A stretch of DNA of 64,000 nucleotides from Leptotrichia buccalis C-1013-b (GTDB lineage Bacteria; Fusobacteriota; Fusobacteriia; Fusobacteriales; Leptotrichiaceae): positions 1,488,001 through 1,552,000 of the forward strand of contig NC_013192.1 of NCBI RefSeq assembly GCF_000023905.1, read 5' to 3'. Of this stretch, positions 1 through 64,000 are shown piece after piece. The position numbers and the translations under genes were made by a program. Under the pieces are notes generated by a model. It ran no database searches and was not told the origin of the DNA. It saw nothing but the letters and a program-made list of their open reading frames with translations. Position 1 is the first letter of the stretch. Each line of letters starts with the position of its first letter.

Positions 1-54
1 AAACTTTTAAAAACAATAAATTTCTACATAATCTATAAAATATTTTCAATTTTT

Positions 55-1077
55 TCAAATCTCTTTTACAACTATATCTCCAAAAATCTTCTTTAACTTC
101 CTAATATTTTTCCCTCTTTTCCCAATAAATTCTCCTTTATCTTTCTTTTCAACGAAAAATACCGTAAAATAACTATTTCTCTCAATTTTTTTAACCTTAT
201 CAATGCTTTTTAATTGTTCATTCAAATCGTCTATTTTGATTTTAGAATTTCCTATTTCCAAATTTTCATTATTATTCTTTTTCAAATTTATCAATTCTTC
301 AATATTTTTCACATCAAAAAAACTAATTTTCTCCAATTCCTCTGAAAAATCAACTTTCATAAGTGTCAAATATTTCCCATCAAGTGGTTTATCTTTTATC
401 CCCAATTTCCTATTTTCAAAATTTTCATCAGTTAATTTTTCAATATCAAACTTTGTATTATTTAAAATAAAATTGCTCATAATCCGCACCTGTTGTGGTA
501 AAAATCCATCTCCTACAAAATACAGCTTATCATTTTCATATTTCACAAAAATTTCTCTTCTATGGTTTTTTAATTTTTTCCCCTTTTCCGAAGTAAATTC
601 GTAAAAATTTTTTTTCCCAGATACTTTCTTACAAATCTGATTTATTCTCTCTTCATCGTTTTTCCTAAGTTTTTTTGGATATTCATAAATATAATATCTT
701 TTTTCAATCATTTGTGGAAATTCAAGAAACGGCAATGTTCTCACTATTTTATTGATTTTCAGCCCTTCTGTTTCCAAAAATTTTAATTTTGAAAAATCAA
801 TTATCCCTTTGGAATTTATATAAAGAATATTTTCTTTTGCACTCACATTTGCATCAGTCCTTCCAGCCTGCTGAATACCTTTAAAAATCTTGATTTTGTT
901 ATTTTCCAGAATTTTCCTAAATTCTGATTTAACACTTTTTTTATTAGGATTTTCATCAAAAGATTCAAATTTCTGTCCATCATATTCTACAAAAAACATA
1001 TATCCAAAATATTTTGTATTCTCAAAATCTCTTATTAATTTATCCATTTTTGTCTTCTCCGTATCAATTTTTTCCAT
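55..1077 (-). CDS. TruA-like tRNA pseudouridine synthase with C-terminal KH-like segment
   Basis: Predicted pseudouridine synthase of the TruA family, which isomerises uridines in tRNA. The family signature with the catalytic aspartate is seen as AGRTDANVSA (Asp at about residue 75), and the following region has the TruA-type second half. The last 40 or so residues contain IGKRGKNIRKLKKIFG, a GxxG loop followed by a basic helix as in KH RNA-binding domains; classical TruA (about 250-270 aa) lacks this, so at 340 aa this looks like a fusion. The start at 1077 is preceded by AGAGG at suitable spacing; an ATG 11 codons in is an alternative. The RNA target is not known. Confidence 0.8.
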   Translation of the reverse strand: MEKIDTEKTKMDKLIRDFENTKYFGYMFFVEYDGQKFESFDENPNKKSVKSEFRKILENNKIKIFKGIQQAGRTDANVSAKENILYINSKGIIDFSKLKFLETEGLKINKIVRTLPFLEFPQMIEKRYYIYEYPKKLRKNDEERINQICKKVSGKKNFYEFTSEKGKKLKNHRREIFVKYENDKLYFVGDGFLPQQVRIMSNFILNNTKFDIEKLTDENFENRKLGIKDKPLDGKYLTLMKVDFSEELEKISFFDVKNIEELINLKKNNNENLEIGNSKIKIDDLNEQLKSIDKVKKIERNSYFTVFFVEKKDKGEFIGKRGKNIRKLKKIFGDIVVKEI

Positions 1078-1251
1078 TTTTTATCCTCTAGCTATTCTCA
1101 TTTCATACCTAACTTTATTATTTTAAAAAAACTTAAAAATTATGATTATTTCCCCAAAACCCTTTATTTATTTAACTTTTATTATCTCAAGTTTATAAAA
1201 TAAGTATATCAAATTTCTTTTAGAAATACAATTTTGATTTTTGTAAATTTT

Positions 1252-2760
1252 GACAGAGTAAAAAATATAGGGGCAGTCATTAAATACCACAACAAATCTT
1301 TTTTGACTGCTTTTTTTAAAATATTTTACTTTGTGATATTTCTTTCAAAATTTCCCTAATCGGACATTCTCCTCCTCTCAAATATGGCATATTTGTGCTT
1401 TTTCCTGTTTCATTAATAATTTCTGGCAAGCATTCCATCTCTATTCCCTTTTCTAGTGAACTCGTTCTTTTGCCGCTAAAGTACAATTCATACGCCTTTT
1501 CCCTGTTTTTTCTATAGTTTGCAAAAAAGGTGTGATATAATGCTCTTGCCTTTATCTTCCTTCTTGAAAACGCTTTTGGCCTGCTTGATAGAAATCTTGA
1601 GCATTCGTGGGACACTAGGGCTTCCGTCCTTGAGCCTATGTAGTCCTCCTTGGTGTATATTCTTCTTATCTTCTCATACTGGTTAAACAGCATCTTCGTC
1701 TGGTCTTTTCTTCTCTGACTTACATTCTCCTTTTCCTTGAAATTTTCATAAAAATTCTCAAGTTCTTTAAAATCGTCTCCCTTTAGCCATTTGTAAAGAT
1801 TTTTTGATATTTCCTTGTTCCTTTTAGAAATTTCAGCTATGGCTTTTACTAAATGGAACTTGTCATAGATGTGTATTGGCTTGTAAATTCCAAGCTCTTT
1901 TACAAAGCTGTCTATCATCAGAGTTCACAATTAGTTTCTTTTTGTCCATATTGTATCTTTTTTCAAGATAGTTAAGTACATACTCCGACACTTCCTCAAG
2001 CGATACGGATGTAGGAAACATTATTGTGTGCTTGTCAATGAGTTTGTTCCTGTCTCTGGAGATTTCCTCAATTCCACGATGTATTACAACCATCCTCATA
2101 TATGTATTTTTACTTCTTCTACACTTCATATGATCTTCATCAAACTCCATATATACTGGCGAATTGTCATCTCTTTCAAATCTTTCAATATTAAGTTTTG
2201 GCATTTGAAAAGAATTGACAAGATTATACACGGTAGCCCTTGAAACACCGTAAGTTTTTGCAAGAAATGAAGCTGTAGTATATTGATATTCAAAAAGTAT
2301 AGTAAAAATCATTTCCTCAGAAAGCCGTCTATACCGTTTAAGTCCAATTTTTTCATCAATGTAATAATGAATGCCTGTTTTTTTGTTTACATATTTTCGA
2401 CGTTCAAAAGTTACATCCCCGAAGGCAGTGATAACAGTTCTTTTAACAAATCCTTTGCTTTTAAACTTATTTTTTCTTTCGTCGGAATGAAAGAAGTAAT
2501 CATCAACTCTTTTGACATAAACTCTAAACAGCGTTTCAAAAGCTTTTGTGACAAACAGCTTAAACTGCTGCTCAAACGGAAGTCTGAAGGAAAAAATATT
2601 TTTAAAAAAAGTCTTTACAAGTGAAGAAAAATTTGATATTCTAATCATAGAGGAAACCACCTTTCAATAGGATTTGGCGATTATATTGTAGCTGGTTTCC
2701 TCTTTTTTGTTAATTTGAAATTTAATTAAATTTATTTGCCCCTATATTTTTTACTCTGTC
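1252..2760 (-). mobile_element. ISLre2-family insertion sequence, 1509 bp
   Basis: The element is bounded by perfect 24-bp inverted repeats (1252-1275 and 2737-2760; outer end GACAGAGTAAAAAATATAGG). It is flanked by a 9-bp direct duplication GTAAATTTT at 1243-1251 and 2761-2769. It carries one transposase reading frame on the minus strand, interrupted by a frameshift. Inverted repeat length, 9-bp duplication and protein type all fit the ISLre2 family. The clean target duplication suggests a fairly recent insertion. Removing the element and one repeat restores one uninterrupted AT-rich intergenic region. Confidence 0.9.
1316..2660 (-). pseudogene. ISLre2-family transposase, frameshifted
   Basis: Two overlapping minus-strand frames together make one UPF0236/ISLre2-type transposase: the N-terminal part spans 2660-1863 and the C-terminal part 1918-1316. 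The N-terminal part has the family's helix-turn-helix-like segment SFLAKTYGVSRATVYNLVNS. The break lies near 1915-1925, where the first frame reads VNSDDRQL and the second continues as DSFVKELGIYKPIHIYDKFH. Members of this family are normally one continuous protein of about 450 residues. I therefore read this as a small deletion rather than programmed frameshifting; a sequencing error cannot be excluded. Confidence 0.8.
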
Positions 2761-2844
2761 GTAAATTTTGTAAATCTTGAAAAATTAAGTAAATTGAGTT
2801 ATACTTTATTAAATTCTTATCTTTTTAAATTTGAAGGAGAAAAA

Positions 2845-3363
2845 ATGATTAAAAAAATTGTATTATTACTCACTTTACCATTAATATTAAATTCCTGCGA
2901 GATAATAGCTGGATATGCCGTCCTTCATACTGCAAATGAAGGAATCAGGGAAATGAACAAAACTAACCAGTCTAAAAAATCAGATGGAGAATATGCCATT
3001 AGAAATAAAAAATACAAGCAGGGAGTTTTGATGGCTCTTAAAAATACCAGTAGTCGTGAAATAAGTGGAAAAGGAAAAATTTGGAAAATAGAAATTTCTA
3101 TCCCTGAAAATACTGAAATTAAAGAAAATGCAAAAATGTATAAGTTCAATTATCATTTAGTTGATTTAAAAACTGGATATGGATTGCCAATTTATATTAG
3201 CATAAATAACTGCAATTATGGCGAAACTGGAAAAGAACTGGATTTTTCCTATGATATTCAAAATCTCGATGAAGAAAGCAGAAAAGAAGCTAGAAATTTA
3301 ATTGAAAAAATAAAGGAAGCAAACTCTGATATAAAATGCGAAATTTCCTCAAAAGAAAATTAG
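2845..3363 (+). CDS. Small lipoprotein of unknown function
   Basis: A 172-residue protein with a type II signal peptide: MIKKIVLLLTLPLILNSC ends in a lipobox (LNSC), so it is expected to be lipidated and membrane anchored. The start at 2845 is chosen because GAAGGAG lies just upstream and the signal sequence begins there; an upstream in-frame ATG at 2794 would bury the lipobox. After a short linker the chain is a mixed alpha/beta domain rich in Lys, Glu and Asn, with two cysteines. I do not recognise the family. It converges on another lipoprotein gene and shares a hairpin terminator with it. Confidence 0.7.
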   Translation: MIKKIVLLLTLPLILNSCEIIAGYAVLHTANEGIREMNKTNQSKKSDGEYAIRNKKYKQGVLMALKNTSSREISGKGKIWKIEISIPENTEIKENAKMYKFNYHLVDLKTGYGLPIYISINNCNYGETGKELDFSYDIQNLDEESRKEARNLIEKIKEANSDIKCEISSKEN

Positions 3364-3384
3364 GTGTGTAAATTTTACACACCC
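3363..3384. terminator. Hairpin between convergent lipoprotein genes
   Basis: GGTGTGTAAA and TTTACACACC form a 10-bp stem with almost no loop sequence, lying in the 26-bp gap between two converging genes. The following T-tract is weak on both strands, so a shared bidirectional terminator is likely but not certain. Confidence 0.6.
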
Positions 3385-3389
3385 TTCTA

Positions 3390-4223
3390 TCAATTTTTAA
3401 AAATTCCTTCAAAAATATCTTTAGTATCACTATCACCTATGATATAAACCCCTTCTTTTAATATTTTTACATAAGTTGTCTTAACTTGCGAACTTCCAAA
3501 ATTATTTATTTTTTCAGTAATTTTATAAGCATTATCACCTATTTTTTCTACATTAGTTGATATGTCAAAGCTTTTCCCCTTTTTTTCCTTGTACTCTTTC
3601 AAATTATTTTTATAATATTCATCAAGCGGATATTCTGCTAATTTCTTTTCATAATATTTTATTTGCTTATCAATATACTCTTCGCTCTGTTTTTTATAAT
3701 ATTCTTCATAATTCTCATCTTTTCCATTATTTACTATCTTTTCAAAATTCTTTTTACCTCTTTCAAATACAACTAATTTTTTAGGAAAATAACTTTTCTT
3801 TTCCTTATCATACAAAACTGATAGCATATTTCCGAAATCTGTTTCCATCGGTTCCTTCACTCTTCTAAATTCAAGTCCTTCAGGCATTAAAATCGAAATA
3901 TTTTCAAATACTTCTGTATTTTCCCTTTTTCGTAAAATTACACTTTGAATATAGTTTTTTTCTTGAATTTCTTTTTTTTCCATATTAATTTTTGCTTGTT
4001 CCTGTTTTTTTCTTTCTTTCTCCTTTCTTTTTGCCTCTTGTTCTGGAGTTTCAGGTTTTTCTGGTAAAGGATTACAAAAAAAACTATTTGGATATTCTGC
4101 ACAAGCATACACCAACGCTGTTCCTCCAAAATATGTTACTGCTGCTGCAGTCGCTAATGTAGCACAAGAATTTATGCAAAATACCGCTATCAACATCAAA
4201 AATAAAATCTTAAATTTTCTCAT
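3390..4223 (-). CDS. Lipoprotein with Lys/Glu-rich linker, unknown function
   Basis: A 277-residue lipoprotein: the signal sequence ends with the lipobox INSC at residues 18-21. A short Ala/Tyr/Cys-rich segment follows. Next is a strongly charged Lys/Glu/Gln stretch (about residues 60-95) that should form an extended helix or coiled coil, and then a globular C-terminal domain of roughly 180 residues with many Tyr and Lys. The C-terminal strands (VKTTYVKILKEGVYIIGDS) resemble a small beta-sandwich, but I cannot name a family. An AAGGT-like ribosome site precedes the ATG at 4223. Confidence 0.65.
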   Translation of the reverse strand: MRKFKILFLMLIAVFCINSCATLATAAAVTYFGGTALVYACAEYPNSFFCNPLPEKPETPEQEAKRKEKERKKQEQAKINMEKKEIQEKNYIQSVILRKRENTEVFENISILMPEGLEFRRVKEPMETDFGNMLSVLYDKEKKSYFPKKLVVFERGKKNFEKIVNNGKDENYEEYYKKQSEEYIDKQIKYYEKKLAEYPLDEYYKNNLKEYKEKKGKSFDISTNVEKIGDNAYKITEKINNFGSSQVKTTYVKILKEGVYIIGDSDTKDIFEGIFKN

Positions 4224-4443
4224 CTTCTTCTACCTTTCATAAAAATAGTTTTTCGTATTATATCATATTTTAATGTTTAATAAAAATTATATTCAAATAA
4301 ATTATTTCTAAGCATTTTATTACTCCTTTTCCCAAAATTTTTTTACAATAATCCATTAAATAAAAAATACACTTAAATTATTTTAAAAATTTATAACTAT
4401 TCTATTCAAATCGCTACATTATTTAATTTTATTGCCTTGATAT

Positions 4444-4551
4444 TATACTCAAACCCATTTAAAATAAAACTATTAAAAATTATATAAATTTAGAGTTTGA
4501 GTAAAATAGTCATAGCTTTTGAGTTTGGTTTTAAGGCAGTTTTATTATAAA
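4444..4551 (+). repeat. Dispersed imperfect repeat, copy A
   Basis: About 108 bp here match, at roughly 75 percent by eye, the reverse complement of 52266-52374. Shared blocks include ACTATTAAAA, TTGAGTAAAATA and GTTTGG. The unit contains internal inverted motifs (ACTCAAAC and GTTTGAGT), so it could fold as DNA or RNA. It is the only notable content of the 360-bp gene-free stretch after 4223. The second copy lies inside a MITE-like element; this one lacks the terminal repeats. Confidence 0.6.
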
Positions 4552-4583
4552 ATCCACCAAAATTTTTAAAGAAAAATCAATAA

Positions 4584-4619
4584 AAAAATCGCCTTAATAC
4601 ACAAATACCAAAACGATTT
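4584..4619 (-). terminator. Rho-independent-like terminator after the HAD phosphatase gene
   Basis: On the minus strand AAATCG and CGATTT form a short stem around a long loop, followed by a run of seven T. It lies 12 bp past the stop of the phosphatase gene. The stem is weak. Confidence 0.45.
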
Positions 4620-4630
4620 CTCTAAAAACT

Positions 4631-5293
4631 CTATTCACCTTTTATTCTCTCAATAATCTCCTGAACATCAGAAACCTTCACATCTTCATCAATTTCAACC
4701 TCGCCTTTTACTTCACCAAATCCCCATTTGCAGTAAACAATGTCAATTCCAGCATTTTTAGCCGTATTTACGTCCACAAGCATATCTCCAACAAATAATA
4801 TTTTTTCTTTTGAAATATTTAAATTTTTTGCCATTTTATCAACATTATACGGATTGGGCTTATTTGGATATTCCTTTTCATTTGAACCAAATATTCCATC
4901 AAATTTCCATTTGGATAATTTTTTATCAACAGCAGACAAGGCTGTTTCATGATCCTTATTTGTTACAATACCTTTTTTCACGCCATTCTGTTCCAAAAAA
5001 TCAAGCAATTCAGGTATTCCTTCATAAGGCTCAACACCATAGTCAAAGTAAATATCATAATATTTTCTTATAACTTTTTCCATTTCCTCATTCGTTACAT
5101 CCTCATACTTCTCTTTTCCCAAAATATTCCGTGCAAGCCCTGAAACTCCACCACCAACAAATTTTACACATTCATTAGCAGAATATTGCTTTTTCCCAAG
5201 TTCTTCCATCGCTGAATTTACAGTCTTTGTAATAGATTTTGACGTATCCATAAGCGTTCCGTCCAAATCAAATATAACTAAATCGTATTTCAT
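4631..5293 (-). CDS. HAD-superfamily phosphatase, phosphoglycolate phosphatase-like
   Basis: A 220-residue haloacid dehalogenase-type hydrolase. Motif I DLDGTLMDT carries the nucleophile Asp and the second Asp, motif II is at GIVTNK, a Lys follows in KPNP, and motif IV is GDMLVDVNTAKNAG. A helical cap domain lies between motifs I and II, as in phosphoglycolate phosphatase, pyrophosphatase PpaX and beta-phosphoglucomutase relatives. The substrate cannot be fixed from sequence. A GGGAG ribosome site precedes the ATG. The gene stands alone, with a weak terminator after it. Confidence 0.85.
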   Translation of the reverse strand: MKYDLVIFDLDGTLMDTSKSITKTVNSAMEELGKKQYSANECVKFVGGGVSGLARNILGKEKYEDVTNEEMEKVIRKYYDIYFDYGVEPYEGIPELLDFLEQNGVKKGIVTNKDHETALSAVDKKLSKWKFDGIFGSNEKEYPNKPNPYNVDKMAKNLNISKEKILFVGDMLVDVNTAKNAGIDIVYCKWGFGEVKGEVEIDEDVKVSDVQEIIERIKGE

Positions 5294-5406
5294 AAATTCC
5301 CACTCACTCCCTTCCTAATCCACTTTAAACAATTACTAAAATCTCATCAATCCAACTTTCAAGATTTTAAAAGATTAATCTCTAAATGCTATTATTACTG
5401 TTTTAT

Positions 5407-5628
5407 TTACGCTTCAGGCTCAATAACATTTCCGTCATCATCAATTGGATTTCCATCGTCATCCACTCTAACAACCTTAATGCTATCCAAATGTCCCCTC
5501 ACACTTTCCTTAAATTTTTCAATATACATTTTTCTATATTTTTCACGCTCTTTCTTCTCTTCTTCCGTCAATTCCCTCTCACGTGCCAACTTTGAAAATT
5601 CATTTACTTTTTTAATAATATCTTCCAT
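5407..5628 (-). CDS. DUF896 (YnzC/UPF0291) family protein
   Basis: A 73-residue protein. The pattern of a helix-turn-helix pair rich in Glu and Lys (VNEFSKLARERELTEEEKKE) followed by YIEKFKESVRGHLDSIKVV is diagnostic of the DUF896/UPF0291 family, whose Bacillus members include YnzC. The acidic C-terminal tail with alternating Asp-Asp-Gly is an addition beyond the usual core. I place the start at 5628, where AAAGGA has proper spacing, rather than at an ATG nine codons upstream. The family's molecular role is unknown to me. Confidence 0.8.
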   Translation of the reverse strand: MEDIIKKVNEFSKLARERELTEEEKKEREKYRKMYIEKFKESVRGHLDSIKVVRVDDDGNPIDDDGNVIEPEA

Positions 5629-5731
5629 TTTAAAATTTTCCTTTCTAAAAAACATTACTTTAATTTCTAATTTCCATCTTGATTTTATCTAAAATATGGC
5701 ATAACATATTAAAGTAAAATTCGATTGTGTT

Positions 5732-5760
5732 TAAGCCCTTAATGTTGGGCTTATTTTTTT
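5732..5760 (+). terminator. Plus-strand intrinsic terminator without an upstream gene
   Basis: TAAGCCC and GGGCTTA form a perfect 7-bp stem followed by eight T on the plus strand only. No plus-strand gene ends near it. It may close a short untranslated RNA or be the remains of a lost gene. Confidence 0.65.
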
Positions 5761-5900
5761 ATCTTTTTTCTATTGCAGAAATTTCATAATCCAAAAAGTA
5801 TATAACAATATTATTATACTGTATTACCTGTAATTTATCAATACTTTTTCCTAAAGCATTTCTCTAAAAAAATTTATACATTTTCACAAATGTATATAGC

Positions 5901-5935
5901 AAAAAATCACAGTTAATCTTAATAACCGTGATTTT
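5901..5935 (-). terminator. Intrinsic terminator of the rclA-like operon
   Basis: Minus-strand AAAATCACGGTTA pairs with TTAACTGTGATTTT and is followed by a T-run. It sits downstream of the two-gene unit ending at 6109 and of the small relic frame at 5959. Confidence 0.65.
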
Positions 5936-5958
5936 AATTTGAAGAAATTTTTTATTTA

Positions 5959-6090
5959 TTATTTTTTTAATGCTGAAACTATATAAGCAATCAAAACAAC
6001 ATACAATATAAAAATATTTGTCATATCAAGTAAAGATAACGCTAAACATCCATAATACTTTAGTTTATTCTTATTTTTTTGTTTACACAA
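5959..6090 (-). pseudogene. Coding-like relic with one membrane segment
   Basis: A 43-codon frame with no ATG (a TTG is possible at 6090) encodes a short basic stretch and then a hydrophobic helix (MTNIFILYVVLIAYIVSALK). Composition is protein-like and it ends just before a terminator. It may be the 3' end of a decayed membrane protein gene, or an unusual small protein read by coupling from the gene upstream. The evidence is weak. Confidence 0.3.
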
Positions 6091-6108
6091 GGGGGCTTAA
6101 CTTCTTTT

Positions 6109-6618
6109 TTAAACCCTTCCCATATTTTCCAACAACATCAAAGTTCTAAGTGAAATTGAAGATATATTAAGCAAATTAGCCATTATTAATGTTGAATATG
6201 TATATCTATTTAATCTATTATCATCTTTTACAAAATTTGCAATTATAAAAATCGGTATTTGTAAAACTATAATTCCATAAAATTGCATATTTCCATGATA
6301 AATCAATCCTAACAAATCAATAAAAACTAAAGAAAAAGCAACATAAGACAAGAACTTGTTATTTTTTCTTTTCATTATCATAAACAATAAAACAACCAAA
6401 ATACATACTATTACGTGTAAGCCTTGGTTTTGTGAAAAAAAATCCTTGCCCAAAATTTTTATACATAAAAGCAAATACACTATTCCAAAAACTAAATCAC
6501 CCCATAAAAATTTTTTAATTTCTTTTTTCCTAAAAATTTTTATAAAACAAAGAAATAATCTAAATAAACTATAAAGCATTAATAAATTTAAAAATATAAG
6601 CACAATCAATTCTTCCAA
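6109..6618 (-). CDS. Multi-pass membrane protein of unknown function
   Basis: A 169-residue hydrophobic protein with about five predicted membrane helices (residues 1-25, 38-55, 65-85, 90-110, 115-135) and a short polar tail. It begins with TTG at 6618, one base past the stop of the rclA-like gene, so it is almost certainly co-transcribed and probably translationally coupled. E. coli RclA is partnered by membrane protein RclC, but I see no clear RclC signature here, so functional linkage is inference from position only. Confidence 0.6.
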   Translation of the reverse strand: MEELIVLIFLNLLMLYSLFRLFLCFIKIFRKKEIKKFLWGDLVFGIVYLLLCIKILGKDFFSQNQGLHVIVCILVVLLFMIMKRKNNKFLSYVAFSLVFIDLLGLIYHGNMQFYGIIVLQIPIFIIANFVKDDNRLNRYTYSTLIMANLLNISSISLRTLMLLENMGRV

Positions 6619-6619
6619 T

Positions 6620-7993
6620 TTATTTCACACTTCCAAATAAATCATTCAAAGCCTCGCTCATTGTCGGATGAGTAAATATCATATCTTTTAGGAATGTATA
6701 TTTTTGTTCAGCTTTCATAGCTGCTGCAACAATGTTTATCATTTCGTGGGAAGTATTGCATAATAAAGTACATCCCAGTATTTTATCTGTTTTTGCATCT
6801 ATAACTGCTTTAAGCAGTCCATCTGTTACACCTTCTATTTTTGCTTTTGGAATTGCCATTGCTTCAAGTCTTCCTGTTTTTACTTCATATCCTTTGGCAA
6901 TTGCTTCGCTTTCAGTCATTCCAACTCTTGATAAAGGTGGATTTATGAATACGCTGTATGGAATTACATTTCTATCGTTTACTGTTCTATTTCCTCCATT
7001 GTAAAGGTTATCTCTTATTATTCTAAAGTCATCAAGAGAAATATATGTAAATTGAAGTCCGCCTTTCACATCTCCCATTGCCCAAATGTTATCAGCTGTC
7101 GTTTTCAATGTTTCATCAACTACAACCGCACCTTTTTCATCAGTTTTTACTCCTGCCGCTTCCAGGTTAAGCCCTTCTGTATTAGGTTTTCTTCCAATTG
7201 CCACAAGAATTGCGTCTGATTCAATTTCGCTCTTGCTTGCTCCTTGTGAAATTTGCACATATCCTTTTCCGTTTTTATCAATAATTTCCTCAATTTTTGA
7301 TTCCAGTAAAAACTTAATTCCTTTTGCTTCAAATATAGCCTTTGCCCTATCAGCGATTTCTTCATCTTCTCTAGGCATGAGTCTTTGTGCCAAATCAATC
7401 ACTGTAACTTTTGACCCAAAATCAGCATACATTGAAGCAAATTCCAACCCAATGTATCCTGCTCCCAAAATAGTCAATTTTTTAGGAAGTTCCTTTAGTT
7501 CCATAATTGAAGTGCTTGTATAAACGTGGTTACTTTCTTTAAGCCCTTTTATACCAGGAATTATTGTAGTTGAACCTGTATTTATAAATATCTTTTCTCC
7601 TTCAATCTGAACATTTTCTCCATTGCTTTCAATATTAACTACATTTTTTGAAGCAAAGCTTCCAAATCCATCATAAATATCAATATTTTCCTTTGTAGCC
7701 AGCATTTCATAATTTTTTCCACGTAATGCACCAATCAGTGTATTTTTATTATTTATACTTTCTGTATAAAATCTCTCTTTTTCCTCAATACCACTTAATC
7801 CTTTATTTTTAAGAACTTTTGTACTATCAACAAGTTTTTTCGTAGGAATGCATCCAATATTTATACAAGTCCCCCCATACATCTTATCTGATTTCTCAAT
7901 CAAAGCCACATTCTGACCTTTCCCAGCCAAGAATCCTGCCAAAGTTTTTCCACCTTTTCCAAATCCAATTATTACTGCATCGTATTTTTTCAT
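6620..7993 (-). CDS. RclA-like FAD/NAD(P)H disulfide oxidoreductase
   Basis: A flavin-dependent pyridine nucleotide-disulfide oxidoreductase of 457 residues. The N-terminal FAD-binding motif (VIIGFGKGGKTLAGFLA) and the redox-active pair in GGTCINIGCIPTKKL closely match E. coli RclA, a cupric reductase protecting against reactive chlorine. Next come an NAD(P)-binding GAGYIGLEFASMYADFG, the FAD-contacting AMGDVKGGLQFTYIS, and a C-terminal dimerisation domain with HPTMSEAL. Lipoamide dehydrogenases and mercuric reductases share this fold, but the N-terminus is most RclA-like. ATG at 7993 is preferred (AAGGACG upstream) over an ATG nine codons earlier. A palindrome lies 22 bp upstream of this start. 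Confidence 0.85.
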   Translation of the reverse strand: MKKYDAVIIGFGKGGKTLAGFLAGKGQNVALIEKSDKMYGGTCINIGCIPTKKLVDSTKVLKNKGLSGIEEKERFYTESINNKNTLIGALRGKNYEMLATKENIDIYDGFGSFASKNVVNIESNGENVQIEGEKIFINTGSTTIIPGIKGLKESNHVYTSTSIMELKELPKKLTILGAGYIGLEFASMYADFGSKVTVIDLAQRLMPREDEEIADRAKAIFEAKGIKFLLESKIEEIIDKNGKGYVQISQGASKSEIESDAILVAIGRKPNTEGLNLEAAGVKTDEKGAVVVDETLKTTADNIWAMGDVKGGLQFTYISLDDFRIIRDNLYNGGNRTVNDRNVIPYSVFINPPLSRVGMTESEAIAKGYEVKTGRLEAMAIPKAKIEGVTDGLLKAVIDAKTDKILGCTLLCNTSHEMINIVAAAMKAEQKYTFLKDMIFTHPTMSEALNDLFGSVK

Positions 7994-8014
7994 TTTCTTC
8001 GTCCTTTCCATTTT

Positions 8015-8040
8015 ATACAATTATAGTTACATAATTGTAT
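8015..8040. promoter_or_regulatory. Palindromic operator candidate upstream of the rclA-like gene
   Basis: ATACAATTAT and ATAATTGTAT form perfect 10-bp arms around AGTTAC. The half-site TACAATT/AATTGTA resembles OhrR/MarR-type operators, though the spacing is wider than the classical box. A minus-strand TATAAT lies at 8043-8048, so the dyad overlaps the likely transcription start of the rclA-like gene. Confidence 0.55.
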
Positions 8041-8109
8041 TTATTATAAAATTAATTTTTATATTATAAGAGTACCACATTTTTTGTAAAAAAACAAGAG
8101 TATTTGTGT

Positions 8110-8304
8110 TTACAAATTTATATTAATTTTTTCAATATCCTCCTCCTTAATAACTAAAATATCCAAAGTCTTCTCATCTTTCATAAACTCTACCATATAA
8201 TCATTTGGAAATTCAGGAAATATTATCACAACTGTTCCAATCGAATTTTTTAAAACTTTATCAGACAATTTTCTTTTTGCTTTTACTACATCATATTCAT
8301 CATT
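8110..8304 (-). pseudogene. DUF4926-like protein, start lost
   Basis: The frame reads about 64 codons with a DUF4926-like pattern: a YDVVKAKRKLSD start, then GTVVIIFPEFPNDYMVEF, and finally LVIKEEDIE before the stop at 8110. There is no usable start codon: an in-frame TAA precedes the first conserved codon, and the nearby ATGs are in other frames. I infer a small indel near 8305 in what was the gene following the TPR lipoprotein. DUF4926 proteins often sit in polymorphic-toxin/immunity loci. Confidence 0.45.
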
Positions 8305-8328
8305 TTATTTCACAATTAATTAATCATT

Positions 8329-9555
8329 TTACTCTTTTTCTTTTAAAAATTTTTCATACTGCTTTATTCTTCCGCTTTGACCTTCGTTATAATTTTTTAA
8401 TTTTGTTGAGTTTTTAACCACATCTACCCATTCTTTTATTTCTTTCAAATTTTTTTCTCTATAATAATATTTTAACAAATAATCAATTGCTCTATAATCT
8501 TTTAGCTCAGCTGCTTTTAAATACAAATCAAAAGATTCGAGTTTATAACCTTCTTCTTCCAAAATTTGTGCTAAATATATTTGTGAATCAGTGTATTCTG
8601 CATTCGCTGCTATCCTATACCATTTTTTTGCTTCATCAATATTTCTATTTCTATGCTCAATAATTCCTATAAAAACAGCAGCTTTCTTTAAACCATTTTC
8701 ATATGCTTTTTTATATTTTTCCATTCCTTTTTCTTTTTCATCCTTAAAACGATAATAAAAATCAGCTGTATACAAAATTCCTTCTTTTTTTAACTTCTCC
8801 ATTTGTAAAAAATATTTTTCTGCTGTATCATAATCTTTTTTTAAAATACTTTCCTCTCCTTTTATATACAACTCAAAGAACTCTTTATCCATTCTATCTT
8901 TTGATAAACTGTATTCCAGTAAATCATTTGCTTCATCATCAAATCTAAAAATTTCTTTTGTATTTAATATTTTATCTTGCCAGTATTTCAATTTTTCATT
9001 ATCTTTTTTCATATAATATATTTTTATTAAGTCTAACATCGAATCCGCATCTTTGCGATTTCCAGCTTCTATAAAATATTTCTCAGCCTCATTTTTTCTA
9101 TTTGTTTTATATAAAAACGTAGCAAAAGATTTATATCCTAATACATTCTCTTTATCCAATGATTTTTTGTACCATTCTTCCGCCTTTTTATAATCATTAT
9201 TATCCTCAGCAATCATACCTAAAATTGTACCTGCCTTTTTATTTCCTTTTTCAAAAGCTATCTCATACCTCTTTTTCCCTTCATTTTCATCAATATGTTC
9301 ATAATACATATCTGCAATTGAAACATAAGCAGTTTTGTCATATTTTGCCACTTTTAAAAAATACTTTTCCGCTTCTTTATAGTTTTCTCTGTTCAATTCA
9401 TAGGCAATTCTTGCCATTAATTGAGCTTTTTCAGGATTTTTCTTATTTTCCAGATAAAAATAAACATCATCAATATCTTTTATTACTACATCATTTCCTT
9501 GATTTTTACATCCTATTAACAGACAAAGTAACATCAGTAAAATATATTTATTCAT
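8329..9555 (-). CDS. TPR/Sel1-repeat lipoprotein
   Basis: A 408-residue protein with a type II signal sequence ending in the lipobox LIGC at about residue 16. Most of the rest is repeated helix pairs of the Sel1/TPR class; examples are AGTILGMIAEDNNDYKKAEE and AAVFIGIIEHRNRNIDEAKK. Such proteins are usually protein-interaction scaffolds at the cell envelope. The partner is unknown. An AAGGTGG site precedes the ATG. A second gene of the same type lies at 11436-12417, separated by decayed small genes and an IS. Confidence 0.75.
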   Translation of the reverse strand: MNKYILLMLLCLLIGCKNQGNDVVIKDIDDVYFYLENKKNPEKAQLMARIAYELNRENYKEAEKYFLKVAKYDKTAYVSIADMYYEHIDENEGKKRYEIAFEKGNKKAGTILGMIAEDNNDYKKAEEWYKKSLDKENVLGYKSFATFLYKTNRKNEAEKYFIEAGNRKDADSMLDLIKIYYMKKDNEKLKYWQDKILNTKEIFRFDDEANDLLEYSLSKDRMDKEFFELYIKGEESILKKDYDTAEKYFLQMEKLKKEGILYTADFYYRFKDEKEKGMEKYKKAYENGLKKAAVFIGIIEHRNRNIDEAKKWYRIAANAEYTDSQIYLAQILEEEGYKLESFDLYLKAAELKDYRAIDYLLKYYYREKNLKEIKEWVDVVKNSTKLKNYNEGQSGRIKQYEKFLKEKE

Positions 9556-9580
9556 TTATAATTCCACCTTTTCAAAGTTT

Positions 9581-10013
9581 TTATTCCTTTCGATTTTTAC
9601 ATTCTGTACCAAATCCCACAATCCTGCATTCATCATCAAAAAATAGCAAATATCCTTCTCAAATTTCAACTTCTAAAAAAATTTTCTTCCCTTCCTTTAA
9701 ATAAACTGTTTTTCCATCATCCCAATATTTTTCCAGCTTATCCTCAATTTCTATTTCCACATACTCATACAATTCATATTCATAATCTAGAAATAACCGA
9801 ATTCCCCTTAAATTTTAATACTGCTTCCATTCCAATTTCTTTTTCAATTTTTTCATTTTCACTAACTGTTTCTATTTTTTTCAGTTCTCCTGTTTCATAA
9901 GACAAATATATTTTTATCTCTCCGTTATTAAAAGAAAAAATCATATCCCGCTCGCTTACCATATTCTCACTTTTTCCAGTAAAATCTATCATCTTCAATT
10001 TCAAATTTTCCAT
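9581..10013 (-). pseudogene. Small protein gene disrupted by frameshift and stop
   Basis: The ATG at 10013 has a GAAGGA site and starts an open frame that stops at 9780. Shifting frame near 9795 resumes a protein-like sequence (LDYEYELYEYVEIEIEDK), which meets an in-frame TGA and then continues as EGYLLFFDDECRIVGFG to 9581. The original was probably a single protein of about 140 residues. Its first residues (MIDFTGKSEN) resemble the start of the small protein at 12905, and its tail faintly resembles the adjacent interrupted gene. The family is not recognised. Confidence 0.5.
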
Positions 10014-10175
10014 AAATCAAAATTCCTTCTGCATAATTATTCCTATTAGGGCGTGTCTGAAAACTCAAAATCAATAATATTTTTAATGATTATCAAATAA
10101 TATACCCATAATCAATGAGTTGAAACATTGCTCTCAGTCTGATACAATAAAAGAAAAGCACAGGAGGCTTCTATC

Positions 10176-10520
10176 ATGCAAAGAAGATATGAAATATCAG
10201 ATGAACAGTGGAATAAAATAAAGCATATGTTTCCCAAAGCTAAGACAGGACGTCCAGGCAAGGATTTACGCCTGATGTTCAATGCTGTGCTGTGGATTGC
10301 CTGCAGCGGAGCTCCATGGAGAGACCTTCCTGAACGTTTCGGTTCATGGAAGACGGTCTATTCCGGTTTCTGCAAATGGCGTGACGAGGGGACTCTGCTT
10401 AAAATATTTGAGCATTTAAGGGAAGATGCCGACTATGAGAACTTGAGCATTGACTCTACAGTAGTTAAAGCCCACCAGAGCAGTGCAGGAGCTAAAAAAG
10501 GGCAAAAGATTCAGAAGTGA
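10176..10520 (+). CDS. IS427-group transposase, OrfA part
   Basis: A 114-residue N-terminal half of an IS5/IS427 DDE transposase. It begins RRYEISDEQWNKIKHMFP, contains the family motif WIACSGAPWRDLPERFGSW, and carries the first catalytic Asp in SIDSTVVKAHQ. It ends just after an A6G3 run (about 10494-10502). A -1 shift there would fuse it to the second frame, the usual arrangement in this group. An AGGAGG site precedes the ATG. Confidence 0.9.
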   Translation: MQRRYEISDEQWNKIKHMFPKAKTGRPGKDLRLMFNAVLWIACSGAPWRDLPERFGSWKTVYSGFCKWRDEGTLLKIFEHLREDADYENLSIDSTVVKAHQSSAGAKKGQKIQK

Positions 10521-10942
10521 ATCAGCACATCGGGAGAAGCTCAGGGGGAAGGACAACTAAAATCCATGCAGTTGTTGATGGACTTGGAAATCCGCTGTAC
10601 ATAAAACTTACTGCAGGACAGATTCATGATAGTACGCAAGCAATTAAAATATTGTCGCAGCTAAGCATAAAAGGCAGCAACATACTGGCAGACAAGGCAT
10701 ACGGAACAAAGGAAGTTCGGGAGTACATAAGAAAACACGGGGGAGAATGTGTAATACCTCCGAAGTCAAATGCAGTAAACAAATGGGAATGCGATTACCA
10801 TATCTACAAGGAAAGACATCTTGTGGAATGTTTTTTCAATAAGCTTAAACAGTTCCGCAGAATAGGGACACGCTATGATAAGCTGGCAAGCACATTCATA
10901 AATTTTATTTATATAGGATGCATAATGATTTTAATAAAATAA
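10517..10942 (+). CDS. IS427-group transposase, OrfB part
   Basis: The C-terminal half of the transposase, 141 residues, overlapping OrfA by four bases and probably expressed as a frameshift fusion. It carries GGRTTKIHAVVDGLGNPL, the second catalytic Asp in ILADKAYGTKE, and the Glu in RHLVECFFNKLKQFRRIGTR with the downstream Arg/Lys signature. All three DDE residues are present, so the element may still be active. Confidence 0.9.
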   Translation: MNQHIGRSSGGRTTKIHAVVDGLGNPLYIKLTAGQIHDSTQAIKILSQLSIKGSNILADKAYGTKEVREYIRKHGGECVIPPKSNAVNKWECDYHIYKERHLVECFFNKLKQFRRIGTRYDKLASTFINFIYIGCIMILIK

Positions 10943-10964
10943 ATTTAAATAATCATTAAAAATA

Positions 10965-11423
10965 TCATTGATTTTGAGTTTTCAGACACGCCCTAATTAA
11001 AATTACTATATTTTCACAAATTTTTACTCCAAAATAAATATTAAATCTTTTGTCAGTAAAATAACATCCGATAATATTCTTGGAAATATCAATCTCCAAA
11101 AAATCTAATTCTTTAACTTTTATACCAGCTTCATTGTATTCTTCCCTCTTAAAATAAATATCGCCTTCTATTATATTTTCAGGAATTTCTATTTTATGTG
11201 TAAATTTAGCCATTTTCAATATATTAAGAATTTCCAGCGAATTTATTCTCCCATCTTCTCCTATTGAGAAATAAAAACTGTATAATTTTTTTTCATATGA
11301 AACACTTGAAAGTTCCTTTACCTTCCTATTTAAATTAATCTCCACATATTCATCAGAATTATTTTCAAATTTATCAATATTTTTTACAAATTCCAGTTTC
11401 TCTATTCTCATAAAATTCTCCAT
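10965..11423 (-). pseudogene. Small acidic protein gene interrupted by the IS427-group element
   Basis: A gene reading leftward from the ATG at 11423, whose native C-terminus was displaced by the IS. The last nine codons now come from the IS end. When the IS (10049-10993) and one TA copy are removed, the frame continues as NRNNYAEGILIYGKFEIEDD to a TGA at 9967, giving about 170 residues. The protein is rich in Glu, Lys and Asn, without a signal peptide. I do not recognise its family. Its native end overlaps the start of the next small gene at 10013. Confidence 0.7.
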
Positions 11424-11435
11424 TTTTTATTTCTT

Positions 11436-12417
11436 TTATGATTTAATTTTTCTTTTTTTTGTTTTCTTCAATTCTTCTAATTCGTCATTTATTTTCAGAG
11501 CTTGATTATATTTCCCCTGCTTTTCGTACAATTTGGCTAAACTCGTTAATGCAAGTTCCTTATGTGCAAGTTCTTTTGCTTTTAAAAGATTATTTTCAGC
11601 CTTGCCGTAATCTCCTTTCATTTCATAAACTTTTGCTAACAGACGTAATAATCTTGCTCTTTTTTCTTCAATCCGTTTTACATTGTCTTCTGAATGTGAA
11701 AATAAATTTTCCGATTCTTTTAATAACCATTCTTCAGCTTTGTCATAATCTTTTTTCGACATATAAAGTTCCCCTAAAAGTCTTTCTGCATTCGGATATT
11801 TTTCATTAACAAGCTCCTTGTAGAGTTTTTCAGCTTCATCAAAGTAATCGTGCCTCTGATAATAAAAAGCCAAAGCATTTTTTACCTCAATATTTTTATT
11901 TAAATTTCTTTTAAACGCTTCCACCACTTCGCTATTAATTTCTTTCCTTTCTCCATATACCCACACTCTAAACAAGGTATCTTCCCTATAATCTCCCTGA
12001 TCCATTGCCTTTATATAATATTTTCTTGCATTCATTTCATCTCTCTGATTAGCATAAATATGTCCTGCAAATGCACTTGCTTCCTTCACTCCTCTGTTCG
12101 AGCCTTTTCTTGCCCATTTCAGTGCCTCTTCATTTTCCCCTCTCGCACTATAATTTCTTGCCAGATAATAATCTGCCATCGGAATGTCCTTTTCCACACT
12201 TTTAAAATACACTACCCCAATTCGTAAATATTTTTTCTGAACTTCTAGCCCCTTTTGCAAAATTCTCTCCTTTTCCGCCATTGTCGGATTTTTCTTCATT
12301 TCAGCGATTTCCGTTTTTGCCTTTTTTAAAGCTCCTTTTTCATCCTCCGAAAAGGGAATATTCCCACTACAGCTTACTAAAAAACACACTTACCAAAATT
12401 AAAATTATCTTTTTCAT
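11436..12417 (-). pseudogene. TPR lipoprotein gene with a homopolymer frameshift in the signal peptide
   Basis: Downstream of 12389 the frame encodes about 315 residues of TPR-type helix pairs (LARNYSARGENEEALKWARK and similar). The true start is the ATG at 12417, with AAAGGA upstream, giving MKKIILILVS. The two parts are in different frames across a run of six T on the coding strand (12379-12384 as A on plus). Removing one T joins them into MKKIILILVSVFLVSCSGN, a perfect lipoprotein signal with lipobox. So the gene is either off by phase variation, a pseudogene, or carries a sequencing error. Confidence 0.7.
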
Positions 12418-12558
12418 AACTTGTCCTTTCTATATTTTTTCAATATTAACAAAATTTATATTTTAAATTTTATACAGTAATATTATACCCTATTTTTTAT
12501 TTACATTTCTTTTTTAAAATATAATTTTAACAACAAAACAAATTCTTTATTGCCATAC

Positions 12559-12584
12559 AAAAAAGACTGAAAAAATTCCAGCCT
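12559..12584 (-). terminator. Intrinsic terminator after the PH/GRAM-like protein gene
   Basis: Minus-strand GGCTG and CAGTC (one G-U pair) enclose an AT-rich loop and are followed by six T. It lies 28 bp beyond the stop at 12612. Confidence 0.6.
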
Positions 12585-12611
12585 TTAATTAAATATTTCT
12601 ATACCAATCTT

Positions 12612-12905
12612 TCATCCTATTTTACTATTAAGAAATTCTATAACCTTATTTCTTCCATTAAGTACAAATTTATGCTTAAATCCATCTTTTGTTACAATAC
12701 TTATACCATTTGGTGCTATAAGTAATGTATTTCTTTTTTGTATTTCAGCTATGTCAGAATATTTTATTTCCGTTTCGCCTCTTTGAATATTAAATACATG
12801 TGACTTAAAAATCAATTTATCTTCATAAAAATGAATTTTTCCTCCTACAGCTTCTATTCCTCTAAAATAATTAGCCATTATACTTTGTCCTGTAAAATCT
12901 TTCAT
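12612..12905 (-). CDS. PH/GRAM-like small protein
   Basis: A 97-residue protein with a strand-rich body (GGKIHFYEDKLIFKSHVFNI, then IKYSDIAEIQKRNTLLIAPN) and a C-terminal helix. This pattern of hydrophobic strands with a Tyr-Ser-Asp-Ile turn is typical of bacterial PH/GRAM-type domains; the exact Pfam family is uncertain. Its first residues MKDFTGQS resemble those of the broken gene at 10013. AAGGAG precedes the ATG. It is isolated, with its own terminator. Confidence 0.6.
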   Translation of the reverse strand: MKDFTGQSIMANYFRGIEAVGGKIHFYEDKLIFKSHVFNIQRGETEIKYSDIAEIQKRNTLLIAPNGISIVTKDGFKHKFVLNGRNKVIEFLNSKIG

Positions 12906-13340
12906 TCCATCATCTCCTTAAATTTTCTATCATTTTACATCTAATCTCTCTATAAACTATTATAACTTGCAGACACTGCTATATAATTAATAACTATTTT
13001 TATTATCTATTTAATTATAAAACATTAACACAATACTTTAGGATACATTTAAAAAATTAATTATTATTGTATAATTATAATACATTCATTAGATTAAAAT
13101 AAAATGAGAACTTCTTATTTTCAATCAAATTTAAGACTTTAGTCATTTTTTATCACTTAATTCTCAAGGTACACTCTATATAGCAATCAAATAATATTTC
13201 TCCTTTTAATTTAGAATTTACCAAATAATGACTTTCAGAATAATAATAAATTATTTTCAGATTTTTTTCCAAAATTTTATAGCATATCCAAACTCTTTTA
13301 ATATTAAACTATAAGGTTAAATAAATTTATATTTATAGAC
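12906..13340. other. Gene-free AT-rich stretch
   Basis: I see no reading frame with protein-like composition, no convincing relic of a neighbouring gene, and no long repeat here. It may contain the promoter of the small gene at 12905, but no clear -35/-10 pair stands out. Confidence 0.4.
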
Positions 13341-13370
13341 AAAAATGGACTGAAAAAAATCCAGCCCTTT
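13341..13370. terminator. Terminator after the CobW-family gene
   Basis: Plus GGACTG and CCAGCCC flank an A-rich loop. Read on the minus strand, GGGCTG-loop-CAGTCC is followed by ATTTTT, and on the plus strand by six T. It is the same terminator type as at 12559 and 18751. Confidence 0.5.
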
Positions 13371-13455
13371 TTTATCATTCATTATATTTTTTTATTTCTA
13401 TGACAGGAGTTATTAAAAAGTTCTTGTTTTATAATATTATAAAATATAAAACTTA

Positions 13456-14409
13456 TTAAATTTCCTGCTTCAACTTTTTCATCTTATCAAGATCCTGTAT
13501 TAACAGTTCCCTGTCAATCTGATTTCCTATAAAAACTGCATTATTCTCAGTACCGTTTTCCAAAATTATAATATTATAATTCGTATTCACCACATCAAAG
13601 CACATATTGCAGTTAAATCCTTTAAATACTCCTTTTGCCCTGTTTATATCCCCATAATGTCCTAAAATCATCTTATCCAGAAAAGACACGAGAATGGCGG
13701 GATTATCAGCATATGAATTTTTATAAGTAACATTCTGCATTTTATTTTTAACATCTATTAAATCTGAATTTTCTGTTTTTAGAAGTTCTCCGCTAAAAAG
13801 TGCATTCCAGTAATCCGTATTTTGATTATGATAATCATTTGTAAAAATATCAGCATTTGGATTAAACGATTTTATGTCTTCATAAATTAGCTGTAACTCT
13901 TCATCTACCATATTTTCGACTTTTGAAAGCTGTATATGTGCTGCCATTTTTATCTGGTCTATGAATATTTCATCATATTTATTTTTATACTTAAAATATG
14001 TGCCAGCATCAATTATTGTTATTGGCGGGAACATTTTTATTCTGTCATAGCCAGTATTTGTCACATTTTTTAAGATATTGCTCAAAATAGCTATTCCTGA
14101 TGGTTCGACTATTAAAAAATCAGGATTTAAAGTATTATCAATTACAAGAAGTGAAGATATAAAATCTGCCTTTGTACTGCAACAGGCACATCCGCTTGTA
14201 AGTTCCCATACGTTTAATTCTACATTTCCATTTTTCTGGTTATTTTCTTTCATCTCTTCAGTATTATTTCTCAAGATTTCACCATCAATATTTACATCTC
14301 CAAATTCATTTTCAAAAATTACATATTCCCTTTTTGTGCTTTTAACCATTTCTTTAATAAATGTAGTTTTTCCTGCTCCAAGAAAGCCAGAAATAACAAG
14401 TATTTTCAA
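13456..14409 (-). CDS. CobW/COG0523-family GTP-dependent metallochaperone
   Basis: A G3E-type GTPase of about 317 residues. Walker A is GFLGAGKTTFI, the metal-binding GCACC motif follows, and a Glu-rich Walker B region contains DFLIVEPSGIA. The C-terminal CobW_C-like domain has an extra CNMC pair and ends in VFIGNQIDRELL. Family members deliver zinc or other metals to client enzymes. The gene starts 29 bp after a Zn-dependent alcohol dehydrogenase on the same strand, so that enzyme is a plausible client (inference). I choose TTG at 14409, with AAAGG eight bases upstream; the GTG at 14418 overlaps this site. Confidence 0.85.
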   Translation of the reverse strand: MKILVISGFLGAGKTTFIKEMVKSTKREYVIFENEFGDVNIDGEILRNNTEEMKENNQKNGNVELNVWELTSGCACCSTKADFISSLLVIDNTLNPDFLIVEPSGIAILSNILKNVTNTGYDRIKMFPPITIIDAGTYFKYKNKYDEIFIDQIKMAAHIQLSKVENMVDEELQLIYEDIKSFNPNADIFTNDYHNQNTDYWNALFSGELLKTENSDLIDVKNKMQNVTYKNSYADNPAILVSFLDKMILGHYGDINRAKGVFKGFNCNMCFDVVNTNYNIIILENGTENNAVFIGNQIDRELLIQDLDKMKKLKQEI

Positions 14410-14438
14410 TTTTTTCACCTTTTTTCTTTTGGCCTTTT

Positions 14439-15527
14439 TTATTCATTTATTCTTTGTGAAGTCATATAAACTACTGGTTTTATTACTCCATCAGCTTTTG
14501 TTCTCATAAGTTCTAGTGCCTTTTCAACATTTTCAAAACCTTCAAATCTATGAGTAATTAAAAGACTTGGATCTAATTTTCCAAATTCAATCAATCTTGC
14601 CAATTTTTCAAGTCTTAATCTTCCACCTGGCATAAGCCCTCCAAAAATTTGCTTGTGTGCCATTCCAGTTCCCCATTCAACTCTAGGTATCTGTATAAAT
14701 TCTCCGCTTCCCAGATAATTTACATTTCCAATCCGTCCGCCTGGTTTTAAAATCTTTATAGCAGTAGCAAATACTCTCTGATCTCCTCCAGCAATTAACA
14801 CTCTATCTACACCTTTTCCATCTGTCAATTCCATAATTTGTTCGTCTGCAGGTGCTTTTTTAAAGTCAACAATATCTGTCGCACCATACGCTTTTGCGAT
14901 TGGTACAACTTGTTCTCTTGAATCCACAGCAATTATTCTTCCAGCTCCTTTTAATGCAGCTGCTGCAACTCCCATAAGTCCTACAGGTCCCAATCCAAAT
15001 ACTGCAACAACATCACCAAATTGAATATCAGCAAGTTCTGCACTATGAAATCCAGTAGGTACCATATCACTTAACATACATGCTGTTCCGTAATCCATAC
15101 CTTTTGGAATTAATGCTAAATTACCATCTGCATCATTAACGTGAAAATATTCGCCAAAAACACCATCTTTGACATTTGAAAATTTCCATCCAGCAAGCAT
15201 TCCTCCACCATGCATTGAATATCCTGCCTGAGCCTCTACCGAATTCCAATCTGGAGTTATCGCTGCAACTAATATTCTATCTCCAACTTTAAAATCTTTA
15301 ACTAATTCCCCAACTTCAACTATTTCTCCACAAGCTTCATGCCCTAAGACCATATCATGTCTTTCTCCAACTCCACCTTCATAAACAGTATGTATATCTG
15401 AAGTGCATGGTGCAAGTGCAAGTGGTTTTATAATTGCATCTGTCGGCCCACATTTAGGTCTATCTTTTGTAATCCAACCAACTTCTCCGATTCTTTTCAT
15501 TACAAACGCTTTCATTTTTTCTTCCAT
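14439..15527 (-). CDS. Zinc-dependent secondary alcohol dehydrogenase
   Basis: A medium-chain dehydrogenase of 362 residues, closest in pattern to the Clostridium beijerinckii/Thermoanaerobacter secondary alcohol dehydrogenases. The catalytic zinc ligands are visible: Cys41 (LAPCTSD), His63-Glu64 (LGHEACG) and the Asp in MLSDMVPTGFHSAELADI. Rossmann glycines are in VFGLGPVGLMG. The residues after the second strand read AVDSREQ, where the NADP-dependent enzymes have Gly-Ser-Arg. The Asp there suggests NAD(H) may be used instead (inference). AGGAGG precedes the ATG. The CobW-family gene follows immediately. Confidence 0.9.
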   Translation of the reverse strand: MEEKMKAFVMKRIGEVGWITKDRPKCGPTDAIIKPLALAPCTSDIHTVYEGGVGERHDMVLGHEACGEIVEVGELVKDFKVGDRILVAAITPDWNSVEAQAGYSMHGGGMLAGWKFSNVKDGVFGEYFHVNDADGNLALIPKGMDYGTACMLSDMVPTGFHSAELADIQFGDVVAVFGLGPVGLMGVAAAALKGAGRIIAVDSREQVVPIAKAYGATDIVDFKKAPADEQIMELTDGKGVDRVLIAGGDQRVFATAIKILKPGGRIGNVNYLGSGEFIQIPRVEWGTGMAHKQIFGGLMPGGRLRLEKLARLIEFGKLDPSLLITHRFEGFENVEKALELMRTKADGVIKPVVYMTSQRINE

Positions 15528-15698
15528 TTTGGAAACCTCCTAGATTAACAATTGCATAATTTTTTCTTAATATGAGTATAACCCATAAATTTTAAAAATG
15601 CAAATTTTATTATTTAAAACTTTTTATTTTTTTTCTATTATTTAAAAATTTACTTAAATATGTTATACTAAAAAATAAATCAAAAAAAAGGATTAACT

Positions 15699-15992
15699 AT
15701 GTTTTTAATAATTATTCTAATAATTTTATATGTTATACTCAGTAACATGAACAAATAAAATTCTAATATCTCAAAATTTAATAGAGAACTTAAAAATCTT
15801 AATGAGAAAAAGCGAGAATGAGAAGAACTAAAAGATAGAATGAGAGATTTAAGAAAAGAAATTCGTAAAATTAATGAAGAAATAGGAAAAGAAGAACTGA
15901 ATACAAAAAATCCTTATTTTCAATATTTGTACAAAAGATTCGCAAATTTGCAAATAGAATTGGATGATTATGAGTTTGAGCTAAAAAAATAG
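15699..15992 (+). pseudogene. Small membrane-anchored coiled-coil protein, two nonsense codons
   Basis: A 98-codon frame starts at ATG 15699 with a hydrophobic helix (MFLIIILIILYVILSNMNK). A Lys/Glu-rich coiled coil follows (for example RMRDLRKEIRKINEEIGK), ending at TAG 15992. Two in-frame stops (TAA at codon 20 and TGA about 22 codons later) interrupt it, but no frameshift is needed. Composition is clearly protein-like, so I call it a recently inactivated gene. Function unknown. Confidence 0.5.
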
Positions 15993-16312
15993 GCTTACAG
16001 GCAAAAAGATAAAAATTAAATAATTCGTTATCTCTATTGGCTCAATCACTCCATACACACCATAAAATGTTATGTCTTTTAAAGGTCTAGTCACCTCAAT
16101 TTCTCCAACCCTCTCGCAATATTAATTAACCCTTTATTTTTTTAGTTGCATCAAAATTTTCCGTACGATAACAGGATTTGTATTTATACTTTCAGCAAGA
16201 AAATCACTTGTAATTTTGTGACTTTTGTTGTGTCAGTAATCGTTTTGAAAGTTAAAACAGTTGTAAATACGGCAAAAAAATACGCCAGATTTATAACGTA
16301 TTTTAATATTTA
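15990..16312 (-). pseudogene. Rrf2-family transcription regulator, decayed
   Basis: The minus strand encodes, in pieces, a recognisable Rrf2-family regulator. SDFLAESINTNPVIVRKILM is the wing/recognition-helix region, followed after a stop by GLINIARG, then in another frame by IEVTRPLKDITFYGVYGVIE. Several frameshifts and stops separate the pieces, and the N-terminal helix is not recoverable. Rrf2 proteins (IscR, NsrR, CymR relatives) sense Fe-S clusters, nitric oxide or thiol metabolites. Which gene this one controlled is unknown. Confidence 0.6.
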
Positions 16313-17287
16313 TTTTTTGTCCTTCTGATACTGCGATACTGTTTTCCCTGTCCATTTCTTAAATGCCCGATAAAAGGAAGAAGTTTCAGTATATCCTACT
16401 AGATAGGCTATTTCATCTATTAAAAGTTCCTTTGCTTCCAAATAGTTGAAGGTCATTATTTTTTGAATATCTTTTACCATCTGATTAAAACTGGTATTTT
16501 CTGCCGACAGATTTCTTTGAAGAGTCCTTCCACTTATCCCAAACTCTTCTGCTACATTTTCCAATCCAAACTGCCCGCTCGGAATAAGCTGAAAAAGTTT
16601 TTTCTGAACTCTGCTTGCAAAAGTTTCAAATGTCTCACTTTCCATTTCTGCCAGTTTCTGTTTCAATTGCGGTTCCAAATATTCCACCATTATATTATTT
16701 GCTGTCAAAAATGGCTTTTTCAAATCTTTCATGTTAAAAATGACTTCATTTTGTTTTGCTTTATTTATCGTAGAATTTATCTCTTTTGTCAATAATTCAC
16801 CATACTCAAAAGGACTTGTAACACTTACTGGAAATATTTCCTTTCCAATTCCTTTATTCAATAAATTTATCAACATAAGCTGCTCATTCAAAACTGCAAA
16901 ACGTGGTAATTCCTTTTCCCTTTGTTCAAAAAAATACTGAACTTGAACTATTTCTTCAAATTCTTTAATTTCCAAAAAAACAGGCCCTATTAATTTCTTG
17001 TATTTTGCCAGCCTTTTTAAACCTTCAAGTCCATTTTTTGAAGAAAGTGCCGCAAAAAATGAAGGAATAAACACATTTAAATTATCAATATTGCTAATCG
17101 CTGAAATTTGTTCATCAGTAATGACTTCATCAATTTTTTTCAAAAATAAATAATATTCCTCAGTAGAAAGCTGAATTTCTTCTTTCCACAAAATATTCGG
17201 TATTCCCGCTTGTTCAAGAATATTTTCAATTGATAATCCAATACTCTTTAAAAAATCCTGAAACTGCTTTGGCATAGTTATTTTCAT
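16310..17287 (-). CDS. AraC-family transcriptional regulator
   Basis: A 325-residue regulator. The N-terminal two-thirds fits the AraC_N (arabinose-binding type) ligand domain found with OruR/VirF-like regulators. The C-terminal 80 residues carry the double helix-turn-helix; ENVAEEFGISGRTLQRNLS is the first and IAYLVGYTETSSFYRAFKKW the second. I take ATG 17287, which has GGAG five bases upstream; a longer in-frame extension to 17383 has no ribosome site. It lies downstream of a broken short-chain dehydrogenase gene on the same strand, its probable former regulatory target. The inducer is unknown. Confidence 0.85.
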   Translation of the reverse strand: MKITMPKQFQDFLKSIGLSIENILEQAGIPNILWKEEIQLSTEEYYLFLKKIDEVITDEQISAISNIDNLNVFIPSFFAALSSKNGLEGLKRLAKYKKLIGPVFLEIKEFEEIVQVQYFFEQREKELPRFAVLNEQLMLINLLNKGIGKEIFPVSVTSPFEYGELLTKEINSTINKAKQNEVIFNMKDLKKPFLTANNIMVEYLEPQLKQKLAEMESETFETFASRVQKKLFQLIPSGQFGLENVAEEFGISGRTLQRNLSAENTSFNQMVKDIQKIMTFNYLEAKELLIDEIAYLVGYTETSSFYRAFKKWTGKTVSQYQKDKK

Positions 17288-17392
17288 ATTTTCTCCATTT
17301 TTCTCATTTTTTATTATATTGAATTTTTCATTTTCAAGAATTAATTTTTTTCTATAATTTTCTAAGCAAAATTCAATTTTCAATTATTTTTC

Positions 17393-18030
17393 CTATTTTG
17401 AAGCACTTTTCATAATCTTATCAAAAACTCTTGCTGGAAGAATAGTATGTAAAAATACAAGAGGTTTTGCCATAAAACCTATTAAATATCTTGCTTTAGG
17501 ACGGTTACTGTTTATCGCTTTTGAAATTGCTTTTGTAATAACAACCGGATTTGAAAGCATATTTCCTGAATATTGCTTTTTCATTCCTTCTGCTGTTTTG
17601 GATGCTTCTTTTTCATATGCTCCACCTTTTGCAGAATTTGCTAATTTATCAGCAGCAATAATTCCCCAGTCAGTTTTTATCCCATCTGGCTATCTATTCC
17701 AAAATCAGCCACTTCCATACGTAACGCATCACTAAATGCCTCAAGTGCATATTTAGTTGCATGGTACCATGCTCCAAAATAAGTTGTCAATCTTCCTCCC
17801 ATCGAAGAAACATTTATAATTCTACCTGATTTTTGCTTTCTCATATGCGGAAGCACTAATTGAACCAATCTCGCCAATCCAAATAAATTCACCTCAAACT
17901 GCATTTTCGCTTCACTTATCTCGACATCTTCTATTGCACCATAAACTATATGCCCTTCTTTTGCCAGACTTTCTGCTGTCTGATATCCAATTCCGCTACT
18001 TGCTCCTGTCAATAAAATTACTTTTTTCAT
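17393..18030 (-). pseudogene. Short-chain dehydrogenase/reductase with two internal deletions
   Basis: The cofactor motif LLTGASSGIGYQTAESLA, the NVSSMGG strand and the catalytic YHATK are intact. Directly after GHIVYGA the sequence jumps to IEDVEISEA, skipping the segment that normally includes the NNAG motif; both sides of the lost piece would encode YGA, so a short-repeat deletion is likely. A second lesion after DFGIDS removes the usual PGG segment and shifts frame. The C-terminal part resumes as IKTDWGIIAADKLANSAKGG and ends at 17393. The start is at 18030 with AGAGG upstream. Confidence 0.8.
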
Positions 18031-18135
18031 ATCTTTAATTTCCTCTCTTTTCATTTTTATACAATTATTCTATCAAAGATATATTTTAAATTCAATAACA
18101 AAAAGCGACATTTAATTAACAAATAACGACAATTT

Positions 18136-18705
18136 TTATTTATTTTTTCTAATTTTTGGTATTGGAATATACCATATTGACAATGAAATAAATCCTATTA
18201 TTAGCATAAGCATTGGATTAAATAAACCTATTATAAAAGAAGAAATTTGTAAAATTGTTGTTATTTTGTGTCTTTTAAGACTTATTACTGTTTTCTTTAG
18301 CTTTATATTCTTGGGATCTGCCTTCACAAGTTCATCACAAAGCCACGAATAAATGATGTTTTCTCCCAACAGAAAAAATATATACACGCATTCCACCAAA
18401 TAGCTGTAAGGATTTTCAGAAACCCACAATGTTATATATGGAAACAGCGTATTTAAAAACAATAGAAGCATCTGTATTTTAACTATTTTAGAATTTATTT
18501 TCTCAACCTTGTCAAATATCATATGATGAGTATCCCAAAATATTACAAATAGTATAAATGTCGTTATATATGCAAAATAATGCACTCTATTTTCCCAAAT
18601 GGCTGCCAATGTCGTACCTTTTATTTTAGGCAGTTCCAATACCAAAACTGTTATTATAATCGCTATAACTCCATCAAAAAAGCCCACTAATCTGTCTTTT
18701 TTCAT
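18136..18705 (-). CDS. TMEM175-like (DUF1211) integral membrane channel protein
   Basis: A 189-residue protein with five or six membrane helices. The first helix carries the family motif RLVGFFDGVIAIIITVLVLE, and the second contains FWDTHHMIF. Bacterial TMEM175 proteins form tetrameric potassium-permeable channels lined by helix 1. I choose ATG 18705 because GGAGAAGGAG lies just upstream; an earlier in-frame ATG at 18735 is less likely. Two further members are encoded at 19951 and 20752, but this one is clearly more distant from them. Its cellular role is unproven. Confidence 0.8.
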   Translation of the reverse strand: MKKDRLVGFFDGVIAIIITVLVLELPKIKGTTLAAIWENRVHYFAYITTFILFVIFWDTHHMIFDKVEKINSKIVKIQMLLLFLNTLFPYITLWVSENPYSYLVECVYIFFLLGENIIYSWLCDELVKADPKNIKLKKTVISLKRHKITTILQISSFIIGLFNPMLMLIIGFISLSIWYIPIPKIRKNK

Positions 18706-18750
18706 CTTACTCCTTCTCCTTACATTTGAATCCATAATAGTAATTATACT

Positions 18751-18777
18751 AAAAAGGACTGGATTTTACCAGCCCTT
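18751..18777 (-). terminator. Intrinsic terminator upstream of the TMEM175-like gene
   Basis: Minus-strand GGGCTGG and CCAGTCC form a 7-bp stem (one G-U pair) with a six-base loop, followed by five T. It would stop transcription arriving from the genes to the right. Confidence 0.6.
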
Positions 18778-18824
18778 GTATTATTTTTTAATATTTTTTA
18801 TCAATTATTTCTTCTCTATGACTG

Positions 18825-19130
18825 TCAGTTTTGTATGGTATTTCTCTCGTTATTTGCTTTATGTTTTCTAAAAATTAAGATTTTTAAGTAGCCATTCAAA
18901 AACAATTTCTGTGCAGTATTCTTGGGTATCATTCGCTTTTCTTGACATAAGACCAGTTTATAAAAATTATTCATGTCATTTTTTACTCTATCAATTTCAA
19001 TTCCACAACATTCGCACTTATAATTACTATCTGGTAATTTCAAGTGTCCTTTTAAATTTCCAGATTTACTGCAAGTTTTTGACGACGGAAATCATTTATC
19101 TATTTTCAGAAATTGCTTTCCTAAAAACAT
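18825..19130 (-). pseudogene. TnpB (IS200/IS605-type) C-terminal remnant
   Basis: The frame contains GKQFLKIDK, a TGA in place of the usual Trp, then FPSSKTCSKSGNLKGHLKLP and YKCECCGIEIDR, which is the zinc-ribbon end of TnpB. The first zinc pair is damaged (CSKS instead of CxxC), and after EIDR the sequence no longer matches. No flanking IS ends or intact TnpA are seen. This is a dead remnant without a recognisable guide RNA end. Confidence 0.7.
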
Positions 19131-19206
19131 TAATTCGTATTATAACAAAAAATCCCAAGTTTTCATTAATTTATAAACTTGGGTTATTTTACTTTTACTT
19201 TCAAAC

Positions 19207-19743
19207 TTATAATCTATTTTCTAAAAAACTTGGTTTATATAATCTAATCTCTTTGTCTGCTTCTTTCATTTGTGAATCATTTTCATGAATATTTCCTTTT
19301 TCATCAACATATCTTACAATTTCTCCATTAGAATCAAAATAGTATCTCTTTTCAGAAATTCCAAGAACTTTAGGATTTTCTTTCCATATAGACTCTCCTG
19401 TAGGCATTACTTTTATAATATGTTCTGTATGTGTCATTTTTTCATATATAAAGTAAACTTTATTATTTTTTATATAATATTCTCTGTATTCAGTCCCTGT
19501 CTCAAAATGATTATGACATATTATTTTTCTCAGTATATTCCCTTTATAGTAATAACTTACTTCTGCTACTCCAGCTTCGTCATCAGCAACTTCTTCTCTC
19601 ACTGTCAGTTTTTCCTTATCCGTTCTGCTCTTTTCATTCCTTATTTCCTGTATTACTGGATTTATCTTAGCTGCCGCATTTACAGCAATATTAAATGAAA
19701 AAAGACATAACATAAACAATACAAAATTCATTATTTTTTTCAT
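19207..19743 (-). CDS. Secreted protein of unknown function
   Basis: A 178-residue protein with a type I signal peptide (MKKIMNFVLFMLCLFSFNIA, cleavage likely after VNAAA). The mature part is beta-rich: YYYKGNILRKIICHNHFETG and KRYYFDSNGEIVRYVDEKGN look like antiparallel strands with YD-type turns, as in MORN/wall-associated repeat proteins. I cannot name the family. ATG 19743 has AAGGAGA upstream, and the longer in-frame start at 19785 lacks one. It probably ends up in the periplasm or outside the cell. Confidence 0.65.
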   Translation of the reverse strand: MKKIMNFVLFMLCLFSFNIAVNAAAKINPVIQEIRNEKSRTDKEKLTVREEVADDEAGVAEVSYYYKGNILRKIICHNHFETGTEYREYYIKNNKVYFIYEKMTHTEHIIKVMPTGESIWKENPKVLGISEKRYYFDSNGEIVRYVDEKGNIHENDSQMKEADKEIRLYKPSFLENRL

Positions 19744-19810
19744 AACCAAACATCTCCTTTTTATTTGAATATCAAGCATCATCAACCAATTTACAATTAC
19801 CTTCTATTCG

Positions 19811-19885
19811 CTACTCTTCTTCAGGATACTTCATTCCCCATTCCTTACGTAATTTTGTCATATTATCTATTCCAGCTTCATTTTG
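19811..19885 (-). pseudogene. Short C-terminal coding relic
   Basis: Twenty-four codons (NEAGIDNMTKLRKEWGMKYP and neighbours), bounded by stops on both sides, have clearly protein-like composition but no start. It looks like the last part of a lost gene. I do not recognise it. Confidence 0.3.
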
Positions 19886-19950
19886 TTAATTTCTACTCAA
19901 TAAAGTATATCCTTGTTTCAAAGTAAAGTCAAGAAGAAGAATACTATTGT

Positions 19951-20532
19951 TTACCTTCTTCTTTTTGCCGCCTTATATTGTGCGGGAAGTACAATTCCAA
20001 GTAAAGTAATATAAACACTTATCATCATTGCAGGCGGATAAAAGGTGCACGATATTATTAACCCCATAATTTTTATAATTATATCAATACTTAACCATCT
20101 CATCCTTATTTTTAATGATTCCTGTGATTTCTCATCGTTTCTATTTGCTTTTCCTATCAAATGCCCAGAAATTATATTACAAAATGTAACAGCCAGAACT
20201 ATTATCCCATAAAATCCTTGTGCTACACTACTGTTGTAATATGAAGTGACAAAAGAAGTCACATAAGGAAAAAACGAAGAAAAAAACAGTAAAACTACGT
20301 TTCCCCAGACAACTGCCGGTGTAATGTATTTTATTTTATGCCATTCATTATGCAGATTTACCCACATTGTTCCAAGCCAGAAAAATGAAATCGTATATGC
20401 AAAAAAATTTACTCTTAAATTCCAAAGGGCTTTTAAAGTTGCTGTTTCAGGCTTTTTTAGCTCTAATATGAGAATTGTCATAATAATTGCAAGTACGGCA
20501 TCCATAAAAGCTGCAAGTCTTTCCTTATTCAT
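19951..20532 (-). CDS. TMEM175-like (DUF1211) membrane protein, tandem copy A
   Basis: A 193-residue protein with helix 1 motif RLAAFMDAVLAIIMTILILE and five further hydrophobic segments. It ends in a basic tail. It is about 85 percent identical to the neighbouring copy B (20752-21336), nearly identical in the N-terminal half and more divergent toward the C-terminus. The start at ATG 20532 follows TGGAG at good spacing. It lies downstream of a cupin gene fragment that is part of the same duplicated unit. Potassium channel activity is known for family members; it is inference here. Confidence 0.8.
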   Translation of the reverse strand: MNKERLAAFMDAVLAIIMTILILELKKPETATLKALWNLRVNFFAYTISFFWLGTMWVNLHNEWHKIKYITPAVVWGNVVLLFFSSFFPYVTSFVTSYYNSSVAQGFYGIIVLAVTFCNIISGHLIGKANRNDEKSQESLKIRMRWLSIDIIIKIMGLIISCTFYPPAMMISVYITLLGIVLPAQYKAAKRRR

Positions 20533-20576
20533 AATCAAACTCCATTCCATGATTTTATAATAATAGTACAATTGTA

Positions 20577-20735
20577 TCATAAATCAGTAGAAAATTCAAT
20601 TTTCAGTTTTTCATATTCTTCATCTGAAACTTCTTCAAACCACTCTGCATCTCCAGCTGTAATGGCAATATGTGAAAACCAGCTGTCTTTCGTTGCTCCA
20701 TGCCAATGCTTTACATTTTCATGATCAGTATTAGA
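20577..20735 (-). pseudogene. Cupin-domain protein C-terminal fragment, copy A
   Basis: Reading leftward, VKHWHGATKDSWFSHIAITA and then EWFEEVSDEEYEKLKIEF to a TGA at 20577 match the end of cupin proteins associated with carboxymuconolactone decarboxylases. The metal-binding HWHG motif is present, but the N-terminal part and a start are missing. Confidence 0.65.
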
Positions 20736-20751
20736 TTTACTACTCCTATTA

Positions 20752-21336
20752 TTAATCCCTTCTTCTTTTTATTGCCTTATACTGTTCCGGAAATGCAATT
20801 CCAAATAAAGTAATATAAACACTTATCATCATTGCTGGCGGATAAAATATACACGATATTATTAACCCAATTATTTTTATACTTATATCAACTTTTATCC
20901 ATCTTATCATTATTTTTAATGATTCCTGCAATTCTTTATCATGTTTATTCACCTTTTCTATCAGATACAACGAAATTATATTGCAGAATGTAACAGCTAG
21001 AACTATTATCCCATAAAATCCTTGTGCTACACTACTGTTATAATATGAAGTGACAAAAGAAGTTACATATGGAAAAAATGAAGAAAAGAAAAGTATTACT
21101 ACATTTACCCAGACAATTGACGGTGTAATATATTTTATTTTATGCCATTCATTATGCAGATTTACCCACATTGTTCCAAGCCAGAAAAATGAAAGCGTAT
21201 ATGCAAAAAAATCTACTCTCAGATTCCAAAGGGCTTTTAAAGTTGCTGTTTCAGGCTTTTTCAGCTCTAATATGAGAATTGTCATAATAATTGCAAGTAC
21301 GGCATCCATAAAAGCTGCAAGTCTTTCCTTATTCAT
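20752..21336 (-). CDS. TMEM175-like (DUF1211) membrane protein, tandem copy B
   Basis: A 194-residue paralogue of copy A with the same helix 1 motif and WHKIKYITPS loop. Differences cluster in the last 80 residues, including LIEKVNKHDKELQESLKIMI. ATG 21336 is preceded by TGGAG. It follows a truncated cupin end and the flavodoxin gene on the same strand. Two paralogues might form mixed tetramers, but the sequence does not show this. Confidence 0.8.
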   Translation of the reverse strand: MNKERLAAFMDAVLAIIMTILILELKKPETATLKALWNLRVDFFAYTLSFFWLGTMWVNLHNEWHKIKYITPSIVWVNVVILFFSSFFPYVTSFVTSYYNSSVAQGFYGIIVLAVTFCNIISLYLIEKVNKHDKELQESLKIMIRWIKVDISIKIIGLIISCIFYPPAMMISVYITLFGIAFPEQYKAIKRRRD

Positions 21337-21380
21337 AATCAAACTCCATTCCATGATTTTATAATAATAGTACAATTGTA

Positions 21381-21462
21381 TCATAAATCAGTAGAAAATT
21401 CAATTTTCAGTTTTTCATATTCTTCATCTGAAACTTCTTCATACCACTCTGCATCTCCAGTT
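21381..21462 (-). pseudogene. Cupin-domain protein C-terminal fragment, copy B
   Basis: Only the last 27 or so codons remain (EVSDEEYEKLKIEFSTDL), nearly identical in DNA to the corresponding part of copy A. The fragment begins directly after the stop of the flavodoxin gene, which marks the duplication junction. Confidence 0.6.
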
Positions 21463-21467
21463 TCTAT

Positions 21468-22088
21468 TCAGTATTTTAAGCTTTTCACCCAATCTACAAC
21501 CTCAGATTCATTATAACTGCTGGAAAATCTTTGTCCATCAACCCAGTTTCCTGTTTTTGTCAATTTTTTCAATCTGTTTCCGCTAGTCCCATCTCCTGTT
21601 GACATTGATGTACCAAACGGAATTACAGTTTTTCCAGTAAAATCATTTTTCTTAACAAAATCATCCAGAACCCAGGAAGCCTCTCTCCACCAAATCGGAT
21701 ACCCGATAAATACGGTATCATATGAAGAAAAATCAGGAATAACCGCATTTTTCAATTCTACATTTCTACTATTTGGGTTATCATGTTCTCTGTTAACTCT
21801 ACTATTTTTATCAGTCCAATTCAAATCATCACTTGTATACTCGTTTTTTACTTCCAATTTAACCAAATCTGCATTCGTTTCTCTCGCAATAATTTTAGCA
21901 ACTCCTTCAGTTGTACCTGTCTGTGAATAATATACAACTAAGACTTTTCCGTTCCCTTTTTTTGCATTTCCGTTTTTTCCTGAATTTTGCTTATTTACTG
22001 CTGAAGAATTATTTCCACATGCAATAAATCCAAATAATACTGCCATATTTAAAATTACTTTACAAAATCTATTTACAAAATTTTTCAT
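21468..22088 (-). CDS. Membrane-anchored flavodoxin (lipoprotein)
   Basis: A 206-residue flavodoxin of the Flavodoxin_4 type with an N-terminal lipoprotein signal ending FIAC. A Ser/Asn/Lys-rich linker follows. The FMN phosphate loop is YYSQTGTTEGVAK, with YPIWWREASW and GTSMSTGDGTSG as the later flavin-contacting loops. Such secreted flavodoxins occur beside aldo/keto reductases, cupins and alpha/beta hydrolases in many anaerobes, as here. A role in extracytoplasmic electron transfer is inference. AGGAGG precedes the ATG. Confidence 0.8.
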   Translation of the reverse strand: MKNFVNRFCKVILNMAVLFGFIACGNNSSAVNKQNSGKNGNAKKGNGKVLVVYYSQTGTTEGVAKIIARETNADLVKLEVKNEYTSDDLNWTDKNSRVNREHDNPNSRNVELKNAVIPDFSSYDTVFIGYPIWWREASWVLDDFVKKNDFTGKTVIPFGTSMSTGDGTSGNRLKKLTKTGNWVDGQRFSSSYNESEVVDWVKSLKY

Positions 22089-22135
22089 TTTTTTGCCTCC
22101 TGTTTTATTTTTAAATATACTCTATATTCTTTGTT

Positions 22136-23128
22136 TTATAAATTTTTATTATAAAACTGTGTCAATTTTCCACTAATTTCTTTCACAAACTCAGGCTTCC
22201 AGTAAGTTTGAATATGAGTCGCACCTTTTACTAAAAATAATTCTTTATTATTTGTTCCAGTTGCATTTTTAAAAACTTCTTCTGTCATATACAAACTATC
22301 AGCCTTATCTCCAGCTATCATTAATAATGGTTGATTTATCAAATCTACATTAGTGTTAACATCAAAAGACATTAAATCTAATAAGCTACTAACTGTATTA
22401 TTAGTTTGAGAATTTGGGTGTTTATGAGTTACTCCATAATATTCATAACCATCTCTATACAATTCAAAAGGTAATGCTGCTATTTCTTCTTTTGTCATTC
22501 CATCTGCAAAAGCTGGTGTGTATCTAACTTCTCCACCTGCTGCTTCTTGTGCTCTTGCATCTGAAGCATCTTTTAAACGAGTTTGTATAGTATCCATTTG
22601 TGTACGATTATATCCATTACGTCTAACATCACCTGTATTAAACATACTTACAGTCGCTACAGTTTTAAATCTTTTATCTGTTTGTGCTACTTTTATTGAG
22701 TAGCCACCTCCACCACAAATTCCTAATAAACCTAATCTATTTTTATCTACACCAGGATATTGAGTTATGAAATCAGCTGCAGCTCTTATATCTTCCATAC
22801 GATTTGCAGGTTTATCTACATAACGAGGTTTTCCTCCACTTGCTCCTTGATAAGCAGCATCAAAAGCTATTGTAACATATCCTTGTTCTGCTAATTTTTG
22901 TGCATATAACCCTGCAACTTGTTCTTTAACTCCACCATTTGGGTGTGCCACTACTATTGCTGGAAATTTACCATTTGGAGTATAACTTGCAGGTTTGTAT
23001 ACATTAGCTGCAATATCAATTCCATTAATTTTATAACTTACTTTTTCTACATTTACCTTTCCTTTTTCATTTTTTGTAATCGCTCCATCATATACAAATG
23101 TAAAAGGATTATTTCTATAATTTGCCAT
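22136..23128 (-). CDS. Dienelactone-hydrolase/YcjY-like alpha/beta hydrolase
   Basis: A 330-residue alpha/beta hydrolase. The nucleophile elbow is GICGGGGYS, with Cys in place of Ser as in dienelactone hydrolases. The oxyanion region is VVAHPNGGVKEQ, the acid is in MIAGDKADSLY, and the His is in KGATHIQTYWK. Upstream in frame lies a hydrophobic stretch (KLLSIMTFLIGGMAMA) that looks like a signal peptide. Its first codons are lost at the junction with the esterase fragment. The best ribosome site (AGGAGG) serves ATG 23128, inside that stretch, so the present product may stay in the cytoplasm. ATG 23155 is the alternative. Confidence 0.75.
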   Translation of the reverse strand: MANYRNNPFTFVYDGAITKNEKGKVNVEKVSYKINGIDIAANVYKPASYTPNGKFPAIVVAHPNGGVKEQVAGLYAQKLAEQGYVTIAFDAAYQGASGGKPRYVDKPANRMEDIRAAADFITQYPGVDKNRLGLLGICGGGGYSIKVAQTDKRFKTVATVSMFNTGDVRRNGYNRTQMDTIQTRLKDASDARAQEAAGGEVRYTPAFADGMTKEEIAALPFELYRDGYEYYGVTHKHPNSQTNNTVSSLLDLMSFDVNTNVDLINQPLLMIAGDKADSLYMTEEVFKNATGTNNKELFLVKGATHIQTYWKPEFVKEISGKLTQFYNKNL

Positions 23129-23169
23129 TGCCATACCTCCTATTAAAAATGTCATAATTGATAATAATT

Positions 23170-23472
23170 TTAGAAATTATAGCCAGGTGCTAATAATCTC
23201 ATTAACTCTTCATCATGTTTATGTTTTATTTCTGACTTATCGTTAAAAATCATAACTGTCCCATTTTTACGATTATATGGTTCCCATTTTGGTAAACCTT
23301 CTGCATTAGGATTCCCTGTTCTTGCAAAATTTATCCAAACTTGACTAATTTTTCCTGCTAATTTATAGGCATCCTTTCCTCTACCTTTTAAAGTTCCTTC
23401 AACTTTATCTATATTATTAAATACAAATGGAATTTCTGCTGTGTTGAAAGACATTGCCATACCCTCAACCAT
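23170..23472 (-). pseudogene. Duplicated 3' end of the type-B carboxylesterase gene
   Basis: One hundred codons nearly identical to the end of the intact carboxylesterase (24473-26143): AMSFNTAEIPFVFNNIDKVE and VWINFARTGNPNAEGLPKW are shared. The similarity starts abruptly near 23472 and runs through the stop codon. No catalytic Ser is included. An open frame exists, but the fragment cannot make an active esterase. Confidence 0.85.
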
Positions 23473-23479
23473 AAGTTAG

Positions 23480-24382
23480 TCACTTTTCATATCTTACACT
23501 TTGCTTTTCCCAAAATTTTATAGCACTATCTATCCAATTTTCTGCTGAAGTTCTAATGCCTAATCCAAAGCCATGCTCTACATTTTTATATTTATGAAAT
23601 TCTACTTTTAAGCCTGCTTTTTTCATTTCATTAAATCTATTTTCAACAACTCTTGGATTAGCAATTCCATCTCTGTCACCAACTGCCATAAATGTAGGAG
23701 GATCATTTAGTGTAAAACTAGCTAATCCTGTGTAAAGCATAACTATTGTATTGGGTTTAGTATAATTTTTTTCTCCAAAAGAAACTAAACCTCTTGAGCC
23801 AATTGCTGCAACCATCCTAGCTCCTGCTGAACTTCCCCATAAAGAGTAATTATTTATATCAACTTCAAATAAATTTTTATTTTCAATTATATATGATATT
23901 GCTCTTGCTAGGTCCTGAGTTGCCCTATAACCATCTTCAACTCTATATTGTAAAACAAAAGCATTATAACCTCTTTTATTTAATTCTATTGCATAAGGAA
24001 AACCCTCATGTATAGAACCAACATAGGAAAAGCCTCCACCCGCATTGATTATAGCAAAAGGTACATTTTTATTTCCTTTAAAGAAAAATATTCCTGTATT
24101 TGCTTTGCTCTTATCTTCTTTTATTTCTTTATCGGTATAAATTTTATAGAATATCTCTTCACCCTTTTCACTTCTATCAATTATATAATTAATACTCTTT
24201 AAAGTTGTATCAGTATTTATATTATTATGATATGGTAATAAATAAGCTATATCTTTTAATTTTGAGTTTGGATTGTAACCATGTTCAAGAGGTAAAATAA
24301 ATTTTGAAAACTCTTTTATACTTGGATAAGTTAAAAGTTCTTTTATTGTACTATCTTTATTTAAGTATTCTTTTTTTAACAT
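23480..24382 (-). CDS. Alpha/beta hydrolase (acetyl-esterase-like)
   Basis: An alpha/beta hydrolase with oxyanion region INAGGGFSYVGS, nucleophile SLWGSSAGARMVAA, acid VGDRDGIANPRV, and catalytic His in NVEHGFGLGI. The perfect ribosome site GGAGGAG six bases before ATG 24382 supports a 300-residue cytoplasmic protein. An in-frame extension to 24466 adds a signal-peptide-like sequence (MRRLNILILIIINFFYIKS) but has no ribosome site. The gene lies between the intact esterase and a copy of that esterase's 3' end, so it may have been inserted there. Substrate unknown. Confidence 0.75.
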   Translation of the reverse strand: MLKKEYLNKDSTIKELLTYPSIKEFSKFILPLEHGYNPNSKLKDIAYLLPYHNNINTDTTLKSINYIIDRSEKGEEIFYKIYTDKEIKEDKSKANTGIFFFKGNKNVPFAIINAGGGFSYVGSIHEGFPYAIELNKRGYNAFVLQYRVEDGYRATQDLARAISYIIENKNLFEVDINNYSLWGSSAGARMVAAIGSRGLVSFGEKNYTKPNTIVMLYTGLASFTLNDPPTFMAVGDRDGIANPRVVENRFNEMKKAGLKVEFHKYKNVEHGFGLGIRTSAENWIDSAIKFWEKQSVRYEK

Positions 24383-24472
24383 TTTTTCTCCTCCAACACT
24401 TGCTTCTATACTTTTTATATAGAAAAAGTTAATAATAATTAAAATTAATATATTCAGTCTTCTCATAATATT

Positions 24473-26143
24473 TTAGAAATTATAGTCAGGTGCTAATAAT
24501 TTCATTAACTCCTCATCATGTTTATATTTAACTTCTGACTTATCATCAAAAATCATAACTGCTCCATTTTTAGTATTATATGGTAACCATTTTGGTAAAC
24601 CTTCTGCATTAGGATTCCCTGTTCTTGCAAAATTTATCCAAACTTGACTAATTTTTCCTGCTAATTTATAGGCATCCTTTCCTCTACCTTTTAAAGTTCC
24701 TTCAACTTTATCTATATTATTAAATACAAATGGAATTTCTGCTGTATGAAAAGACATTGCCATACCATCAATCATAGGATTATCCCAAGCAAAAATATAA
24801 CTATATACTGGTGCTCCATTTTGATCTGCTTTTAATCTTGTTGTTTTCAATGTTTGTTTTCTTAATAAAGCATCAACATAAAGTGCATCTACTGCTTTTC
24901 TTTCTAGATAAGCCTTTTTAAATTCTTTCGCTATTGCTTCTGCTCTATCACCATATTTTTCTTGCATTTTCTTTTTTATTTCTGCATTAGTAAAAGTATT
25001 TTTATTTTCAACTTTGTTATTTGATAATACAAATGGCATTGTTTCCCATTCTGTTAAGTTAGTACCTATTAATAAAGGAATATCTCTTGATTGTTCTGAA
25101 TATTTTTCTCCCACAGGTTCTACTGGAATATAGCTATCTAATTTAGGTGCCCAATCAAGTCCTGGTTGTCCAGTTAAAACATTTTTATAACCTTGTTCCT
25201 CAGCTGTTTTTGCTAAGGCTTTTTCTGTTGCTTCCATAACTTTTTCATAAGGTATTTTTTGAATTTCATCTATATTTGTTGCATTTAATCCTAAATTTTC
25301 AAGAGTTAATTCTGCAACCCTTCTAGTTGTTTTTTCAGGCAAAAGTGTCATACCCATTTCTTCCACTGCACCACTTTCAGATATTGCTTTATGAAATAAA
25401 CCTTTTGCTGCTGGTGTAGCCATAAGAGTTAAAACTTTTGCTCCTCCTCCTGATTCTCCAAATATAGTTACATTATTAGGATCTCCTCCAAATTCTTCTA
25501 TATTATCCCTTATCCATTCAAGAGAAGCAACTAAATCCATAATTCCAACATTGGCTGAATTTTTATACTTTTTTCCATAAGCTGATAAATCTAAGAAACC
25601 TAATAAATTTAATCTATGATTTACTGAAACTATTACTACATCTCCTGTTTTACTTAAATTTTTACCATCATAGAAATAATTTTCAGCAGATGAACCACTT
25701 CTAAAACCTCCACCATGTAACCATACCATTACTGGTCTTTTCTTTCCATCTTTTATACCAGGAGTCCATATATTTAAATTATGAGAATTTTCACTCATTT
25801 CTAATTTAGGTCCTGCAAACCAACCTCCACTTGAAACCATACTCTTACCTTGCGAAAAATATGTTCCAAAAGTTACAGTTTGTTTAACTCCATCCCATTT
25901 TTCTGCTTTCTTAGGTGGCATAAATCTTTCAGCAGTTGCATAAGGAACTCCTAAATAAGTATATATACCATCTTGAACAAAACCTTGAATTTTACCATAC
26001 TCTGTTGTAGCCACTGTATTATTTTGTTTTACATTATTTTCTATTTTTTTAACTACATTTTTATTTTCATTTGTTTCAGAAAATGATAAATTTCCAGTTC
26101 CAATTTGTAATAAAAATAAAGCTACTAATAAGATTTTTTTCAT
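24473..26143 (-). CDS. Type-B carboxylesterase, secreted
   Basis: A 556-residue carboxylesterase/para-nitrobenzyl esterase-type protein with a signal peptide (MKKILLVALFLLQIGTGNLS). Diagnostic motifs are the oxyanion WLHGGGFRSGSS, the second signature region SLEWIRDNIEEFGGDPNNVT, and the nucleophile elbow FGESGGGAK. The C-terminal His region is FHTAEIPFVF. The start ATG overlaps the stop of the upstream cupin/decarboxylase gene (ATGA), indicating coupling before that gene was inactivated. Likely periplasmic, hydrolysing esters of unknown identity. Its last 300 bp are duplicated at 23170-23472. Confidence 0.85.
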   Translation of the reverse strand: MKKILLVALFLLQIGTGNLSFSETNENKNVVKKIENNVKQNNTVATTEYGKIQGFVQDGIYTYLGVPYATAERFMPPKKAEKWDGVKQTVTFGTYFSQGKSMVSSGGWFAGPKLEMSENSHNLNIWTPGIKDGKKRPVMVWLHGGGFRSGSSAENYFYDGKNLSKTGDVVIVSVNHRLNLLGFLDLSAYGKKYKNSANVGIMDLVASLEWIRDNIEEFGGDPNNVTIFGESGGGAKVLTLMATPAAKGLFHKAISESGAVEEMGMTLLPEKTTRRVAELTLENLGLNATNIDEIQKIPYEKVMEATEKALAKTAEEQGYKNVLTGQPGLDWAPKLDSYIPVEPVGEKYSEQSRDIPLLIGTNLTEWETMPFVLSNNKVENKNTFTNAEIKKKMQEKYGDRAEAIAKEFKKAYLERKAVDALYVDALLRKQTLKTTRLKADQNGAPVYSYIFAWDNPMIDGMAMSFHTAEIPFVFNNIDKVEGTLKGRGKDAYKLAGKISQVWINFARTGNPNAEGLPKWLPYNTKNGAVMIFDDKSEVKYKHDEELMKLLAPDYNF

Positions 26144-27264
26144 TTTTCAACAACTCCTTTTAATCTATTAGATGAATCACTATCAACTTCTTTATTTAAA
26201 ATATTTACAACTTTTTCTAAATCACTTTTTTTAATTCCTAAATTAGTTATTAAATTAACATGTGAAGCTAATTGTGGCTCTCCACCTGCTATTGTAGAAA
26301 TAGTTGAAACTGTTGTTAATTCTCTATTTACATAGTTTAAATTATCTCTACTAAATAAATAACCAAATAAATGTGCCTTTAAAGCATAGTCAACTCCATC
26401 AAAATTTTGTAATAATCCACTGCTATCTCTTTAAGATAAAATACTTAAAGTTTCTGTTCCATATTCATAGTAATTTATATCCCCCTTATTTGTAGGAACT
26501 TTCCCTTCAATATCTTTTTTACCATTAACTTTTCTTTCTTCTAACACTTGATTTAATGTAATCATTCCATTTAATGCTCTTGGAAAACCTACATAAGCAT
26601 ATTGATGATTTAGAATTTCTCTTATTTCATTAACAGTTAAACCTTTATCTAATCCATTATTTAAAGCTATTTTTAATTTATCTAAATCTCCTTTTGCTGT
26701 ATTAGCTGCTATTGAAACAATAGCTAGTTGTTTTTCTGTCAAAGAAGTATTTTGTTTATGTTTCTCAATAGAAATTTTCAATCTTTCTTCTATTGGTTTT
26801 TCATTTAATTCAACTTTTTCAAACCAAGTAGTTGTATTATTTTTAACATCAGGTGTTATTACTAAGTGGGACATTGAAGTTGTTTCCCCAGCTCCATGCC
26901 AATGTTTTACATCTGCTGGTATCCATACAACATCACCTTTCTTTACATATTGAATTTCCTTACCCCATTCTTGAACTCTACCTTCTCCCTCAGTTATATA
27001 TAAATATTGCCCTTTTGAATGTGAATGCCAATTGTTAACTGCTCCAACTTCAAAATCTACTATTGCAACACTATCCTTAGATATATCAATTTGTGGTAAG
27101 ATTGCAAACTCTGCTTCTCCTGAAAAATATTTTGGATCTGCCTTAATATATTTTAAATTTTCTTTTTTAGCAATATTTAGATTATTTACTCAATTTGCCA
27201 TAATTAAATTTCCTCCCAGTAAAAAAATTATAAAAGTTAAGATATATTTTTTTATTTTTTTCAT
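26140..27264 (-). pseudogene. Secreted cupin/carboxymuconolactone decarboxylase fusion, two nonsense codons
   Basis: One frame runs from ATG 27264 to TGA 26140 with only two interruptions, a TGA at 27090-27092... read as codon 25 in the leader region (plus-strand 27190-27192) and a TAA at 26431-26433. It encodes a signal peptide (KKIKKYILTFIIFLLGGNLI), a cupin with NNWHSHSKGQYLYITEGEG and VKHWHG, then carboxymuconolactone-decarboxylase-type helices (LAIVSIAANTAKGDLDKLK). A second such module follows after the TAA (TVSTISTIAGGEPQLASHVN). Of the two quoted positions for the first stop, 27190-27192 is the correct one. No frameshift occurs in 1.1 kb, so inactivation looks recent. A product from ATG 26874 is possible. 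Confidence 0.75.
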
Positions 27265-27374
27265 TCTTTTCCTTCCAAATTTTATTTTAAGAATCAAAAT
27301 TATTTATTTTAGCATTTTTTTATTCCACATGAACTTTATCAAGATTTTCATGTGCTTTTATCACTCTGCTATTT

Positions 27375-28439
27375 TTATTTTGCTAATCCTTTTTCTTTCA
27401 TCCATTTTTCCATAGCATTTGCTACTTCTCTATTATTTAAATCTGCCATCATAAAGTGTGTACTTCCTTTTATTCCTATATCAGGTAGCATTACAACTTT
27501 TACATCTCCACCTGCTTCATTCATCATTTTTTCCCATTTTTTAGCTAAATTTACTCTTATTCTCCAATTATCTAAGCCCCAATTATCAGTTAATTCAGTT
27601 GGAATATTATCACCAAAATAAACCACTATCGGAATTTTAGTTAATTTTTTAAATTCAGTCTCAGATACTTCATAGCCACTAGCTGGAAATGGACTTGTTG
27701 TTTTTTCAACTTCTGGTAATTTTCCTTTTGGAAATGGGAAAGTTCCAGGTTCTAATGCAATTACTCCTTTTACTTTGTCAGAAGCTATGGCAGTGTCCCA
27801 ACCAGGTCCTCCACCAGCAGAATGAGTTACCAAAACTCCATTTCCTGATTTTTCAAAAACTTTTACCATCGCATCACTTATAACTTTTTGGTCAAAATCT
27901 CCAGTATCAGGAGTCATTTGTCTAAAAAACTGTTCTCGCGATTCCTTATCTCTAGGGACTGAAACATTGTCATATATATTTGGCCATTGTCCTATACGAA
28001 AATTATTATACCAAAGCTGGTCATCAGGTCTTGCTGTTAAATTTCTTGGAACTGTTGACTGTCCAGCTCTACCACGTCTAGGCTGGTCAACAATATATGT
28101 ACTGTATCCTTTTTCCAAAAATATATTTTGAAATCCATCTCTGCCATCAGGTGTACTTTCCCAACTTTTTCCTGACTGTCCATACCCATGTAAAAATACA
28201 ATACTATTCTTTTTTGCTTTTACTGGCTTTTGATAAAATACATAGGCATGATCTCCATGTAATGTTTCCCCATCAAAATTCGTAGGCTCCGAATCTTTAT
28301 ATTCTCCCGGTGATGTTACAACTGTTCCTCCTGCCATAAAACTTCCCTGTTCTTTAATTGTTACAGGCTTCTGAAATCCAAAACTTGCAGTTGCTGATAA
28401 TATCCCTATTGCCATTAATAATATTAAATTTTTTTTCAT
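27375..28439 (-). CDS. Secreted alpha/beta hydrolase
   Basis: A 354-residue alpha/beta hydrolase with a signal peptide (MKKNLILLMAIGILSATASF, cleavage near GFQ). The nucleophile elbow is VTHSAGGGPGWD, the oxyanion HGYGQSGKSWES, the acid probably in VVYFGDNIPTE, and the His in IGIKGSTHFMMADLN. It resembles a family of periplasmic esterases often regulated by LysR proteins. It is transcribed divergently from the LysR gene. A TTGTAC/TATTAT promoter preceded by a conserved block lies between them. AAGGAG precedes the ATG. Substrate unknown. Confidence 0.8.
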   Translation of the reverse strand: MKKNLILLMAIGILSATASFGFQKPVTIKEQGSFMAGGTVVTSPGEYKDSEPTNFDGETLHGDHAYVFYQKPVKAKKNSIVFLHGYGQSGKSWESTPDGRDGFQNIFLEKGYSTYIVDQPRRGRAGQSTVPRNLTARPDDQLWYNNFRIGQWPNIYDNVSVPRDKESREQFFRQMTPDTGDFDQKVISDAMVKVFEKSGNGVLVTHSAGGGPGWDTAIASDKVKGVIALEPGTFPFPKGKLPEVEKTTSPFPASGYEVSETEFKKLTKIPIVVYFGDNIPTELTDNWGLDNWRIRVNLAKKWEKMMNEAGGDVKVVMLPDIGIKGSTHFMMADLNNREVANAMEKWMKEKGLAK

Positions 28440-28491
28440 ATATAATCTCCTTCATTTTCTTATTTTTATTTCCTTATCTTTATATATAGTT

Positions 28492-28563
28492 ATAATACTA
28501 AAATTTAAGATAAAAGTACAATACCGTTTAGAAAATGTGCTATAATTAAAATGCATACTAGAA
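28492..28563 (-). promoter_or_regulatory. Hydrolase promoter with upstream LysR-type box, copy 1
   Basis: Minus-strand promoter: TTGTAC (28516-28521) and TATTAT (28492-28497), 18 bp apart. The upstream block 28515-28563 matches 30494-30543 at about 40 of 50 positions. It includes a split dyad ATA-N17-TAT adjoining the -35, as expected for a LysR activator site. On the plus strand the same block contains TATAAT for the LysR gene. Confidence 0.6.
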
Positions 28564-28588
28564 ATAAAAATTATATGAGGTGATTTAT

Positions 28589-29440
28589 ATGATAGAATTG
28601 GAACAACTTAAACAGCTTATTGCGTTTGCAACATATGGAACATTATCAAAAGCTGCTGAAGAGTTGTATATTTCACAGCCTGCACTTTCCCGTTCGATAC
28701 AAAAGCTAGAAAAAACTTTAGAGGTTGAACTTTTTGACAGGAAAAAAAATAAGATGGAATTAAATGAAAATGGAAAAACTGTTATCCAGTACGCAGAAAA
28801 AATATTGAATCTTGTAGATGAAATGGAAGAAAAAGTTAATAAAAATAATCAGGTTCTAAATAATTTTTCAATTGGTTCATGTGCTCCAGCTCCATTGTGG
28901 GATATGATTTCATTATTTGGAAGATTTTATCCTGAAAAATATATTCTTCATAAAATAGAAAATAATCTTCAGTTATTTGAAAAACTTAAAAATGGCAGTT
29001 ATCAGATGATTATTCTTTCTGAACCTATTGATAATTCTGAATTTTTCTGCATAAAATACAAAACTGAACAATTATTTTTATCAGTTCCTTTGCAGCATCC
29101 ACTGGCTAAAAAGAAGGAAATACATTTTTCAGATATTACAGATGACAGAATGCTCTTATTCAATCCAATCGGAATATGGAAGGATGTAGTTTTAGAAAAA
29201 ATGCCTAATATGAACTTTCTTATCCAAAACGACAGGATTATTTATCAGGAATTAGCTGAAATGCAAAATTTACTTCATTTCCGTTCAAATTTCACACTTG
29301 AACGTGAAGACAATTTCAAAAATAATATTTCAATTCCAATTGCTGACAAGGAAGCAAAAATGACTTTCTACTGTGTCTGTAAGAAAAATATAAAAAATGA
29401 AATTGAGAAACTTTTTGATAGTTTTAGTAAAAATTCTTAA
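28589..29440 (+). CDS. LysR-family transcriptional regulator
   Basis: A 283-residue LysR regulator. The N-terminal winged helix is FATYGTLSKAAEELYISQPA followed by LSRSIQKLEKTLEVELFDR. A linker helix and a substrate-binding-like effector domain follow. I use ATG 28589, with GAGG eight bases upstream. It is divergent from the secreted hydrolase, and the shared conserved block also precedes the aldo/keto reductase at 30402, so both are likely targets. The effector is unknown; the target set suggests an aldehyde, quinone or ester stress signal (inference). Confidence 0.85.
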   Translation: MIELEQLKQLIAFATYGTLSKAAEELYISQPALSRSIQKLEKTLEVELFDRKKNKMELNENGKTVIQYAEKILNLVDEMEEKVNKNNQVLNNFSIGSCAPAPLWDMISLFGRFYPEKYILHKIENNLQLFEKLKNGSYQMIILSEPIDNSEFFCIKYKTEQLFLSVPLQHPLAKKKEIHFSDITDDRMLLFNPIGIWKDVVLEKMPNMNFLIQNDRIIYQELAEMQNLLHFRSNFTLEREDNFKNNISIPIADKEAKMTFYCVCKKNIKNEIEKLFDSFSKNS

Positions 29441-29444
29441 AAAA

Positions 29445-29475
29445 CATGAGGGGTCCTTTCCCTCATATTTTTATA
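29445..29475 (+). terminator. Intrinsic terminator of the LysR gene
   Basis: ATGAGGG and CCCTCAT form a perfect 7-bp stem around GTCCTTT-like loop bases, followed by ATTTTTAT. It lies five bases after the stop. Confidence 0.7.
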
Positions 29476-29556
29476 TATTTCTATTTTCATTAATTTATCC
29501 TATAGCCATTTTTTCTGCAAATCAAGAAAACTAAATTTTTGATTTCAAAATTCTTA

Positions 29557-30420
<864 letters not shown>

Positions 30421-30470
30421 TTATATATCAGTTTTTTAATTACAATTATACTTTCAATCTTCTTGAATTT

Positions 30471-30543
30471 ATTTTATCAAAATTTTTTTCTAAAGTACAA
30501 TACCAATTAGGAAATGCACTATAACTAAAACACATACTAGACA
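30471..30543 (-). promoter_or_regulatory. Aldo/keto reductase promoter with LysR-type box, copy 2
   Basis: Minus-strand TTGTAC (30495-30500) and TAAAAT (30471-30476) with 18-bp spacing. The block 30494-30543 repeats the box upstream of the divergent hydrolase, in the same orientation and position relative to the -35. Confidence 0.6.
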
Positions 30544-30599
30544 TTTATAATTTCAAAAAAAACTAGGATTTCTCCTAGCTAAAAGATTTCTTATCATTT

Positions 30600-31307
30600 T
30601 TACTCTTTTCCTATTATTTTTTTATAATACACATACCATCGAGTTTCCCATCTTTTTTGTACGCACAATCTAACTAAATCTTCTTCATTTTGAATATTAT
30701 TCTGAGTAATAATCTTGTGTGTTTCTTTATTTATAATAAGACCGTTATCTACTTCAAGCTGTAAATCTGGATATATGGCTGCACTTCGGATATGTGAAAA
30801 TTCTGCAGTTTTTAAGTTTAATGGAGCTCTTGTTAATTCATCGACAGTTATACTGTGTTCTTTTATTCTTCGTTTTTTCAATTTTTTTCTTTCTTCTGCA
30901 ATACTTTCATAATATCTCGCTCTCAATACTTCAGCTTTGTCAGAATCTTTAATCAAATAATATAACTTTTCAGAATATCTTATGTAATCCCTTTTTCTAA
31001 ATGTTGGCGTAGCATCAAAAACAATAGAGAGAAGATTGATAAAATCAGTTCCAGATATATATTCAGAAACAGGTAAACCTATTAAAGCAAGATAATAGTT
31101 CACCAATTCTTTTTTTATACGTGCTAAAATATGTAAATATCTATATTTAATCCAAACTATTCCTTTTTCATCAAGAAAAGCTCCTTTAATCCAAGCATTT
31201 TCAATGGAATTAACCCATGTTTTACTTAAGTCTCCAGAATTAATCTGTCTTATAATATACTCCAAATCATTGATTTTAATCAATGTTTTACTAATTTCAT
31301 ATTTCAT
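30600..31307 (-). CDS. Protein with HNH-like C-terminal motif, unknown function
   Basis: A 235-residue protein I cannot assign to a named family. The N-terminal 150 residues are helical. The C-terminal part contains AEFSHIRSAAIYPDLQLEVD followed by NGLIINKETHKIIT. The spacing His-16-Asn-8-His and the NGL..N...H pattern are those of HNH nucleases of the restriction type, but without zinc cysteines. No signal peptide or membrane segment. Its ATG overlaps the stop of the J-domain gene by four bases, so the two are translationally coupled. A nuclease role is inference from motif alone. Confidence 0.55.
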   Translation of the reverse strand: MKYEISKTLIKINDLEYIIRQINSGDLSKTWVNSIENAWIKGAFLDEKGIVWIKYRYLHILARIKKELVNYYLALIGLPVSEYISGTDFINLLSIVFDATPTFRKRDYIRYSEKLYYLIKDSDKAEVLRARYYESIAEERKKLKKRRIKEHSITVDELTRAPLNLKTAEFSHIRSAAIYPDLQLEVDNGLIINKETHKIITQNNIQNEEDLVRLCVQKRWETRWYVYYKKIIGKE

Positions 31308-31711
31308 TTTCTAATCATCCCTTTGTATAAATTTTCTAATGACTGCATCGCCTCTGTAGCTTTAGGATGCCTGCAAATATCAGGGTGTATTTTTTTTACC
31401 ATTTGTTTATACCATTTATTAGCCTTTTTTTCATCGGTATAAAACTCGTAAGACACTCCCAAAAAGTCCATCTGTAATTTTCCATTTAATTCTACAAGAT
31501 AAAAGATATTTTTAGACACTTCATCTTTAAAATACATATCTTCCTGTGTCTTTGGTAAAATATATTTTTCGTACAAATTTTGCCAAGAACGTGCAGTTGC
31601 TTTCTCTATATTTAAAATTTGTGCCACATTTTCTTTAGCTTCTTTAAATGTTTTAAACACTTTTTTTAAATCTTCAACTGATTTTATATCATAAATACTG
31701 TTTCTCTCCAT
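31304..31711 (-). CDS. J-domain-containing protein
   Basis: A 135-residue protein. Its C-terminus has YKQMVKKIHPDICRHPKATE, with the invariant HPD loop between two helices of a DnaJ-type J domain, which stimulates an Hsp70 partner. The N-terminal half is helical, and ILNIEKATARSWQNLYEKY looks like a helix-turn-helix. There are no Gly/Phe or zinc regions, so this is not a general DnaJ co-chaperone. It is the first gene of a two-gene unit with the HNH-like protein. AAGGGA precedes the ATG. Confidence 0.65.
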   Translation of the reverse strand: MERNSIYDIKSVEDLKKVFKTFKEAKENVAQILNIEKATARSWQNLYEKYILPKTQEDMYFKDEVSKNIFYLVELNGKLQMDFLGVSYEFYTDEKKANKWYKQMVKKIHPDICRHPKATEAMQSLENLYKGMIRK

Positions 31712-32090
31712 TTAAAATCCCTTCTTTTCCTACACTAATTCATTTACTTTCCTACTCAAAAACTCTTATATTTTAATTATACCATATTTAATATAAACTT
31801 CAAATGTAGAAAAAATAATAAAAAGTTCAACAAATACATAAAATCTCACTAAGTCTCTTTCGATTCTTTCCGCATAATTAAATCCCAACCGTCTGCTGTT
31901 CCGTATATATTGTTATCTAATTACACTAAAATTATTTTAAAACTAAACAAAAAAAATCATAATTATCCTGCTCAATTCCAAAACTTTATGTATTTCCCAT
32001 CAGTTCAATTCCAAAGAAATTCAAGTATACTACAACTAAAAAATATGGTATAATTACTGATAATAACTTACAGATAAGGAAGGTTTTAAA
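31712..32090. other. Intergenic region with a short coding relic
   Basis: On the minus strand 31849-31914 reads LDNNIYGTADGWDLIMRKES then two codons and a stop, protein-like but without a start. It is probably the end of a lost gene. A TATAAT at 32049-32054 may serve the aminotransferase gene; its -35 is weak. Nothing else stands out. Confidence 0.35.
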
Positions 32091-33239
32091 ATGTATATAA
32101 ATCCAATTATTGAAGGAATTGAGATTTCCGATATTAGAAAAATTCATGAAAGATTAGTAAATTATAAAAATGTGATAAATATGACAATTGGGGAGCCTGA
32201 TATTGATGTTCCGCAGGAAATTAAAGAGGCTGTGGCGTATCATGCCTTAAATAGCAGAATAAAATATTCTCCTGTGGGAGGGATGCCAGAATTAAGGGAA
32301 AAAATTGCCAAGTATTATAATGAGCAGTTTTTGGGAAATTATAATGCTCAAAATGTTTTGGTAACGGTTGGTTCTACAGAAGGGCTTGCTTCGGTTTTGA
32401 AAACTATTTTAGCAAAAGATGATGAAGTGATTATTCCAACACCTGCGTATGTGGGATATGAGCCATTGATTACGATTTCTGAGGCGAAAACTAAATTTGT
32501 TGATTTGGAAGAAAATAATTTTGTGTTGACAAAAGAAATTTTAGAAAAAAATATTACTGATAAAACTAAATTAATAATTTTGACATATCCGAATAATCCT
32601 TCTGGAATTACGCTTGCAGAAGAGGAAATGGTTAAAATTGTGGAATTTTTGAAAGATAAAAATATTTACTTGATAAGTGATGAAATTTATGCGGCAATTA
32701 CTTTTGAAAAATTTACTTCCTTTGCAAAATTTTCTGATGAATTGAAGGAACAGCTCATTATAATTAATGGATTTTCAAAATCACATTCAATGACAGGCTA
32801 TAGACTTGGGTATATTATTGCCGATGAAAAATTACAGAATCAAGTGAAGAAAGTTAGCCAGTATAATGTAACAAGTGCATCAACATTGTCACAATATGGA
32901 GCAATTGCAGCCCTTGACAAATGTTCTGATACAGCGAAAATTTCTGAAATTTATAAAAAAAGAGTGGAATATTTTGTAAATGGGATAGAAAAATTAGGTT
33001 TTAAATGTTTAAAACCTAAAGGGGCGTTTTATGTTTTTGCAACTTACAAGAATATTGAGAAGTTTAAAAATATGAAATCATTTGATTTTGTTCTTGATTT
33101 ATTGGAAAAAAACGAGCTTGCGATTGTACCTGGAATTACATTTCAAGTGGAGGGGTATGTAAGATTTTCAATTGTGCATGATATTCCAGTATTGGAAGAG
33201 GCTATAAATAGGTTGGAAAAGTATATAAAAGAGAAGTAA
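32091..33239 (+). CDS. Class I/II PLP-dependent aminotransferase
   Basis: A 382-residue fold-type I aminotransferase of the aspartate/PatA group. Seen are the substrate region MTIGEPDIDVP, the aromatic AYVGYEP that stacks on PLP, TYPNNPSGIT with the Asn, LISDEIYAAI with the Asp-Glu-Ile-Tyr, and the PLP lysine in NGFSKSHSMTGYRLGYI. The C-terminal Arg in YVRFSIV binds the substrate carboxylate. AAGGAAGG precedes the ATG. The amino-acid specificity is not defined by sequence. The RlmD-type gene follows by 30 bp, so co-transcription is likely. Confidence 0.88.
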   Translation: MYINPIIEGIEISDIRKIHERLVNYKNVINMTIGEPDIDVPQEIKEAVAYHALNSRIKYSPVGGMPELREKIAKYYNEQFLGNYNAQNVLVTVGSTEGLASVLKTILAKDDEVIIPTPAYVGYEPLITISEAKTKFVDLEENNFVLTKEILEKNITDKTKLIILTYPNNPSGITLAEEEMVKIVEFLKDKNIYLISDEIYAAITFEKFTSFAKFSDELKEQLIIINGFSKSHSMTGYRLGYIIADEKLQNQVKKVSQYNVTSASTLSQYGAIAALDKCSDTAKISEIYKKRVEYFVNGIEKLGFKCLKPKGAFYVFATYKNIEKFKNMKSFDFVLDLLEKNELAIVPGITFQVEGYVRFSIVHDIPVLEEAINRLEKYIKEK

Positions 33240-33269
33240 AAATGATAATTTAGAAAATTGGAGAAATTA

Positions 33270-34700
33270 ATGGAAAAAACGGAAAAGAAAAGTTTGAAAA
33301 AAGGAGACTTGATACAGTTAAAAATTGTAAATCTCGATACTAAGGGCAGAGCCTATGGCTTTTTTGATGAAAATAAAATTTATGTGAATATTAATGCTGC
33401 AGAAAATCAAGTTGTTGAAGGAATTTTTGTAAAAAGGCGGAAAAAGTTTGAGCTGATACATTGTAAAATTATTGACTTTGCTGGAAGGCAAAATGTGATA
33501 TATGATGATATTGAAAGACAAAATGGAGGCTGTAACTACCAGTATTATACATATGACGAGCAACTTGAAATAAAGACAGAGCATATAAAAAAAGAATTAG
33601 ATAGGATTATTAAGTATGATTATATTTTTGAAGAACCTGTCAGAAGTGTAAAGCCTGATAAATATAGAAATAAAATGGAATTTAGCTTTGGAAATGCTGC
33701 AAAAGGAGGGCCTATAATTTTAGGACTTCATAAACAGAACAGCTTTCATGACATTGTAGAAGTTGATGGACTGAAATTAATGGATGATAATTTTAATAAA
33801 ATTTATGTTTTTTGTAATGAATTTTGTAAAAAGACAGGTTTTGATTTTTATCATAGGCTAGATCATATAGGTTTTTTTAGAAATCTTGTAATTAGAAAGG
33901 CAGAATTTACAAAACAGATTTTGGTAAATATTGTAACAACGACACAAATTAGTGAAATGGAAAAGGAAAAATTTCAAAAGGAGTTTAAGGAAGGATTATT
34001 AGCCTTAAATTTAGATGATAATTTTAAAATTACTGGAATTTTACACACATTTAACGATAATTTTTCGGATATGGTTATTTCTGAAAGTGAAACGATTTTG
34101 TATGGAGAACGTGATTTAACAGAGGAAATTTTTGGATTAAAATTTAAAATCAGCCCATACAGTTTTTTTCAGACAAATTCCCAGACAGTTGAAAAATTAT
34201 ATGGAAAAGTCTTAACATACCTTGAAGAAATTGAAAATATAAAAATTGATGAAGCAACAGTTTTTGACTTATTCAGTGGAACTGGTACAATCGGACAAAT
34301 TGTTTCAAAAAAGGCAAAGCAGGTTTATGGAATCGAATTAGTGCCAGAAGCGGTAGAAAAGGCTAATGAGAATGCAAAATTAAATAATATTCAGAATGCA
34401 CATTTTATCGCAGGAGATGTTTTTGCAAAATTGGATGAGTTTGATAATGATGGAATCAAGCCAGATATTTTAATTTTGGATCCGCCACGTGCTGGAGTAG
34501 GTGAAAAAACTATCACAAAGCTGGTAAAATACAATACTAAAAATATAATTTATGTGTCTTGTAATCCAAAAACTTTGATGACGGATTTGATAAAATTTGG
34601 GGAGTTTGGGTATAGACTAGTTAGGTGTTCGGTGGTGGATATGTTCCCGGTTACGCCGCATTTGGAGGTTGTTTGCTTGCTAGAGAAATTTAAAATTTAA
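33270..34700 (+). CDS. 23S rRNA (uracil-5-)-methyltransferase, RlmD/TrmA family
   Basis: A 476-residue S-adenosylmethionine-dependent m5U methyltransferase. It has an N-terminal TRAM domain (GDLIQLKIVNLDTKGRAYGF), the SAM motif DLFSGTGTIGQIVSKKA, ILDPPRAGVG, and the catalytic Cys in YVSCNPKTL. The [4Fe-4S] cysteine cluster of RlmD is reduced to a single Cys in NGGCNYQYY, so it probably lacks the cluster. ATG 33270 has GGAG at proper distance. RlmCD-type dual specificity cannot be excluded. Confidence 0.85.
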   Translation: MEKTEKKSLKKGDLIQLKIVNLDTKGRAYGFFDENKIYVNINAAENQVVEGIFVKRRKKFELIHCKIIDFAGRQNVIYDDIERQNGGCNYQYYTYDEQLEIKTEHIKKELDRIIKYDYIFEEPVRSVKPDKYRNKMEFSFGNAAKGGPIILGLHKQNSFHDIVEVDGLKLMDDNFNKIYVFCNEFCKKTGFDFYHRLDHIGFFRNLVIRKAEFTKQILVNIVTTTQISEMEKEKFQKEFKEGLLALNLDDNFKITGILHTFNDNFSDMVISESETILYGERDLTEEIFGLKFKISPYSFFQTNSQTVEKLYGKVLTYLEEIENIKIDEATVFDLFSGTGTIGQIVSKKAKQVYGIELVPEAVEKANENAKLNNIQNAHFIAGDVFAKLDEFDNDGIKPDILILDPPRAGVGEKTITKLVKYNTKNIIYVSCNPKTLMTDLIKFGEFGYRLVRCSVVDMFPVTPHLEVVCLLEKFKI

Positions 34701-34923
34701 TAAAAGAAATGAACAGTTAAAAGCAATAGTATCGCATAGCTTATTAACTACAGCATTTAATGTCTTGAATATTTTATTGCCAAACCCCATTTGTCTTATT
34801 TGTTTCCAAATTTGTTCAATGGGGTTTATTTTTGATGTATATGGCAATATATGTGTTAGTATGGTATTTCCTGAAATTTTTAAGTTTTTTGATTTATTCC
34901 ATTCCGTCTTATTAATTAGGTTT
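34701..34923 (-). pseudogene. IS630-family transposase C-terminal remnant
   Basis: One minus-strand frame reads KNLKISGNTILTHILPYTSK, then NPIEQIWKQIRQMGFGNKIF and TLNAVVNKLCDTIAFN. The LPYTSKINPIEQIW segment holds the final catalytic Glu of the IS630/Tc1-mariner DDE domain. The upstream catalytic part is missing and no terminal repeats are seen. The remnant fills the 290-bp gap between the methyltransferase and citrate synthase genes. Confidence 0.7.
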
Positions 34924-34990
34924 CATATAAACTATAGCTTTTTTAATTTTTATCAATTTAATTTAAAACGACTTCAAGTATATTTTAAAA

Positions 34991-36322
34991 TTATAAAAAT
35001 ACATTTCCATCTTCATCAATTGCCTTATAGGCAGGTCTTATTAATTTTTTATCCACAAGAATCTGCTCCATCCTATGTGCATTCCAGCTAGCTATTCTTG
35101 ACAATGCAAAAAGCGGTGTAAATATATTTGGCGGTATATTCAAAAGTTTATAGACAAATCCTGAATACAAGTCAACATTTGCACAAATTTCAAAATCTTT
35201 GCCTTTCAGTTCCTTCCCTATTTCCTTCGTAAATTTTTCAACATTTGAAAATAACTCAAATTCTTCAAGTGCATCTTTTTCGCGTGCAAGTTCACGGGCT
35301 CTTTTCTTTAAAATTACAGCACGTGGATCTGATACTGTATAAACTGCATGCCCCATTCCATAGATTCTTCCTTTTTTGTCAAATAATTGTTTTTCAAATA
35401 TTCCTTTTAAATATTCCTTTAGTTTGGCTTCATCATAAGGATTCGTGTTTTTTTTCATATCTTCTATCATTTGCGTAACCATTGAATTTGCTCCGCCATG
35501 CATAGGCCCTTTTAATGAACCAATTGAAGCGGAAATTGATGAATAAGTATCCGTCCTCGTGGAAGAAACTACGTGTGATGTAAAAGTTGAATTATTTCCT
35601 CCACCGTGTTCTGCATGAATAACTAAAATTAAATCCAGTATTTCAGCTTCCAGTGGTGTAAATTTATTGTCAATTCTCAGCATATGAAGAATATTTTCCG
35701 CAATGCTGTATTCCTCCACTGGATTGTGAATTATCAAACTTTCATTAAAATGCTTGTAGTTACAGGCTTGATAACAATAAACAAGTAAACTTGGAAATTT
35801 TGCAATTAAATTTAATGACTGGTCAATAAGATTTGATAAATCAACGTCATCTGGGTTTGAATCCAAAGTATAAAGACACAAGACTGCCCTTTGAAGCTGA
35901 TTCATAATATCTGCACTAGGTTTTCGTAAAATAAAATCTTCTATAAATTCATCAGGCAGGTGACGATACTCTTTTAATGTACTTATAAACATCTTTAATT
36001 CAAAATTCGATGGTACTTTTCCAAAAAGTAGTAAAAACATTGTTTTTTCAAAGGAAAAAGATTTTTCTTTTCCAAATTGTTTTATAAGTTTATCAATTGC
36101 TATTCCTCGATAATAGAGTTTTCCTTCCTCTGGAATTTTTTTTCCTTTTTTATCCACCGTATACCCTTGAACCGAACCGATTTTAGTAAGCCCAACTAAA
36201 ACACCTGTTCCATTTTTATTCCTAAGCCCCCTTTTCACGTTTAACTTGTTATAATCATCATCAGAAATAGAATTATTCTGGTTAAATAAAATGCCGAGTT
36301 CATTTATAAAATCACTTTTCAT
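34991..36322 (-). CDS. gltA: Citrate synthase
   Basis: A 443-residue citrate synthase condensing acetyl-CoA and oxaloacetate. Catalytic histidines are visible in IHAEHGGGNNST and MGHAVYTVSDPRA, and GPMHGGANSMV is the substrate loop. The N-terminal extension with GTGVLVGLTKIGSVQGY and YYRGIAIDKL is typical of the longer clostridial/fusobacterial type. AGGAGG overlaps the end of the isocitrate dehydrogenase gene nine bases upstream. Together with acn and icd it makes the oxidative branch to 2-oxoglutarate, most likely for glutamate synthesis in a fermenter. Confidence 0.92.
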   Translation of the reverse strand: MKSDFINELGILFNQNNSISDDDYNKLNVKRGLRNKNGTGVLVGLTKIGSVQGYTVDKKGKKIPEEGKLYYRGIAIDKLIKQFGKEKSFSFEKTMFLLLFGKVPSNFELKMFISTLKEYRHLPDEFIEDFILRKPSADIMNQLQRAVLCLYTLDSNPDDVDLSNLIDQSLNLIAKFPSLLVYCYQACNYKHFNESLIIHNPVEEYSIAENILHMLRIDNKFTPLEAEILDLILVIHAEHGGGNNSTFTSHVVSSTRTDTYSSISASIGSLKGPMHGGANSMVTQMIEDMKKNTNPYDEAKLKEYLKGIFEKQLFDKKGRIYGMGHAVYTVSDPRAVILKKRARELAREKDALEEFELFSNVEKFTKEIGKELKGKDFEICANVDLYSGFVYKLLNIPPNIFTPLFALSRIASWNAHRMEQILVDKKLIRPAYKAIDEDGNVFL

Positions 36323-36331
36323 AACGCCCTC

Positions 36332-37333
36332 CTATCCTAAATTTTCAATAATTTTTTTTGTAAATTCAGTCGTTGTAGCATTTCCACCTAAATCTCCAGT
36401 TTTACAGTCACTTTCCAAAGTTTTTAAAATTGCATTTTCTATTTTTTGAGCAAAATCATTCAAGTTAAGATATTTTAGCATTTCCAAAGATGAAAGCAAT
36501 AATGCAAGTGGATTTGCTTTATTTTGCCCTGCAATGTCAGGTGCTGAACCATGTACAGCTTCAAAAATCGCAATATCATCTCCAATATTAGCTCCAGGAG
36601 CAACTCCAAGCCCACCTACAAGTCCTGCTACAAGGTCCGATAAAATATCTCCGTATAAATTCATCGTAACAATCACTTTAAATCTTTCTGGATTTGTAAC
36701 AAGCTGCATGCACATATTGTCAATAATAAGTTCTTCTAAATCAATTCCTTCGTAATTTTTTGCAACTTCCCTTGCAATTTCTAAAAACATTCCGTCAGTA
36801 TATTTTAAAATATTTGCTTTATGAACAACTGTAACTTTGGAAATTTTATTATTTTTTGCATATTCAAATGCACTTTTTATAATTCTTTCGCTTCCTTTTC
36901 TAGTAATTCTTTTTATAGCGATTGCACTTGTTTTTTCCTCATCTTCAAATTTTTCTTCTCCAATGTAAATTCCTTCTGTATTTTCACGAAAAATTGCCAA
37001 TTCAATATTTTTATAACGTGTTTCAATTCCTGGTAAATTTCTTGACGGTCTAAAGTTTGTATACAAATCATATTTTTTTCTAAGATACACATTTATGCTT
37101 CTAAAACCTTTTCCAATTGGCGTAGTAATTGGTCCCTTTATAGCAATTTTATTTTTTTCAACGCTTTCATAAAGGCTTTCAGGAATTAACTCCCCAGTTT
37201 TTTCATAAACATCTGTCCCTGCATTTTCAGTTTCAAATTCAACTGGAACTTTTGCAGCTTTAAAAATTTCAACTAAACTTTCAGATATTTCATATCCAAT
37301 CCCATCTCCAGGTATTAATGTAACTTTCTTCAT
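36332..37333 (-). CDS. icd: Isocitrate dehydrogenase (isocitrate/isopropylmalate family)
   Basis: A 333-residue beta-decarboxylating dehydrogenase. LIPGDGIGYEISESL is the N-terminal motif. The substrate arginines are in NVYLRKKYDLYTNFRPSRN, and RENTEGIYIGEE and NLYGDILSDLVAGLVGGLG are family signatures with the metal-binding Asp residues. The size resembles NAD-dependent isocitrate or homoisocitrate dehydrogenases. Its position between acn and gltA makes isocitrate the natural substrate. GSAPDIAGQNKANPLA is the adenine-nucleotide region and fits NAD rather than NADP use (moderate certainty). Confidence 0.88.
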   Translation of the reverse strand: MKKVTLIPGDGIGYEISESLVEIFKAAKVPVEFETENAGTDVYEKTGELIPESLYESVEKNKIAIKGPITTPIGKGFRSINVYLRKKYDLYTNFRPSRNLPGIETRYKNIELAIFRENTEGIYIGEEKFEDEEKTSAIAIKRITRKGSERIIKSAFEYAKNNKISKVTVVHKANILKYTDGMFLEIAREVAKNYEGIDLEELIIDNMCMQLVTNPERFKVIVTMNLYGDILSDLVAGLVGGLGVAPGANIGDDIAIFEAVHGSAPDIAGQNKANPLALLLSSLEMLKYLNLNDFAQKIENAILKTLESDCKTGDLGGNATTTEFTKKIIENLG

Positions 37334-37535
37334 AATAAATCACTCTTTTCTTTTTTCAATTTTTAATTTTTATATAAAATTCTTTCTAAAAATATATCAG
37401 ATTTGTTTGATAACTATGTAAATTTAGAATTATAATGAAATGAATACTATTAAACAAGGGGTCTTGACCCCCTGTCATAAATAAAAAAATATTAAATTAT
37501 CAAACAATATAACTTTTAAATTTAGTTTCTAAATA

Positions 37536-39506
37536 TTAACTTAAAAATTCATCACTTGTAGCAAATTTTAAGTATCCTCCAAATTTCAGTATTTTTAATT
37601 CTCTTTCAGAACCATTAAATTTTGCAGGAAATTCAATATTTTTTGTAATATTTTTTATTATAAATGTTCCATTTTTTAGTGAATTTTTTATGTCCGATAA
37701 TTGTAATTCATCGTACTCATCAATTTTATTGTAGTCTTCCACATTTTCAAATTCTAATGGGATAATTCCGCTATTTATTAAGTTTGCTTTATGGATTCTC
37801 GCAAAGGATTTTGCAATAACTGCCTTTATTCCAAGATAAAGTGGCAATAATGCAGCATGTTCACGGCTCGAACCTTGTCCATAATTTTCCCCTCCGACAA
37901 CGATTCCTCCATTATTTTTTTCAGCTCTTTCCTTAAAATCTGGAATAATTGTTTCAAAGCAATGTTCAGATAATTTTGGAATATTGGAACGGAACGGTAA
38001 TAGTGCCGCATTTGATGGACAAATGTCATCTGTTGTAATGTTGTCTTTTGTTTTTAAAATCACTTTTTTAGTAAAAGTATCTTTTAGCTCTTCTCCAATT
38101 GGAAATGGCTGGATATTTGGTCCCATTATAATTTCTACTGCTTCTCTTTCTTTTTTTGCTTCATTTTCATCAGCATTTGGAAAAATAAAGTAATTGTCTG
38201 ATGTTTCAAATTTTTCAGGCTCTTTTATAATAATTTCTTCCCCTAATTCTCTAGGGTCTGTCAAATATCCTGTAAGTGCTGATGCTGCCGCTGTTTCTGT
38301 ACTCACAAGATAAACTCCCGCACTCATTGTTCCACATCGTCCCTTAAAGTTCCTGTTAAATGTTCTAAGTGAAATTCCATTAGTTTTTGGTGCCTGCCCC
38401 ATTCCAATACAAGGTCCGCACGCAGCTTCTAGTAATCTTGCTCCAGCGGCAATAAATTTTGCCAAAGCATTGTTTTCTGAAATCATTTTCATAATATTGC
38501 TTGAACCTGGCGATAAAACAAGACTTACATCAGGATGTACTCTTTTTCCGTCTAAAATCGCCGCAAGTTTCATAAAATCCGAATAAGATGAGTTTGTACA
38601 AGAACCAATCGCAATTTGGTCAACTTTTAATTTTTCTTCAGGAATCTCATGTACATTGTCAGGACTATGTGGAAATGCTGCAAGCGGTACTAATTCATCC
38701 AGATTGACAATTAGCTTGTCATCATAAAAAGCATCTTCATCTGGCAACAGTTCGACAAAATCTTCTCCACGTGACTGTTTTTCTAAAAAAGTCTTTGTGT
38801 ATTCATCGCTTGGGAAAATTGACGTTGTTGCCCCTAGCTCCGCTCCCATATTTGTTATTGTTGCCCTGTCTTCAACTGACAATGATTTAATCCCTTCTCC
38901 AGTATACTCCATTACATATCCAACTCCACCTTTTACAGTCAATTCCTTCAAAACATAAAGAATAACATCCTTAGCCGATACCCAAGGCTGTAATTTCCCT
39001 CTTAATTCGATATTATAAACTTTTGGAACTTTCAAGTAATAAAGCCCACGTGCCATACCAATCGCAACATCAAGCCCTCCAGCTCCTATTGCCAGCATTC
39101 CAAGCCCTCCACCAGTGGGAGTATGACTGTCAGAACCAATTAATATTTTCCCTGGTTTTCCAAATCTTTCCAAATGCAGTCTATGACAAATTCCATTTCC
39201 TGGTTTTGAAAAAATAATATTATGTTTAGCAGCCGATGTTTTAATAAATTCGTGGTCATCCGCATTTTCAAAACTTGACTGCAGCATATTGTGGTCAACA
39301 TATGCCACCGAAACCTCAGTTGCAACTTTATCAACATTCATCGCATTTAATTGCAAATAAGCCATAGTTCCTGTAGAATCCTGTGTAAGCGTCTGATTTA
39401 CTCTTACCGCAATTTCATTTCCAGCCTTTAGCTCACCCTTTAAAAGATTTTTAGCTAAAATTTTATAAGTTAAACTCATTTTACTTGAATTTTTATTCGT
39501 AGCCAT
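37536..39506 (-). CDS. acn: Aconitate hydratase
   Basis: A 656-residue aconitase converting citrate to isocitrate. The [4Fe-4S] cysteines are in AIGSCTNSSYSDF and ACGPCIGMGQ. Other signatures are GSDSHTPTGGGLGMLA and, in the swivel domain, GGENYGQGSSREHAA. The size and order match the short mitochondrial-like bacterial aconitases, not AcnB. AGGAGG precedes the ATG, and a good promoter lies 40 bp upstream. A 202-bp gap with a small GGGGTC/GACCCC hairpin (37455-37475) separates it from icd. Confidence 0.9.
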   Translation of the reverse strand: MATNKNSSKMSLTYKILAKNLLKGELKAGNEIAVRVNQTLTQDSTGTMAYLQLNAMNVDKVATEVSVAYVDHNMLQSSFENADDHEFIKTSAAKHNIIFSKPGNGICHRLHLERFGKPGKILIGSDSHTPTGGGLGMLAIGAGGLDVAIGMARGLYYLKVPKVYNIELRGKLQPWVSAKDVILYVLKELTVKGGVGYVMEYTGEGIKSLSVEDRATITNMGAELGATTSIFPSDEYTKTFLEKQSRGEDFVELLPDEDAFYDDKLIVNLDELVPLAAFPHSPDNVHEIPEEKLKVDQIAIGSCTNSSYSDFMKLAAILDGKRVHPDVSLVLSPGSSNIMKMISENNALAKFIAAGARLLEAACGPCIGMGQAPKTNGISLRTFNRNFKGRCGTMSAGVYLVSTETAAASALTGYLTDPRELGEEIIIKEPEKFETSDNYFIFPNADENEAKKEREAVEIIMGPNIQPFPIGEELKDTFTKKVILKTKDNITTDDICPSNAALLPFRSNIPKLSEHCFETIIPDFKERAEKNNGGIVVGGENYGQGSSREHAALLPLYLGIKAVIAKSFARIHKANLINSGIIPLEFENVEDYNKIDEYDELQLSDIKNSLKNGTFIIKNITKNIEFPAKFNGSERELKILKFGGYLKFATSDEFLS

Positions 39507-39545
39507 TTTGCTATCCTCCTAACTTAACTTTTCAATCATATTATT

Positions 39546-39575
39546 ATTATAATACTAAATCATTAAATGTGTCAA
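39546..39575 (-). promoter_or_regulatory. Sigma-70-type promoter of the acn-icd-gltA unit
   Basis: Minus-strand TTGACA (39570-39575) and TATAAT (39546-39551) are both consensus, with 18-bp spacing. Transcription would begin about 30 bp before the acn ribosome site. Confidence 0.7.
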
Positions 39576-39740
39576 CGATATATAGCATATATTTTTTATA
39601 TGATTTAATATATATTGTAAATCATTGAAGAAAACCTAATAAAGTTAGCTTTTTTAAACATTCAAAATTATTATTTTCATCTAAATTTTTTTTATTTGAT
39701 TATCAAACAAGTTACTTCAAAAACCATTATTATAATAAAC

Positions 39741-39771
39741 AAAAAAGACTATCTCAATAAATAGCCTTTTT
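39741..39771 (-). terminator. Terminator after the PAP2 phosphatase gene
   Basis: Minus GGCTAT and ATAGTC (one G-U pair) with an AT loop, then six T. It belongs to the GGCTATCTCA-type terminators also seen at 42644 and 44890. Confidence 0.55.
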
Positions 39772-39830
39772 CTATAAATTTCAATTAATTATTCTTTTTT
39801 TACTGCCTTCTTTTTCTTTGCTATTGCTGA

Positions 39831-40529
39831 TTAATTAACCGCCTCAAGTTTTTCTCTGTCTTGTTTTACTTTTCCTGTTTTTCTATTTTTTTTACTATAA
39901 ATAGGTTCTTTTACATAATGAATTTCGTGCATTCTATTGTACACAAATTTTGCGATAAAATAAGAAAGAACAACACTTGCGATAACATCAGTAGTCCAAT
40001 GATGTATCAAATAAACTCGACTAACCCCTACTAAAAATCCTAAAATAAATAGTAACATTTTGATAACTCTGTTTTTTATGAAAAAACTTAAAATCCAAAT
40101 TGTTCCCCAAATAGTAATCGTGTGCCCTGAAGGAAAAGAAGCATAGTCAGATTCAAAAAGTGAGTTATTTTTTATTAAATCTAAAATTCCATAAAATTTT
40201 TCTGGATTTGCAGTTATTGAAGGTCTTGCTCTTCCAAACAATAGTTTACATAAGTGTACGACAATTTGAGTAGAAAGTAAACTAAAAAATATACCTGCAA
40301 TATACTTTTTTAAAGTATAAAATTTCTTTTTATCAAATAAAATAAAAGAAACTAATACAGCAACCACTAATAATTCAAAGTGTCCTTCTTCAAATTTAGT
40401 AATAAAACGAAAGAATTTTTCAATATTTTCTGAACCATAAAAAATGCTAGACTCTGAAAAAAACGATAAATGTTTAAAAAAGAATCTGTCAATAAAAAAA
40501 ATATTATTCGTTAGTTGCAATGGTATCAC
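39831..40529 (-). CDS. PAP2-family membrane phosphatase
   Basis: An integral membrane phosphatase of about 232 residues with the three PAP2 signatures KLLFGRARP, SFPSGH and SRVYLIHHWTTDV, including the catalytic His residues. Five or six membrane helices surround them, and a basic tail follows. Substrates of this group include phosphatidylglycerophosphate and undecaprenyl pyrophosphate. Long upstream extensions would overlap the divergent response regulator gene. I therefore prefer GTG 40529 (AAGGA upstream) or the TTG at 40520; the exact start is uncertain. Confidence 0.8.
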   Translation of the reverse strand: MIPLQLTNNIFFIDRFFFKHLSFFSESSIFYGSENIEKFFRFITKFEEGHFELLVVAVLVSFILFDKKKFYTLKKYIAGIFFSLLSTQIVVHLCKLLFGRARPSITANPEKFYGILDLIKNNSLFESDYASFPSGHTITIWGTIWILSFFIKNRVIKMLLFILGFLVGVSRVYLIHHWTTDVIASVVLSYFIAKFVYNRMHEIHYVKEPIYSKKNRKTGKVKQDREKLEAVN

Positions 40530-40687
40530 CTTTTCCTTTTTTGTTTTTAGTTTATAAAAATTAAATTTAAAATTATATCTTTTTATTTTCTTAAAATTAA
40601 GATATAATATCGTTGATGACATAATAATAGCATAAAAATTAAATTTAAAAATGAATTTAACCTGAATAAATTTTAGAAAGGGAAAAA

Positions 40688-41335
40688 ATGGGAAAAATAC
40701 TAATTGTTGAAGATGAAAAAAAAATTTCACGAATTTTAAAATTACAGCTAGAGCGAAAAAATCATGAAATAACAATAATCGAAAATGGAATCGATGCATT
40801 AAATGAAATTCACAAAAAAAGAGATTTTTATGACTTAATGCTTTTGGATTTAGGACTTCCTTCAATGGAGGGAAATGAAGTTTGTAAAAATGTTAGAAAA
40901 ATATCAAAAGTTCCTATAATTGTTGTTTCTGCCAAAAACAATGTAGAAGAAAAAGTTGATTTGTTAAAATCTGGGGCAAGTGACTATGTTACAAAACCTT
41001 TTGATTTTTTGGAATTAGAAGCAAGGATTAATATAAATATTAGAAAAGAAAAAATTTCTCAAATCACCTACAAAACTTTAACATTAAATCTGCAAAATTA
41101 TTCCCTTTATTTAGAAAATGTCCCTATTTTATTGACAAAAACAGAATTTGAACTTGTAAAACTGTTAATTGAAAATAAGGAAGAAATTGTTTTAAGAGAT
41201 AAAATTATTGAAAAAATATGGGGATGGGAAGCAAGTGACAATCTTCTTGACAGCACAATAAAAAAAATAAGGCAAAAACTAGGAAAGGAAAAAATTAAAA
41301 CAGTGAGAGGAATTGGTTACATTTTAAAAATATGA
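40688..41335 (+). CDS. OmpR-family response regulator
   Basis: A 215-residue two-component regulator. The receiver domain has the acidic pair in VEDEKK, phospho-acceptor Asp54 in LLDLGLPS, and the conserved Lys in VTKPFDF. The C-terminal winged helix ends in KIRQKLGKEKIKTVRGIGYI. GAAAGGG precedes the ATG. It overlaps the kinase gene by four bases. It is divergent from the PAP2 gene, a possible target, but no direct-repeat operator is obvious in the short intergenic region. Confidence 0.9.
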   Translation: MGKILIVEDEKKISRILKLQLERKNHEITIIENGIDALNEIHKKRDFYDLMLLDLGLPSMEGNEVCKNVRKISKVPIIVVSAKNNVEEKVDLLKSGASDYVTKPFDFLELEARININIRKEKISQITYKTLTLNLQNYSLYLENVPILLTKTEFELVKLLIENKEEIVLRDKIIEKIWGWEASDNLLDSTIKKIRQKLGKEKIKTVRGIGYILKI

Positions 41336-42633
41336 AAAAAATAAAAGACAAAATAATTATTGCAAATACAGTAAGCCTTATTTTTATCTCATTTATCATT
41401 ATTTTATCAATGACAATCTTTTTGATTCATACAGCCGTTGAAACAGAAACTAAGGAAATGGATAAATTAATTCCTGTTGTTATTGAAAAATTAGATAAGG
41501 TTCCAGACAATAAATTAAAAGAAACTTATGAAAAATATGATTATGCTGATAAAGAATATATTTCCCTTGCAGTTTTAAGAAATGGAAAATTCATTTATTT
41601 AACAGATGATGAAAAAAGCTTTAAGCTAAAAAAATTTGAATCAAATAAACTTAAAACAAAATGGGACAGATTTATCTATAAAAAAATTTATAATGGATAC
41701 AAATCAAAATATTATGTCATACGAAATTTTGAATTTATGGAAGCGCATGAACTCTTGTACGTTATGCTTGCAATGTTTGTTTTAATAACAATCTCGATTA
41801 TTATAATTTCCAAAATTGTAGCAGAACATGTCTTGACTCCGCTTTCAAATATAATTTCTCAAAGTAATGAAATGAGTAAACATAATATTGATTTACAGTT
41901 AACAAAGACACGAGATGATGAAATCGGAGAATTAATTGATGTTTTAAATGAAACTTTTAATAAAAAAAAGGAAATTATAAAAAGTCAAAAAGCATTTACT
42001 TCTAATGTATCACATGAATTAAAAACACCTCTTGCTATAATGAAAGGTTATTTAGATATACTAAAATGGGGAAAAGATGATAAAGATTTATTGAATGAAG
42101 CTATCGAAAATCTAAATCTTGAAGTAAAAAATATCGAAAGAATAATCAATACACTATTTTTAAATTCAAATCTTGAAAAAATAACTGTGAAAAAAGAAAT
42201 TACTGATGTAAAACAGCTTTTCAAGAAAATAAAAAAAGATTATGAACTTCTAAATATTAAAAATGAAATGATAATAAAAGTAAATAATGAGGTAAATATT
42301 TTTGTTGATAAAAATCTAATTTCAGAAGCTTTGCGTGGATTAATTGACAACTGTATTAAATACTCCATAGGAAATATTGAATTAATTGCAAGAGAAGATG
42401 AAGTAGTCGAAATTATTGTAAGAAATTATGGAGAAGGGATTCCTGAAGAAGAAAAGAAAAATCTGTTTAATCGTAATTTTCAAGGTAAAAATGCTAAAAA
42501 AGGCTTGGGGCTTGGACTTCCAATTATCAAAGACATAATTTTACTAAACGATGGAAAAATTTATATAGAAAATAGGAAAGATGGAATTGATGTAAAAATA
42601 CAGTTTAAAAAAATTGATTATAAAAATGAATGA
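41332..42633 (+). CDS. Sensor histidine kinase
   Basis: A 433-residue membrane kinase. It has an N-terminal helix (residues 13-33), an extracytoplasmic sensor loop of about 100 residues, and a second helix near 145-165. A HAMP domain follows (LSNIISQSNEMSKHNIDLQL). The phospho-acceptor is His228 in SHELKTPLAIMKGYLD. ATP-binding boxes are LIDNCIKYS (N), YGEGIPEEEK (G1) and GLGLGLPIIKD (G2). The ATG overlaps the response regulator stop. The signal is unknown. A terminator follows the stop. Confidence 0.9.
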   Translation: MKKIKDKIIIANTVSLIFISFIIILSMTIFLIHTAVETETKEMDKLIPVVIEKLDKVPDNKLKETYEKYDYADKEYISLAVLRNGKFIYLTDDEKSFKLKKFESNKLKTKWDRFIYKKIYNGYKSKYYVIRNFEFMEAHELLYVMLAMFVLITISIIIISKIVAEHVLTPLSNIISQSNEMSKHNIDLQLTKTRDDEIGELIDVLNETFNKKKEIIKSQKAFTSNVSHELKTPLAIMKGYLDILKWGKDDKDLLNEAIENLNLEVKNIERIINTLFLNSNLEKITVKKEITDVKQLFKKIKKDYELLNIKNEMIIKVNNEVNIFVDKNLISEALRGLIDNCIKYSIGNIELIAREDEVVEIIVRNYGEGIPEEEKKNLFNRNFQGKNAKKGLGLGLPIIKDIILLNDGKIYIENRKDGIDVKIQFKKIDYKNE

Positions 42634-42643
42634 ATAAATAAGA

Positions 42644-42686
42644 AAATAGGCTATCTCAAAAAACTTTTAGGAAAGCCTATTTTTCT
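42644..42686. terminator. Terminator after the histidine kinase gene
   Basis: AAAATAGGCT and AGCCTATTTT form a 10-bp stem. T-runs are available on both strands. It is part of the duplicated htrA 3' region and now ends the two-component operon. Confidence 0.7.
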
Positions 42687-42702
42687 ATAACTTCTGATTG
42701 TT

Positions 42703-42930
42703 GTTTTATCTTCTTTACTGTGTTCTTGTTTGCTGTTGTGAATAATTAAAAGCTTCTAATTTCATAGAAATATTTTTTTCTTTTCTATTTAATTTAATGA
42801 TACTTTCAGATTAACTGTTTCACTAATTTTCTTAGCTGCAAACTCTCCAATAAATGCTCCTGCTAATGTTACACGTTTGCCTTAAGTCCGTATTTTGCTG
42901 CTGACGAATCTGGATAAATTTGTTGCACAA
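42703..42930 (-). pseudogene. HtrA C-terminal (PDZ) fragment
   Basis: The minus strand encodes in pieces KNISMKLEAFNYSQQQTR and neighbouring PDZ sequence of the intact HtrA at 44956-46098. It has stops and an internal deletion, and no protease domain. It is a duplicated 3' end. Confidence 0.75.
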
Positions 42931-42995
42931 AAATAACAATTAAATCTTAGTTTATCAATGCTTCACAATGTTTAAACATCTATCATAAAATTTTA

Positions 42996-43024
42996 TTGAC
43001 TTTTTATATAACAGGTGTTATAAT
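42996..43024 (+). promoter_or_regulatory. bioY promoter with overlapping palindrome
   Basis: TTGACT (42996-43001) and TATAAT (43019-43024) are separated by 17 bp. A dyad TATAACA-GG-TGTTATA at 43007-43022 lies between and into the -10, where a bound repressor would block initiation. It is not the classical BirA box as I know it; a biotin-responsive regulator is inference. Confidence 0.65.
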
Positions 43025-43056
43025 ACTATAAAATTAAAAATAGTGGAGGTATTTTT

Positions 43057-43632
43057 ATGAAACAAAATATTTTAAATAATGTTATAAAAATTAAAACAAA
43101 AGAAAAAGAATTTTTAAAAAGTATTTTTTTTGTATTGAGTGGAGTTATACTTTTATCAATAATGTCTCAGCTTATAATACCGCTTTATTTCACTCCTGTA
43201 CCTATTTCACTAGGATCATTTGGAGTAATGTTAATAGCATTGTTATATGGTAGAAAATTAGGAACAGCAACTGTACTTTCCTATATTGCGGCAGGTAGTT
43301 TCGGAGCTCCTATTTTCGCTGGATTTAAAGCAGGTTCCTTGTTTTCGCCAACAGGAGGATATATTTTAGGATATATTGCTGCTGCATTAATTTTAGGATT
43401 CTTATCTGATAAAGGTATTGCAAAATCTTATGTGAAGACATTTCTTTCATTATTACTTGCCAGTGCCGTTATTTTGGTATTAGGTGCATTAGTATTGATA
43501 TTATTTGTGCCTAGTAAAAATATATTTATGATTGGTGTGCTTCCTTTTCTTCCTGGAGATATGTTAAAAGTAGTTGCTGCAGCTCTTTTATTTCCAAGAT
43601 TATGGAAATTTATAAAAACAAATAAAAATTAA
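43057..43632 (+). CDS. bioY: Biotin transporter BioY (ECF S component)
   Basis: A 191-residue membrane protein with six helices. The BioY signatures are LYFTPVPISLGSFGVMLIAL near the N-terminus and GSFGAPIFAGFKAGSLFSPT followed by GGYILGYI, the substrate-binding region. BioY imports biotin, usually with a shared EcfA/EcfT module that is not in this window. TGGAGG precedes the ATG. A terminator lies between it and bioB. Confidence 0.92.
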   Translation: MKQNILNNVIKIKTKEKEFLKSIFFVLSGVILLSIMSQLIIPLYFTPVPISLGSFGVMLIALLYGRKLGTATVLSYIAAGSFGAPIFAGFKAGSLFSPTGGYILGYIAAALILGFLSDKGIAKSYVKTFLSLLLASAVILVLGALVLILFVPSKNIFMIGVLPFLPGDMLKVVAAALLFPRLWKFIKTNKN

Positions 43633-43651
43633 GTTATTTTATTTGTTGAAC

Positions 43652-43690
43652 GAAAAATCTCCTTTATAAAAATTTTAGGAGATTTTTTAT
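43652..43690 (+). terminator. Terminator between bioY and bioB
   Basis: AAAATCTCCT and AGGAGATTTT form a 10-bp stem around a 13-base AT loop, followed by six T. It may act as a partial terminator if bioB depends on the bioY promoter. Confidence 0.7.
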
Positions 43691-43750
43691 TTATATTATT
43701 ATATCTTCGATTAATACAATTTTTTGAGTACAAGGAAAGGAAAAAAAGAG

Positions 43751-44767
43751 ATGTTAAAAAATAATAATCAAACTGAACTAGTTAAGTTTATATCAAATTT
43801 GAAAAATAAAATTATAAATGAAAAATATGAGATAACTCGTAAAGAAGCAATCTTTTTATCAAAAATTCCTAATAACGATATGGAAACTTTAAATATACTT
43901 TTTGAAGCAGCAAATCAAATTAGAGAAAAATTTTGTGGAGAGAATTTTGATTTATGCACTATTATTAACGCAAAATCTGGGAAATGCTCTGAAAATTGCA
44001 AATACTGTGCACAATCAATTCATTTTAAAACAGCAGTAAATGTCTATGGTCTTATTCCAAAAGAAACGGCACTTTGTGAAGCTAAAAGAAATGAAAATGA
44101 AGGTGCTCATAGATTTTCACTTGTGACAAGCGGTAGAGGATTTAATGGAAATGAAAAAGAATTAAATGACTTGGTTGAAATTTATGAATTTATACGAGAA
44201 CACACTGATAAATTAAGTCTTTGTGCTTCTCACGGCATTTGTACAAAAGAAGCATTACAAAAATTGGCTAATGCAGGTATTTCAATGTATCATCATAATT
44301 TAGAAACATCGAGAAGATTTTATCCTAATGTCTGTACATCTCACACTTATGATGATAGAATTAATACGATAAAAAATGCAAAAGCAATTGGACTAAATGT
44401 TTGCAGCGGAGGAATATTTGGTTTAGGAGAAACTATTGAAGATAGAATTGATATGGCATTTGATTTAAAAGAATTGAAAGTCAATTCTGTTCCGATAAAT
44501 ATTTTAACTCCGATTCCTGGGACTCCATTTGAAAATAATGAAGCATTAGAACCATTAGAAATCTTAAAGACTATATCTATTTATCGTTTTATTATGCCCA
44601 AAACTCATTTAAGATATGCTGGAGGAAGAATTAAATTAGGAAAATATGTAAAAACTGGTTTAAAATGTGGAATCAATTCCGCACTTACAGGAAATTTCTT
44701 AACAACTACAGGAACAACAATAGAAAAAGATAAAAATATGATAACAGAATTAGGCTATAAAATTTAA
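43751..44767 (+). CDS. bioB: Biotin synthase
   Basis: A 338-residue radical-SAM enzyme converting dethiobiotin to biotin. The cluster motif CSENCKYC has Cys79, 83 and 86. SHGICTKEAL, MYHHNLETSRRFYPNVCTSH and NVCSGGIFGLGE are BioB signatures including auxiliary-cluster cysteines. I start at ATG 43751 with AGGAAAGG upstream, rather than a TTG at 43724. No bioA, bioD or bioF is present, so uptake of precursor or of biotin itself by BioY is implied, if those genes are absent elsewhere too. Confidence 0.92.
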   Translation: MLKNNNQTELVKFISNLKNKIINEKYEITRKEAIFLSKIPNNDMETLNILFEAANQIREKFCGENFDLCTIINAKSGKCSENCKYCAQSIHFKTAVNVYGLIPKETALCEAKRNENEGAHRFSLVTSGRGFNGNEKELNDLVEIYEFIREHTDKLSLCASHGICTKEALQKLANAGISMYHHNLETSRRFYPNVCTSHTYDDRINTIKNAKAIGLNVCSGGIFGLGETIEDRIDMAFDLKELKVNSVPINILTPIPGTPFENNEALEPLEILKTISIYRFIMPKTHLRYAGGRIKLGKYVKTGLKCGINSALTGNFLTTTGTTIEKDKNMITELGYKI

Positions 44768-44877
44768 AGATTTTTTATGAATCTTGTGTAGTTCTATATA
44801 TCTTAATACTATTCCCCATTAAAATATAGATTTGTTATAACTTCTGTTTTATAAGAAGTTAAGCTCTCTTTTTAGAA

Positions 44878-45215
44878 AATAAATAAAAAGAAAAAAGGCT
44901 ATCTCAAGATTTTTGAGAAAGCCATTTTTTTATAGCTTTTGATTTAAATTATTTTTTATCTTCTTTGCTGTCTTGTTTGCTGTTGTGAATAATTAAAAGC
45001 TTCTAATTTCATAGAAATATTTTTTTCTTTTCCATTTGATGATACTTTTAGATTGACTGTTTCACCAATTTTCTTAGCTGCAAGCTCTCCAATAAATGCC
45101 CCTGCTGATGTTACACGTTTTCCGTTAATTTCTAAAATTATGTCATTTGCCTTAAGTCCGTATTTTGCTGCTGGCGAATTTGGATAAACCTGTTGCACTA
45201 AAATTCCTGTTGAAT
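44878..45215 (-). repeat. Direct repeat of the htrA 3' end and terminator, right (native) copy
   Basis: The native terminator and 3' coding part of htrA that is repeated, in degraded form, at 42633-42935. Confidence 0.75.
44890..44931. terminator. Terminator between bioB and htrA
   Basis: GGCTATCTCAAG and TTTTTGAGAAAGCC form a strong stem flanked by A and T runs on both sides, so it can work for both converging genes. Confidence 0.75.
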
Positions 45216-46098
45216 GTGAAATTCTTCTTTCCTTTTTAATTTCTTCCGTTAAGTCAAGTACAGAAATTCCAATATATGGACGTTCATATTTTCCTATTTT
45301 AACTATTGAATCTTTTACATTTTCAGCCAAATTTGAAGGAATTGCAAAACTTAGTCCAACACTTCCACCATTTGTAGAATAGATCGCCGTATTTACCCCG
45401 ATAACATCTCCATTTATATTAAGAAGTGGTCCTCCACTATTTCCCTGGTTAATAGAGGCATCTGTTTGAATAAAGTTTTCTACCTGTTCAATTCCTAATG
45501 AACTTCTTCCAGAAGCTCCAATTACTCCTACTGTCATCGAACTGTTAAGTCCTAATGGATTTCCAAATGCAATTGCCCAGTGTCCAATTTTTATATTATC
45601 TGAGTCAGCAAATTTTAATGGTTTAAATGTTCTATTTGCATTTACTTTTAAAATTGCAATATCTACTTCTGGAGATGTTCCAACTAATTTTGCCAAATAT
45701 TCATGTCCGTCAGATAATTTTACATAAATTTCATCTGCTCCGTCAATAACGTGATTATTTGTCATCATATATCCGTCACTTGAAATTATAAATCCTGAAC
45801 CTAAACTTCCTGATTCACGTCTTTGCTGTCTTCTTCCAGACGTTCCGAATAAAAATGCCTCAAGTGGATTATAAGTTTCAACTACAATCGTTTTCTTTGT
45901 TCTTATATTTACAACAGAATCTTTTGCCTTATCATAAACTGCTGCAAAGGCATCTTGTGCACTATACATATCACTTGATACATTTGTATTTTGAATAATC
46001 TGTTTATTTTGTAAAATATTAGTTTCTTTTGTAGCCGCTGCACTTGCTGTAAGTGCTGCTGTTAAAAATGATAGAGTTATAAATTTTCTCAATTTCAT
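44956..46098 (-). CDS. HtrA/DegP-family serine protease
   Basis: A 380-residue secreted trypsin-like protease/chaperone. It has a signal peptide (MKLRKFITLSFLTAALTASA). The catalytic triad is His in MMTNNHVIDGADE, Asp in VDIAILKVN, and Ser in NQGNSGGPLL. It has a single PDZ domain (GILVQQVYPNSPAAKYGLKA, VTSAGAFIGELAAKK) and a short Gln/Arg-rich tail. One PDZ domain resembles DegS or Gram-positive HtrA rather than two-PDZ DegP. It acts on misfolded envelope proteins. AAGGAG precedes the ATG. Its 3' end is duplicated beyond bioYB. Confidence 0.9.
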   Translation of the reverse strand: MKLRKFITLSFLTAALTASAAATKETNILQNKQIIQNTNVSSDMYSAQDAFAAVYDKAKDSVVNIRTKKTIVVETYNPLEAFLFGTSGRRQQRRESGSLGSGFIISSDGYMMTNNHVIDGADEIYVKLSDGHEYLAKLVGTSPEVDIAILKVNANRTFKPLKFADSDNIKIGHWAIAFGNPLGLNSSMTVGVIGASGRSSLGIEQVENFIQTDASINQGNSGGPLLNINGDVIGVNTAIYSTNGGSVGLSFAIPSNLAENVKDSIVKIGKYERPYIGISVLDLTEEIKKERRISHSTGILVQQVYPNSPAAKYGLKANDIILEINGKRVTSAGAFIGELAAKKIGETVNLKVSSNGKEKNISMKLEAFNYSQQQTRQQRR

Positions 46099-46221
46099 AT
46101 CTAAAATCTCCTTTTCTATAAACTTTATATTTCTTAAATTTATATTTAAATAGATGTTACTTATTTTACTACTATTATCTTAGAAAAAATAATATTATAT
46201 TTTTTTTTACTCTTAGTTTTA

Positions 46222-46479
46222 TCAAAATCCTCCAATTGAAACTGCTCTAACTAGCAGGGATTTTACTAAATCCAACACGATTAATCCAATAATCGCTGAA
46301 ATATCCAAATTCATATTTCCAATTGGGATTACTATTTTAAACATTTTTAAATATGGATCTGTAAATTTTCGTATCCATTGAAAAATTGATATTTGATTAT
46401 AAGGATCAATCCATGAACCTAAAATATTTAATAAAATAAGAAAAGAGTATAAATCAAATATTTTTAATATTAAATACAT
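46222..46479 (-). CDS. YggT-family membrane protein
   Basis: An 85-residue protein with two membrane helices. The family pattern is seen in LLNILGSWIDPYNQISIFQW and LTDPYLK-like FTDPYLKMFKIVIPIGNMNL. Usual members have one or two such repeats; this is the single-repeat form. YggT proteins occur near division and osmotic-tolerance genes; the function is unclear. AGGAGG precedes the ATG, and a hairpin separates it from pgsA. Confidence 0.85.
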   Translation of the reverse strand: MYLILKIFDLYSFLILLNILGSWIDPYNQISIFQWIRKFTDPYLKMFKIVIPIGNMNLDISAIIGLIVLDLVKSLLVRAVSIGGF

Positions 46480-46504
46480 ATTATAAAAAACCTCCTAAAA
46501 ATTT

Positions 46505-46537
46505 AACCTTGAAATAATTTTTCTTATCTCAAGGTTT
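46505..46537 (-). terminator. Hairpin between pgsA and yggT
   Basis: AACCTTGA and TCAAGGTT form an 8-bp stem; the minus-strand T-run is short and broken. It could be a partial terminator, or a processing site within one operon. Confidence 0.45.
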
Positions 46538-46547
46538 CTATTTTTTA

Positions 46548-47102
46548 TTATTTATTTAAAACATTTTTACATTTTAACACATATTCAACTCCTGAAACTA
46601 CAGTTAATATTAATGGAATTAACAATAATATGTTATTTACTGTAGAACTAAAAGGTATTAAAATTATTAACGTAAGTGCAATCATTTGAGTTGCAGTTTT
46701 CCATTTTCCAAGACTCTCAGCTGCAATGACAACTCCTTCAGCCGCCACAATTGAACGAAGCCCCGTTATCAGTAATTCTCTGAATATTATGATTATTACA
46801 AACCACAGGCTAATTTGACTGAATTTTGCAAGTGTAACCAAAGCCGAAATAACAAGGATTTTATCTGCCAATGGATCTAGCAGTTTTCCTAAATTTGTAA
46901 TCAAATTATATTTTCTTGCGATTTTTCCGTCATAATAATCTGTGATAGCTGCTCCTACAAAAATAATTGCTGCAAATACTCTCATTGTCATAGTAATCCC
47001 TGTTTTATCTGTATATTCCAGAGCTAAACTCAGGAAAATCACAAACGGGATAACTAGAACCATTCTTAATATAGCCAATTTATTAGGTAAATTCATTTTC
47101 AT
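46548..47102 (-). CDS. pgsA: CDP-diacylglycerol-glycerol-3-phosphate 3-phosphatidyltransferase
   Basis: An integral membrane enzyme of 184 residues making phosphatidylglycerophosphate. The CDP-alcohol phosphotransferase motif is YYDGKIARKYNLITNLGKLL followed by DPLADK, with all the Asp and Gly residues. Several membrane helices follow. I choose ATG 47102, since AAGGAGC lies ten bases upstream, not the GTG at 47111 that nearly touches it. It lies 42 bp after pnp on the same strand. Confidence 0.9.
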   Translation of the reverse strand: MKMNLPNKLAILRMVLVIPFVIFLSLALEYTDKTGITMTMRVFAAIIFVGAAITDYYDGKIARKYNLITNLGKLLDPLADKILVISALVTLAKFSQISLWFVIIIIFRELLITGLRSIVAAEGVVIAAESLGKWKTATQMIALTLIILIPFSSTVNNILLLIPLILTVVSGVEYVLKCKNVLNK

Positions 47103-47144
47103 CCGTTTCACGCTCCTTTGTAATTTATAATTAGTTTTATTGCT

Positions 47145-49247
47145 TTATTGCTTTAATGCTTTCATGCTCAAGTTAAATTTATCTTCGTTTTCCATTGAAA
47201 TTACCTTAACTCTCACATTTTGCCCTTCTTTTAGTGCATCTTCAGTCTTTTCAACTCTCTTGTTACTTATTTCAGAAATATGTAAAAGCCCTTCTTTACC
47301 AGGTAATACTTCCACAAATGCACCAAATTTCATCAGTTTTGTAACTTTTCCTTCATAAATTGTATTTAATTCAACTGACTGAGTTTGTCTTTTTACAAGT
47401 TCCAATGCTTTTTTCATATTTTCAGATTCTTTTCCAAAAATCGAAACAGTTCCGTCATCTTCAATATCTATTGAAACTCCTGTTTCATCAATAATCGCTC
47501 TAATTACTTTTCCACCTGGTCCGATAAGTCCAGCAATTTTGTCAGGACTAATTTTCAGAATTTCAATTTTTGGTGCATTTTCAGAAACTTCTGCTCTTGG
47601 CTCACTAATTACAGCTTCCATTTTATCAATAATGAACAATCTTCCTTCTAATGCCTGTCTTAAAGCTATTTCCATTATTTCTCTTGTAATTCCTTCAATT
47701 TTTATATCCATTTGAATTGCAGTAATTCCATCTTTTGTCCCTGCAACTTTAAAGTCCATATCTCCCAGATGATCTTCAAGTCCTTGAATATCAGTAAGTA
47801 CCGTAAATGTATCTCCTTCTTTTATAAGTCCCATTGCAATTCCTGCAACTGTGGATTTTATAGGTACTCCAGCAGCCATTAATGCAAGCGAGCCTCCACA
47901 AATTGAAGCCTGTGATGATGACCCATTTGATTCTGTAATTTCAGAAACAAGTCTTACTGTATATGGGAATTTGTCTTGCTCTGGCATAACGTATTTTAAG
48001 GCTCTTTCAGCCAAGTTCCCATGTCCCAGTTCACGACGTCCTGGTGCACGCATAAATCCTGCTTCTCCAACTGAATATGGCGGGAAATTATAGTGAAGGA
48101 AGAATTTTTTACGTGTTTCATCTTCCATTCCATCAATAATTTGCTCGTCTTCCTTGCTTCCAAGCGTTGCAACAACTAATGCCTGAGTTTCTCCACGTGT
48201 GAATAATGCAGAACCGTGTGGCACTGGAAGTGTGTCGATTTCTACATCAATTGGACGGATTTCAGTAGTTTGACGCCCGTCAGCACGATATTGCTTGTAT
48301 AAAATAGCATCTCTGACAAGTCTTTTTTCAACATCTCTATAATATTTCTTAAATTCTTTTTCAAGATTTTCATCAATTTCTTTATCTTCATTTTCAAGTT
48401 TTTGAACATATTTTTCAAAAAGTTCTATTTCTAAGTTATCAATCGCTTCATATTTTTCCAGTTTACCTGGTGTCATTATAGCCTTTTCAACTTCATTTTC
48501 AAAACCGTCAATAAATTCCTTGATTTCAGGATCTACTTCCTTTTTCTCAAATTCATATTTTTGTACATCAAACTGTTCCAAGAATTTGTCTTGCTCTGCA
48601 CAAATTTCCTTAATTTTTTCATGCCCAAACATAATCGCTTCCAGCATAACTTCCTCAGAAACTTCCTTAGCTCCAGCCTCTACCATTGTTACAGCATCTT
48701 TTGTACCTGCAACTGACAATTGAATTTCACTTTCTAACAATTGTTCACCTGTTGGATTCAAGATGTATTCTCCATTAATGTACCCAACTGTAACTCCAGC
48801 CACAGTTCCTGCAAATGGAATATCTGATAATCCTAAAGCGGCAGAAACTCCAATTATAGCAAGGTTTTCTGGATAATTCACTTCATCATAAGAAAGCACC
48901 GTAACTACAATATGTACTGCATTCAAAAATCCTTCCGGAAATAAAGGTCTGATTGGTCTGTCAATCAATCTTGAAATCAAGACTTCATCAGTTCCTGGCT
49001 TAGTTTCCCTTTTTATAAATCCACCTGGAAATTTCCCTGATGCATAAAATTTTTCGATATAATCAACTGTTAAAGGGAAAAAATCCTGCCCCTCCCTGAC
49101 ATCCTTACTTCTAGTCGCTGTAACTAAAAGCATTGTCCCGCCACATTGAACAACAACTGAACCTCCAGCTTGACGTGCGATTTTTCCTGTACTTATTTTA
49201 ATTTTCTGGTTTCCTAAATTAAAACCATAAATTTTCTCTTCAAACAT
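47145..49247 (-). CDS. pnp: Polyribonucleotide nucleotidyltransferase
   Basis: A 700-residue PNPase, the phosphorolytic 3'-5' exoribonuclease. It has two RNase PH domains (first with [12 protein letters not shown]; second with the active-site [18 protein letters not shown] and [20 protein letters not shown]). A KH domain ([20 protein letters not shown]) and an S1 domain ([20 protein letters not shown]) follow. The length is normal. AGGAGG precedes the ATG. rpsO, often upstream, is not here. pgsA and yggT follow on the same strand. Confidence 0.95.
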
Positions 49248-49415
49248 TTTTCCTCCTAAAATTTATTTATTTTTTAAGAAGGGAGCAAATAATAGTAAAA
49301 TCTTTCATCAAATTTTTAATAAAAAACTTTACAATTACTTACTCAAAATACCTTCTTAAAATTTTTATAATTATACCATTTTTTCGTAATTTTTACAAAT
49401 CTAAAAAATTAAAGG

Positions 49416-49479
49416 GACAGAGTAAAAAATATTATCAATTAAAAATTCTTTTTGGCTATTTTTTTAATATTTTAGAATT
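49416..49479 (+). repeat. Degraded solo end of an ISLre2-type element
   Basis: GACAGAGTAAAAAATAT is identical to the outer 17 bp of the inverted repeats at 1252 and 2760. The following bases (TCTTTTTGGCTATTTTTTT) resemble the sequence just inside the left end of that IS. There is no second end or transposase nearby; it is a decayed remnant in the 400-bp gap downstream of the pnp start. Confidence 0.55.
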
Positions 49480-49661
49480 TAGCAATTATATTGAAGTTAA
49501 TTTTTTTGGTAAATACAAATTATTTTTCCCACCATATCTTAAAAATTTATTTTTTTGAAAAGTTTATAAAAAGAAGCCGTACACAAAATTTTTACTCTAT
49601 TGACGAAATAATTTTAAAAAATTTTAAAATTTCACAAAAAAGACACAAATTTTACATAATT

Positions 49662-49689
49662 TTGACAAAATTTATTGATATCATATTCT
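49662..49689 (+). promoter_or_regulatory. Promoter of the small secreted repeat protein
   Basis: TTGACA (49662-49667) and TATTCT (49684-49689) with 16-bp spacing, about 60 bp before the ATG. Confidence 0.5.
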
Positions 49690-49747
49690 TGTCGATAAGG
49701 AAAGACGTAAAAAATAAAATTATAAATAAACAATTGGAGGAATTATT

Positions 49748-50239
49748 ATGAAAAAAATAGGTAAAAAGAAAATTTTAGGACTCGCTTTATTAACATCGTT
49801 ATCAATATTTGCAGGTACTACGCTTACAGCAGCAAATAATGCTAATAAAAAAACTACTACTGCAAATAATACAGCTAATGATGAATGCAGACCACCACAT
49901 AAATTGCGAAAAGACTCAAATGGGAATTTTGTAGATGAAAATGGAAATGTTATAAAAAAACCTAATCCCGCTAAAATTGAAGAATTAAAGAAAAAACTAA
50001 CTAATGGAAAAATTACAAAAGCTGAAGGTGCAGAAATTGCAAAAATGCTCGAAAGAAGAGGCCCTCACGGAAGACCAAATGATAAAGAGGCACCAAAAAG
50101 ATTAACTGATACAGAAATTCAGTCATTAACAAATTCATTAAACAGCGGAAAAGTTTCAAAAGAAGAAGCTGTTAAATTGATTGAGATGCTAAATCATAAA
50201 CCTAGAGGACCTAAACCTGATAATATGCCTTCAAATTAA
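49748..50239 (+). CDS. Secreted protein with two internal repeats
   Basis: A 163-residue protein with a signal peptide ending near TLTAANNANK. An Asn/Thr-rich linker and a KDSNGNFVDENGNVIKKP segment follow. Two homologous units of about 40 residues come next: IEELKKKLTNGKITKAEGAE, then EIQSLTNSLNSGKVSKEEAV, each followed by a Leu-rich helix and a Pro/Gly/Arg/His-rich end. The NGK-x-TK/SK-EE pattern looks like paired helices with an Asn-Gly turn. I do not recognise a family. TGGAGG precedes the ATG. Confidence 0.7.
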   Translation: MKKIGKKKILGLALLTSLSIFAGTTLTAANNANKKTTTANNTANDECRPPHKLRKDSNGNFVDENGNVIKKPNPAKIEELKKKLTNGKITKAEGAEIAKMLERRGPHGRPNDKEAPKRLTDTEIQSLTNSLNSGKVSKEEAVKLIEMLNHKPRGPKPDNMPSN

Positions 50240-50387
50240 CTTGTTAATAAAAATCGTATTAATAATAATGCTAACTGAATAAACTTTACATCTTATTATT
50301 TTACTAAACTAATAAAATCAAATATTTTCAATCTTTAAATAATTATAATATAAAGATAATAATAGAACTATCCTTAAAACTCTAAAA

Positions 50388-50422
50388 AAAAACAGTAAAA
50401 CCTAAAAATTCCACTGTTTTTT
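50388..50422. terminator. Terminator downstream of the secreted repeat protein
   Basis: AAACAGT and ACTGTTT with a loop of about 18 bases, flanked by A and T runs; it lies about 150 bp after the stop. Confidence 0.55.
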
Positions 50423-50479
50423 CATTATCAATTAAATTATTTTAAAATTAACTGAACTACTTAAATTACTTAGATTAAT

Positions 50480-50545
50480 AAATTGCTCTAAATTCTATCC
50501 CACTTCTAAAGTTTTTTCATATTCATTTGGACTTACAAACCCTAT
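50480..50545 (-). pseudogene. IS3-type transposase 3' end relic
   Basis: The minus strand reads KIGFVSPNEYEKTLEVG then a stop. This matches the usual end of IS3/IS150 OrfB proteins (LG-x-x-SPxEYE). Only about 20 codons remain; it is identified from a short motif, so the call is tentative. Confidence 0.35.
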
Positions 50546-50612
50546 CTTGAAACAAGAAATACTTTTTTTATATTTAATTTTATTTATTAATATATTATCA
50601 AGCTAAGTACAA

Positions 50613-50642
50613 CAAAAAATGGGATATAATGTCATATATCCC
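50613..50642 (-). terminator. Terminator of the opuC-like operon
   Basis: GGGATATA and TATATCCC form a perfect 8-bp stem with a six-base loop, followed on the minus strand by ATTTTTT. It lies 25 bp beyond the permease/binding protein stop. Confidence 0.75.
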
Positions 50643-50667
50643 AAGTTCTTTATATATACTCTAATAA

Positions 50668-52188
50668 TTATTTTTTTATCATTCCATTTTTAATCAAATA
50701 TTCCTTTGCCACATCATAAGCCTTTTTCCCATTAACTCCCACTTCAAAGTTCATTTTACGCATTTCATCATCTGTGACTTTATTGTGTAATTTATTCAAG
50801 ATTTGCTCTAATTTCGGATATTTTTTCAAAGTTTCTCTTTTCATTAAAGGAGCTCCCTGATAAGGCGGAAATAAATTCTTGTCATCTTCAAGAACCGTCA
50901 TTTTATACTGTTCCAGCTCACTATCCGTAGAATAAGCATCAATTACATTTATATCTCCGCTTTGCACAGCCACATACCTTAATTTTGGTTCAAATTCCTT
51001 AACATCAGGAAATTCAAAATTATAAAGTTTCTTCATTCCTTTATAACCATCTTCCCTGTCAACAAATTCCCGTGTAAATCCAACTTTTGCCTTGTCCTTC
51101 ACTCGTGCCAAATCCGATATTTTGGTAAGATTATTTTCGCTTGCAAATTTTTTCGAAACTCCAACTGCATAAGTGTTATTGTATGCCATTGGTTTTAACA
51201 GAACCATGTTATATTTTTTCAAAATTCCATTTCTAGCCTGCTCATAAACTTGCTCTTTTATATTGCTGCTTGGCGTTTCGTTAAGGAATGTGAATACTAC
51301 AGTTCCTGTAAATTCAGGATAAATATCAACTTCTCCTGATTTTAAAGCATTAAAGTTAAATGATGTAGTTCCAAAGCCTGATTTTAGTTCCACATCCACA
51401 TTCATTTCATCTTCAATCAGAAGTTTATACATATTTATCAATATTTCCGGCTCTGTTCCCAATTTTCCCGAAATTACAATTTTATCTCTTTTGCTTTGCT
51501 TATTCATAACTAAATTTCCAGCAAAAAATACCATAAATAGAGCAATGAATGAAATTAAAATTATTTTCCAGTTTTTATTTTCCAGTTTCTTTAATACAAA
51601 ATCAAACAGAACTGCTAATAACGCCGATGGAATCGCCCCAAGTAAAATCAAGTCCATATTATTTCTGTCAAGCCCAAGCAAAATCAATTTCCCAAGCCCA
51701 CCTGCACCAATTAACGAAGCAAGTGTCGCTGTTCCAATGATAAGAACTGTCGCTGTACGGATTCCAGCCATAATTACAGGCATCGCAAGTGGCAACTGAA
51801 CCTTAAAAAGCTGTTGGATCTTATTCATGCCCATAGCCCTTGAAGCCACCATATACATTGGATCAACGCCATTTATTCCCGTATATGTATTTCGTAAAAG
51901 TGGAAGCAAGGCATAAATTACAAGTGCTGTAATTGCAGGTTTTCTGCCAATTCCCATTATTGGAATAAGAAGTCCTAGCAAGGCAAGTGATGGAACTGTT
52001 TGCATTACTGCTGTTAGTCCGATAATTATTTCTGCTATTTTCTTTTTATATGTCAAATAAATTCCAAGCGGAATTGCGATAATCAAGGCAATTACAAGTG
52101 CATAAAATGAAATCTGAATATGCTCAAGAACAGCCTTGAAAAACTCCTCTTTACGCTCATAAAATACCTGAAAAAAGTGATTATTCAT
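50668..52188 (-). CDS. OpuC-type osmoprotectant ABC transporter, fused permease and substrate-binding protein
   Basis: A 506-residue fusion. Residues 1-225 form the permease, with six helices and the coupling loop ASRAMGMNKIQQLFKVQLPL. From about 240 on is a substrate-binding domain of the OpuAC class (KIVISGKLGTEPEILINMYK, DIYPEFTGTVVFTFL, YNNTYAVGVSKK). Fused forms like this import glycine betaine, choline or carnitine, or related compounds. ATG 52188 is chosen because GAAGGAG lies just before it; a TTG at 52203 is the alternative. The ATPase partner is at 53148-53990, separated by an oxidoreductase gene. Confidence 0.88.
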   Translation of the reverse strand: MNNHFFQVFYERKEEFFKAVLEHIQISFYALVIALIIAIPLGIYLTYKKKIAEIIIGLTAVMQTVPSLALLGLLIPIMGIGRKPAITALVIYALLPLLRNTYTGINGVDPMYMVASRAMGMNKIQQLFKVQLPLAMPVIMAGIRTATVLIIGTATLASLIGAGGLGKLILLGLDRNNMDLILLGAIPSALLAVLFDFVLKKLENKNWKIILISFIALFMVFFAGNLVMNKQSKRDKIVISGKLGTEPEILINMYKLLIEDEMNVDVELKSGFGTTSFNFNALKSGEVDIYPEFTGTVVFTFLNETPSSNIKEQVYEQARNGILKKYNMVLLKPMAYNNTYAVGVSKKFASENNLTKISDLARVKDKAKVGFTREFVDREDGYKGMKKLYNFEFPDVKEFEPKLRYVAVQSGDINVIDAYSTDSELEQYKMTVLEDDKNLFPPYQGAPLMKRETLKKYPKLEQILNKLHNKVTDDEMRKMNFEVGVNGKKAYDVAKEYLIKNGMIKK

Positions 52189-52230
52189 AATTTTCTCCTT
52201 CAATTTCTAAAATTTAATTATTTAAAGTTC

Positions 52231-52466
52231 AATTAGGATGTATCTAAAAATTTAAAATCTATCTTGTTTTTTATAGTAAAACTACTTTAAGACCAAACCC
52301 AAAGTCTACGAATATTTTACTCAAGCCCTTGGTTTTCATAATTTTAATAGTTCAATTTTACATGGGTTCGAGTATATTTATGGATTGTTATAAAACAATA
52401 TTGTTATTTTTGACTTAAAAAATTTTCAAAAAATCATCATTTTAATAGTTTTCAGCATGCCTAATT
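52231..52466. mobile_element. MITE-like element with IS427-type ends
   Basis: The left end AATTAGGATGTATCTAAAAA and the right end, read inverted, AATTAGGCATGCTGAAAACT are imperfect terminal repeats. They resemble the GGGCGTGTCTGAAAACT end of the IS at 10049. The 236-bp element has no reading frame and contains copy B of the dispersed repeat (52266-52374, minus). Its right 48 bp are repeated inverted at 53102-53150. A non-autonomous element moved by an IS427-type transposase is the likely explanation. Confidence 0.6.
52266..52374 (-). repeat. Dispersed imperfect repeat, copy B
   Basis: Reverse-complement partner of 4444-4551, here inside the MITE-like element. It shares ACTATTAAAA, TTGAGTAAAATA and GGGTTTGGT-type blocks. 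Confidence 0.6.
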
Positions 52467-52496
52467 ATGACTATTTATTTAGAGTTTTATCTAATC

Positions 52497-53015
52497 TTAT
52501 AAATTATTTTCTATATATTCTGCATATTTTTTTGCACTTTCAGCAATTTTTTCATCACTTAAATCAGGCATTACTCCAAATAATGAATAAATCGGCAATT
52601 CAATTCCTTCAACATGAGCTATGCTTAATACAAAAGGTTTTAACACCTCTTTTATTGTCAATCCATTTGTTCCATCATATCTTGATGCAATTCCTCCAGT
52701 TGTGACTGCAATACCTATTTTTTTACCTTTAAGCACTTTATTTTCCCCATAATGAGCTGCCATAAATACTGTATCTATCCATTCTTTAAGTAAAGATGGA
52801 CAATTAAACCAGTATAAAGGAAACTGCAATATTAAAGTCCCTGTTTCAGATAATAATTTTAATTCTTTTTCAACGTCAATTTTTCCATCGGGATATTTTT
52901 CATAAACATTATAAAGCTCTACATTTGATAATTTTTCAGCTTCTTTTTTAAAAGCTTTATTTGCTCTTGAATTTTTCATATCAGGATGTGCCATAACTAC
53001 TAATGTTTTTTTCAT
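52497..53015 (-). CDS. NAD(P)H quinone reductase-like flavoprotein (KefF/MdaB type)
   Basis: A 172-residue flavodoxin-fold oxidoreductase. The N-terminus VVMAHPDMKNSRANKAF is the FMN/FAD phosphate site, LQFPLYWFNCPSLLKEWID is the characteristic flavin/quinone segment, and AVTTGGIASRYDG the second flavin loop. Such enzymes reduce quinones or guard KefC channels. ATG 53015 (AAGGAA upstream) is preferred to 53048. It interrupts an osmoprotectant transporter operon and is framed by 48-bp inverted sequences, so it may have been acquired. Confidence 0.85.
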   Translation of the reverse strand: MKKTLVVMAHPDMKNSRANKAFKKEAEKLSNVELYNVYEKYPDGKIDVEKELKLLSETGTLILQFPLYWFNCPSLLKEWIDTVFMAAHYGENKVLKGKKIGIAVTTGGIASRYDGTNGLTIKEVLKPFVLSIAHVEGIELPIYSLFGVMPDLSDEKIAESAKKYAEYIENNL

Positions 53016-53101
53016 TTTTATTTTCCTTCTTTCTTTCAAACTTTTCATATTTGTCTTATTAATAATTTATTTTCAAAAATTATTAAAATTACTTCTTTAT
53101 T

Positions 53102-53151
53102 AAGGCATGTCTGAAAACTATTAAAATAATGATTTTTTGAAAATTTTTTAA
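53102..53151 (+). repeat. Solo MITE end, inverted relative to 52418-52466
   Basis: AAGGCATGTCTGAAAACTAT and the next 30 bases match the inverted right end of the MITE-like element with only a few differences. The repeat runs into and supplies the stop codon of the ABC ATPase gene. Confidence 0.6.
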
Positions 53152-53990
53152 TCTTTACTTCTATAATTTTCTATTTCCATAACCAGTTTCTCATATTCCC
53201 CATTTGCCTTTAATTTCTCAATAATTTTTTTATCAATTTCATTTTCAGCATTCTTATTTTGCTCCAAACTGATAAATTCCCTTACAAATTCATCTTTCGG
53301 ATTATTAATTAATTCGGATTTCGTCCCAGATTGAAGAATTTCCCCATCCTTAATTATAAAAATTCTGTCTCCCAGATAAAAGGCTTCTTCAATATCATGT
53401 GTTACAAAAACAATTGTTTTATTAATTTTCTGCTGCAATTCCTTTATGTCTTTTTGTAAACTTTTCCTTGTAATCGGATCTAAGGCACTAAAAGGCTCAT
53501 CCATAAGTATAATTTCAGGATTCCCTGCTAATGCTCTTGCAATTCCGATTCTCTGTGCTTCCCCGCCAGACAGTTCAGACGGCATTCTCTTCAGATATTT
53601 TTCACTTTCCAGCCCAATCATTTCCAGAAGTTCCTCTGTCCTTGCCTTAATCTCCTCTTTCTTCCACCCTTTCAGTTCAGGCACAATACTTATATTTTCT
53701 TCTACTGTCAAATGTGGAAATAAAGCCACTTGCTGTAAGACATAACCCATATTCCAACGCATTTTATGAATATTATATTCAAAAATATTTTTCCCTTTTA
53801 TTTCTATTTTTCCAGAAGTCGCATCCTCCAGCCTATTTATCATTTTCAAAGCTGTAGTTTTTCCGCTTCCCGAAGTTCCGATAAACACAATAAATTCTCC
53901 TTCATTTATCGAAAAATTTATATCTTTTACAGCTTCATTTCCATTCGGATATACTTTATTCACGTTCTGAAATTCTATAATTTTGTTCAT
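53148..53990 (-). CDS. OpuC/ProV-type osmoprotectant ABC transporter ATPase
   Basis: A 280-residue ABC ATPase. Walker A is GTSGSGKTTALKM, the Q-loop VLQQVALFPHLTVEENI, the signature LSGGEAQRIGIARAL, Walker B EIILMDEPFSALDP, and the switch His in FVTHDIEEAFYLGD. The QQVALFPHLTVEEN pattern is typical of glycine betaine/carnitine/choline importers. There is no CBS domain pair at the C-terminus, where OpuCA and ProV usually have them. The shortened end coincides with the repeat at 53102-53151. It lies 15 bp after the MarR gene. Confidence 0.88.
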   Translation of the reverse strand: MNKIIEFQNVNKVYPNGNEAVKDINFSINEGEFIVFIGTSGSGKTTALKMINRLEDATSGKIEIKGKNIFEYNIHKMRWNMGYVLQQVALFPHLTVEENISIVPELKGWKKEEIKARTEELLEMIGLESEKYLKRMPSELSGGEAQRIGIARALAGNPEIILMDEPFSALDPITRKSLQKDIKELQQKINKTIVFVTHDIEEAFYLGDRIFIIKDGEILQSGTKSELINNPKDEFVREFISLEQNKNAENEIDKKIIEKLKANGEYEKLVMEIENYRSKD

Positions 53991-54005
53991 ATTCTCTCCT
54001 TCCCG

Positions 54006-54461
54006 TTATTTCTTGCTTCTTTCCTTTTCAACCTTCTCTAAATTTTGCGAAATTCTTTCCAAAAAACCTTCACACATCTCAATTTCCTCTTGAGAGAAAC
54101 CTTCATAAACATAATTTGTCATAGTTTCAGAAATTTCCTCATATTCTTTTTTAAAGCCCTGTGCATACTCTGTAAGTCTTATCAGCACTTTCCGTCTGTC
54201 ATCAGGATGTGGTGCTCTTTCTATCAGTCCAGCCTTTTCAATCCTATCCAGCATCGGTGTAAGTGTATTTATCGCAAGCCCCGCTTTTTCCGACAATTTT
54301 TTGCACGTTATATTATCCTTCTCCCAGAGTATATGCAAGATTTTCCCACGTTCACCATTAAAAACGGTAATTTCTCTTTTTGAAAGAATATAATTTAAGA
54401 TTCTATCGTGCGTCTGCTTAATTTTGCTTATATATATTCCTAAATTTACTTTTTTATTCAT
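54006..54461 (-). CDS. MarR-family transcriptional regulator
   Basis: A 151-residue winged-helix regulator. The DNA-binding core is LSEKAGLAINTLTPMLDRIE, with the wing in KAGLIERAPHPDDRRKVLIR containing the DxRR motif. It is first in the operon with the ABC transporter and divergent from a quinone oxidoreductase-like gene. The intergenic region holds a perfect 8-1-8 palindrome over the divergent -10, a plausible operator for this protein. AGGAGG precedes the ATG. Confidence 0.9.
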   Translation of the reverse strand: MNKKVNLGIYISKIKQTHDRILNYILSKREITVFNGERGKILHILWEKDNITCKKLSEKAGLAINTLTPMLDRIEKAGLIERAPHPDDRRKVLIRLTEYAQGFKKEYEEISETMTNYVYEGFSQEEIEMCEGFLERISQNLEKVEKERSKK

Positions 54462-54490
54462 TATAGCCTCCTAACCTAAACAAAATTTTC

Positions 54491-54524
54491 TTGACTTTTT
54501 ACTTCTATATAGTATAATACTATA
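54491..54524 (+). promoter_or_regulatory. Promoter of the zinc-less oxidoreductase gene with MarR-type operator
   Basis: TTGACT (54491-54496) and TATAAT (54513-54518) with 16-bp spacing. The palindrome TATAGTAT-A-ATACTATA at 54508-54524 covers the -10, so binding would repress transcription. Confidence 0.7.
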
Positions 54525-54575
54525 AAGAATTATTTTTGTCAATTAAAATTTAAAAAATAAGAAAGGAATTTTACT

Positions 54576-55562
54576 ATGTTAAATAAAAAAAATACTATGA
54601 AAGCTGTTGTTCTTGAAAAACCTTGTACTGCTGATGAATTAAAAATTCAAAATATTGAAATTCCGAAAGTAAAAGATGGCTGGGTGCTTATAAAAATCAA
54701 GGCTTTTGGAATAAATCGAGCCGAAATATTTACTAGAGATGGATTTTCTCCTTCTGTGAAATTGCCACGTGTGATTGGAATTGAATGTGCTGGCATTATT
54801 GAAGATGCTTCTGATAGCCATTTTCAGAAAGGAGATAGAGTTTTCACAATGATGAATGGCTTGGGACGTGAATTTAACGGAAGTTACGCAGAATACACGC
54901 TTGTACCATCTTCTCAAGTTTATCCGATAACTCTTTCAGAAACAGACTGGACAAAACTCGCGGCATATCCTGAACTGTATTATACCGCTTATGGTTCTTT
55001 ATTCAAAAGCTTAAAATTGAAAAATACCGACACTTTATTAATTCGTGGTGGAACAAGTTCAGTCGCCCTTGCTTCAATTCAGCTTGCCAAAAGTTTTGGA
55101 AATACCGTAATTGCAACTTCAAGAAGTAAAACTAAAGCTGAGTTTTTAAAAGAAATTGGAGCAGACTTTGTCTTAATTCAAGATGAAACTTTTGACAGAC
55201 AATTACGAAAATATTTTCCAGATGGAATTGACAAAGTTCTCGATTTAATCGGTACTCCTACTTTGAAAAATTCTTTAAAATCTGTGAAACAAGGTGGAAT
55301 AGTCTGCATGACAGGCTGTCTTGGAGGATGGGTAATTGAAAATTTTGAGCCGCTTGACGAAATTCCTTCAGAATCTTACTTAACTTCATTTAACAGCACA
55401 AATGTCAATAAAAATACAATAAAAGATATGTTTGAATTTATTGAAAAATATAATATTAAACCACGAATTTCAAAAATATTTACATTAGATGAAATTTCTT
55501 TGGCACATAAATATTTGGAGTCAAATAGTGCCAATGGAAAAGTTATTATAAATGTTTTATAA
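54576..55562 (+). CDS. Quinone oxidoreductase-like medium-chain dehydrogenase
   Basis: A 328-residue MDR-family NADPH oxidoreductase. The N-terminal catalytic domain has FGINRAEIFTRDGFSP and VIGIECAGII, the QOR-type segments without structural-zinc cysteines. The Rossmann region is LLIRGGTSSVALASIQLAKS with ATSRSKTKAEFL, where Ser-Arg favours NADPH. Members reduce quinones or enones. AAAGGA precedes the ATG. Divergent from and probably repressed by the MarR regulator. Confidence 0.85.
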   Translation: MLNKKNTMKAVVLEKPCTADELKIQNIEIPKVKDGWVLIKIKAFGINRAEIFTRDGFSPSVKLPRVIGIECAGIIEDASDSHFQKGDRVFTMMNGLGREFNGSYAEYTLVPSSQVYPITLSETDWTKLAAYPELYYTAYGSLFKSLKLKNTDTLLIRGGTSSVALASIQLAKSFGNTVIATSRSKTKAEFLKEIGADFVLIQDETFDRQLRKYFPDGIDKVLDLIGTPTLKNSLKSVKQGGIVCMTGCLGGWVIENFEPLDEIPSESYLTSFNSTNVNKNTIKDMFEFIEKYNIKPRISKIFTLDEISLAHKYLESNSANGKVIINVL

Positions 55563-55640
55563 AAAATATTACTATATACACATATCACTTTTTATGATAG
55601 AATAATACAATAAAAAAATCTATACTATAGGAGTGATTAA

Positions 55641-58600
55641 ATGCAAAAAAATCTATACAAAAATTCTTACAATTTATTACAAAATGATTTGAAAAATAAA
55701 ATATTATTGCTGGACGGAGCGATGGGAACGATGATTCAGCAGGAAAATCTGACTGCTGATGATTTTGGCGGAGAAAAATATGAAGGGTGTAACGATTATC
55801 TTGTGTTACAAAGACCTGATGTTATTAAAAATATTCATAAAAAATATTTGGAAGCTGGAAGTGATATTATTGAAACTAACAGTTTCGGGGCTTTGGATAT
55901 TGTCTTGAAGGATTATGACTTAGAAGACACAGTTTTTGAAATGAATAAAAAGGCGGCGGAACTTGTAAATGAAGCTATTGCTGAATATAGAAGCGAACAT
56001 CCTGAAGTTACACGAAATCTTTATGTTGCAGGAGCATTGGGACCTTCCAACAAGTCTATCAGCGTTACTGGAGGAGTAACTTTTGAAGAGCTTATTCATA
56101 CTTACTATACCGCTGTTTCAGGGCTTATGGCTGGTGGAGTTGACTTAATTCTGTTTGAAACTATTCAAGATACGAGAAACTTGAAAGCGGCTTATTTAGG
56201 GCTTAAAAAGGCTATGGAAGAAAATTATACTGTGCCATTAATGCTGTCATTTACGATTGAAAGTACAGGAACTACACTTGCAGGACAGACTGCGGATGCC
56301 TTTTATTACGCTGTAAACCACATGAATCCATTTTCTGTGGGACTGAACTGTGCGACTGGACCTGAATTCATGACACAGTTTTTAAAAACATTAAATAATA
56401 TTTCAAATACGTATATTTCGGTTTATCCAAATGCGGGGCTTCCTAACGAAGACGGAGAATACGAGGAAACTCCAGACACATTATCAGCAAAAATTGAGCC
56501 GTTTTTCCAAAATAATTATTTAAATATTGTTGGTGGATGTTGTGGAACTACGCCTGAACATATTCAGAAAATTAAGGAAAAAAGTATAAACTATTCTCCA
56601 AGAGTTATTGATGAAAACAAAGATTTTAACGATGTATCAGGGCTAATTACTCTAGAAACGCCAAAAGATCGACCAATTTACGTGGGGGAACGTACAAACG
56701 TAATAGGTTCACGTATTTTTAAAAACTTAATTGCCAGCGAGAAATTTGACGAGGCAACAGAAGTTGCCAGACTTCAGATTAAGGGGCGTGCGGACGTAAT
56801 TGATATTTGTCTTGCAAATCCTGATAGAGATGAGATTGCAGATATGAAGGCATTTTTAGATAAAGTAGCGAAATTTGCGAAAGTTCCGCTTATGATTGAC
56901 TCAACTGATATAAATGTCGTTAAGGAAGGGCTTACTTATTTACAAGGAAAAGGAATTATAAATTCGATTAACCTTGAAGATGGGGAAAAGAAATTTACTG
57001 ATATGGCAAAAGTTATTAAGGATTTTGGGGCTTCTGTCGTTGTAGGGCTGATTGATGAGGAAGGAATGGCTGTTTCTGTAGAAAGAAAACTGGAAATTGC
57101 CAGAAGAAGTTATGAACTTCTTACAAAAAAATATGGAATTGACGAAAGAGATATTATTTTTGACACGTTAGTTTTCCCAGTTGCCACAGGAGATCAGAAA
57201 TACATCGGTTCTGCCACAGCAACAATTGAGGCAATCAGGCAAATTAAAGATGAAATGCCGAATGTAAAGACAATTTTAGGAGTAAGTAACATTTCATTTG
57301 GACTGCCAATCGCAGGAAGGGAAGTTTTGAATACTTACTATATGCAAAAAGCCTACGAAGCTGGACTTGACTATGCGATTGTAAATACTGAAAAAGTTAT
57401 TCCAATGAGTGAAATTTCAGATGAAGAAAAGGAATTATCAGAAAATATTTTATTTCACACAGATGACGAAAATGTATCAAAATTCGCAAACTTTTACCGT
57501 GAGAAAAAAGCTATTCAAAAGGTTGTCGATACAAGCAATATGACTATGGAAGAAAGAGTCGCAAATCTTGTTGTTGAAGGAAGTAAAAAGGACTTGAAAA
57601 TCTGCTTGGATGAATTATTAAAAAAATATTCTCCGATTGAGATTATTAACGGTCCTCTTATGGACGGGATGGATGAAGTTGGAAGATTATTTAACAATAA
57701 CGATTTAATCGTTGCCGAAGTTTTGCAAAGTGCGGAAGTTATGAAAGCCTCTGTTTCACATCTGGAACAATTTATGGAAAAGGACGAATCTTCTGTAAAA
57801 GGTACTGTAATTATGGCCACTGTTAAAGGGGATGTTCACGATATCGGAAAAAATCTGGTTGGAATAATTATTGGAAATAACGGTTACAAAGTAATCGACT
57901 TAGGAATAAACACGCCTGCCGAAAAAATCCGTGAAGCAATCATTGAGCATAAAGCCGACTTTCTAGGACTTTCTGGACTTCTTGTAAAATCTGCCACAGA
58001 AATGGTAAATACTATGGAAGTTCTTCACGAAGCTGGCATTGATATTCCAATATTTGTGGGAGGTGCGGCACTTACAGAAAAATTTACTGTAAATAAAATC
58101 GAACCTGCCTACAAGAATAACATTGTAATTTACTCAAGAGATGCAATGACGGCACTTGCCGACTTGAACAAAATGATCGATGAAATAAAATTTAGAGAAT
58201 TTAAGGAATATTTGCAAAAACGTAGAGAATTAGTGACAATTAAAGATGCGAAAAAACTTGAACAGTTGAAGGTTAAACCAACAGTAAGCGATATTAAAGA
58301 TGCTGATGGAACATTTGATTTTTCAAAGGTTGAGCTGCCAAAATACGACTTTGAAAAAATTTACAAGCCACAAACGTTAAATAAACAAATTATAACAAAT
58401 ATAAAAGCAAAAGATGTATTCCCATTCATAAATTTACAAATGCTAATTGGAAAACACCTTGGAATGAAATGGATTGTAAATAATTTAATTGAAAAGCAGG
58501 ATCCTAGAACAATAAAATTATACAATGAAATTTTGGATATTATCGAAAATGGCGATGAATATTTTGATATAAAAGCCATCTACAAATTTTTCCCTGTACG

Positions 58601-59150
58601 TCGAAAAGCTGGAGAAAAAAAGGAAGATTTCAAAATTGAAGTTTTATCAGACGACTTGTCAACTGTTTTAGAAACATTTGATTTCCCAAGACAAAAATAC
58701 GGACAGTATTTATCATTAAATGATTATGTAAACCCAGATGGAATCGACTACATCGGATTTTTTGTCGCAACTGCAGGAGAAAAATCAAGACTTGTTTCAA
58801 ATGAACTTAAAGAAAAAGGTGAATTTTACAGAGGGCATATTGTAAACTCTGTAGGACTTGAACTTGCTGAAGCAGCATCTGAATATATTCACAAGATGAT
58901 GCGTCAGGATGTAGGAATTATTGACAAGGACATCTCCTTAAACGAAATTTTAAATGCTCAGTATCAAGGAAACCGTTACTCTTTCGGCTACCCAGCCTGC
59001 CCAGACCTGAGCGACCAAAGAAAATTATTCAATTTGTTGAAACCAGAAAGATACGGAATTTCACTAACAGAAGAGTTTATGATGTACCCAGAAGCTACGG
59101 TAAGTGCAATTGTATTCTCACAGCCGTTCTGTAAATATTTTAATATGTAG
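55641..59150 (+). CDS. metH: Cobalamin-dependent methionine synthase
   Basis: A 1169-residue MetH transferring methyl from methyltetrahydrofolate to homocysteine. All four modules are seen. The homocysteine domain (LLDGAMGTMIQQ) has zinc cysteines in GLNCATG and GGCCGTTPEH. The pterin domain has YVGERTNVIGSRIFKN. The cobalamin cap and B12 domain carry the lower-ligand His near 733 in GDVHDIGKNLVGIIIGNNGY. The AdoMet reactivation domain has NRYSFGYPACPDLSDQRK. Length is close to E. coli (1227). AGGAG precedes the ATG. I see no cobalamin or SAM riboswitch in the 78 bp upstream. Confidence 0.95.
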   Translation: MQKNLYKNSYNLLQNDLKNKILLLDGAMGTMIQQENLTADDFGGEKYEGCNDYLVLQRPDVIKNIHKKYLEAGSDIIETNSFGALDIVLKDYDLEDTVFEMNKKAAELVNEAIAEYRSEHPEVTRNLYVAGALGPSNKSISVTGGVTFEELIHTYYTAVSGLMAGGVDLILFETIQDTRNLKAAYLGLKKAMEENYTVPLMLSFTIESTGTTLAGQTADAFYYAVNHMNPFSVGLNCATGPEFMTQFLKTLNNISNTYISVYPNAGLPNEDGEYEETPDTLSAKIEPFFQNNYLNIVGGCCGTTPEHIQKIKEKSINYSPRVIDENKDFNDVSGLITLETPKDRPIYVGERTNVIGSRIFKNLIASEKFDEATEVARLQIKGRADVIDICLANPDRDEIADMKAFLDKVAKFAKVPLMIDSTDINVVKEGLTYLQGKGIINSINLEDGEKKFTDMAKVIKDFGASVVVGLIDEEGMAVSVERKLEIARRSYELLTKKYGIDERDIIFDTLVFPVATGDQKYIGSATATIEAIRQIKDEMPNVKTILGVSNISFGLPIAGREVLNTYYMQKAYEAGLDYAIVNTEKVIPMSEISDEEKELSENILFHTDDENVSKFANFYREKKAIQKVVDTSNMTMEERVANLVVEGSKKDLKICLDELLKKYSPIEIINGPLMDGMDEVGRLFNNNDLIVAEVLQSAEVMKASVSHLEQFMEKDESSVKGTVIMATVKGDVHDIGKNLVGIIIGNNGYKVIDLGINTPAEKIREAIIEHKADFLGLSGLLVKSATEMVNTMEVLHEAGIDIPIFVGGAALTEKFTVNKIEPAYKNNIVIYSRDAMTALADLNKMIDEIKFREFKEYLQKRRELVTIKDAKKLEQLKVKPTVSDIKDADGTFDFSKVELPKYDFEKIYKPQTLNKQIITNIKAKDVFPFINLQMLIGKHLGMKWIVNNLIEKQDPRTIKLYNEILDIIENGDEYFDIKAIYKFFPVRRKAGEKKEDFKIEVLSDDLSTVLETFDFPRQKYGQYLSLNDYVNPDGIDYIGFFVATAGEKSRLVSNELKEKGEFYRGHIVNSVGLELAEAASEYIHKMMRQDVGIIDKDISLNEILNAQYQGNRYSFGYPACPDLSDQRKLFNLLKPERYGISLTEEFMMYPEATVSAIVFSQPFCKYFNM

Positions 59151-59226
59151 TTTTTTGAATTTTTTATAAGTGAAGTGTATTATTTTAACTTATATAATGC
59201 ACTTTTCTTATGAAAGGAGAAACAAA

Positions 59227-59766
59227 ATGTATCAAATAATAAAAATGATTCTATTAAGTTCAATTTTTATGGATTATATTGATATTCAAAAGTTGGATAA
59301 AAACGTATTTACAATACATATTATTGAAATAATGCTTGTTTTGTCACTAATTAATGGAATTATAAATTTATATGACGAAAAAAAATTTTTTATAATTGAA
59401 TTTCTTATGATTATTTTATTTCATCTGGCTGGAAACAAGATTATTCTAGAAAATCTTTCATTTTTTTGGCAATCAATAAAATTAATCGGCGTTTATATCC
59501 TTCATCTTCTTATTACAACTGATGTTGGAATGGATGATAATAATATCAATCCTTTTTCTAAAATTGAATGGACAATAGTTTCAATTACTGTTTTAATATT
59601 TTTACTGCTAATGTTAATTTTTAATATTGAAATTAACAGTTTAAGCATTCTATCACTTTATTGCATTACATTATTTGAATTAAAAGGAATTTTTATAAAC
59701 ATTACAGAATATATAGAGAATCAGAAGAAAATTGAAAAGGAAAATAGAGATAAATGGCAAAAATAA
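59227..59766 (+). CDS. Multi-pass membrane protein of unknown function
   Basis: A 179-residue hydrophobic protein with about five membrane helices and a charged C-terminal tail (NITEYIENQKKIEKENRDKW). I use ATG 59227, with AAAGGAG upstream; an in-frame upstream ATG at 59170 lacks a site. It overlaps the next gene by 13 bases. The family is not recognised. Confidence 0.6.
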   Translation: MYQIIKMILLSSIFMDYIDIQKLDKNVFTIHIIEIMLVLSLINGIINLYDEKKFFIIEFLMIILFHLAGNKIILENLSFFWQSIKLIGVYILHLLITTDVGMDDNNINPFSKIEWTIVSITVLIFLLLMLIFNIEINSLSILSLYCITLFELKGIFINITEYIENQKKIEKENRDKWQK

Positions 59767-60131
59767 TAATTCGTGATAAATTAAAATTTAGGATATTCCC
59801 AAAAATACTTTGGATCGATAATGAAAAGATAAAATTAAAATCAAATTCTGAAACTATTTTTGAAACTGATGAAAAGTATGTAATCCTTTCAGAAAATATG
59901 GCTAAAAATAGAAAATTAGGAATAAATCTTGAAGATAAAAAAGAAATTTTAATAGAAATAAAATATGATTTTTTTAGGTTAATTACTGTATTTTTAATAA
60001 TTCCAATATTTGTAGTTATTGTAAAATTATTTTTACTTTCAGAAGTTGAAGCCAGTCATTTAGGTACTTTTGCTGGGGTTCTTATTGTTGTTCTGTGGAA
60101 AAGAGAAAAATTTGAAGTAGTTGAAAATTAA
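59754..60131 (+). CDS. Small membrane protein of unknown function
   Basis: A 125-residue protein with a hydrophilic beta-rich N-terminal 75 residues (ILWIDNEKIKLKSNSETIFE) and two hydrophobic helices near the C-terminus (ITVFLIIPIFVVIVKLFLL and a shorter one). It begins inside the end of the preceding membrane protein gene, so the two are coupled. No family recognised. Confidence 0.55.
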   Translation: MAKIIIRDKLKFRIFPKILWIDNEKIKLKSNSETIFETDEKYVILSENMAKNRKLGINLEDKKEILIEIKYDFFRLITVFLIIPIFVVIVKLFLLSEVEASHLGTFAGVLIVVLWKREKFEVVEN

Positions 60132-60136
60132 AATCA

Positions 60137-60165
60137 TTGACTTTTTCAATTTTATATCGTATAAT
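60137..60165 (+). promoter_or_regulatory. Promoter of the lipoprotein gene at 60231
   Basis: TTGACT (60137-60142) and TATAAT (60160-60165) with exactly 17-bp spacing, about 60 bp before the start codon. Confidence 0.65.
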
Positions 60166-60230
60166 TATTATATAAAAAACAGAAAACAAATTACCTTGAA
60201 TATAAATGGTAATTATAAGGAGTGATGGAA

Positions 60231-60818
60231 TTGAATATTTCAAAAAAAATTATTGTACTTTTATTTTTAATGTCATTATTATTTTCTTGTGGAGATAATA
60301 ACAGCAAAAATGGAGATACTGCTAATACTACTGCTACAAAACAAAAAAGTAATTCTGGCAATACAGAAACTAAAGATAAAGCTGAAAATACAGTACAAGG
60401 TACCAGATATGGAAGTGATACTGTTGGTTACGTAACAAAGCCTGAGAATTGGCTTGAATTTACAGATCCAAACTCGTCTCCAACTGCGGTTCAGTTAAGT
60501 ATTGATCCGGTAAACATTGTAACTTTAGATATAATTTCTAAAGATGGGAAAGCAAATTCAGAAAAAGCTGCCTATGTACTTATGCAAAAATATCTTAATG
60601 AAGGAATTCCTAAAGAAAATATTACTTTAGATCCTGTTGATGTAAATGGATATCAAGGTACAAGTTTAACAATAAAGTATAAAGATGGTACTATAATGAT
60701 CGTAAATTGTATTGATTACGATGGTAAAGTTTATTTTATCTCTATGGAAGGACTTCAAAATAGACAAACATTAATGGAAATGGCAAAAGTTATTGAAACT
60801 TGGAAGCCAACTAAATAA
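60231..60818 (+). CDS. Lipoprotein of unknown function
   Basis: A 195-residue lipoprotein with signal ISKKIIVLLFLMSLLFSC and lipobox LFSC. An Asn/Thr/Lys-rich linker and a globular domain starting GSDTVGYVTKPENWLEFTDP follow. The latter has the compact beta pattern of PsbP/DUF1795-like domains, a weak resemblance only. TTG 60231 is eight bases after AAGGAG; the ATG at 60225 and GTG at 60222 are too close to or inside that site. Own promoter and terminator. Confidence 0.65.
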   Translation: MNISKKIIVLLFLMSLLFSCGDNNSKNGDTANTTATKQKSNSGNTETKDKAENTVQGTRYGSDTVGYVTKPENWLEFTDPNSSPTAVQLSIDPVNIVTLDIISKDGKANSEKAAYVLMQKYLNEGIPKENITLDPVDVNGYQGTSLTIKYKDGTIMIVNCIDYDGKVYFISMEGLQNRQTLMEMAKVIETWKPTK

Positions 60819-60858
60819 AAATTGAAATTAGAGAATATTTTAAACAATTTTTCAAAAA

Positions 60859-60901
60859 AAAATTAGAGTCTATTAAAATTAACTTGGACTCTAATTTTTT
60901 A
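60859..60901. terminator. Terminator between convergent genes
   Basis: AAATTAGAGTC and GACTCTAATTT form an 11-bp stem with A and T runs outside, serving both converging genes. Confidence 0.75.
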
Positions 60902-60915
60902 TTTAAATTATGAAA

Positions 60916-61773
60916 CTATTTTGATTTACTTTGTTGATATTCATCAATTTTTTTCATAATGTTATCCCATAATTTATTTCCTTCTTGTACTACTTGTTGT
61001 CCAACTTCACTTGATGGAAAATCTTTTATGCCTTTTTCTATATCTTTTAACACTCCTAATGCTTGTTCCACTCTCTTTTCTGCATTAATTTGCTGCAATA
61101 TATGCTGTTCTTTTCTCTTTTCAAGCTGTTTTGGACATTCCTTATCAAAGTTTGCATCTCCAGTTGTTGTACATTTTATATTTTTTACAGATTTATTTGA
61201 TTTTTTGACACTTTCCAATACTTTTTCACCATTTTTAATTCCTTCATCAGCATCTTTCTTGTCAAAGCTTTTTTTCATAGCATCTATTAAACTTTCTGTA
61301 TTTCTCGTACTTTCAGCGAAAAAACTATCAAGTCTTTCTCGTTCCCTTCTTACATTTTCCTGAACTTGTGCATCGTTTGAACCAGAAATTATGTTATTTT
61401 GAACGAATGGAGTCTGTTTCTCTTGATCCTGCTGATTTTGATAGTTTTGATTCTGACCCTGATCCGTTGTAACTTGTGCCATTGTTCCTGTTGACTGCTG
61501 CTGAACTCTCATATTATCAGAATTATTGTTTTCGTATAAATAAAGATTATAAAATCCTCCAGCAAATAAAGCTATTAATGACCCATAAAACAGTCCTTCT
61601 ATTACCTTATCATTAGTTGTCTTGGTATCCTTTATTTTTCCTATAGCTTCATTTTTTCCAAGTCCTTCTTCAATATATTCTTTTAATACTTTTCTATTTT
61701 CAATACTCTTTTTTACAAAAGGTATTCCAGTTGCAATTACGACAACTAATGCAAATATTAAAAACAATAACAT
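60916..61773 (-). CDS. Membrane-anchored coiled-coil protein of unknown function
   Basis: A 285-residue protein with two N-terminal membrane helices (MLLFLIFALVVVIATGIPF and GLFYGSLIALFAGGFYNLYL). A Gln/Asn-rich linker (GQNQNYQNQQDQ) and a long, mainly helical charged domain with two cysteines follow. ATG 61773 follows AGGAAGGTG. The Gln-rich linker resembles the end of the small lipoprotein at 63781. The family is not recognised; an envelope-structural role is possible. Confidence 0.6.
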   Translation of the reverse strand: MLLFLIFALVVVIATGIPFVKKSIENRKVLKEYIEEGLGKNEAIGKIKDTKTTNDKVIEGLFYGSLIALFAGGFYNLYLYENNNSDNMRVQQQSTGTMAQVTTDQGQNQNYQNQQDQEKQTPFVQNNIISGSNDAQVQENVRRERERLDSFFAESTRNTESLIDAMKKSFDKKDADEGIKNGEKVLESVKKSNKSVKNIKCTTTGDANFDKECPKQLEKRKEQHILQQINAEKRVEQALGVLKDIEKGIKDFPSSEVGQQVVQEGNKLWDNIMKKIDEYQQSKSK

Positions 61774-61837
61774 ATTAATCACCTTCCTATTCCGCTTTTC
61801 ATGTCTAGAAATTACTATTATTAGTAACATCTGGCTA

Positions 61838-62194
61838 TTAATCAAAAAAGATACAAACCCATATACAACAAGGACTTTTACTTGTGTAACTGACTCTATG
61901 CTTTTCCATTCTGTTGATTAAAACTGTATCTCCTTTTAATAATTTTAATTTTTTATTCTTAGTTCTACTTTTGTTTTCAATTATTTTTTCATTTTTTTTT
62001 AGATTCTTTTTCTCAAAAAATTCAATTTCAGCTTCCCCTTGAATTAAAATTACAAATTCATTTTTTTCAGAAACTTGCCAATCTGTTATCTGTCCAGTTG
62101 AAATAATTTTTTCAATTTTTATATTTTCATTTTCTGCCAAAATTTTGATAATTTCTTCATTTTCTGATAAATCTCTTAAATCAAAAATATTCAT
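61838..62194 (-). CDS. Small cupin-domain protein
   Basis: A 118-residue single-cupin protein. Strand pattern SEKNEFVILIQGEAEIEFFE is cupin motif 1 (its metal residues largely replaced), and LLKGDTVLINRMEKHRVSYT is motif 2 with one His. Likely a beta-barrel sensor or enzyme, substrate unknown. GGAGAG precedes the ATG. Confidence 0.7.
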   Translation of the reverse strand: MNIFDLRDLSENEEIIKILAENENIKIEKIISTGQITDWQVSEKNEFVILIQGEAEIEFFEKKNLKKNEKIIENKSRTKNKKLKLLKGDTVLINRMEKHRVSYTSKSPCCIWVCIFFD

Positions 62195-62236
62195 TTTTCC
62201 CTTTTCTCTCCTAAATTTACAAATTCACAAACTCGA

Positions 62237-62854
62237 TTATGTTCCTTTTCTGTCATTTTCTGAAATATCAATAAACTTGTATTTCCTCTTTTCCTTTACT
62301 GTCGAGCCTTTTTTCTTTGTTTCTAATTCTAGAACTCGTTTTGCCATTTCATTCTGCTTTTCAATCAAATCATCTAATTTATAATGTAAATCTTCTATTA
62401 TAATTTCATTTTTTAAATTTACCTTATAATCATTTTCTGATTTTTTTTCATCAAGTTTTTTCATTTTGTTCTGATTAAAAATTATCAATGCGCAAAAAAT
62501 AAACATAAAGAATGACAAAATGACATTTAACACTACAAATGAATATGGATTGAATTTTTTAGCTACAAGAAAAAATATATTTATTATGCCCCATATTAAA
62601 ATAAATATGCCCATTGAATAAATAATTTTTTTACTTCCTATAAAATCAGAAAGTTTATTTGAAAAATTTTTTTTATCTTTTTCCTCTTCCTTTACAATTT
62701 TTGAAACTTTCTGTTCCAAAAGCATATGAATGATTTCTTCCCTTTTTTTATCATCATCCACATCCTTCAGCATTTTTTTCAATGTTTCTTCTTTTTTTCC
62801 ATTTACACTTTCCATCCTTAATCTATTATTTTTTTCTTCAGCCCTACTTTTCAA
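62237..62854 (-). CDS. DUF1003-family membrane protein
   Basis: A 205-residue protein. The core FIGSKKIIYSMGIFILIWGI then FNPYSFVVLNVILSFFMFIF, with NQNKMKKLDEKKSENDYKVN, is the DUF1003 pattern. There are two membrane helices, a charged N-terminal helix and a C-terminal coiled coil. The start is a TTG at 62854 with GAAGGGAAG upstream; an ATG at 62815 has a poorly spaced site. The function is unknown, though relatives have been linked to metal or acid tolerance. Confidence 0.75.
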   Translation of the reverse strand: MKSRAEEKNNRLRMESVNGKKEETLKKMLKDVDDDKKREEIIHMLLEQKVSKIVKEEEKDKKNFSNKLSDFIGSKKIIYSMGIFILIWGIINIFFLVAKKFNPYSFVVLNVILSFFMFIFCALIIFNQNKMKKLDEKKSENDYKVNLKNEIIIEDLHYKLDDLIEKQNEMAKRVLELETKKKGSTVKEKRKYKFIDISENDRKGT

Positions 62855-62967
62855 TTTTGAACTTCCCTTCTCGTATATTTCAACAGTATAATACCATTTT
62901 CAGAAAAAAAATACAAGTAAATAAATATTTTTATTAAAGCCATAAATTTCTTTTATAATCAAAAGGA

Positions 62968-63001
62968 GACTGTTTCATAAAATTACCATTATGAGACAGT
63001 C
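62968..63001 (-). terminator. Hairpin upstream of the DUF1003 gene
   Basis: GACTGTTTCAT and ATGAGACAGTC form an 11-bp stem with two mismatched or G-U positions and a 12-base loop; the minus-strand T-run is short (CCTTTTG). Confidence 0.5.
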
Positions 63002-63074
63002 CGAAATTTTATAAAATATATCTATAACTGTTTAAAAAATGTAAATTTACTTTCCTTACAAACAAAAAATAAAA

Positions 63075-63115
63075 AATTGCCTAATCTTCCAATAAAGAAA
63101 TAATTAGACAATTTA
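63075..63115 (-). terminator. Terminator of the ompA operon
   Basis: Minus AATTGTCTAAT and ATTAGGCAATT form an 11-bp stem with one mismatch, followed by TTTTTTATTTTT. It is 28 bp past the OmpA stop. Confidence 0.7.
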
Positions 63116-63142
63116 TAAAAAATTAATTAATAAATTCTGTTT

Positions 63143-63820
63143 CTACTGATCTTCTGATTGATCGTCAAATTGAATTTCAGCTCCAGATGCTGGATCAGGA
63201 GAAACTACATTTCCATCTTCATCCTTACATATTCTAGTAACCGCTCTATCAAATTTTTCACCATCACGATTTCTAACGTCGAATTCAATTCTTCTATTTT
63301 GAGCTCTACCTTCATCAGTTTCATTTGTTGCAATTGGTTCAGATTCACCTTTAGAATCTATACCACGAATTCTTGAAGAACTTAATCCTAATTCTATTAA
63401 TCTATCTTTAACAGCTTTCGCTCTTCTCATTCCTAAAGCCATATTATATGCATCAGAACCTTTAGAATCTGTATGTCCTGTTATACCAACGTTGTAATCT
63501 TTTTCATTCAAGAATTCTTTCAAGATTCCTAATAATCCATTATAATAAGGTTTTACATATGATTTATCAAAGTCAAAGTTTAATGCACCTTCATCAAATA
63601 CTATTGGTTGTATTGGTCCCATTATATCTTCACATGTTATCTTTTTAGCTGGTACTGTATTATCTCCTGGTTCTTCAATTTCAAGCGCATTAATTCTGAT
63701 TGTATTTTCTCTCATTTGAGTAGTTGTTAATTTTCTAGCTGATAATGGTACAGCAGCAACTAACAATCCGATTGCGACGATTATTGATCTTGTTGATTTT
63801 GATTTTGTTGTTCTACCCAT
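63143..63820 (-). CDS. OmpA-family peptidoglycan-binding outer membrane protein
   Basis: A 225-residue protein with an N-terminal signal-like segment (STRSIIVAIGLLVAAVPLSA) and an OmpA C-terminal domain. LNFDFDKSYVKPYYNGLL begins the fold, and NVGITGHTDSKGSDAYNMAL and MRRAKAVKDRLIELGL hold the peptidoglycan (diaminopimelate)-contacting Asp and Arg. QNRRIEFDV closes it. There is no beta-barrel. It overlaps the small lipoprotein gene by 40 bases. GAGAGG precedes the ATG. It probably links the outer membrane to the wall. Confidence 0.88.
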   Translation of the reverse strand: MGRTTKSKSTRSIIVAIGLLVAAVPLSARKLTTTQMRENTIRINALEIEEPGDNTVPAKKITCEDIMGPIQPIVFDEGALNFDFDKSYVKPYYNGLLGILKEFLNEKDYNVGITGHTDSKGSDAYNMALGMRRAKAVKDRLIELGLSSSRIRGIDSKGESEPIATNETDEGRAQNRRIEFDVRNRDGEKFDRAVTRICKDEDGNVVSPDPASGAEIQFDDQSEDQ

Positions 63821-63999
63821 CTTTCAGCCTCTCTTTCTAACGATCTGTATTTTTGGCTACCTGGATTCGGTTTATTTTCGTTCAAATAATCTTCTATATG
63901 ATTCAATCTTTGTGTATTAAAATCTACTAATTTTGCATTTGTACAAGACAAAGCTCCTAATCCTACTAATAATAATACTAATTTTTTCATATTTTTCAT
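63781..63999 (-). CDS. Small lipoprotein preceding OmpA
   Basis: A 72-residue lipoprotein: MKKLVLLLVGLGALSC gives a lipobox (ALSC). A helical domain (FNTQRLNHIEDYLNENK) and a Gln/Asn-rich tail follow. It could be a small outer-membrane anchor or tether. The gene runs to the window edge: an ATG at 63999 and another at 63990 are both possible and the ribosome site is outside. It overlaps and precedes ompA. Confidence 0.65.
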   Translation of the reverse strand: MKNMKKLVLLLVGLGALSCTNAKLVDFNTQRLNHIEDYLNENKPNPGSQKYRSLEREAERWVEQQNQNQQDQ

Positions 64000-64000
64000 T

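Follow-up and report, generated by a model that had tools for sequence, protein, structure and literature searches.

What do two adjoining genes do for their carrier when one encodes a stand-alone J-domain protein and the other a protein with an HNH-like arrangement of histidine and asparagine residues? The two overlap in the window analysed here, a stretch of 64,000 nucleotides from Leptotrichia buccalis C-1013-b, and their features are as follows.

31304..31711, minus strand: gene of the J-domain protein, 135 aa (open reading frame; Pfam DnaJ E 8.7e-5; phrog_17986 E 2.8e-27; Foldseek J-domain matches)
31379..31387, minus strand: HPD codons, J-domain residues 109-111 (translation; exact in 19/24 nuclease-linked homologues)
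30600..31307, minus strand: gene of the predicted HNH-type nuclease, 235 aa (open reading frame; 24-member family; AlphaFold pLDDT 80)
31304..31307, minus strand: four-base gene overlap, ATGA (direct reading; overlap or abutment in 24/24 pairs)
30717..30794, minus strand: HNH-like core (conservation of H172, N188 and H197; strand-strand-helix in the model)
30792-30794, 30744-30746 and 30717-30719, minus strand: codons of H172, N188 and H197, respectively

The coordinates, strand, four-base overlap, HPD (in KKIHPDICRH) and His/Asn/His residues reported by a sequence-only reading of this DNA are all present in the sequence, and the exact spacing in the 235-aa protein is H172-x15-N188-x8-H197. 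The ATGA overlap probably couples the translation of the two genes. Both have a GC content (0.275 and 0.287) near the mean of the window (0.294). The genome holds no paralogue of the nuclease gene, and the neighbours of the pair are metabolic (LysR, aldo/keto reductase, aminotransferase). A comparison of 12 upstream regions by eye revealed no shared operator upstream of the J gene.

Some further observations concern the surroundings of the pair. Compared with related genomes there is an inversion of ~200 kb, with breakpoints at window 31711-32040 (genome 1519711-1520040) and genome position ~1721930, and the pair sits just outside one end of it. The idea of a hidden ancestral defence context for the window copy was rejected, as the other breakpoint has ordinary genes. 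Two copies of a 76-nt direct repeat (window 28490-28565 and 30469-30544; 75% identical), perhaps a shared regulatory site, precede the LysR gene and the divergent aldo/keto reductase gene. At window 19951-21384 there are two near-identical tandem genes for a membrane protein of ~210 aa, a recent duplication.

The 135-aa protein matches the phage family phrog_17986 strongly, whereas its match to Pfam DnaJ (PF00226) lies below the gathering score. When its model is searched with Foldseek, almost all matches are J domains (probability up to 1.0, best E 8.6e-3), including DnaJ and DnaK-bound DnaJ. Both Foldseek and Pfam point to the J-domain fold with its helices II and III, and together with the conservation of the HPD across homologues they bear out the claim of a stand-alone J domain. 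In the AlphaFold model the C-terminal half is helical and confident (block pLDDT ~80-94) and the N-terminal half is poor; there, the helix-turn-helix-like N-terminus proposed by the sequence-only reading finds no support, the model showing only a long helix of low confidence. An N-terminal unit of ~45 aa occurs twice in the Fusobacterium homologues.

Of the AlphaFold models of the 235-aa protein, the best was built from an alignment of four sequences and has a mean pLDDT of 80 (the others, 58-78); it contains a strand at 168-172, a second strand at 189-193 and then a helix at 194-202. H172 is placed at the end of the first strand, N188 before the second and H197 inside the helix, which is the order of a beta-beta-alpha-metal site; the loop 175-184 is of low confidence. 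Of all positions in the family, H172 and H197 alone are invariant (24/24 homologues each), and N188 is kept in 22/24, so that the pattern exceeds chance. Among viral models, Foldseek finds many HNH proteins (probability up to 0.98), none of them significant (E >0.1), which superpose at rmsd ~2.5 over 60-70 residues; the N-terminal part shows a weak likeness to BRO-N/antirepressor proteins in the same models. Against solved structures the HNH matches are weaker, one being the HNH restriction enzyme VcaM4I (E 1.5), and when profiles of the nuclease family were run against such structures, the matches were at chance level only. With sequence profiles, the window protein has no significant family in Pfam, NCBIfam, PHROGs or PADLOC and no significant match to HNH profiles (best PHROG HNH E 0.16, no Pfam HNH). 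Weak HNH matches are confined to divergent members: the Klebsiella protein (PHROG E 9e-4) and a protein from a second Leptotrichia genome, G009 (Pfam HNH, E 0.035). The predicted strand-strand-helix around H172, N188 and H197 supports an HNH-type fold, which the protein is likely to have.

These data also bear on a reading without any nuclease, in which the metal bound by His/Asn/His is purely structural and the two proteins form a complex for regulation or chaperoning. Such a protein would account for the replacement of the first His of the usual HNH His-His dyad by Ser or Ala in most members, for the absence of zinc-knuckle cysteines from the 24-member family and for the want of a significant HNH profile or fold match to the window protein. 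The near-complete retention of N188 beside two histidines that alone are invariant is, however, what a catalytic metal site would predict, and we regard a non-nuclease as very improbable.

Linkage, co-inheritance and spread of the two genes

Our collection of intact pairs numbers 24 and draws on Fusobacteriota, Clostridia, a phage contig, and conjugative plasmids from Vibrionaceae and Klebsiella. A J-like open reading frame lies directly upstream of the nuclease in every one (24/24), overlapping it by 1-14 nt in 22 and abutting it in the other two, and no intact nuclease without a J partner appeared among the copies found. Conserved linkage in other genomes had been named beforehand as the test on which the pair would stand or fall; with a J-like gene beside 24/24 intact nucleases, the answer is strongly in the pair's favour. 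The partner on pAQU1 is very divergent and is assigned to the J family by its position and size together with a weak alignment. No methyltransferase or other third gene travels with the pair, and the flanks hold no common neighbour family.

In a mirror-tree comparison, distances within the J family correlate with those within the nuclease family at r = 0.905, a value reached by 0/5000 permutations, and within Clostridia alone the correlation is r = 0.928. Judged from these sequence distances, the correlation shows that the J and nuclease families are co-inherited, which does not in itself prove contact between the proteins. The two genes form a conserved unit with conserved J and HNH residues.

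The distribution of this unit is sporadic and horizontally spread. Relatives occur in Fusobacterium-type genomes and, in one clostridial order, in 20/226 genomes; the pair is also found on pAQU1-type conjugative plasmids of Vibrio and Photobacterium, on a conjugative plasmid of Klebsiella, and in the tail-gene region of a phage contig. Among 13 genomes of the genus, the close form is restricted to the window's genome, and G009 has a divergent form. In the tree, one clostridial copy groups at 100/100 with those of the Vibrionaceae plasmid and the phage, and from this clade it follows that the two-gene unit crosses phyla; Klebsiella and G009 sit on long branches whose placement is unsure. Scanning viral contigs with single sequences gave, for the most part, the query itself or nothing, and a scan of genome contigs with patterns from a poorly conserved part gave three loci only.

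Such a distribution raises the question of whom the pair serves. A relic of a mobile element module, one of two options in the sequence-only reading, is at odds with a pair that is intact, constrained and recurrent, though it is carried on mobile elements. A different possibility is that the pair works for plasmids, phages and integrated elements, in conflict or maintenance, with the chromosomal copies (the window's included) as passengers. Its presence on conjugative plasmids and in a phage tail-gene region, and that of orphan J genes in phage early regions, would fit; but many clostridial and fusobacterial copies are on chromosomal contigs, with no obvious mobile element in the flanks examined and with putative catalytic residues intact, and we consider this explanation improbable.

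The HPD motif, orphan J-like genes and decayed copies

In the nuclease-linked J proteins, H is kept in 22/24, P in 20/24 and D in 23/24, and all three together in 19/24; the five variants read HSD, HTD, HES, SPD and RED. At least three of these belong to otherwise intact pairs (HES on pAQU1, RED in Klebsiella, SPD in Leptotrichia G009), and therefore recruitment of Hsp70 cannot be essential in every lineage.

J-like genes also occur without a nuclease, in Fusobacterium phages, in IMG/VR contigs and in genomic stretches that are prophage-like or mobile, and a nuclease profile search of the flanks examined around them found nothing. Here the HPD is missing from 11/13 through a two-residue deletion and kept in 2/13; after clustering at 80% identity, 6/8 clusters are without it. 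The difference between linked and orphan genes (19/24 vs 2/13) gives a Fisher P of 3e-4, which is descriptive only, since the phage deletion looks inherited in common and the sequences are thus not independent. As far as sequences can tell, recruiting Hsp70 appears to be of importance in the presence of the nuclease, yet is not indispensable. The HPD-less orphans that sit in early regions, in phages and proviruses of Fusobacterium (L006, L052-L054, L058, L064-L069) are candidate decoys of the host pair.

In all five decayed copies of the pair (5/5) it is the HNH part that is lost. The F. vincentii copy has a nonsense codon and a truncation in the nuclease beside an intact J gene, the Vibrio sinensis copy has an insertion sequence within the nuclease gene, and the others are in one Clostridium MAG and two clostridial genomes (L092, L093). 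Directly upstream of one decayed copy is a BURPS668_1122/SNAD4 (AID/APOBEC-like) deaminase gene (L013:5907-7055).

Defence genes near the pair

Neither protein matched a family in PADLOC 2.0.0 at E 0.001. Known or candidate defence genes clearly neighbour the copies in Fusobacterium, Clostridium G169, pAQU1 and Klebsiella but are absent at the window copy, and most clostridial copies have no obvious defence island. One Fusobacterium-type copy adjoins a complete type I restriction locus and another a type I methylase gene; in Clostridium G169, type I methylase and specificity genes are close to the pair. The pAQU1 pair has a divergent SIR2-domain gene (PADLOC PDC-S25) nearby, and the Klebsiella plasmid carries an FRG gene (PDC-S15) and a UvrD-like helicase as well as genes for multiubiquitin and ThiF near a TnsD gene. 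In G009 the pair and a Fic-domain gene sit between ribonucleotide reductase genes. A bulk comparison set 143 proteins from the flanks of mainly clostridial copies against 141 taken from control stretches in those genomes: at 1e-10, 167 PADLOC models matched in the flanks vs 30 in the controls, a count of models and not of genes that is suggestive only, because one gene can match dozens of models.

Two of these neighbourhoods hold further uncharacterised genes. Three consecutive genes lie between the type I restriction genes and the pair in Clostridium G169 (L020:3072-5632), the two larger ones having no Pfam or PADLOC match. The G009 insert (L022:7323-10722) consists of the J-like/HNH pair, uncharacterised proteins of 421 aa and 138 aa, and a truncated Fic gene.

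The main rival to the role proposed below sees the HNH protein as a restriction enzyme and the J protein as its dedicated aid in folding. The former would cut foreign or modified DNA directly, recognising it through its N-terminal region, and the latter would do nothing beyond loading DnaK for folding or solubility, with no antitoxin role. The adjoining type I restriction genes in Fusobacterium and Clostridium are consistent with this, as are the HPD kept in 19/24 linked J proteins, the weak Foldseek match to VcaM4I and the weak BRO-N/antirepressor likeness of the N-terminal part. On the other hand, no methyltransferase or third gene accompanies the pair, and pure Hsp70 loading leaves the pairs without HPD unexplained. 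We think this somewhat unlikely.

Proposed role and known systems

We propose that the pair is a mobile two-gene module of effector and controller, a nuclease with a J partner that controls it, and give this reading a probability of roughly 0.5. The downstream gene would encode an HNH-fold nuclease. The J-domain protein, from the gene upstream to which it is coupled in translation, would bind the nuclease and control it. As long as the cell is undisturbed, this J-like partner would keep the nuclease folded but inactive, or deliver it restrained, in most lineages probably acting with host Hsp70 (DnaK) through the HPD. A disturbance, for example a phage infection that upsets the partner or the chaperone system, would then free the nuclease to cut nucleic acid, with toxin-antitoxin or abortive-infection behaviour as the outcome. 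The physical binding, the nuclease activity, the involvement of Hsp70, the trigger and the role in defence are what we infer here; the module is possibly toxin-antitoxin-like and anti-phage.

An effector with a dedicated controller is favoured by the one-way dependence of nuclease on partner, taken with coupling, co-inheritance, mobility and the loss of the HNH part in decayed copies. The conserved HNH-like residues, the cross-phylum spread and the defence genes beside several copies also speak for it. Counted against it are the loss of the HPD in some intact pairs, the ordinary metabolic neighbours of the window copy, and HNH profiles that fall short of significance for the window protein. 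The chaperone-licensed nuclease that was the other option of the sequence-only reading is possible, going by the conserved residues. In a bolder version, Hsp70 would set the state of the nuclease via the dedicated J partner, phage interference with chaperones would free it, and the HPD-less J copies of Fusobacterium phages would bind the nuclease without Hsp70 as decoy inhibitors; this we rate as distinctly unlikely.

No paper combining a J-domain and HNH pair was found in the open-access literature. Type II toxin-antitoxin modules have a small upstream partner whose gene overlaps that of a nuclease; they are sporadic and mobile, and the effector is not seen without its partner. The J/HNH pair is by analogy similar, being sporadic, mobile and overlapping, with adjacent and co-inherited genes (24/24, r 0.905) and no effector kept without its partner. 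To our knowledge, no type II antitoxin is a J-domain protein. With HNH endonucleases (PF01844 and phage HNH families) the effector shares the His/Asn/His order and the predicted beta-beta-alpha arrangement, and it differs from them in the replaced first His of the dyad, the missing zinc-knuckle cysteines and a different N-terminal region. The phrog_17986 orphans of the Fusobacterium phages Funu1, Funu2 and JD-Fnp2/3/5 carry a homologous J-like domain (43-48% identity) but have no adjacent nuclease gene, and those read are without HPD through the two-residue deletion; they offer a natural experiment on how a J partner acts with and without Hsp70.

An unnamed two-gene unit that crosses phyla is now defined, and its parts join the Hsp70/J machinery to a predicted effector of nuclease type. 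The nearest published parallel is the need of bNACHT25, an anti-phage NLR-related protein, for host DnaJ in activation or phage sensing (PMC12169576). In both cases Hsp40/J machinery is tied to an effector, here a putative one; bNACHT25 is anti-phage, and here a defence role would be the counterpart. Whereas the DnaJ of bNACHT25 is a housekeeping protein of the host and its effector a NACHT protein, the J protein here is dedicated and stand-alone, encoded beside an HNH protein, and a system with a J protein of its own would make chaperone-based control or sensing directly testable.
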